Source: a virus. From it: a DNA stretch of 24,658 nucleotides. Position 1 is the stretch's first letter. The number at the start of each line of letters is the position of its first letter. The stretch spans positions 1 through 24,658 of IMG/VR virus record IMGVR_UViG_3300009684_000166. One strand, given 5' to 3'. Below are positions 1-24,658 of the stretch, piece by piece. The notes beneath the pieces are model-generated. The model saw only the letters and a program-made list of their open reading frames with translations, was not told the origin of the DNA and did no database searches. Position numbers and translations under genes: made by a program.

Positions 1-516
1 AGCACTAACACCAAATTTTTGCATCTCATCTTCATTTCCTCCAAATTGAATAAATCCATCTCCATTAATTCTTATATCACCACTTAATGTTGTTGTTCCA
101 CTTGTATTCCAAAAGTTACCACCACCACCAACACTATCTTTATATTGAAAAACTCTTGTTCCATTCCTATAAGCATAAACACTATCATTGCTACGTTTTA
201 ACGAATCAATTTTTAGGTTGATTCTGTTACTTAAACTTGTTGTATCAGATGAACCACTTGTTATTGCCGTCCAAATTAATGTTTTTGGATTGTAAGCGTA
301 AAACCTAGCATTGCAACTATCGTAAGCTATTGCACCGCTCTTATTTACTTTTACAACACTTTTTAAAGTTGGTACGCCACAAACCGTTGGAATCTGCAAA
401 GTAGAATCAAAAACCATTCTATTCGCACGATAGCCATATTGTGGCATTTCTTGATAAACTTGCGCGTTTACTTTTGCGCTAATAAAAACTAACAAAATTA
501 AAATTACTTTTCTCAT
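1..516 (-). CDS. Secreted fibre/receptor-binding-like phage protein, 3' part missing
   Basis: The frame opens with ATG at 516 and stays open for 172 codons to the window edge, so the C-terminus is missing. The start overlaps the stop of the upstream gene as ATGA (513-516). Residues 1-19 look like a signal peptide: Lys/Arg at the start, a hydrophobic ILILLVFIS core, then AKVNAQ with cleavage likely next to the Ala/Gln. The mature part has two Cys-containing motifs (VCGVPTL and AYDSCNARFYAYNP) followed by a Gly/Ser/Thr-rich stretch typical of repetitive fibre-like proteins. From memory, similar N-termini occur at the end of structural operons in Bacteroidota phages. Role in receptor binding or carbohydrate binding is inference. 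A signal peptide on a virion protein is odd, so it could instead be a lysogenic surface protein. Confidence 0.8.
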   Translation of the reverse strand, partial: MRKVILILLVFISAKVNAQVYQEMPQYGYRANRMVFDSTLQIPTVCGVPTLKSVVKVNKSGAIAYDSCNARFYAYNPKTLIWTAITSGSSDTTSLSNRINLKIDSLKRSNDSVYAYRNGTRVFQYKDSVGGGGNFWNTSGTTTLSGDIRINGDGFIQFGGNEDEMQKFGVSA

Positions 517-941
517 ATTGGGAAATCACAATTATTAAATTCAGATACCGTTGTTAAATTAAATGTTACCGTTACGCCACTCAAATAATCTTCAAACTTT
601 TCACTTATTGCCGTCCAACTTATTGAAGTATCAATACTTATTGTTTTATCCTGTCTCAAAGCCATAACGATATCGTTTGCCACTCCGTGCATATTGCCTA
701 CAACCTCCGTTTCAAATTCACTTTCAACTCCAGATTTATCAATAAACCAAAATTGTATTTGATAAATTAATTCACGACCAACGTTAAAATTTCCTGTGTC
801 CATTACATAGGATGCAACAGGTAGCAACGGTTGACTATTCCAACCCAACCACTCGACGGGGCTTGCAAACCTCGTTTCTTTTATCATTGGATGGCTTTGA
901 AGTAGCGCCTGTATTTTTGTTACTATTTGATTGTAGGTCAT
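513..941 (-). CDS. Phage neck/tail-completion-like protein
   Basis: A 142-residue protein with no signal peptide or membrane segment. It sits after the DUF6712-like connector and directly before the fibre-like gene, which it overlaps by ATGA. The C-terminal pattern (FEDYLSGVTVTFNL, then a single Cys in CDFPI at the extreme end) matches, from memory, a small family found at this position in Bacteroidota phages. By position and size it may be a head-tail joining or tail-terminator protein, but no catalytic motif is visible and the function is inference. ATG at 941 is preceded by an A-rich leader (AAAAAAGAAAA), the usual Bacteroidota arrangement without a Shine-Dalgarno. Confidence 0.75.
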   Translation of the reverse strand: MTYNQIVTKIQALLQSHPMIKETRFASPVEWLGWNSQPLLPVASYVMDTGNFNVGRELIYQIQFWFIDKSGVESEFETEVVGNMHGVANDIVMALRQDKTISIDTSISWTAISEKFEDYLSGVTVTFNLTTVSEFNNCDFPI

Positions 942-993
942 TTTTCTTTTTTACTTTTTCTATAAATTCTAATTTATAGCCTTTGCTCATATT

Positions 994-1785
994 TTATCGG
1001 TATAAAAATGTAAATAATTCTCCAGCTATTGCAACATCCCCTGTTGGCATTGTTATTACATTGCCGTTTATTTGAATTTTCCCTGTGTCGCTTGTTGGTC
1101 CGTTTACAATTACTTTGCTTAATCCCGATCGTGTAGCAACTAAAGTAGTACGTCCATACAAATCATTAACGTTAAATGTAGTTTCATTACCAACGGCTGT
1201 ATAGTACGCAATCTGTGGAACTGCGTAACTACTTGAACCATTAACCCATCGTGGCGTATTTGGTACGTAATCGCGCCCTAAATAGATTGGCGATGTGTAA
1301 GCCTTCGCCTCTGGAAAAATAGTATCTATTGCGCTACCATGATTTAAATACTCATAATACAAAGTATAATTTTCTTGCAAATATTTAATCATTCGAGTTA
1401 AATAAAACTCTGCCATTGATTTATACTTTTGCTCGATCAACTCCATATCTCCACGCGAAGGCGTGTTGGTTTCTTCAGCGGTCTTTTGCAAAAATCCTTT
1501 ACTAAATAATTGAAAGCCCATAATCATAGGTAGCAATGACATTGTAAACCAAACAAGCGCATCGGTTACATAATAATCTAACAAAGTTTTTTCATCATTT
1601 GTTAAATTATCAGCTACAACCCCATCTTGCAAACGTTGATATAATTTACTACCAAGCGCGGGTTGAATGTACATATCTCCAGCGACTTTAACCATTGGGA
1701 AAATTTGTTTTCCGTCAATGTTATTACTTGCGCCCGTGCGGTCTTTAAAAAGTTGTTCGGTTATGAAAAGTATGTTTTTGCTCAT
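994..1785 (-). CDS. DUF6712-like head-tail connector protein
   Basis: A 263-residue protein. Residues about 1-150 are helical and contain the pattern I associate with DUF6712-type proteins of Bacteroidota phages: an early KQIFPMVKVAGDMYIQPALG segment followed by a short helix with LYQRLQDG. Proteins at this place after the portal are usually head-tail adaptors. Residues about 195-263 form a separate beta-rich tail (NVNDLYGRTTL to ELFTFLYR), an extension seen in some members. The gene follows the portal with a 1-nt overlap (position 1785, TAATG), showing translational coupling. The identity as a DUF6712 relative is moderately sure; the adaptor role is inferred from position. Confidence 0.75.
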   Translation of the reverse strand: MSKNILFITEQLFKDRTGASNNIDGKQIFPMVKVAGDMYIQPALGSKLYQRLQDGVVADNLTNDEKTLLDYYVTDALVWFTMSLLPMIMGFQLFSKGFLQKTAEETNTPSRGDMELIEQKYKSMAEFYLTRMIKYLQENYTLYYEYLNHGSAIDTIFPEAKAYTSPIYLGRDYVPNTPRWVNGSSSYAVPQIAYYTAVGNETTFNVNDLYGRTTLVATRSGLSKVIVNGPTSDTGKIQINGNVITMPTGDVAIAGELFTFLYR

Positions 1786-3758
1786 TATTTTGCTACCATT
1801 AATTTAGATGACCATTTATGCCTACATGAATAACTATCTCCATACCAACCACCGCGACGCTCCCAAACTGAATAACCCAATCTTTCGCTTAATGTTTCAA
1901 TATCTGACCTGCTCCAAGATTTACCAGCGTTTGACATTTCGCGCATCTTAACGCAAAATCTTCTACTCGTTACTAAATCGCTATCGTCAAATCCTGTTAT
2001 CCAATCGTACTTGTATCGTATAAATAATTTTGTTGTTTTTGGCTCGCCCCCTAATTCGCTAACAGGTTTTAAAACTTTATATTTTGGCGTTTCATTTACT
2101 TTGGATTCACTTACAGAAACTATTTTTTTTTTAACAAAATCACTTATTATTTCTTCAACTAAAGATGTGTCAATTTTTAAAGTTTTCCCAATAATTAAAG
2201 GCGTTATGTTTTTATCTTTTGTAATCAAATCTAAAACACTCGCCTGTGTTTGTGTCAAATCTTCAGCAAAATTAATTTTATCATATCCAACTTCATCATA
2301 ATCGTAAGTTCCGCAACTTTCAAAATATTCAATCATTCGCTCATCTTCGCTCATTGAAAACTTTTGCATTTCGTCGTCGGTCAATGGATTATCGTCTAAT
2401 CCTAAAAAAGTATTTACATCAGCATCACTAAAACCAAAACCATTTTTAAGCATTAACCCCGCTTGTTCCTTTGATAGTTTGCCGTTCCCAAACTGCCTAA
2501 CAATTCGCATTACGTTTTGATATTGTCGACCGCTTAAATTTTTAATTGCGTCGTTTGATGCTGGTAATTCTATTGCTTGTTGAACGGGTTGATCTACTAC
2601 TGCCGTTGCTCCGTCCGATGTAACCTGACCAACTTGTAAAGGCTCGCGTCCCATCAACTCTCTAATTTCATTTTGCGTTAAATTAGCCACCATGATATCC
2701 TCTGTAAATTCAAACTTTAATGGCTCTAATGGTACGATATTAAATTCCCCAGCCTCACCTTTTAAGTTTCTAAAATCAGTAAAAACTTGGTTAAATTCCT
2801 CTTGCCTTTCTTGAACGTAAGTATTATTAAATATTTCATAAGCATCACGGATTTCAGTACGTCCGCCCAATTGCCCCTCTGTTTTAATTCCAAATAATGA
2901 TGGCGATGTAATTTGGTGCGATGCAAATATTTCTTGTTGTATTAAGTTATTGATATTTGTAAAATCTTCTTTAGTTAACATCGTTGTACCTAGATTCTGG
3001 ATATCTGCACTATTCTCTTTGGACTTGTTAAACATTATTACAACACGCTTACCGCTATCACCTGTAAATTTCTTTAATAAACCCTTTTCAACTTCGCCTT
3101 TATGTTCTTCGTTAATCGGATCGCCATTATTTAAATTTATTAAAGTACTACCGACAAACCCCTGTTTTGCATTGCCTAAAATATGGCGCGACACTTCAAT
3201 GTCGGATTCAATATAATTAAGCCCCTGAAAATAAGACGGCAACGGGTAAATTTCGCTCGTTGGGTTGTATTCACGTTTGTAATAAATTTGGCTTCCAGTT
3301 GGATTCTGTGTGCTAAATTGTGGATATTCTCTCGGCTTTTCTTTCCAATCTAACCAATCGTTTTTTATGTAAAAACAACTTAAATCTTTTGCAACCCTAA
3401 CCTTTGAAAAATCAATATGGTAAACCTCGCTTATTTGCCCAATTCGATTCCATATAACCTGTAAATAATAACCTCTAAAAAGTTCGTCATCTTTAACACA
3501 TTTCTTTAAAATGTCGTTCCAACTTTCGCCCCTACTATTTGCTTTGCCCTTTTCCTCAAAACCACGACCAAAAATGTATGTTGATTTTCCTTTTACAATT
3601 GCCCCGTGTTTTGGCGATTCGTTATAAAGCGAAAGTAAATACTCTGGATAATTATTCATTTCGCCAAACTCAACATAACCTTTATTTTTCTTTTCAGTAA
3701 ATACAGGTTGCAAAGCGCGATCAAATTGTAAAACGATATGTTTGTATTGATTATCCAT
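1785..3758 (-). CDS. Phage portal protein with long C-terminal extension
   Basis: 657 residues. Residues about 1-400 look like a portal protein of the SPP1/HK97 kind: N-terminal NNYPEYLLSLYNESPKHGAI, the helical stem region, and SPSLFGIKTEGQLGGRTEIR followed by long helices. The portal ring is the DNA gateway at the capsid vertex and docks the terminase. Beyond the usual portal length there are two extra segments. Residues about 502-548 resemble a small winged-helix (TQASVLDLITKDKNITPLII then a recognition-helix-like VEEIISDFVKKK). Residues about 577-657 end with a Cys-Arg-His-Lys-Trp motif (645-649) and many aromatic and Cys residues. Portal assignment is fairly sure; the role of the extension is unknown. 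The start overlaps the preceding gene by 8 nt. It lies about 11 kb downstream of TerL, an unusual place. Confidence 0.88.
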   Translation of the reverse strand: MDNQYKHIVLQFDRALQPVFTEKKNKGYVEFGEMNNYPEYLLSLYNESPKHGAIVKGKSTYIFGRGFEEKGKANSRGESWNDILKKCVKDDELFRGYYLQVIWNRIGQISEVYHIDFSKVRVAKDLSCFYIKNDWLDWKEKPREYPQFSTQNPTGSQIYYKREYNPTSEIYPLPSYFQGLNYIESDIEVSRHILGNAKQGFVGSTLINLNNGDPINEEHKGEVEKGLLKKFTGDSGKRVVIMFNKSKENSADIQNLGTTMLTKEDFTNINNLIQQEIFASHQITSPSLFGIKTEGQLGGRTEIRDAYEIFNNTYVQERQEEFNQVFTDFRNLKGEAGEFNIVPLEPLKFEFTEDIMVANLTQNEIRELMGREPLQVGQVTSDGATAVVDQPVQQAIELPASNDAIKNLSGRQYQNVMRIVRQFGNGKLSKEQAGLMLKNGFGFSDADVNTFLGLDDNPLTDDEMQKFSMSEDERMIEYFESCGTYDYDEVGYDKINFAEDLTQTQASVLDLITKDKNITPLIIGKTLKIDTSLVEEIISDFVKKKIVSVSESKVNETPKYKVLKPVSELGGEPKTTKLFIRYKYDWITGFDDSDLVTSRRFCVKMREMSNAGKSWSRSDIETLSERLGYSVWERRGGWYGDSYSCRHKWSSKLMVAK

Positions 3759-4122
3759 TGTATGTTACAAATGTGTTTGATTGGTCGTTATATTCTGTTG
3801 GTGCAAATGTTGTTGATGGATGCAAATACATATACCCCTTCTCAACGTTATTTAAACCGATTATATTCGTGTTTGTGCTACTTGCTTGTTCATATACATT
3901 ATAAGTCCATAAACCCTCTTCACTTGTCGCAAAACGCGTATTAGTAACCAAAGAAAATTTATTGTATCGCAAAGTAGTTGAAGTATTAGTTGCTACAAAT
4001 TTAACCACATCTTGCGTAATTCTATTCGTAAATACAAATAAAAAATAAGGATTAGTTAAAACGCAATTTTGCGAAGCATTAAAAAAAACCATTTGCGTTT
4101 GTCCTTTTGTTAAATGTATCAT
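3751..4122 (-). CDS. Small beta-rich phage structural protein
   Basis: A 123-residue protein with no signal peptide, rich in Thr, Asn, Val and aromatic residues and probably all-beta. The opening MIHLTKGQTQMVFFN and the NPYFLFVFTN segment match, from memory, a short conserved family found near the head genes of Bacteroidota phages. It lies between the second terminator hairpin and the portal gene, with its 3' end overlapping the portal start by 8 nt. A virion role (decoration, tail or neck) is likely from position, but nothing in the sequence fixes it. The start at 4122 is 32 nt after the T-run of the upstream terminator, so it must be reached by read-through or by a promoter I cannot see. 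Confidence 0.75.
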   Translation of the reverse strand: MIHLTKGQTQMVFFNASQNCVLTNPYFLFVFTNRITQDVVKFVATNTSTTLRYNKFSLVTNTRFATSEEGLWTYNVYEQASSTNTNIIGLNNVEKGYMYLHPSTTFAPTEYNDQSNTFVTYNG

Positions 4123-4154
4123 TTTTGTCAGGTTAAACCTTGCATTTAAGATAT

Positions 4155-4188
4155 AAAAAAACCCACCGAAACGCTCGGTAACGGTGGG
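4155..4188 (-). terminator. Rho-independent terminator after the probable tail-tube gene
   Basis: Read on the minus strand, CCCACCG (4188-4182) pairs perfectly with CGGTGGG (4168-4162), giving a 7-bp GC-rich stem with a 13-nt loop. A run of seven T follows at 4161-4155. The stop codon of the upstream gene is at 4212, 23 bases before the stem. The plus strand also shows a weaker T-run (4193-4197), so partial bidirectional activity is possible. The 123-aa gene starts only 32 nt after the T-run. Confidence 0.88.
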
Positions 4189-4211
4189 CTAGTTTTTCAA
4201 TGGGTTAAATA

Positions 4212-4751
4212 TTATGTGCCTGGAGTTTCTAATGCAGACGCAACGCCTGAAGAAACTACCAAAAAGTCGTCTGCTTCCTGTGATGAAAACGAAAGTTGAT
4301 AACCATTTCTATCGCCCAAAGCCGTACCACTACCACCTTCCGCAGTATCTAAAAACAAACCAAATCCAGCGCCATACATTCTATAAGTTCCGTCCATATC
4401 TTTAGTTACAACCGTAACACGATTTTTAGCTAAAGTATTTATTATGTTTCTAGTTGTTGCGCTTCTTGAGTTTAAAGGGAACGAAACCATGTGTGTATAA
4501 AACAAAGTTCCATTTTCTGAAGATGCAGTAATGTTATTTGAAGCCATTGCCGTTGCTCTTGGTACTTCAAATTTATAAAACTTTTTCCCTGTATCTTTTG
4601 TCATTGCTGTAACCGTTCCTGAAACTTGAGTAATACGTGTTACTCCAGACGCATCGTAAAGCGCTGAATTTTCAATTAAGTAAATTGCATCAATGCCACC
4701 GATTGAATCTCTACAATCTATCGCATATCCAGCTGTAATGTCGCAAGGCAT
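4212..4751 (-). CDS. Probable major tail (tube) protein
   Basis: A 179-residue protein, predominantly beta, starting MPCDITAGYAIDCRDSIGG and ending in a Gly/Ser-rich tail. The N-terminal pattern with two Cys, and the later LGDRNGYQLSFSSQEAD segment, resemble a conserved Bacteroidota phage structural family that I recall as tail-tube or capsid-associated. It lies directly behind the major capsid gene and is flanked on both sides by strong intrinsic terminators, which fits a highly expressed structural protein. Tail tube is the preferred reading because no other tube candidate is visible in the window; a capsid decoration protein is the alternative. ATG at 4751 lies 13 bases past the T-run of the upstream hairpin, leaving no room for a normal promoter. 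Confidence 0.72.
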   Translation of the reverse strand: MPCDITAGYAIDCRDSIGGIDAIYLIENSALYDASGVTRITQVSGTVTAMTKDTGKKFYKFEVPRATAMASNNITASSENGTLFYTHMVSFPLNSRSATTRNIINTLAKNRVTVVTKDMDGTYRMYGAGFGLFLDTAEGGSGTALGDRNGYQLSFSSQEADDFLVVSSGVASALETPGT

Positions 4752-4764
4752 AATTTTAAGTTTT

Positions 4765-4800
4765 AAAAAAAATGGTGGTGTTTATTTCACCACCATTTTT
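4765..4800 (-). terminator. Strong rho-independent terminator/attenuator after the major capsid gene
   Basis: On the minus strand TGGTGGTG (4795-4788) pairs perfectly with CACCACCA (4780-4773) across a 7-nt AAATAAA loop. The stem is extended by A-T pairs, and a run of eight T follows (4772-4765). The mirror arrangement makes it a possible bidirectional terminator. It lies 16 bases after the capsid stop codon and ends 13 bases before the next start codon, so the downstream gene depends on read-through. Confidence 0.92.
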
Positions 4801-4816
4801 GTAATTAATATTGTTA

Positions 4817-5779
4817 TTAGATTCCTGATTTAAACTTCACACATTCGTTTGTGAAACCTACATTTACACCTACTTTAAAAGAAACCTTTGTGCGGATTTC
4901 ATCGTTATCTTCTGAATACCAAACACGATAATTTGATTCTTCGTTTTCTAAATCAACAGCTAAAGCCATATTTGAAAGTGAAATTGCGTAAGAATCGCCT
5001 GTTGTATTCAAACCATTTACAGGCACAACCTCGATATTTGTTGCTGGTAAGATAAAAGATTGAGCGTTTACATCCTGTGGATTGTAGCTAAACATATTTA
5101 ATGCTCTGTAAGCCAAGATTAACAAACGATACCAATCGTAACCAACAAATATTTTAACATCTCCCTTTGCCATAACTTCAGCAGGAACAGCCTTATAAAT
5201 TCCTTCAGTAGCCGCTATAACATTTGATTGAGTAATTGTTGAAATTGTTGCTACTCCTGTATAACCAGAAACGTTCGCATCTGTTGGAGAACCAGCATCG
5301 ATTTGCTTAATCAAACCATCAAACTTTGTAAGATTTGCACCGCCACTTCCTGTAATATCTCCTTGCCAAATTGAAGTTTCAATTTGAGCGGCTATACGTG
5401 CGTTTTTCTTTGCAAGATATGCTTCTAAAAATTGAGCGTTTCCAAAATCGGTATAAGTGCTACCTGCTCTCAAAGCCTCTTGAGTAAATTTCGCTTCAAA
5501 GTTTTTAGGGCAAATTGTTTCACTTACTTGAATCTTACCAACTGTAATCGTTCTTTGTGTAAATGAAGTTGTGCCTGATGGAGAATAACCGCAATCATCT
5601 GTTTGAAATACAGCATCGGTATCCATTAAAGGAATTTGAACCGCTGATTTTGCTTTAGGGATAACGATACCGCCATCCATAATTAATTGCTGAGTTTTTG
5701 CACCTATAACTGCGCTCGTCAATAACGGCTCAACAAGTTGTTTTGTATAATTCGATAATGTGCCTAATGATAATGCCAT
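4817..5779 (-). CDS. Major capsid protein (HK97-fold)
   Basis: 320 residues. It has the layout expected of a phage major capsid protein: an N-terminal helical arm (about 1-35), a region with TDDCGYSPSG and the ICPKNFEAKF motif (about 60-100) that I associate with Bacteroidota phage capsids, a long helix NAQFLEAYLAKKNARIAAQ, and a C-terminal beta-rich domain with a VFVGYD-like KIFVGYDWYRLL core. It follows a scaffold-like gene and a protease gene, which is the usual maturation set. It forms the icosahedral shell by self-assembly. ATG at 5779 is preceded by an A/T-only leader (AAATTAAAATAAA) typical of strongly translated Bacteroidota genes. It is followed by a strong terminator. Confidence 0.9.
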   Translation of the reverse strand: MALSLGTLSNYTKQLVEPLLTSAVIGAKTQQLIMDGGIVIPKAKSAVQIPLMDTDAVFQTDDCGYSPSGTTSFTQRTITVGKIQVSETICPKNFEAKFTQEALRAGSTYTDFGNAQFLEAYLAKKNARIAAQIETSIWQGDITGSGGANLTKFDGLIKQIDAGSPTDANVSGYTGVATISTITQSNVIAATEGIYKAVPAEVMAKGDVKIFVGYDWYRLLILAYRALNMFSYNPQDVNAQSFILPATNIEVVPVNGLNTTGDSYAISLSNMALAVDLENEESNYRVWYSEDNDEIRTKVSFKVGVNVGFTNECVKFKSGI

Positions 5780-5798
5780 TTTATTTTAATTTAAATTT

Positions 5799-6356
5799 TT
5801 ATGAAAATAATATTGAGTAATCCTTCTTTTTTGTTTCTGTAAAATTGTTTTTAACCGCTACGTCTGGAGTGCCTGTTGGAGTTTCTGCAAGCGTTTTAGT
5901 TAGATTCATTAATCCCTCGATTAATTGAGTAGCCTTATTTAATTTGCTTTCGTATTGTGCAAACTTTGTTTCGTAATCAGCAAATTTAGATTCGTAAGAT
6001 GCAAACTTTTCATTTGTTGCAGTTTCTAAACTTGAAAATTTTGCGCTCATATCCATAGGCGCATCCATTGGTGGCATAACTGCATCTTCAGGAATTTCGC
6101 TTTGCGTTGTTTCAATCTCCATTATCACTCCATTTTCGCCGACTACGATTAAAGTTCCATCACTTAATTTATGGTCTCCAGCTGGTGCAGGTACACCTGC
6201 AATTGTTACAATACCGCCTATTTCTAGCGCTGTAACTTCAATTGCAGTTCCATCTTCTAAAGTTGCACTAATCATTTTAACAGGTGTTTGCATTGGCTGT
6301 GCTACCAATTCTGCAAACTGCTCTTTTAATTTTTGTAAAATTTCTGTTGCTTTCAT
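5799..6356 (-). CDS. Scaffold-like head protein with heptad coiled coil
   Basis: 185 residues between the protease and capsid genes, the classic place for a scaffolding protein. Residues about 27-80 form a compact Gly-rich beta unit (GTAIEVTALEIGGIVTIAG, PAGDHKL, GTLIVVGENG) that recurs in Bacteroidota phage head proteins. Residues about 112-140 contain three near-identical heptads of the form KFxxYEx (ASYES, ADYET, AQYES), a clear coiled-coil stretch encoded by 21-nt repeats around 5940-6010. The C-terminus is charged. A scaffold role is inferred from position and coiled coil; a decoration protein is the alternative. It is 14 bases from the end of the protease gene. Confidence 0.75.
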   Translation of the reverse strand: MKATEILQKLKEQFAELVAQPMQTPVKMISATLEDGTAIEVTALEIGGIVTIAGVPAPAGDHKLSDGTLIVVGENGVIMEIETTQSEIPEDAVMPPMDAPMDMSAKFSSLETATNEKFASYESKFADYETKFAQYESKLNKATQLIEGLMNLTKTLAETPTGTPDVAVKNNFTETKKKDYSILFS

Positions 6357-6370
6357 ATTTTATTATAGAT

Positions 6371-7756
6371 TTATTCTGTGATAATTGAGTTTAACAATTC
6401 TGAAATCTTTTTTAAGGCGTTTTCTTCGGCTGTAATTGGTTCGACATAGTCAAACAAACCCTCAACGCTAAACCCTTTGTAATCGCCTCTTTTTATACTT
6501 TGCCACACCTTTTCATTCTCTACATAAAAACTCCCAAACCAACTACCATCCGAGCAACCCTCAAACCCTTTCATTGGCATTATCCCTCTTTCGTTGTCTA
6601 CTAACCAACTTTCAAACATTGTAACTCCTTTTACTTTTTCTTCTGGGTTGTGCATTAAATTAACATGGTTATTAAAGTTTTTCTTTGCCCATTTTATTGC
6701 TATGCTTTTAATTGTTTCCGCTGAAAACTTAACATAGTGTTCTCCAAACTTTTCGTTATTACGGTAAATTAATTCGTCGGCTAACATGAGCGCACCAGAT
6801 ATAATCCTCTTTTCTTCGCTTAAAATTGAAAATGCAAATTGTTGCGCAAACTTTTTACCTATGCCTTCGAGTTGATTAATTACATCTTCATTATTATCAT
6901 AATGCTTTGTAATTCCTAAATCTTTAATCTTTTGCACTTTTGCTTTGTTGCTACCTGTTGCGTAAACCCTACTTTTGGGAATGCCTAAACTTTCAGCAAC
7001 GCCTAACATTCCGTCAATATTATTACGCGCTGAAATAATATACACAATATCACCTTCGGCAATTAAGCGCTTTGCAAGTTCTTTGCCTCTGTCTGTACTT
7101 AATGTATCGTCGTAATCAATGGAAACTTTAACACCCGCAAATTCAACTGGCCCACCAACAACCCAAGCATCGCAAGTTCTTTTACTTGCACATTTAAAAT
7201 CAAATGCCTCGCAATAACCTAAATCTCCAGCATCAATAACATTATAAGGATCGAGTTCGTTTCCTATCCCTGTTGCAATGCAATCTTTAATTTTTTGACT
7301 AACATTAAAAAAAGCACAATTCCCGCAAATAGATTTTTTTGCCTCATCAACTGTTGCATTAAATTGTTTTGCCTTACGCGTCCAATATTCTTCTGATGGC
7401 AAATTTGGATTTAATGGCCCGTAATGTGCGACATCAATAGCATTTTGCCTATCCTTTAAATTTGTTTTAATATCCTGTGTTGCTATTGGGCAAGATTCAT
7501 CTGCAAAATGTTCACTCCACAAAGCGTTACAAATTGCAACGGCTTGCTCACTTTCTTTGCCTTCATCAATTACATACTTAATACAACGTTGTAAAAAATC
7601 GCTTTCACGTTCGCCTTTGGATGGCTCAATAAATTCATTTTTAAACGCAACAAAATCTTTTTTAATTGCTGGAGCGTCTACTAAAGCAATGTAATCAACC
7701 ATTGCCTCGTCGTTCAAGTTTTCACTTATTTTTAATTCGTAAATTGGTAATGTCAT
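6371..7756 (-). CDS. XkdF-like prohead protease with inserted Cys-rich and HAD-like domains
   Basis: 461 residues, a mosaic. Residues 1-38 (IYELKISENLNDEAMVDYIA, then VDAPAIKKDFVAF) are the typical opening of phage XkdF-like proteases. Residues 48-83 hold an ESDFLQRCIKYVIDEG unit seen in head-maturation proteins. Residues 144-195 form a Cys-rich cluster (C144, C147, C159, C182, C189, C195) ending in RTCDAWVVGG. Residues 210-300 look like a HAD phosphatase: DYDDT with D214 and D216, S242, K271 and an HYDNNED acidic patch near 287-291. Residues 305-440 return to the protease: NNHVNLMHN (H364), FESWLVD, GSWFGSF, GDYKGFSVEGLF. The protease should cleave scaffold and capsid arms; the phosphatase substrate is unknown. 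It lies 5 bases after the tape-measure frame and before the scaffold gene. Such fusions recur in Bacteroidota phages to my memory. Confidence 0.82.
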   Translation of the reverse strand: MTLPIYELKISENLNDEAMVDYIALVDAPAIKKDFVAFKNEFIEPSKGERESDFLQRCIKYVIDEGKESEQAVAICNALWSEHFADESCPIATQDIKTNLKDRQNAIDVAHYGPLNPNLPSEEYWTRKAKQFNATVDEAKKSICGNCAFFNVSQKIKDCIATGIGNELDPYNVIDAGDLGYCEAFDFKCASKRTCDAWVVGGPVEFAGVKVSIDYDDTLSTDRGKELAKRLIAEGDIVYIISARNNIDGMLGVAESLGIPKSRVYATGSNKAKVQKIKDLGITKHYDNNEDVINQLEGIGKKFAQQFAFSILSEEKRIISGALMLADELIYRNNEKFGEHYVKFSAETIKSIAIKWAKKNFNNHVNLMHNPEEKVKGVTMFESWLVDNERGIMPMKGFEGCSDGSWFGSFYVENEKVWQSIKRGDYKGFSVEGLFDYVEPITAEENALKKISELLNSIITE

Positions 7757-7761
7757 AATAT

Positions 7762-9087
7762 TTAATTTATTCGTGATGCTCTATTTAATCGATTTATTCT
7801 TTCTTGATTTCCACTAACATCGGATTCTACAACATAGGCGCGAGCCGTTGCCGATGCTAACTGATTTATTTGTCCTGCGTTAATTGTTTGCGTTGCTAAT
7901 TGTGGCGGTAATGGTGGGGCAACCGTTCCGCCTCCAGAAGATGGCGCACTAATTGAACCACCGCCACCACCCCCAGCGTTTGGAACTTTAGTTCCTATAA
8001 TCGCTTTAACTGATTTAATACCTGTTGCAATTATAGCCGCAACATTTATAATTTTTGAAATCGTGCCTATTGGTTCGGGTAAAACAGATTTCGCTCGTAA
8101 TACTTCCGACGCTCCCAAATATGTATTTATAGTCGCTTGCGCAATCGCCAAACCTTTTCCAACTGCGGTTTGTTTGCCTACCAAATCCGATAATTGCCCT
8201 AATGAATTACCAATTGCAACTGCGGAATCAATTTTAGTTTTTCTTTCTTCTTGATCTAATTTAATTCGTGCCTCTGTTTGCTCTTTTGTATATTGCGTTT
8301 GCTGTTCCTCTTTTCTTTTTTTATTCTCATAATCAGCCTCACGAATTTTATTATTATTGGCAATTCGTTCCTGTTCTTTTTTTATTGCTTCGTCTAACTT
8401 TTTTTGTTCTTCTTCATCACGCTTTGCATTTATTTCGTCTTGTTGAATTTGAAATTGATTTCCTAATTCAATACGCAAAGCGTTCTTTTGCTCCTCTGTA
8501 TATTTACTAGCGTTAATTCGTTTAATATCATTTGTAAATTGCAATTGCAATAACGTTTCGGCTTTGTCGTTTTCATCCTTAATTGCATCAACTAAATTCT
8601 GGTCTTTTAACGCTTGCAATTCTTTTTCAAAATCTTCATTTTGTTTTTTTAACGCATCATTTTTAGCCTTGTTTTCAGCCTTTATTTTTTCATTTTTTTG
8701 TTTTTCCTTTTCAACTTCTTGTGCGTTGGCTTCATCAACTTTTGCCTGTCTATCTTTTGTAGCCTCATTAATCTCAAAATCTCTTTTATCTTGGTAATCT
8801 TTTAACGCTTTATTCTTTTGAGCCTCGCTTAACGTTTCATCATTTTTTACCTTTTTAGCGTTTTCTAAATAATCAATGTTAGCCTTTATTTTTCTATTTG
8901 TATACTCATCATATTTGTATCCGTTCTGGTCTAAAAAAGCGTTTTGCTCTTTTAATTGTTGGTCGGTAATCTTATTAAACTTTTCTAATTCGCGACTAGC
9001 CTTTGATGTAACACCTACAAAATCTGTAACGCTATCAATTATATTTCCAATAAATTCGCCAACAGATGCAAGACCAGGAATAAGATT
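7762..9087 (-). CDS. Tape measure protein, C-terminal part after an in-frame TGA
   Basis: The frame of the tape-measure gene continues without any stop from 9087 to the TAA at 7762, giving about 441 codons after the TGA at 9090-9088. It begins NLIPGLASVGEFIGNIID, then a very long charged Lys/Glu/Gln helix (coiled coil), an Ala-rich hydrophobic stretch (VGKGLAIAQATINTYLGA, IINVAAIIATGI) and a Gly/Pro-rich C-terminal tail. There is no ATG, GTG or TTG in frame before the TTG at 8619 (285 codons), so independent initiation would leave out at least 156 codons of obvious tape-measure sequence. It is therefore best read as the second part of one 629-codon gene. The product sets tail length and helps DNA delivery. 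Translation may not occur if the stop is real. Confidence 0.8.
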   Translation of the reverse strand, partial: NLIPGLASVGEFIGNIIDSVTDFVGVTSKASRELEKFNKITDQQLKEQNAFLDQNGYKYDEYTNRKIKANIDYLENAKKVKNDETLSEAQKNKALKDYQDKRDFEINEATKDRQAKVDEANAQEVEKEKQKNEKIKAENKAKNDALKKQNEDFEKELQALKDQNLVDAIKDENDKAETLLQLQFTNDIKRINASKYTEEQKNALRIELGNQFQIQQDEINAKRDEEEQKKLDEAIKKEQERIANNNKIREADYENKKRKEEQQTQYTKEQTEARIKLDQEERKTKIDSAVAIGNSLGQLSDLVGKQTAVGKGLAIAQATINTYLGASEVLRAKSVLPEPIGTISKIINVAAIIATGIKSVKAIIGTKVPNAGGGGGGSISAPSSGGGTVAPPLPPQLATQTINAGQINQLASATARAYVVESDVSGNQERINRLNRASRIN

Positions 9088-9648
9088 TCAAACAACCTTT
9101 TTTACTTTGTCAAAATTGGCAACCAATAAACCCAAAGAAATTATAAGCAATCCGATTCCAGTTGATATAATTGCACTTTTTAAACTACCAAACGCTTTAC
9201 TCCCTACATCCTTAACAACCGCGCCCAAATTTTTAAAACTATCCCTAGCCTCCAATACTGAATTTAAACCCTGACTTAAAGCCATCGCGGATTGTACTTT
9301 TACAAGCGTTTTTTCTAGGTCTTTTGATTCGCTACCAAATAACGCCTGAGCGCCTTGTAATGCAGAAAACCCACCCGCAACACCTTGTAATGAACTACCA
9401 AACGCTTTAAACTTTGCGTCTGGATTAAACGCGTCCGTCATTGCTTTAGCATCGCCAATGCTATCTTTTAAATTTGCTACTTTTTTAGCTGCTTTTACCG
9501 CCTCGTCGGATGTATCTCCAAACTTATCGCGCATAGCAATTAACTCCGCGTTCGCTTGTTTTAATTGAGATTTTATCGAGCCTACCGACTTTTCAGGTTG
9601 TGAGCTATCAACCGTTATTTTTATTCCTACTTCAGTTGTTGTTGCCAT
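9088..9648 (-). CDS. Tape measure protein, N-terminal part ending at an in-frame TGA
   Basis: 186 codons from ATG at 9648. The N-terminus (VGIKITVDSSQPEKSVGSIK, then KQANAELIAMRDKFGDTSDE) is the typical helical start of phage tape-measure proteins, followed by Ala/Lys-rich helices and one hydrophobic stretch (IISTGIGLLIISLGLLVANF, about residues 159-178). It stops at TGA in the middle of a helix after DKVKKVV, and the same frame carries on at once as clear tape-measure sequence. TGA is a normal stop elsewhere in this window (ATGA overlaps at 12197, 13378, 21752 and 23380), so this is a one-off nonsense change or a base error, not a recoded genome. The start overlaps the preceding stop by 1 base (TAATG). 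Confidence 0.85.
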   Translation of the reverse strand: MATTTEVGIKITVDSSQPEKSVGSIKSQLKQANAELIAMRDKFGDTSDEAVKAAKKVANLKDSIGDAKAMTDAFNPDAKFKAFGSSLQGVAGGFSALQGAQALFGSESKDLEKTLVKVQSAMALSQGLNSVLEARDSFKNLGAVVKDVGSKAFGSLKSAIISTGIGLLIISLGLLVANFDKVKKVV

Positions 9649-10070
9649 TAATATATTTTTATTTCAAAACTTGTATTACCTAATAACTCGTCTGTTAAAA
9701 CCCCATCTAATAAAGTAAATAAATCTAATCGTGTCGACGTTCCATATTGCATATTAAAAACAAAATCGCCGTTTTTTGATTGGTTGTTGCCTATTATAAT
9801 AAACATTGTTGAAGCCATCCAAAGTGGTATATTTGAATCAATACGATAAATTCCTGTATTGTTTCTACTTGTTGTTAGCGTTGCGCCTGTTGTATTTTCA
9901 AATATATCAATTGTTGGGTCGCTCGTTCCTACCTGTGATATGTTGCCCTTTATAACTTTGTTAGCAACGCCAACCCATCCACTCGCATTGTTGTATGTTA
10001 ACGTCGTGCCTGTTGTTCCTGTGATGTCTAACCATTGACCTTCAAATTCATCAAAATATTTTATAATCAT
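9648..10070 (-). CDS. Small beta-rich minor tail protein
   Basis: 140 residues, rich in Thr, Asn, Gly and Ile and probably an all-beta fold. There are no Cys residues, no signal peptide and no membrane segment. It lies between the split minor tail protein and the tape-measure gene, so a virion tail component is the natural inference. The opening MIIKYFDEFEGQWLDITG and the ending NTSFEIKIY are not tied to a named family that I can state with certainty. It overlaps the tape-measure start by one base (TAATG at 9648), indicating coupled translation in the late operon. Confidence 0.7.
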   Translation of the reverse strand: MIIKYFDEFEGQWLDITGTTGTTLTYNNASGWVGVANKVIKGNISQVGTSDPTIDIFENTTGATLTTSRNNTGIYRIDSNIPLWMASTMFIIIGNNQSKNGDFVFNMQYGTSTRLDLFTLLDGVLTDELLGNTSFEIKIY

Positions 10071-10071
10071 T

Positions 10072-10542
10072 TTAGTATGTTGTATAAATTACTCGTAATA
10101 ATTGCACTTCGCAAAGTTCATTTTCTGCATAATCTACTATTTTATAAAGGCGATATAAAACTCCATCAATCCAGATAAACTTTGTAAAATCTAATGTATT
10201 AATATCGCGCTCCGTTAATTTCATTTTGCACGTTACTAATCTCGAATCCTTGTCGGTTATTTCCGCAAAGTATGGCGAGTAGTAAGTGTTGAATAAATTG
10301 TTTGACAATAAACCCGAAGCCAAAGTGAAATTTATTTCTTTAGGCACTCCAAAGTTTAAATCAGCACTCGCATTATATGGATCGTCTAAATGTCCAGCGT
10401 ATCCGTATGTTGTTACTGTTGTTAATATAGTATCAACCCCAAGTGGTTTATAATATATTTTCCAACTTGTACGACCTGTTATTTTTTTTGCTTGCATAAT
10501 TCTTATATTATGCTCAATCATTTCTTCAGTGCCGTTATTCAA
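10072..10542 (-). CDS. C-terminal part of the large minor tail protein, in -1 frame
   Basis: 156 codons if counted from the TTG at 10542, which overlaps the upstream TGA as TTGA. However, the same frame is open further upstream to a TAG at 10602-10600 and reads NNDKIFPAIYKLNNG across the apparent start. That looks like continuous protein rather than a leader. The rest (EEMIEHNIRIMQAKKITG, SWKIYY, LYRLYKIVDYAENELCEVQL) resembles the C-terminal end of long minor tail proteins of Bacteroidota phages. I read it as the end of the 10539-12200 gene, separated by the loss of one base or gain of two between 10600 and 10539. Independent translation from TTG is the alternative. Confidence 0.72.
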   Translation of the reverse strand: MNNGTEEMIEHNIRIMQAKKITGRTSWKIYYKPLGVDTILTTVTTYGYAGHLDDPYNASADLNFGVPKEINFTLASGLLSNNLFNTYYSPYFAEITDKDSRLVTCKMKLTERDINTLDFTKFIWIDGVLYRLYKIVDYAENELCEVQLLRVIYTTY

Positions 10543-12200
10543 TTTATAAATTGCTGGGAAAATCTTATCGTTATTGGTGTACCAACTAAAGGCGACGCGC
10601 TAAAAATTACATCTGTTGTAATTGTATCCTTTGCGAAATCTAATTGATTATCATATCTATAATCTCCGTATCCTTCAATATATTTTTTGCGGTATTGCTC
10701 GTTAAAATAATCCGCGTCCTGTTTAAATTTTATATCGTAATATCGAGCGTTGATTTCGCTCATTGGTTTAATTTTTATTACTTGACTACGATCTACTTTA
10801 TTACTCCAATCTTTATAACTTGAACGACTTAAATCATAAAAATCAACATAGGGCTCAATTACTAATTTCTTTTCGGTAAATCTATCTTCGGTTACCATTA
10901 AATTAAACATCTTAAGTATTGACGCAAAGAAATCTTTTTGTAAAACGTTCTGCGGCAATGAGCCATTAACTAATAAAAAATCATTATATTGAGCAGTAAC
11001 TAAAATTGGATTTGAGGTTGAAATAGTTACAACACTATTATTTGAACTTACATTTAAAACTGCTCCGTCTGTGTCATATATAAATACGTCCATTTTCCAT
11101 GTATCGCCTGTATTAAACGTTATTGGTATTGGCGGGAATCTCAAAGAAAAATTATAAGTTGGGCCAGTTAAAAAACCGCCTAAAGTTGTGGCATAACCCC
11201 CAAATCTTTTGTTTGTATCAATATAAAATACAGAACCATTTTTATAAACTCTTATTGTTGCAAAAGCATATCTGTATAAAGTATCGCTAGAATTTGAATT
11301 TTGCACCGTATAAGTGCCTCTAAAATTAAATCCTATTTCGCCAACAAATGCCTGTGCTGGTGTGTATGTAAAAGTTGTACTTGAAACATTTGTAAATAAA
11401 TCTGTTACAATATTTGAATGTATTAAATTTTGAGATGTGCTAATCGTTGGTGTTACAGGATTAATATTGCTTTCAAATATTTTATCGCGATTGTATTTAA
11501 GCCTTACTTGATTATTTGGTACAATTAAACGCTTAAAAAAATTAGTATTAAAAAAATTAGATTCCCAAGTGTAACCAGCTTGCGTTATAATTTTATTGAT
11601 GTATTCCTTTACAAAAAAAGCTGGTCTAAATGCAGTAAAATAAAACGATTTTTTAAAAAAGTTTGAATCATTAATAGGCGATGTATTTCCGTAATCAATT
11701 AACGGGTAATAATAACCTTCACCAGCATTTGCGTTATCCCAACTATTAACAATATTTGTGTAATTATAAGTGTGATTATATGCGCTAAAATCTAAATCGG
11801 TTAATTTATTAGCGCCTAACTTTGAAAAGAAACCGCCTAACTCCCCAAATAATGCAACTTCATATTCTACAAATTCACCATCAACAATTATTTCAAGCAA
11901 TCGCATAACGCCTTTAATAACTTGCATTCCATTTACTTCTATTCGTGCCTTTGCTGATTTACTAGCGTTAAAATTATATCCAAAATTTGGCGCACTATCA
12001 ACCGTATAATTTGAATTAGCAAACTCAAATATATTACCGAGTAAACGATTATTTTTTGAAGTGCCCGGCAATATAATTGTTTTAGTAAATGAAGTTGTTT
12101 TACTGTCTAAATTATTTAGATCGTCAATAGAATAGTTAATCATTTGCGAAAAACCCGCGTTTATATCTAACTCATTATCTTCTATAAATATCCTTGTCAT
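10539..12200 (-). CDS. Large minor tail (baseplate-like) protein, N-terminal part, frameshifted end
   Basis: 553 residues from ATG at 12200, which overlaps the previous stop as ATGA. The opening (FIEDNELDINAGFSQMINYS, then TTSFTKTIILPGTSKNN) is a pattern I recall from large minor tail proteins of Bacteroidota phages. The middle part is Thr/Asn-rich beta sequence; the later part contains LPQNVLQKDFFASILKMFNL and EPYVDFY. The reading frame ends at TGA after an unconvincing tail (TIRFSQQFIN), while the -1 frame over the same bases carries the expected continuation. The true protein is therefore probably about 710 residues. Role: tail tip or baseplate component, inferred from position before the tape measure. 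The lesion may make it non-functional. Confidence 0.78.
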   Translation of the reverse strand: MTRIFIEDNELDINAGFSQMINYSIDDLNNLDSKTTSFTKTIILPGTSKNNRLLGNIFEFANSNYTVDSAPNFGYNFNASKSAKARIEVNGMQVIKGVMRLLEIIVDGEFVEYEVALFGELGGFFSKLGANKLTDLDFSAYNHTYNYTNIVNSWDNANAGEGYYYPLIDYGNTSPINDSNFFKKSFYFTAFRPAFFVKEYINKIITQAGYTWESNFFNTNFFKRLIVPNNQVRLKYNRDKIFESNINPVTPTISTSQNLIHSNIVTDLFTNVSSTTFTYTPAQAFVGEIGFNFRGTYTVQNSNSSDTLYRYAFATIRVYKNGSVFYIDTNKRFGGYATTLGGFLTGPTYNFSLRFPPIPITFNTGDTWKMDVFIYDTDGAVLNVSSNNSVVTISTSNPILVTAQYNDFLLVNGSLPQNVLQKDFFASILKMFNLMVTEDRFTEKKLVIEPYVDFYDLSRSSYKDWSNKVDRSQVIKIKPMSEINARYYDIKFKQDADYFNEQYRKKYIEGYGDYRYDNQLDFAKDTITTDVIFSASPLVGTPITIRFSQQFIN

Positions 12201-13381
12201 CGTTTAAAATTGTAACGTGTTTGATTTAATTCAATATCGATTTCCAACGCTCTTAATTTGTTGTTTGTGTATGTTGAATATTCGTAGTTTGAATTTTTAA
12301 TTGTAACAGGATAATAATTCCCGTCTATTTCCGCGTATATCTGTGGTGATACAATTAATTCAGCAAGCCATACATATTCGGCATCGCTTGGAAAATCCAT
12401 TGTAAGTTTATACGAATGATTAGATTTACTACCGTAGTTAATTTTGCTTTCGTTGTACACCTTATTTACGTCGTAATAATCAACACTTGAATTATTAAAG
12501 GTGTAATTACGTTGCTCAAATGTTTTGCGCTCTACGTCCATTGTAAGGCGCGACGCTAGATTAAAACGCGCTGTGTCAAACATCCCAAAGGCATTAATAA
12601 AATAAAGATTAATAGGCGTGTAATTAATGTTACAATCAATATCTACGCGAATTAATGTCGTTTCAATTGTACTCGAATTTGTTAATTTTACAGTGTAATA
12701 CTTTGTATTTGATGGGATGCCTTGAAAAGAAAATAAAACCTGTGATAAATTATTTAATACTTGCGTTCCAATGTCCCATTGATTGTATTTTAAAACTCCT
12801 GTGTAACCATAACCCCATTGCCTAATTATTGTATTGCTTTGATCGTATGAAACAACTCTAATATCATTTATTACATTCCCAAATGATGGGATTAATATTT
12901 TATCAGTTAATTTTGCCTTTATTGTTAATTGTCTATTTGTTAACCAATTATTTAATTTTTGTCCTATATTAATTTGCCTACGCTTAAATAAAGGCGCTGA
13001 ATAATTATAAGCTGTTACATTCCCAGATGCCAAATTTAAAAATGTTGTTCCGCTATAATCTTCGCCAACTCTTATTTGGTAAATCTTTTCATTTAATGTA
13101 TTTGATGCCGTTAATAATGGCGCATCAATAAATCCGTCGTTAAATTTTGGAGTAAACCACGCATAAGTAATTTCATTTGATACTATCGGCATTGCATCAA
13201 AGTAACCGCGACCATTTGACGGCTCTGGAAATACTTTTGTGCGTACCAATTGCACCCCATCAACAAACACATCAAAAACATATTTAAAATCTACTTGCCC
13301 CGAATTACTACTATAAGCAATCGACCAAAGATTATCCTGTACAGATGGGTAGCCAGATGGGTTTATTAATGTTATACTCAT
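12197..13381 (-). CDS. Minor tail protein, phage structural family
   Basis: 394 residues, beta-rich with many Asn, Tyr and Thr. The N-terminus (MSITLINPSGYPSVQDNLWS, then FKYVFDVFVDG) and the NGRGYFDAMPIV segment recall a family found in the tail module of many Bacteroidota phages and prophages. No enzyme motif is visible. It shares ATGA overlaps with both neighbours (13378-13381 upstream and 12197-12200 downstream), so it is tightly coupled in the tail operon. Tail-tip or distal-tail role is inferred from the position between the HK97-gp10-like gene and the large minor tail gene. Confidence 0.75.
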   Translation of the reverse strand: MSITLINPSGYPSVQDNLWSIAYSSNSGQVDFKYVFDVFVDGVQLVRTKVFPEPSNGRGYFDAMPIVSNEITYAWFTPKFNDGFIDAPLLTASNTLNEKIYQIRVGEDYSGTTFLNLASGNVTAYNYSAPLFKRRQINIGQKLNNWLTNRQLTIKAKLTDKILIPSFGNVINDIRVVSYDQSNTIIRQWGYGYTGVLKYNQWDIGTQVLNNLSQVLFSFQGIPSNTKYYTVKLTNSSTIETTLIRVDIDCNINYTPINLYFINAFGMFDTARFNLASRLTMDVERKTFEQRNYTFNNSSVDYYDVNKVYNESKINYGSKSNHSYKLTMDFPSDAEYVWLAELIVSPQIYAEIDGNYYPVTIKNSNYEYSTYTNNKLRALEIDIELNQTRYNFKR

Positions 13382-14004
13382 TTAAAAATATTAATTGTTA
13401 TTGTTTTACCTATCGCTTCGCCTATTTCCTTTTCAAAACCTTCTAAACTTTTCTTAATTGTAGGCTCGATAAAATTACGCGGTTTAATACCGTATGATTT
13501 TATATTAAAAATCAATCTATTTAAATTTCTATCAAACTCACTAATTCGTTTAAATTTTTTTTCTACTCCTTGCGCACCATATTTTTGAACGTCTGTTGTT
13601 CTAACCTTTGCGTTTGAACTTCGCAACCATTTTGACAAAGATTCGCGCCCCTCTTTGCTCATTGTATAACTATTCTTAAACTTAAATCTACTTTGTGGCG
13701 ATTTACTAATCCAACCCATAACCCCCTCGTCTTGAAACTTTGCGTAATATGGAAATCTAATATTTAAAGTTGCCGAGCTACCCGTTTGCACAATTTCATA
13801 ATCCACATTTTCAATATTCCCAGATGCGATAATCTTTTTACTATTTAATTGCTCTATCCAAACATCTTTAAATAATTCTGCACGCTCAATTAATAAAGCG
13901 TTTATTTCCTTTGCCGTTACTTCGCTAAAATTAAAACTACCCGTACTGCCGACAAACCCATTATCAAGCTGTATTTTTTGCGATTGTGTAATGTTAATTG
14001 GCAT
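13378..14004 (-). CDS. HK97-gp10-like tail/neck protein
   Basis: 208 residues. The central pattern (IRFPYYAKFQDEGVMGW) and the C-terminal KPRNFIEPTIKKSLEGFEKE are typical of HK97 gp10-like proteins: a tyrosine-containing strand, a Gly-containing turn, an R-x-F-(I/L) before the last amphipathic helix. These proteins join head and tail or terminate the tail tube. At 208 residues it is longer than the usual 110-150. The extra part includes a basic stretch around residues 115-160. It overlaps the frameshift-extension frame of the chaperone by 11 bases and the next gene by ATGA. Family assignment is moderately sure. Confidence 0.72.
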   Translation of the reverse strand: MPINITQSQKIQLDNGFVGSTGSFNFSEVTAKEINALLIERAELFKDVWIEQLNSKKIIASGNIENVDYEIVQTGSSATLNIRFPYYAKFQDEGVMGWISKSPQSRFKFKNSYTMSKEGRESLSKWLRSSNAKVRTTDVQKYGAQGVEKKFKRISEFDRNLNRLIFNIKSYGIKPRNFIEPTIKKSLEGFEKEIGEAIGKTITINIFK

Positions 14005-14296
14005 ATTTCTTTAATAGTTTTTTTTCTGCTTCATTATCTATTTCGCGTTTCATTTTTAAATAACTCAAATCATTTAGAAACTGAAACACAGGCAAATCCC
14101 AAGCCTCGTTTATGCTAATTCCTTCAAATTCCGATACCATTTTGCAGTTATAAAGCCATCCGTAAACTCGGCTAAATTCATCAGCACTTGCTCCACCTTC
14201 GCCGTGTCCGTTGCTATTGTTTTGAAATAAGAAGCCGAAGCCTGAATTGATTTGCTGAAAACTGCGTAAAAAAAAACAGCGGAATGATACGCTACT
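13994..14296 (-). CDS. -1 frameshift extension of the tail assembly chaperone (GT-like)
   Basis: This frame is open from 14296, just after a TGA at 14299-14297, to TAA at 13996-13994. It lacks a start codon before ATG at 14140. After the slippery run it encodes 91 codons: a Gly/Asn-rich linker (NNSNGHGEGGASADEF), then VYGWLYNCK, EFEGISINEAW and PVFQFLNDLSYLKMK. Such Gly-rich linkers followed by an LP(V)-x-FL-DL-Y-K pattern are what I recall of the second domain of chaperones in Bacteroidota phages. The -1 frame is exactly the one reached from the chaperone gene by slippage at T9, giving a fusion of about 250 residues (159 + 91). A separate 48-aa product from ATG 14140 is the alternative. Confidence 0.85.
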   Translation of the reverse strand, partial: SSVSFRCFFLRSFQQINSGFGFLFQNNSNGHGEGGASADEFSRVYGWLYNCKMVSEFEGISINEAWDLPVFQFLNDLSYLKMKREIDNEAEKKLLKKYAN

Positions 14297-14745
14297 TCAA
14301 AATCTATATCCAGCATATCATCAGCAACTTGTTTATGATTCTTTTCTTTGCGCTTCAATCCCTTCAAAGTAAACTTTAAAGGGGTACACATAGTCGCCAT
14401 GATCTTGTGAAGGTTGCCGATTACGTCTTCGCTATACGTCGCTAGCTCAACATAACGTCCCGCGTTCATTGGTGGCTTGGCTAAATCATATTCCAACAAA
14501 TACAAACGACCTTTAACCGATACATACTTTTGCGGTTTCTTTTCGTCAAGTTCTTTGCCATACTTTTCAAACTTTTCGTTAATTGTTTTGCATAGCTTAT
14601 TAAACTTTTTTAAAGGCATCTTGTCAACCTGTGCATCGCTCAACCCTGTAAATTCTTGAACTAACAAAGCGGACTTTTCAGCCTCGTTTATTTCCATTAA
14701 ACTAATCTTGTATAAATCTTGAAATTTTGAAATAGTAACCTTCAT
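14110..14745 (-). CDS. Tail assembly chaperone, zero-frame product (G-like)
   Basis: 211 residues, helical and Lys-rich, with no signal or membrane segment. It sits directly upstream of the tail genes, the usual place of the tail assembly chaperone that prepares the tape-measure protein for tail-tube assembly. Codons 157-160 read GTT TTT TTT TAC, so the heptamer T TTT TTT (14275-14269) is in the right register for -1 slippage, and the -1 frame after it is open to 13994. Without slippage the protein ends at TAA at 14112-14110. The pair of products matches the G/GT arrangement known in lambda and many siphoviruses. The start is 27 bases after the terminase stop and follows an A/T-only leader. 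Confidence 0.82.
   Translation of the reverse strand: MKVTISKFQDLYKISLMEINEAEKSALLVQEFTGLSDAQVDKMPLKKFNKLCKTINEKFEKYGKELDEKKPQKYVSVKGRLYLLEYDLAKPPMNAGRYVELATYSEDVIGNLHKIMATMCTPLKFTLKGLKRKEKNHKQVADDMLDIDFEVAYHSAVFFYAVFSKSIQASASYFKTIATDTAKVEQVLMNLAEFTDGFITAKWYRNLKELA
14268..14276 (-). promoter_or_regulatory. T9 slippery site for programmed -1 frameshifting
   Basis: Nine T on the minus strand within codons GTT TTT TTT TAC of the chaperone. The heptamer T_TTT_TTT lies at 14275-14269 in the zero frame, so both tRNAs can re-pair perfectly after slipping back one base. A TGA in the -1 frame at 14299-14297 and the zero-frame TAA at 14112-14110 bound the possible region; T9 is the only slippery heptamer I found in it. 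Confidence 0.85.
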
Positions 14746-14772
14746 AATATAATATAGATTTTTTTTAGAAAA

Positions 14773-15927
14773 TTAGATGAAGCGGTAAACTCCAGCGTGT
14801 TTATAATTGTTTTTGCATTTATTAGCCAAAGCCAAAGCATTAACGCAATCGTCGTGAAATCCTGTTGGCGCGTTATATCTTACACCTGTTGCCGTGTATT
14901 GATATTCGAATATTTCCAACTCACTTTTAATTTCGTTGTCGGGGTAAAATATTTCGCGTTTGTGTATAGATGAAGCAAGCGCCTCCATTAATTGTTGCTT
15001 GCTTGACGATGTATATTTAAACCCGTGCATAGCGTTAAAATGGCGTTGTAAATCTTCGGTTATTGCATCGCCTACGCCTGTGCTATCAATTACAACGGGT
15101 TTGCTTTTATCAAGCCTTAAAATCGTTTCTTTGGTTTGCGCCCAATCTTTTTGGAATCGCTCATAGTGTGCGACGTGTCCGTTTGCATCGAGTCCAATTA
15201 CAACCGTATAATCAAAGGACTTTGCCAAATCTATTCCATAATACGCAACAGGTAAAACGCTCAATGGTCGGATGCAATCAATAATATGCTGATTGCCAAA
15301 AGGATTGCTTGCGTTTTCCATAGCGTTAGCCATGTACTCTTGTTCAAATACTGCGGATGGCAATTGTGTTCGTGCGTCGTCTATTTCCGTGCGGTCAATG
15401 TACGGATTATCGTATGTGCTAAATTTAAACGATTGCCAATCGTTGCCGTCGGCTTTCATAAACAATGAGTAAAAATAATTCTTACCCTTTGGAGTTGATA
15501 CGAACAGCGCACGCCCTTTATAATCGGTTAAGGTAGGTCTTATTGAGTTTAACCACCCATCTTCTAAATTAGGGATAAATGAAGCCTCATCTATAATTAC
15601 TAAATGAAATTTACGCCCCCTTAAATTATCCAGACGTTCGCCTGTAAAAAACATTACGTTGCCATCGTTAGGAAATAATATCGTTAAATCAGATTTGTTG
15701 TTTTCAAAAGGTATTGTTTTGATTAGCTTGTTAAAAAAGGTTTTTGCTAGCTGGTAGGTAGGTGTAATGTATGCAACGCTATTACCCTTAATCGCCTCAA
15801 AGATTATTTCAAGTTGTGCGAGTTCCGATTTGCCAAACCTTCGCCCACACATAACAACCCTAAACCGCGAAGCGCAGTCGAATATTTTTTGTTGGTTAAT
15901 GTGTAATTCAGGAATTGGAATTTGCAA
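14773..15927 (-). CDS. Terminase large subunit
   Basis: 384 residues. ATPase half: Walker A CGRRFGKS (27-34), Walker B LVIIDEAS (109-116, D113 and E114), coupling motif STPKG (144-148). Nuclease half: acidic RNase H-fold residues in YYGIDLAK (D233), VVIDSTGVGD (D281) and HDDCVNALA (D359/D360). It packages DNA into the prohead through the portal and cuts the concatemer. The length is a little short for the family but both domains are complete. The start overlaps the preceding small membrane protein gene by 20 bases; no better internal start exists. Very sure. Confidence 0.97.
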   Translation of the reverse strand: MQIPIPELHINQQKIFDCASRFRVVMCGRRFGKSELAQLEIIFEAIKGNSVAYITPTYQLAKTFFNKLIKTIPFENNKSDLTILFPNDGNVMFFTGERLDNLRGRKFHLVIIDEASFIPNLEDGWLNSIRPTLTDYKGRALFVSTPKGKNYFYSLFMKADGNDWQSFKFSTYDNPYIDRTEIDDARTQLPSAVFEQEYMANAMENASNPFGNQHIIDCIRPLSVLPVAYYGIDLAKSFDYTVVIGLDANGHVAHYERFQKDWAQTKETILRLDKSKPVVIDSTGVGDAITEDLQRHFNAMHGFKYTSSSKQQLMEALASSIHKREIFYPDNEIKSELEIFEYQYTATGVRYNAPTGFHDDCVNALALANKCKNNYKHAGVYRFI

Positions 15928-16150
15928 GTAATAAATTTATTACAAAAATAGGTAATGCGCCGTAGATAGTAAATAATAAATCGTCTATATCTGGAGTGCC
16001 TTTTTTGCTGACATAATCCCAAACCTCTTTTAAAGTTCCAATTGCTACAACTACAACCATCGCCCACAAATCCGATACGAATAATTGAGCAATTAAGAAT
16101 ATTAGAAACCCAGCAATAAAATGGTATTGTTTATCTATTGGCATCTTCAA
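15908..16150 (-). CDS. Small multi-pass membrane protein (80 aa)
   Basis: 80 residues with three hydrophobic segments (about 10-28 HFIAGFLIFLIAQLFV, 29-42 LWAMVVVVAIGTL, 59-77 FTIYGALPIFVINLLLA) and a conserved-looking polar loop (KEVWDYVSKKGTPDIDD). The HFIAGF opening and the Glu/Asp-rich loop recall small Bacteroidota phage membrane proteins of unknown function. It lies between the terminase subunits and overlaps the TerL start by 20 bases. A holin or other lysis role is possible because of size and topology, but a membrane anchor or superinfection factor cannot be excluded. The frame is preferred over the 87-codon shadow frame at 15804-16067, which is Arg/Cys-rich without pattern. Confidence 0.75.
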   Translation of the reverse strand: MKMPIDKQYHFIAGFLIFLIAQLFVSDLWAMVVVVAIGTLKEVWDYVSKKGTPDIDDLLFTIYGALPIFVINLLLANSNS

Positions 16151-16190
16151 ATGTTTAATTTTAAAAGTTGTTTACGTTTACGTAAAAGTG

Positions 16191-16224
16191 ACCGCAAAGC
16201 AGTTTTTATGGTATGCAGTGCGGT
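16191..16224. other. Imperfect inverted repeat between two membrane protein genes
   Basis: ACCGCA (16191-16196) and TGCGGT (16219-16224) pair perfectly. After a 2x2 internal loop, three more base pairs form (GCA/TGC) around a 12-nt loop. It lies 5 bases after the stop of the 89-aa gene, read on the minus strand. No long T-run follows directly, so a weak terminator, processing hairpin or operator are all possible. A short palindrome (TTTACGTAAA, 16176-16185) is close by. Confidence 0.45.
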
Positions 16225-16229
16225 ACATT

Positions 16230-16499
16230 TTATACATAAAGTGTAGCCCATAATAAGTTAGCAACAGCCCCAATAAAAAAGAACATCCAAGATTGATTAA
16301 TTTTAGGCATTACACCGACATTTCCTATGTCTCTTGGACCAACTGCATAATCCTTAAACCCAAAGATTAATCCTGATCCAATGAATGATGCAAGTAACCC
16401 AGCAAAGCCTTGAAACCAATATTGATTGTCGGGAAAGAATACAGGATTAATGAATCCAGCTAGTAATGCCATCCCGAATAAATTTTTAATTACTTTCAT
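16230..16499 (-). CDS. Small three-helix membrane protein (89 aa)
   Basis: 89 residues with hydrophobic segments at about 5-22 (LFGMALLAGFINPVFF), 31-48 (GFAGLLASFIGSGLIFGF) and 70-89 (SWMFFFIGAVANLLWATLYV), joined by short polar loops. It starts inside the end of the 32-aa gene (14-nt overlap) and is second of three membrane genes in a row between the terminase genes. I do not recognise the family. The size and topology would fit a holin-like protein, but this is only inference; no endolysin is visible in the window to support a lysis cassette. Confidence 0.75.
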   Translation of the reverse strand: MKVIKNLFGMALLAGFINPVFFPDNQYWFQGFAGLLASFIGSGLIFGFKDYAVGPRDIGNVGVMPKINQSWMFFFIGAVANLLWATLYV

Positions 16500-16584
16500 C
16501 GTTATTATTTTTAGTTAATAAATGCGTCCATAAAAATGATACTAAAACTACAACAATAAATTCAAATACATATACTCGCCACAT
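16486..16584 (-). CDS. Tiny single-pass membrane protein (32 aa)
   Basis: A short open frame from ATG at 16584 to TAA at 16488-16486. Its start shares one base with the stop of the terminase small subunit candidate (TAATG), and its end overlaps the 89-aa gene by 14 bases, so it fills a gap of 84 bases exactly. The product has a short N-terminus (MWRVYVFEF), one hydrophobic helix (IVVVLVSFLWTHLL) and a polar tail (TKNNNDESN), the make-up of a small membrane peptide. Coupled start and membrane character support it as a real gene. Function unknown; a holin/antiholin or spanin part is speculative. Confidence 0.65.
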   Translation of the reverse strand: MWRVYVFEFIVVVLVSFLWTHLLTKNNNDESN

Positions 16585-16952
16585 TATAAAATTGTTTTGC
16601 CTTTTGTAACAATAAACTCTATTTTGCCATCAGTAGTTACTGCGCTTGTTTCTTTTGGTTTCCCAAATAGTCGAGTCCATAATGTATCGAGCGAATATAA
16701 ACTACCCTTTTCAAGTGATTTACGCAAAGCGTTAGCAATTGTTTTTTCTAGTACGGTACACTCTGGATTCTTAAAAACTTCTCCTAATTCGGTTAATGTC
16801 ATTGCCATCATTACTTTGATCGTGTCATTTACTTGACTAACTGAGTACCCATCATTTTTCAAAAGCGTAATGAATTTATGTTTGCGCCCTTGTAAATTTC
16901 TTCTTTCGTCGTAACCTTTTTTAAAAGGTTTTAAGTTTTTTTCGTTTGGCAT
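16584..16952 (-). CDS. Terminase small subunit candidate (DUF5681-like N-terminus)
   Basis: 122 residues. The opening FKKGYDERRNLQGRK resembles the F-x-x-G-x-S-x-N-P-x-GR-(P/K) start of DUF5681-type phage proteins, which often take the place of a small terminase. The rest is helical, with a small C-terminal beta/Lys part. It lies 656 bases upstream of TerL, with three small membrane genes between. The small subunit recognises the packaging site. No clear helix-turn-helix is visible, so the assignment is by N-terminal motif and position. It starts one base after the 60-aa gene ends. Confidence 0.68.
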   Translation of the reverse strand: MPNEKNLKPFKKGYDERRNLQGRKHKFITLLKNDGYSVSQVNDTIKVMMAMTLTELGEVFKNPECTVLEKTIANALRKSLEKGSLYSLDTLWTRLFGKPKETSAVTTDGKIEFIVTKGKTIL

Positions 16953-16953
16953 A

Positions 16954-17136
16954 TTACACAGATTTATCGCAGTTTAGTTCTTCTGCTTTTTCTATAATCC
17001 AATTGTTTATTTGTTCTTGGCTAAACGTTGCCGATATCAATAAGGCGTTAAATTGGTGGTATAAATCGTCTATTGTTATATCGTCCGAAGTTTCAACGCT
17101 TATCGTGATGTCATAATGTTTTAACGTGAGTTGCAT
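16954..17136 (-). CDS. Small conserved-looking phage protein (60 aa)
   Basis: 60 residues: a beta-hairpin-like start (LTLKHYDITISVETSDDI) and two acidic helices (DDLYHQFNALLISATFSQEQ, NNWIIEKAEEL). Small proteins with this pattern are, from memory, frequent between HNH and terminase genes of Bacteroidota phages. Function unknown. It overlaps the HNH gene end by 16 bases and ends one base before the terminase small subunit candidate, so it is coupled to the packaging genes and may help packaging or DNA cutting. Confidence 0.7.
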   Translation of the reverse strand: MQLTLKHYDITISVETSDDITIDDLYHQFNALLISATFSQEQINNWIIEKAEELNCDKSV

Positions 17137-17375
17137 TTGTCTTTGTGTATTTGGGTTAAAAAATCAATGTGTTGTTTCTTATCGCCGTATTCGATATGGC
17201 AGTTTCTACAAAGCGCCATTAAGTTTTCGATGTTATCCGCTTGCTTTGTTCCACCCATTCCCCTCGCGTGTATGTGGTGTATATCGTTAGCCATTTTGCC
17301 ACAAATTTCGCACGGAATGAAATCAGTTACATCGTAGCCGAAGTAATTAAAATATATTTTAGTGTGTGATTTCAA
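17121..17375 (-). CDS. HNH endonuclease
   Basis: 84 residues forming little more than an HNH domain. Zinc knuckle Cys pairs are C22/C25 and C56/C59, the catalytic His lies in DIHHIHARGMGG (H33-H36), and DNIENLMALCRNCH (47-60) supplies the Asn/His end. Small HNH proteins next to terminase genes often assist DNA cutting during packaging, which fits the position just before the small subunit candidate; homing is the other reading. It overlaps the methyltransferase gene by 17 bases and the 60-aa gene by 16 bases. Very sure of the domain, less of the role. Confidence 0.93.
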   Translation of the reverse strand: MKSHTKIYFNYFGYDVTDFIPCEICGKMANDIHHIHARGMGGTKQADNIENLMALCRNCHIEYGDKKQHIDFLTQIHKDKCNSR

Positions 17376-18570
17376 CGCCGTTCTTTTTTATGATTAATGT
17401 TTCATCTAATTTGCGCATACGGTCAATAATTACTTGGCAATACTTTGCATCTAATTCCATACCATAATATTTACGATTTAATTGATGTGATGCAACCATT
17501 GTTGTACCGGTGCCTAAAAATTGGTCTAATAAAATGTCATTTTTTTTAGTAAATTGTAATGCCCATTCTGGTAAATCAATGGGAAACGTAGCCGCGTGAA
17601 CGCTTGAAAATTCATTATTTCTATTTGGCTTACCTCGATAAATATTCTTTATAGTCCCTCTAAAATTTGCGTTTGGTATTGCTCTGGAAGCGTTTTCTTT
17701 TGAAGATATAAAAAATAAATACTCCCAACAACTTGTCATAACATTTTTAGCCATTGCGGGCGCTCCGTGTTCTTTGTCCCAAATTGCAACATCTATGAAA
17801 TTATCTTTATAATTGTTTAAATATTCTATTAATGCTATTTTATTTCCTGCTAAACTTTGAATATTACAAATCAAATAATCGCTAAATAAAATAGCGTTAT
17901 TTGTAAAACCTATTAATAAATCCAAATAATTTGATTGCGTTTGATTGTCATTATACTCATTGTATTTATTATCTGTTGTATGTGTATTACCACTTAACGA
18001 CTCACTTTTACCTGCGTTGTATGGTGGTGATGTAAAAGATAAATTTGCAATTTTTCCATTCATTAATTTTGCAACTTGGTCGCTATCGGTACTATCGCCA
18101 CAAAGTAAACGATGTTCGCCTATTTCAAATAAATCGCCTAAAACAATATCTGTTTTTATTTCATCTGGGATTGAGTAATTATCTTTTTCGGCTTCTAATA
18201 CTTCGGCTTCAAAGTTTGGTATATCTAAACCCCACTCCGTTAATTGTTCTGCGTCCCAATTATTCGCCAAATCGTCCCAATCCCATTCACCAAACCCTAC
18301 GTTATCCTTAATTATAAATTGTTTCTTTTCATCTTCGTTCAAATCGCTAACCTGTTTAACCCATTCTTCTGGAATATCTTTAAACCCTATTTCCTGTAAT
18401 GCCTTTAAACGCATGTTGCCACCTTGAACAATAAAATTTTCATCAACAACGATAGGACGCAAAGCCAACATTTTTGGAAAATCATTTATTGACTTAACGA
18501 GTTTTTTAAACTTATCGTCTTTAATTATTCTCGGATTGTTCGGATTTGGTTTTAATTTAGATAGCTTCAT
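17359..18570 (-). CDS. ParB-like domain fused to DNA (N4-cytosine/N6-adenine) methyltransferase
   Basis: 403 residues. Residues 1-110 form a ParB/Srx-like N-terminal domain (PNPNNPRII, IVQGGNMRLKAL). Residues 141-400 form a beta-class DNA methyltransferase: LGDLFEIGEHRLLCGDS, catalytic SPPY (181-184), and the SAM motif FLGTGTTMVA (351-360) near the C-terminus, with motif IV before motif I. SPPY fits N4-cytosine or N6-adenine methylation. In phages such fusions protect DNA from host restriction or mark it for packaging or replication. The target site is not readable. It overlaps the upstream glycosyltransferase by 14 bases. No matching restriction enzyme is seen, only the small HNH protein next door. 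Confidence 0.93.
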   Translation of the reverse strand: MKLSKLKPNPNNPRIIKDDKFKKLVKSINDFPKMLALRPIVVDENFIVQGGNMRLKALQEIGFKDIPEEWVKQVSDLNEDEKKQFIIKDNVGFGEWDWDDLANNWDAEQLTEWGLDIPNFEAEVLEAEKDNYSIPDEIKTDIVLGDLFEIGEHRLLCGDSTDSDQVAKLMNGKIANLSFTSPPYNAGKSESLSGNTHTTDNKYNEYNDNQTQSNYLDLLIGFTNNAILFSDYLICNIQSLAGNKIALIEYLNNYKDNFIDVAIWDKEHGAPAMAKNVMTSCWEYLFFISSKENASRAIPNANFRGTIKNIYRGKPNRNNEFSSVHAATFPIDLPEWALQFTKKNDILLDQFLGTGTTMVASHQLNRKYYGMELDAKYCQVIIDRMRKLDETLIIKKNGVEITH

Positions 18571-19186
18571 AAAAGTTTGTTTCGTATTCTAAAATTCTTT
18601 TCGTGTGCGCATGGTGTCCACTATCCCAAATCGGAGCGCACCAAATATGGCTAACTGTTTTTACTTCGTAATTATTACGATGGCATTGTTCTAAAAATGA
18701 GTGCGCCGTTCTGTGTTCAAAGTTCCAACAATCATCTTTTGTTGTAATCGGATCAACTTCAAACCTTAACTTTTTGCTCAAATTCTTATCAATTAAAAAT
18801 GCGCTTGTGCGAATATGAGGTTTAATTAAGTTGCTCATCTCATTACAAACAACAGTATTTTTAGAATACTTATCGTCAAATTCTTTTAGAAATGTTTTTC
18901 TCATTGGCAACCAATCGTCGCAAGTAAATAACAATTTATCCCAATCATTGCCAAAGCCTTCTAATCGTTCGTTACAGATGTCTTGAAAACTGCCAATATC
19001 ATAACCCACCCCAACACGTCTAATGTATTTAACACCCTTGCAAACATCCTCAAATGCTGGTTGTGGCTGATGGTGGTTTTGAATTATTACTAATTCGTAA
19101 TCTAGTTGCTCGGATTGTTCCCAAGCATTTACCCAAAGTTTAATGTTTTCTAAACGATCATGTACGTTTACTACTAATTTATTCAT
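18557..19186 (-). CDS. GT-A-like glycosyltransferase
   Basis: 209 residues. The start (LVVNVHDRLENIKLWVNAWE) and the VGVGYDIGSFQDIC region resemble the nucleotide-sugar binding half of a GT-A glycosyltransferase; LLFTCDDWLPM (86-95) gives an acidic pair at D90/D91 in the place of the metal-binding DxD. The C-terminal half (FEHRTAHSFLEQC) is less clear. No membrane segment is seen. It is the last of the sugar/methyl transfer genes and overlaps the ParB-methyltransferase start by 14 bases. Glycosyltransferase is fairly likely; the sugar donor and acceptor are unknown. Confidence 0.72.
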   Translation of the reverse strand: MNKLVVNVHDRLENIKLWVNAWEQSEQLDYELVIIQNHHQPQPAFEDVCKGVKYIRRVGVGYDIGSFQDICNERLEGFGNDWDKLLFTCDDWLPMRKTFLKEFDDKYSKNTVVCNEMSNLIKPHIRTSAFLIDKNLSKKLRFEVDPITTKDDCWNFEHRTAHSFLEQCHRNNYEVKTVSHIWCAPIWDSGHHAHTKRILEYETNFYEAI

Positions 19187-19188
19187 TG

Positions 19189-19788
19189 TTATTTTATTTT
19201 ACAAACCCAAACAACACGTTTAAAATCTTCGTGCATGAATGGTTTTAATTTATTTTTTTTAACCGATAGTTCGATATCTGTATCTTTTATTTCTAACCAA
19301 TCCCAAATTTTGCCTTTAAATTCATCATTAAATACATCTTCGTTTGCGCAATAATCGTGAGCCATAATTACATCCCCCGATTTCAATAAATCGCTTAACA
19401 TTTTAAACTCATTAATTTTATTTCCCCCATCGCATAAAACAACTGTTGCCCCTTCTCGATTTATAAAAGAATTAATTTCATCTAATTCTATTAACTCGGT
19501 GTATTCAGAATTAAATGCATTTTTAATAATTACTTCAATATCCTTTCCTTTAGGATAAGATAAATAATGTCTTTGTTCTATATCGTAAGTCCTAATTATT
19601 GAATCGTTTAAATTTAGTTCGTTTAAAACATCTCTTAACATTAATGTTAAACCGCCTGATGCCGTCCCAATTTCTAAAATCTGTTTTGGCTTTATAGTTT
19701 TTAATAATTCATAAAAAGGAGTTTTAATTTCTTCGTGCTGTTGTATTGGAATACTTTTATAAATAAATCTTCCTGTTATTTGTTTCAT
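19189..19788 (-). CDS. Class I SAM-dependent methyltransferase
   Basis: 199 residues. Motif I is QILEIGTASGGLTLML (36-51), an acidic strand end follows (IIRTYDIEQRH), and VVLCDGGNKINEF gives the next core strand, with MAHDYC near the C-terminus. The overall pattern resembles small-molecule methyltransferases of the Methyltransf_24/CmcI-like group rather than DNA methyltransferases: no N/D/S-P-P-Y motif. Set between two glycosyltransferases, it may methylate a sugar or its carrier; this is inference. It overlaps the preceding gene by 4 bases (ATGA) and is two bases from the next. Confidence 0.82.
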   Translation of the reverse strand: MKQITGRFIYKSIPIQQHEEIKTPFYELLKTIKPKQILEIGTASGGLTLMLRDVLNELNLNDSIIRTYDIEQRHYLSYPKGKDIEVIIKNAFNSEYTELIELDEINSFINREGATVVLCDGGNKINEFKMLSDLLKSGDVIMAHDYCANEDVFNDEFKGKIWDWLEIKDTDIELSVKKNKLKPFMHEDFKRVVWVCKIK

Positions 19789-20573
19789 TGTTTATTATTA
19801 TAAATGTTTATTAATTCTGCGTTTAAAGTCTCTGAATTAACTTTTAATATACTTCCAACACTGCAACCATTTTTTTTATTAAAATAATCTTCACCATTTT
19901 TTGCATTTGTACTCCAATCATTTCTATTTGCAATTGTACTATTTTGTATTGAATTTGGTATTTCTTCTATAAACTTATCGCTGTTTTCAATATCCGCAAA
20001 AAACCAAAATGAAGGGTGAAATCCTTTTTTAATTATTTGGTATGTGTGATCTACGTGTTCCCAAGCGTTAAAATAATTTTCATCCATTAAACCGCATTCT
20101 TCAATTACGCTTTTGTGATAATAAGAAAATGAACCAACGCAATTAGGATATAAAAATATAGTAACATTTTCTTTGTACTTATATTTAAAACTTGGATTAG
20201 GTATTCCATTTAATTTATTATGCTGTCCGTGAAGCGCAAAATTCAAATGCTTTATACCTGAAACATTTGAGTGCAAAATATATTCTAAAAAAACGTCTTC
20301 GTTTTTAATTAACATATCGTCTTCAATTAAAAAAATATGCTCGCATCCTTTATCCATTAAATATTTTAAAGCAGTATTTTTTGCAACGCCTACTGATAAG
20401 TTTGTTTCGTGTTGTATTACTTTTGCTTGAGTTGGGTATGTAATATCGTTGTACTTCGTTCCGTCGTTTACAATAACAAAGTTTTTAATCCAAGCTGGGA
20501 TTAATTGTGCGCTTTGTTTTAATCTATCTTCAGCATTCCAAGTAACCATTCCAACGCCTATTTTATCTATCAT
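19785..20573 (-). CDS. Family 2-like (GT-A) glycosyltransferase
   Basis: 262 residues. The N-terminal GVGMVTWNAEDRLKQ and FVIVNDGT are the typical nucleotide-binding start of GT2 enzymes. NLSVGVAKNTALKYL and FLIEDDMLI (81-89, EDD at 84-86) match the donor-binding and metal-binding motifs. NAWEHVDHTYQIIKKG supplies the downstream acidic/His motif expected of the acceptor side. No membrane anchor is seen, so it is probably soluble. It overlaps the Cys-rich gene by ATGA (20570-20573) and the methyltransferase by 4 bases. The sugar and acceptor are not predictable. Confidence 0.88.
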   Translation of the reverse strand: MIDKIGVGMVTWNAEDRLKQSAQLIPAWIKNFVIVNDGTKYNDITYPTQAKVIQHETNLSVGVAKNTALKYLMDKGCEHIFLIEDDMLIKNEDVFLEYILHSNVSGIKHLNFALHGQHNKLNGIPNPSFKYKYKENVTIFLYPNCVGSFSYYHKSVIEECGLMDENYFNAWEHVDHTYQIIKKGFHPSFWFFADIENSDKFIEEIPNSIQNSTIANRNDWSTNAKNGEDYFNKKNGCSVGSILKVNSETLNAELINIYNNKQ

Positions 20574-20869
20574 AAAGTTGAATTATAGTATTTATAAACG
20601 TCTTTTAACATATCGCATACACAAGCAGGGCAACTGCGGTTATAATGATAATGTGGATTAACAACCCTATAAGCCTCAATTACTTCGTTATGTATGTCGG
20701 CGTGGAAATTAACCAATTCGCCTGTTTGAGCGTATAAATCAAATATGTGTTTATGCTTTGATAATACTTTCAAATGTGGCTCGACGTCTGGGGTTAATGT
20801 TGAAAAGGTTGTATTTTCTTCGCCCCCATTCGCCAAGTGCTTCACCATAATCTTGTCTTGCTTTTTCAT
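20570..20869 (-). CDS. Small Cys-rich protein of unknown function
   Basis: 99 residues from ATG at 20869, or 92 from the ATG at 20848. The conserved-looking part is the C-terminal half: ELVNFHADIHNEVIEAYRV, then HYNRSCPACVCDMLKDVYKY with a C-x2-C-x-C group that might bind a metal. From memory, small proteins of this shape are common in Bacteroidota phages. The first 40 codons overlap the end of the glycosyltransferase by 119 bases and look poor in pattern, whereas the overlapped enzyme end looks genuine. Translation may begin further in, for example at the TTG that starts LKVLSKHKHIF. Function unknown. Confidence 0.68.
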   Translation of the reverse strand: MKKQDKIMVKHLANGGEENTTFSTLTPDVEPHLKVLSKHKHIFDLYAQTGELVNFHADIHNEVIEAYRVVNPHYHYNRSCPACVCDMLKDVYKYYNSTL

Positions 20870-21755
20870 TGTTTATTAAAAAATTTAAATGTTTATACCA
20901 ATCGCTTTGTTTTTCAACCCATAACACAGGCGCGTCTGCATCCATAGAATATGGTTCAACCTTTGAACAAATTACAGGAATATTCTTAACCGATGCTTCG
21001 AGTAACTTTAAATTTGATTTGCATTTACTCCAATCATTTGCCACCAAAGGCACTAACATAATATCCGCGTTTTCGTAAATCTCCATATATTCAGTCGGGC
21101 GCATTCCAGCGTATGCGTCAAATTGTAAACGCTTTGATGCTGTGAAATGATTAAGCATTTTATTCCAAATTGGTCTGCTTGCGTCGTCATCTGTATAACC
21201 GCCTAAAACCATTTTAATTTTTTTATTCCCAACTAAACGCTGTAAAGGATATTGTAAAATTTGTAGATCGTGTTCGTGTGTGCAACCACCCGCCCAAAAT
21301 ATTCTTATTAGTTCACTTTCTTTTTTATCTGGTAAAAATTGCCCTTCGCCAAATGGTAAGGCGTTTGGGAATATCTCAACGCTTTTATTAAATGGGTAAA
21401 TCCGTTCAGCTAATCTTTCATTTGTACAAGTTACCAAATCAGACATTAAAAGATTATTTTCAATACGCCCCGCCATTTCTTTGTATTGATGATAGTTTAA
21501 ATGATTTGTCGGCAAAATCCAATCGTCATCCATATCGCAAACTATTTTACAATTAATCGCATCTCTAATCGCGTTTAGGTTATTATCCCAAAGCGAAACT
21601 CTATTAAATAAAAGTATATCGTAATCAGTTGAAAGCATTTCTTCGGTAGGATAGTTTGATATAACACCTGTAATATTATCCATATAACCCATCGGCAAAC
21701 ATACTCTATGATAACCAACACCGCTATTTGGGTGTGAAATTCCTAGTATTTTCAT
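20751..21755 (-). CDS. GT-B (GT4-like) glycosyltransferase
   Basis: 334 residues from ATG at 21755, overlapping the upstream stop as ATGA. I prefer it to a longer frame from 21893 that adds 46 residues of Arg/Phe/Cys-rich shadow sequence. N-terminal half: MKILGISHPNSGVGYHRVCL and CDMDDDWILP. C-terminal half: RIFWAGGCTHEHDLQILQ, KMVLGGY, then YENADIMLVPLVAND and SNLKLLEASVKNIPVICS, the acidic motif that binds the nucleotide sugar in GT-B enzymes. The end (WGRRKYNLFNINPRRRATFE) is typical of phage and surface-glycan glycosyltransferases. Possible acceptors are virion proteins, host surface glycans or modified DNA; nothing here decides. Confidence 0.88.
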   Translation of the reverse strand: MKILGISHPNSGVGYHRVCLPMGYMDNITGVISNYPTEEMLSTDYDILLFNRVSLWDNNLNAIRDAINCKIVCDMDDDWILPTNHLNYHQYKEMAGRIENNLLMSDLVTCTNERLAERIYPFNKSVEIFPNALPFGEGQFLPDKKESELIRIFWAGGCTHEHDLQILQYPLQRLVGNKKIKMVLGGYTDDDASRPIWNKMLNHFTASKRLQFDAYAGMRPTEYMEIYENADIMLVPLVANDWSKCKSNLKLLEASVKNIPVICSKVEPYSMDADAPVLWVEKQSDWYKHLNFLINNEKARQDYGEALGEWGRRKYNLFNINPRRRATFESIIKA

Positions 21756-21997
21756 TTTATATTGTTTGCGATTATTCCAGATAAAAAAATAGTTGCTATA
21801 AATTCGGGTGCGATTGCAGGCATAAAAAAAAGTATTACCGCAACCCAAACCGATAAACAGGTTAAACAATCTAAAGGCTTTAATCTTTGCCACCTAGTGT
21901 AATTTAATTTGCGTTTTATCCAAAATGGAATTCCAGCAATATTTATAAAATAATAGCTAAACGAAATAGACGCAACAATAATTATTAATTTATCCAT
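21752..21997 (-). CDS. Small membrane protein with CxxC motif
   Basis: 81 residues with hydrophobic segments at about 3-24 and 48-79 (probably two helices in the second region). Between them lies a basic loop (KRKLNYTRWQRLKPLD) and a CLTC motif (C44, C47) at the membrane border. Proteins with this DCxTC plus membrane pattern occur in Bacteroidota phages; function unknown. It overlaps the regulator gene by 8 bases and the glycosyltransferase by ATGA, so it leads the glycosylation block. A membrane-bound partner of the transferases is conceivable but unproven. Confidence 0.75.
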   Translation of the reverse strand: MDKLIIIVASISFSYYFINIAGIPFWIKRKLNYTRWQRLKPLDCLTCLSVWVAVILFFMPAIAPEFIATIFLSGIIANNIK

Positions 21998-22499
21998 TTA
22001 TAGCCTTTTTTAATTCGTGTTTTATTTTCTTTACAACTGCAAATACATGATCCTTTGGGATGTCAAAATACTTTGCTACATCAACACAACTGCGTAATTC
22101 AACGTATTTATTAAATATTATTGATTCGTGCGCTTCCATAGGATTGCCTGCAAGTTTTGTTTGTAAAATTTTTTCCGCAATTTGTACCGTACGTAATGGT
22201 ATTGAATTACCATTTTGACTGCTAATGTAATTAAACGCTTTTTCAATTTCGTTTTTTCTGTATTTGTTATAAAAAGGACTGCGGTTTGATGTACCCATCG
22301 TCCAAATAATCTGCATTGCAAACCCTATAATATTACCTTCCTTTGATATTTTTTTTAGTTTGTTGCAATCGTATTCAAGCAATACAATTGCTAGTTCCTG
22401 TTTTAAATCCGCCTGAAGTTCTGCGGGTTGAATTTTGCCGATAAGTTCGTTTATCTTGTCATTGTTATACAACTCGGTTATAATGTCGTTACAATTCAC
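21990..22499 (-). CDS. Sigma-factor-like phage regulator
   Basis: 169 residues. The N-terminal part (IQPAELQADLKQELAIVLLE) resembles the start of region 2 of small sigma-like proteins in Bacteroidota phages. The middle part has SPFYNKYRKNEIEKAFNYI, and the C-terminal SCVDVAKYFDIPKDHVFAVV reads as a helix-turn-helix (region 4-like). It stands between the early replication/nuclease genes and the late block, where a late-gene activator would be expected. Role in recruiting RNA polymerase is inference; the promoter -10 binding aromatic residues are not obvious. ATG at 22499 follows a 9-base gap. Confidence 0.72.
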   Translation of the reverse strand: MNCNDIITELYNNDKINELIGKIQPAELQADLKQELAIVLLEYDCNKLKKISKEGNIIGFAMQIIWTMGTSNRSPFYNKYRKNEIEKAFNYISSQNGNSIPLRTVQIAEKILQTKLAGNPMEAHESIIFNKYVELRSCVDVAKYFDIPKDHVFAVVKKIKHELKKAING

Positions 22500-22508
22500 A
22501 AATTAAAG

Positions 22509-22784
22509 TTATAATATAATTTGCAATAATTCATCTAAATTTTTTATTATTGAAATTTGCCCACTCCATTCTTGATGGAATTTTACCTCATCGGGTGTAA
22601 GTTTACGTGCCGAAGGTGGTTTATTTCCGTCTTTAATTTCGATTAGATAGTTAATGCCTTTGTAACCTATTACGATATCTGGGAATCCTTTGCCGACTTC
22701 GTGCGTACTAAATACGCTTAGGTTTGGAATATTGCGAAGTGCTTTTATTATTTCGGCGTGGTTGCTATCCGTTCTTTTTATCAT
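22509..22784 (-). CDS. VRR-NUC domain nuclease
   Basis: 91 residues, a single compact domain. SNHAEIIKALR gives the first helix (E11). GKGFPDIVIGYKG contains the catalytic Asp (D36) of the PD motif, YLIEIKDG supplies E49 and K51 (E-x-K), and PPSARKLTPDEVKFHQEW is the signature following segment of virus-type VRR-NUC proteins. This family holds stand-alone phage nucleases thought to act in DNA repair, recombination or structure cutting. It lies in the early region next to the GIY-YIG gene and the sigma-like gene. Very sure of the family. Confidence 0.93.
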   Translation of the reverse strand: MIKRTDSNHAEIIKALRNIPNLSVFSTHEVGKGFPDIVIGYKGINYLIEIKDGNKPPSARKLTPDEVKFHQEWSGQISIIKNLDELLQIIL

Positions 22785-22787
22785 TTA

Positions 22788-23066
22788 TTATCGATATAAA
22801 TATTGAATATTATCAGCTGGCTTGTATTTTTTTATAAATGATTTTTCAGTTATTTTTGAATCATTTTTATTTTTAAATTCAAACAATTCAACCCTATCAA
22901 AATTTTTTGTTCCTTTATGCTGAATTAATCTATAATAAATACTGCTACTGCAACCAATATAAACATATTTTCTTTTTGATTTTAAAATGTAAACAAAAAA
23001 CCGACCGTATAATTTTTTAAATCTTACGTCTATTTCACTTTTACAAAAATTATATCCTGTAATCAT
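22788..23066 (-). CDS. GIY-YIG-type nuclease
   Basis: 92 residues. FFVYILKSKRKYVYIGCSSS (about 23-42) contains the paired VYI ... YIG elements of the domain; YYRLIQHKG (43-51) carries the expected Arg and His. The catalytic-position Glu lies in KITEKSFIKKYKP, with the conserved Asn in ADNIQ. The domain covers most of the protein, so a minimal stand-alone nuclease or a homing-type enzyme is likely. It overlaps the upstream gene by ATGA (23063-23066) and ends three bases before the VRR-NUC start. Confidence 0.83.
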   Translation of the reverse strand: MITGYNFCKSEIDVRFKKLYGRFFVYILKSKRKYVYIGCSSSIYYRLIQHKGTKNFDRVELFEFKNKNDSKITEKSFIKKYKPADNIQYLYR

Positions 23067-23383
23067 TTTTTGTTTTGTTTTATAAAGTTATCAATAAAAG
23101 TTTCTACTTCGTTTCGCTGGTCTTCATTTAGATAAATTATTTTATCGTTAATGCTTTCAATTATAAACGAATCCGCCAACTCTTTTTTTAATATCGCCCT
23201 GTTTTTATCCGTTAATTTATGATCTATTGAATTAATTATAATGTCGCATTTGATAATGTACGAATTAAATAAATCTTTGGTTGATGAAGCGCAGTCGCGT
23301 TTAACATCTTCGAAGTATATCTTGGCGTTGTTAATATGATGCAATGCTTTTGCAAGTGAAAATGTGTTATCGCTAAAATTCAT
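23063..23383 (-). CDS. Unknown early phage protein (106 aa)
   Basis: 106 residues, helical, Lys/Asp/Ile-rich, no signal or membrane segment and only two Cys. The first half (FSLAKALHHINNAKIYFEDV) and the second (IINSIDHKLTDKNRAILKKE) look like amphipathic helices, and the C-terminus is NQRNEVETF-like and charged. I do not recognise the family. ATGA overlaps on both sides (23380-23383 and 23063-23066) place it firmly in the early operon between a replication-region gene and a nuclease. Confidence 0.75.
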   Translation of the reverse strand: MNFSDNTFSLAKALHHINNAKIYFEDVKRDCASSTKDLFNSYIIKCDIIINSIDHKLTDKNRAILKKELADSFIIESINDKIIYLNEDQRNEVETFIDNFIKQNKK

Positions 23384-24111
23384 TTTTTTAAGTATTCGTT
23401 TATAAAAATTCGTTTAAAAATATTGTTTATTGTGCTTAAATCTTTGTCGCTAATTTTTTCAAAATTATTCGCCTTTAATTTTAGAAAATCGGCATAAGAT
23501 TGCTTTTCGCCAAATAGTTCAAAATTTCGCCTCAATTCGTTTTCGTGTACTCTTACCGCCCTACTATAATAATCAGCCTTTAAATCGTCTGTAATAGCAT
23601 GGAGAGAGTATTTTAATATCCAATCGTACAAATACAAAGGTAAAATTTTGAAATCGTAATCTTTTTTGCGCCATTCTTCGATTTCGTTTAACCGTTCTTC
23701 GTCGCTCATCTGGTAAGCGATTTCTTTTAATTTCGGAGGTGGCGTTGCAAGTATGCGCTCATTGTTAAAAATTCGGTATGCGTCCATAATTCTGCAAAAG
23801 TATGGAAGCGTAAATTGGTCGTAGTGTTTGACATCAACGTCAAGTTTTCCAGTAACTGCAAACTCAAAAGCCTCGATTATTTCGTTTATTGTTTTATGTC
23901 CAAAGTTTTTTTTAATAAAAGTAACGTTAAACATATCTTCCTCTGCTGTTGGATATTGCACTTTGCGAAGTCCAATTAATAAAAATATCCTGTGAAGTAT
24001 TGGGATTAATTCAGCGTTGGATAAGGTTATAATTTTCGTCGAGTTCTGGCATCCCGTTAACCCATCTGTTTGCGTATTCGTTTTGTAGTTGCTGATTTGT
24101 TGGTTTTGCAT
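23380..24111 (-). CDS. Replication-region protein of unknown function
   Basis: 243 residues. Residues about 28-95 (TLSNAELIPILHRIFLLIG, PTAEEDMFNVTFIKKNFG, TINEIIEAFEFAVTGKLD) form a conserved-looking helical domain that I associate with proteins behind DUF4373-like replication proteins in Bacteroidota phages. Conserved sequence begins close to the ATG, so the 101-base overlap with the upstream gene appears real. The rest is helical and charged (DEERLNEIEEWRKKDYD). A helper in replication initiation, such as a helicase loader, is possible, but there is no P-loop and the function is inference. Confidence 0.75.
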   Translation of the reverse strand: MQNQQISNYKTNTQTDGLTGCQNSTKIITLSNAELIPILHRIFLLIGLRKVQYPTAEEDMFNVTFIKKNFGHKTINEIIEAFEFAVTGKLDVDVKHYDQFTLPYFCRIMDAYRIFNNERILATPPPKLKEIAYQMSDEERLNEIEEWRKKDYDFKILPLYLYDWILKYSLHAITDDLKADYYSRAVRVHENELRRNFELFGEKQSYADFLKLKANNFEKISDKDLSTINNIFKRIFINEYLKK

Positions 24112-24658
24112 TTTGATTAGTTTTTAGTTCAAATAATCCTTTGTAGCCATTCGCGATTGATTGGTGAATAATTTCGCGGGCGGTATTCTGGTTTTGATTT
24201 GATAATTTGTAAAGTGAGTTAAACGCGATTTGTTCTGTTTCGATTGTTTTGTATGTAAATTTAAAATTTGTTTTTTTAAAATTTAACCACGTATTCCAAT
24301 CATTTAAAAAATCTTCACTAAAACTATTAGTTATAATAGTTTTATTTACTTTCCTTTCCTTTCCTTTTCTTTGTTTAGCAGGTTGTTCAACAGTCTGTTC
24401 AACACCCTGTTCAACAGTCTGTTGAATTTTAGTTGATTTTCTTTTGTTTGCGCTTAACTTTCCGCGTTCAGATGCGCTTATTTTTATTTGATTAACCTTT
24501 TCTAAATGCTCATTTAATCGGATGCTAAAAAATAAATCGTCTGTAATTTCAAATAAACCAAAAGCATTTACAACGGCGTTTACTTTGGCTTCGGTAGTGT
24601 GCATTTGCATTGCTAAAACAGGAATTAATTGTAAAGGCAACGTGCCTCCAGATTCGGC
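24011..24658 (-). CDS. DUF4373-like (Lin1244/Lin1753-type) replication protein, 5' end missing
   Basis: The frame is open to the right window edge, so the true start lies outside; the TTG at 24640 is only the first possible start codon inside. The N-terminal part (LIPVLAMQMHTTEAKVNAVV, AFGLFEITDDLFFSIRLNEH) matches the end of the DUF4373 domain of phage replication proteins, followed by the usual ASERGKLSANKRK basic region. A linker with a four-residue repeat (QTVE, QGVE, QTVE) and a Lys/Arg tract follows. The C-terminal domain (FLNDWNTWLNFKKTNFKFTY, ANGYKGLFEL) resembles the second half of these proteins. Role: probable initiator binding the phage origin. Repeats inside the gene may themselves be the origin. 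Confidence 0.82.
   Translation of the reverse strand, partial: AESGGTLPLQLIPVLAMQMHTTEAKVNAVVNAFGLFEITDDLFFSIRLNEHLEKVNQIKISASERGKLSANKRKSTKIQQTVEQGVEQTVEQPAKQRKGKERKVNKTIITNSFSEDFLNDWNTWLNFKKTNFKFTYKTIETEQIAFNSLYKLSNQNQNTAREIIHQSIANGYKGLFELKTNQNAKPTNQQLQNEYANRWVNGMPELDENYNLIQR
24319..24344. repeat. Perfect 11-bp inverted repeat, AT-rich, beside the 12-bp repeats
   Basis: TAAAACTATTA (24319-24329) and TAATAGTTTTA (24334-24344) are perfect complements around a 4-base GTTA centre. It lies inside the replication gene, 4 bases from the pyrimidine-only tract and 42 bases from the 12-bp repeats. No GC pairs except two, so a terminator is unlikely; an origin or binding-site role is possible. Confidence 0.75.
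24386..24421. repeat. Three tandem 12-bp repeats (iteron-like) in the replication gene
   Basis: On the plus strand TTCAACAGTCTG (24386-24397), TTCAACACCCTG (24398-24409) and TTCAACAGTCTG (24410-24421). Degenerate copies lie on both sides (24374-24385, 24422-24433). On the minus strand the unit encodes the peptide repeat QTVE/QGVE. Neighbouring unit borders form CTGTT-AACAG inverted arms. A pyrimidine-only tract (24349-24372) lies next to it. Confidence 0.85.

Follow-up and report, generated by a model that had tools for sequence, protein, structure and literature searches.

A conserved run of nine Ts marks a probable programmed -1 frame change beside the terminase gene of phages related to Flavobacteriaceae phages

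Results

Gene content of the locus

The window, that is, the whole stretch of DNA that was analysed, is a virus contig of 24,658 bases with 34% G+C. On its minus strand, directly downstream of the gene encoding the terminase large subunit (TerL), lies a 211-aa ORF that contains T9, the sole run of at least nine Ts on the coding strand of the window, and a second open frame continues from this run (Table 1). An earlier note, made from the sequence alone, had described the run in its register, the TGA shutting the -1 frame just ahead of it, the 91 open codons that follow and the first ATG within them at 14140. All of these coordinates check out on the minus strand, and the long product of about 250 residues that had been predicted follows from them (159 + 91 = 250 aa).

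Table 1. Features at the T9 locus, in positions of the window
Feature	Position	Strand	Basis
Terminase large subunit gene (TerL), directly upstream	14773-15927	-	phrog_2 E 1e-43; Terminase_6N/6C
0-frame ORF, 211 aa; short product (G-like)	14110-14745	-	Conserved in relatives; profile match to P12024S gp38 family
TGA shutting the -1 frame just upstream of T9	14297-14299	-	Sequence
T9 slippery run, register GTT TTT TTT TAC	14268-14276	-	Length of nine in 212 of the 215 distinct sequences
In-phase heptamer T_TTT_TTT within T9	14269-14275	-	Kept in relatives, the one with T8 (L206) included
-1 frame extension, 91 codons and TAA (13996-13994); C-terminal part of the predicted 250-aa long product	13994-14269	-	Conservation; codon-position diversity
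Dual-coding overlap (0 and -1 frames)	14110-14267	-	Codon-position diversity
First in-frame ATG of the extension (codon 44)	14138-14140	-	Not conserved as a start
Next gene, 208 aa	13378-14004	-	Faint connector/neck matches only

The next gene begins with an ATG that overlaps the end of the extension by 11 bases; from the 0-frame stop to this ATG there is a gap of about 105 bases. In most relatives the extension stop overlaps the start of the next gene, with the 0-frame stop at a median of 69 bases before that start. The tape measure ORFs are found at 9648-7762, several genes on and about 4.5 kb past the T9 gene. The order of genes between 1785 and 15927 is unusual: TerL, the chaperone-like gene, tail genes, tape measure and head genes, including a likely capsid gene at 4817-5779, with the portal last.

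The hidden frame

On comparative evidence the hidden -1 frame is coding, since it is kept by relatives and the codon-position diversity switches frame at T9. Among 13 close relatives, diversity at 0-frame codon positions 1, 2 and 3 was 0.085, 0.047 and 0.301 upstream of T9, 0.076, 0.088 and 0.111 in the overlap and, past the 0-frame stop, 0.036, 0.252 and 0.053; in this last stretch, third codon positions of the -1 frame coincide with 0-frame position 2. This pattern indicates that constraint falls on just the 0 frame ahead of T9, on both frames within the overlap and on just the -1 frame beyond it. When the synonymous 0-frame codons of the window sequence were redrawn, the -1 frame of the overlap was open in 0.4% of draws, and the joint probability of an open overlap in 22 divergent relatives is ~1e-44 with clusters taken as independent; chance opening of the -1 frame is thus excluded.

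A first scan with the extension recovered 41 related loci, at 47-95% identity where most of the length matched, and the use of alignments as queries reached many more loci, down to about 38% identity. Across the relatives the extension has a steady length of 77-95 codons, and the 0-frame tail after T9 ranges from 16 to 85 codons. The extension alone (91 aa) returned nothing of weight against the Pfam and PHROGs profiles, and its structural model (pLDDT 74) consists of a low-confidence linker followed by helices.

The idea that translation of the second part begins at an ATG of its own, at 14140, as gp39 is annotated in Nonlabens phage P12024S, was rejected, and we consider it very improbable. 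An ATG stands at this position in 68 of 132 sequences, and the annotators of P12024S called such an ORF; the other sequences, however, carry CTG, TTG, AGC, TGT and other codons there. Two clusters (L104 and L108) have no ATG or GTG across the whole extension, and two more (L041 and L106) have none before codon 71. Extension residues ahead of the ATG position are conserved, some of them invariant, and an internal start would leave no reason for T9 to be kept. The earlier note had named two findings that would speak against a frame change, namely relatives that lack the slippery run and start the second part at their own ATG, and a want of protein similarity in the -1 frame upstream of 14140. 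The first was not seen, since relatives keep the run and the ATG is not conserved, and the second is contradicted by protein-level conservation of that very stretch. At the level of sequence, the comparison establishes that the site exists and is conserved, that both frames code and are conserved, and that the extension lacks a conserved start.

Conservation of the run and its exceptions

The alignment of relatives, a check that the earlier note had proposed, showed that the slippery run is retained. The 215 distinct sequences fall into 33 clusters when the extension is grouped at 60% identity; the site has exactly nine Ts in the same register in 212 of them, ten Ts in two and eight in one. 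In the T8 sequence (L206; GAT TTT TTT TAT) an outer T is substituted and T_TTT_TTT is untouched. One of the T10 sequences (L384), judged against its neighbours, arose by substitution of CTT to TTT; the other (L187) is found at the edge of its contig, and there the extension is read without a frame change. The residue that follows Phe-Phe in the 0 frame is Tyr, Cys, Trp or Ser, the first base of its codon always being T, and the -1 codon at that point encodes Leu, once Phe. One further locus (L305) seems to hold a partial tandem duplication of the chaperone-like gene, in which the T9 region occurs twice; this may be an assembly artefact.

Homopolymers are error-prone, and a sequencing error or decay in a single contig could in principle have produced an apparent frame change. 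The comparison across relatives refutes this reading, to which we give practically no credence, because the same run, register and pair of frames recur in the 212 sequences, which come from many samples and from cultured phages. The central claim of the earlier note, a programmed -1 frame change with an uncalled 91-codon extension, is therefore strongly supported by conservation in the 215 distinct sequences.

Cultured relatives and the wider family

The short form was modelled with AlphaFold2 (mean pLDDT 71), and a fold search with this model gave 33 viral matches with E below 1e-3, among them protein I6R9M9 of Nonlabens phage P12024S. In this phage gp38 (175 aa) lies directly after TerL and contains ATA CTT TTT TTT TAT in the same phase, and its -1 continuation reads LSFRERLRDLYPELY... 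The annotated gp39 (55 aa; L371 23663-23830) is the ATG-started end of this gp38 extension, so that the gp39 annotation and phrog_38404 probably describe a truncated product. Phage P12024L is 99% identical to P12024S over both parts. In PHROGs the two halves are phrog_32199 and phrog_38404, both of 'unknown function'. A scan with gp38 found 63 further loci, whose distinct sites comprise 39 with T9 and one with T10.

The two cultured phages and the window phage share homology of both halves, the same T9 in the same phase, and the position after TerL. They differ in that the cultured phages are very distant in sequence, the link being found by fold and profile comparison only, and in that P12024S is annotated with two separate genes and has a short form of just 175 aa. 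Profile comparison links the superclades over the short form (E 5e-16 over 170 columns, with Phe-Phe aligned) and over the extension (E 1e-8). Moreover, the viral protein A0A6J7WJY4 (243 aa) matches the short form (E 1e-7) and, in the same chain, also the extension (E 1.3e-4, 41% identity), which suggests that it is a natural fusion of the two.

A tblastn search of INPHARED with the family proteins gave no match, and two scans of GTDB genome contigs gave no confirmed relative, so there is no prophage and no direct host evidence from those contigs. The host of P12024S, a member of the Flavobacteriaceae, suggests that the window phage may also infect a host of this family.

Discussion

Proposed mechanism

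We propose that a programmed -1 change at T9 yields a 211-aa and a 250-aa form, and that the pair most likely works like lambda G/GT; taken together, we hold this to be very probable. Two proteins would arise from one gene, with residues 1-159 common to both. Most events would give the short form, and a minority the long form with its 91-aa C-terminal extension, predicted to be a flexible linker followed by helices. The shared part would act as a chaperone and the extension may be an added binding domain, with the ratio of short to long form set by slippage. We infer that both proteins arise, with the long one in the minority, and that the gene has a chaperone role.

Tail chaperone or other assembly factor

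The gene resembles lambda G/GT and HK97 gp13/gp14 in having a short form and a -1 extended long form from one start, with the shift near the end of the short ORF and an extension of roughly 90-150 residues. As in these chaperones, a short ORF is extended in the -1 frame with both frames under selection, and an in-phase slippery heptamer, T_TTT_TTT at 14275-14269, lies at the frame change. Of the label 'tail assembly chaperone' given in the earlier note, the frame-change architecture stands, while the name itself draws on weak profile matches. Phage_TAC_7, the sole Pfam match, aligns with residues 9-55 (E = 0.006) at 17 bits against a curated cut-off of 25 bits, and is matched by three of 18 family members, below cut-off; the 'tail' family phrog_166 is matched by seven of the 18, with a best E of 3.5e-4. 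The N-terminal match is a likeness to P2 E/E+E' and Mu gp41, the systems of the TAC_7 family, from which the protein differs in falling below the cut-off and in showing no match to Mu gp41 by hhalign.

The remark of the earlier note on the position of such genes, on the other hand, does not hold. In lambda and HK97 the chaperone pair is flanked by the genes for the major tail protein and the tape measure, whereas the T9 gene comes directly after TerL, with the tape measure well downstream. Sequence similarity to the lambda and HK97 proteins was not detectable: hhalign comparison of the profile with the single sequences of lambda G, HK97 gp13 and Mu gp41 revealed none. The slippery site of lambda, GGGAAAG, is also unlike the T9 run. 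In view of the missing matches and the different gene position, we suggest that the protein works like G/GT and do not claim membership of that family. By contrast, the family of P12024S gp38/gp39 is one to which the gene can be assigned by homology of both halves and by the shared site.

The same observations leave room for a different role, in which the frame change is real and the protein is some other two-form assembly factor, for instance in packaging or at the connector. The place after TerL in both the window and P12024S would suit such a role, as would the lack of a profile match to lambda G, HK97 gp13 and Mu gp41. Comparison with the PDB by sequence and by fold returned weak, unrelated matches only (best Z 3.5), with a known fold still possible, and the want of a significant fold match points in the same direction. 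Against this stand the matches to tail families, which are weak but recur in the family, and the two-form -1 architecture, which is typical of tail chaperones. We regard a role other than that of a tail chaperone as rather unlikely.

Slippage at the ribosome or at the RNA polymerase

The molecular step could take place at the ribosome, where two Phe tRNAs would slip by -1 on T_TTT_TTT, and this has in our judgement about an even chance. In E. coli, UUY ranks among the codons on which ribosomes slip more readily, and T_TTT_TTC is a good site (PMC4066793). Close behind comes transcriptional slippage on the nine Ts, which we rate a little short of even: RNA polymerase would add one U while copying the run, and ordinary translation of the resulting U10 mRNA would give the long form. 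Both may contribute.

Several observations favour the polymerase. The near-invariant nine Ts are two beyond what the heptamer needs, and nine is the length at which slippage and counter-selection have been reported in many bacteria (PMC1088944; PMC5009743). A conserved run of at least nine A or T at the frame change, as transcriptional slippage calls for, is thus present. Replacing T14269 by C would alter the encoded residue in neither frame and would leave T_TTT_TTC, and yet this change was never seen; its expected share is about 10% per lineage, and the probability of its absence is ~0.035 with 33 clusters and 0.002 with 60 clusters, if these are independent. In the genes of these phages, A runs of at least nine are depleted (six seen against 24.6 expected), with A5-A7 runs near expectation. 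Finally, an RNA stimulator of ribosomal slippage was not found: the search for a downstream structure gave an empty consensus fold and weak folding energy near the site, and no Shine-Dalgarno-like stretch upstream of it was obvious by eye. In the homopolymer of nine at the frame change, and in the lack of such a stimulator, the gene resembles Thermus dnaX, IS elements and mxiE, in which transcriptional slippage operates; it differs from them in that the phage site also contains a good ribosomal heptamer.

Other observations count against the polymerase. The T8 relative lost its ninth T by a substitution that left the heptamer intact, and the outer two Ts can be explained by coding, given the Val, Leu or Ile that the 0 frame encodes there and the Leu of the -1 frame. 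T runs of nine are too few for the depletion check that was possible with A runs (0.7 expected). There is also the precedent of other phages, all G/GT cases known to us so far being ribosomal. We therefore put forward only tentatively the proposal that in this phage lineage, of which some members have been cultured on Flavobacteriaceae, the ratio of the two forms is set by polymerase slippage on T9 and not by the ribosome. If that were true, it would be the first instance that we know of among phage tail chaperones.

Implications and minor observations

That tail chaperones can be frame-shifted is well established (Xu 2004 and others, cited in PMC5009743). What is new here is the family, the invariant T9, its unannotated presence in cultured phages and its place beside TerL. 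The open literature yielded no report of this case, although the authors of the P12024S genome may have noted the site. The family is a large and so far unrecognised group of genes with a frame change, carried by relatives of Flavobacteriaceae phages; it would explain phrog_32199 and phrog_38404 as halves of one protein and gives a lead to the function of genes termed 'hypothetical' in cultured phages. Whether T9 slips at the ribosome or at the RNA polymerase is a choice that is directly testable in a cultured phage.

Two further features of the window were noted. An in-frame TGA at 9088-9090 on the minus strand interrupts the tape measure gene (KKVV*NLIPGL), where three relatives (L008, L040 and L042) carry TTA or TTG (Leu); this TGA may be a recoded stop, an erroneous base or a nonsense variant. 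In the portal gene, an A10 run lies on the coding strand of the C-terminal part at 2123-2132 (VKKKIVS), in genomes in which long A runs are depleted.
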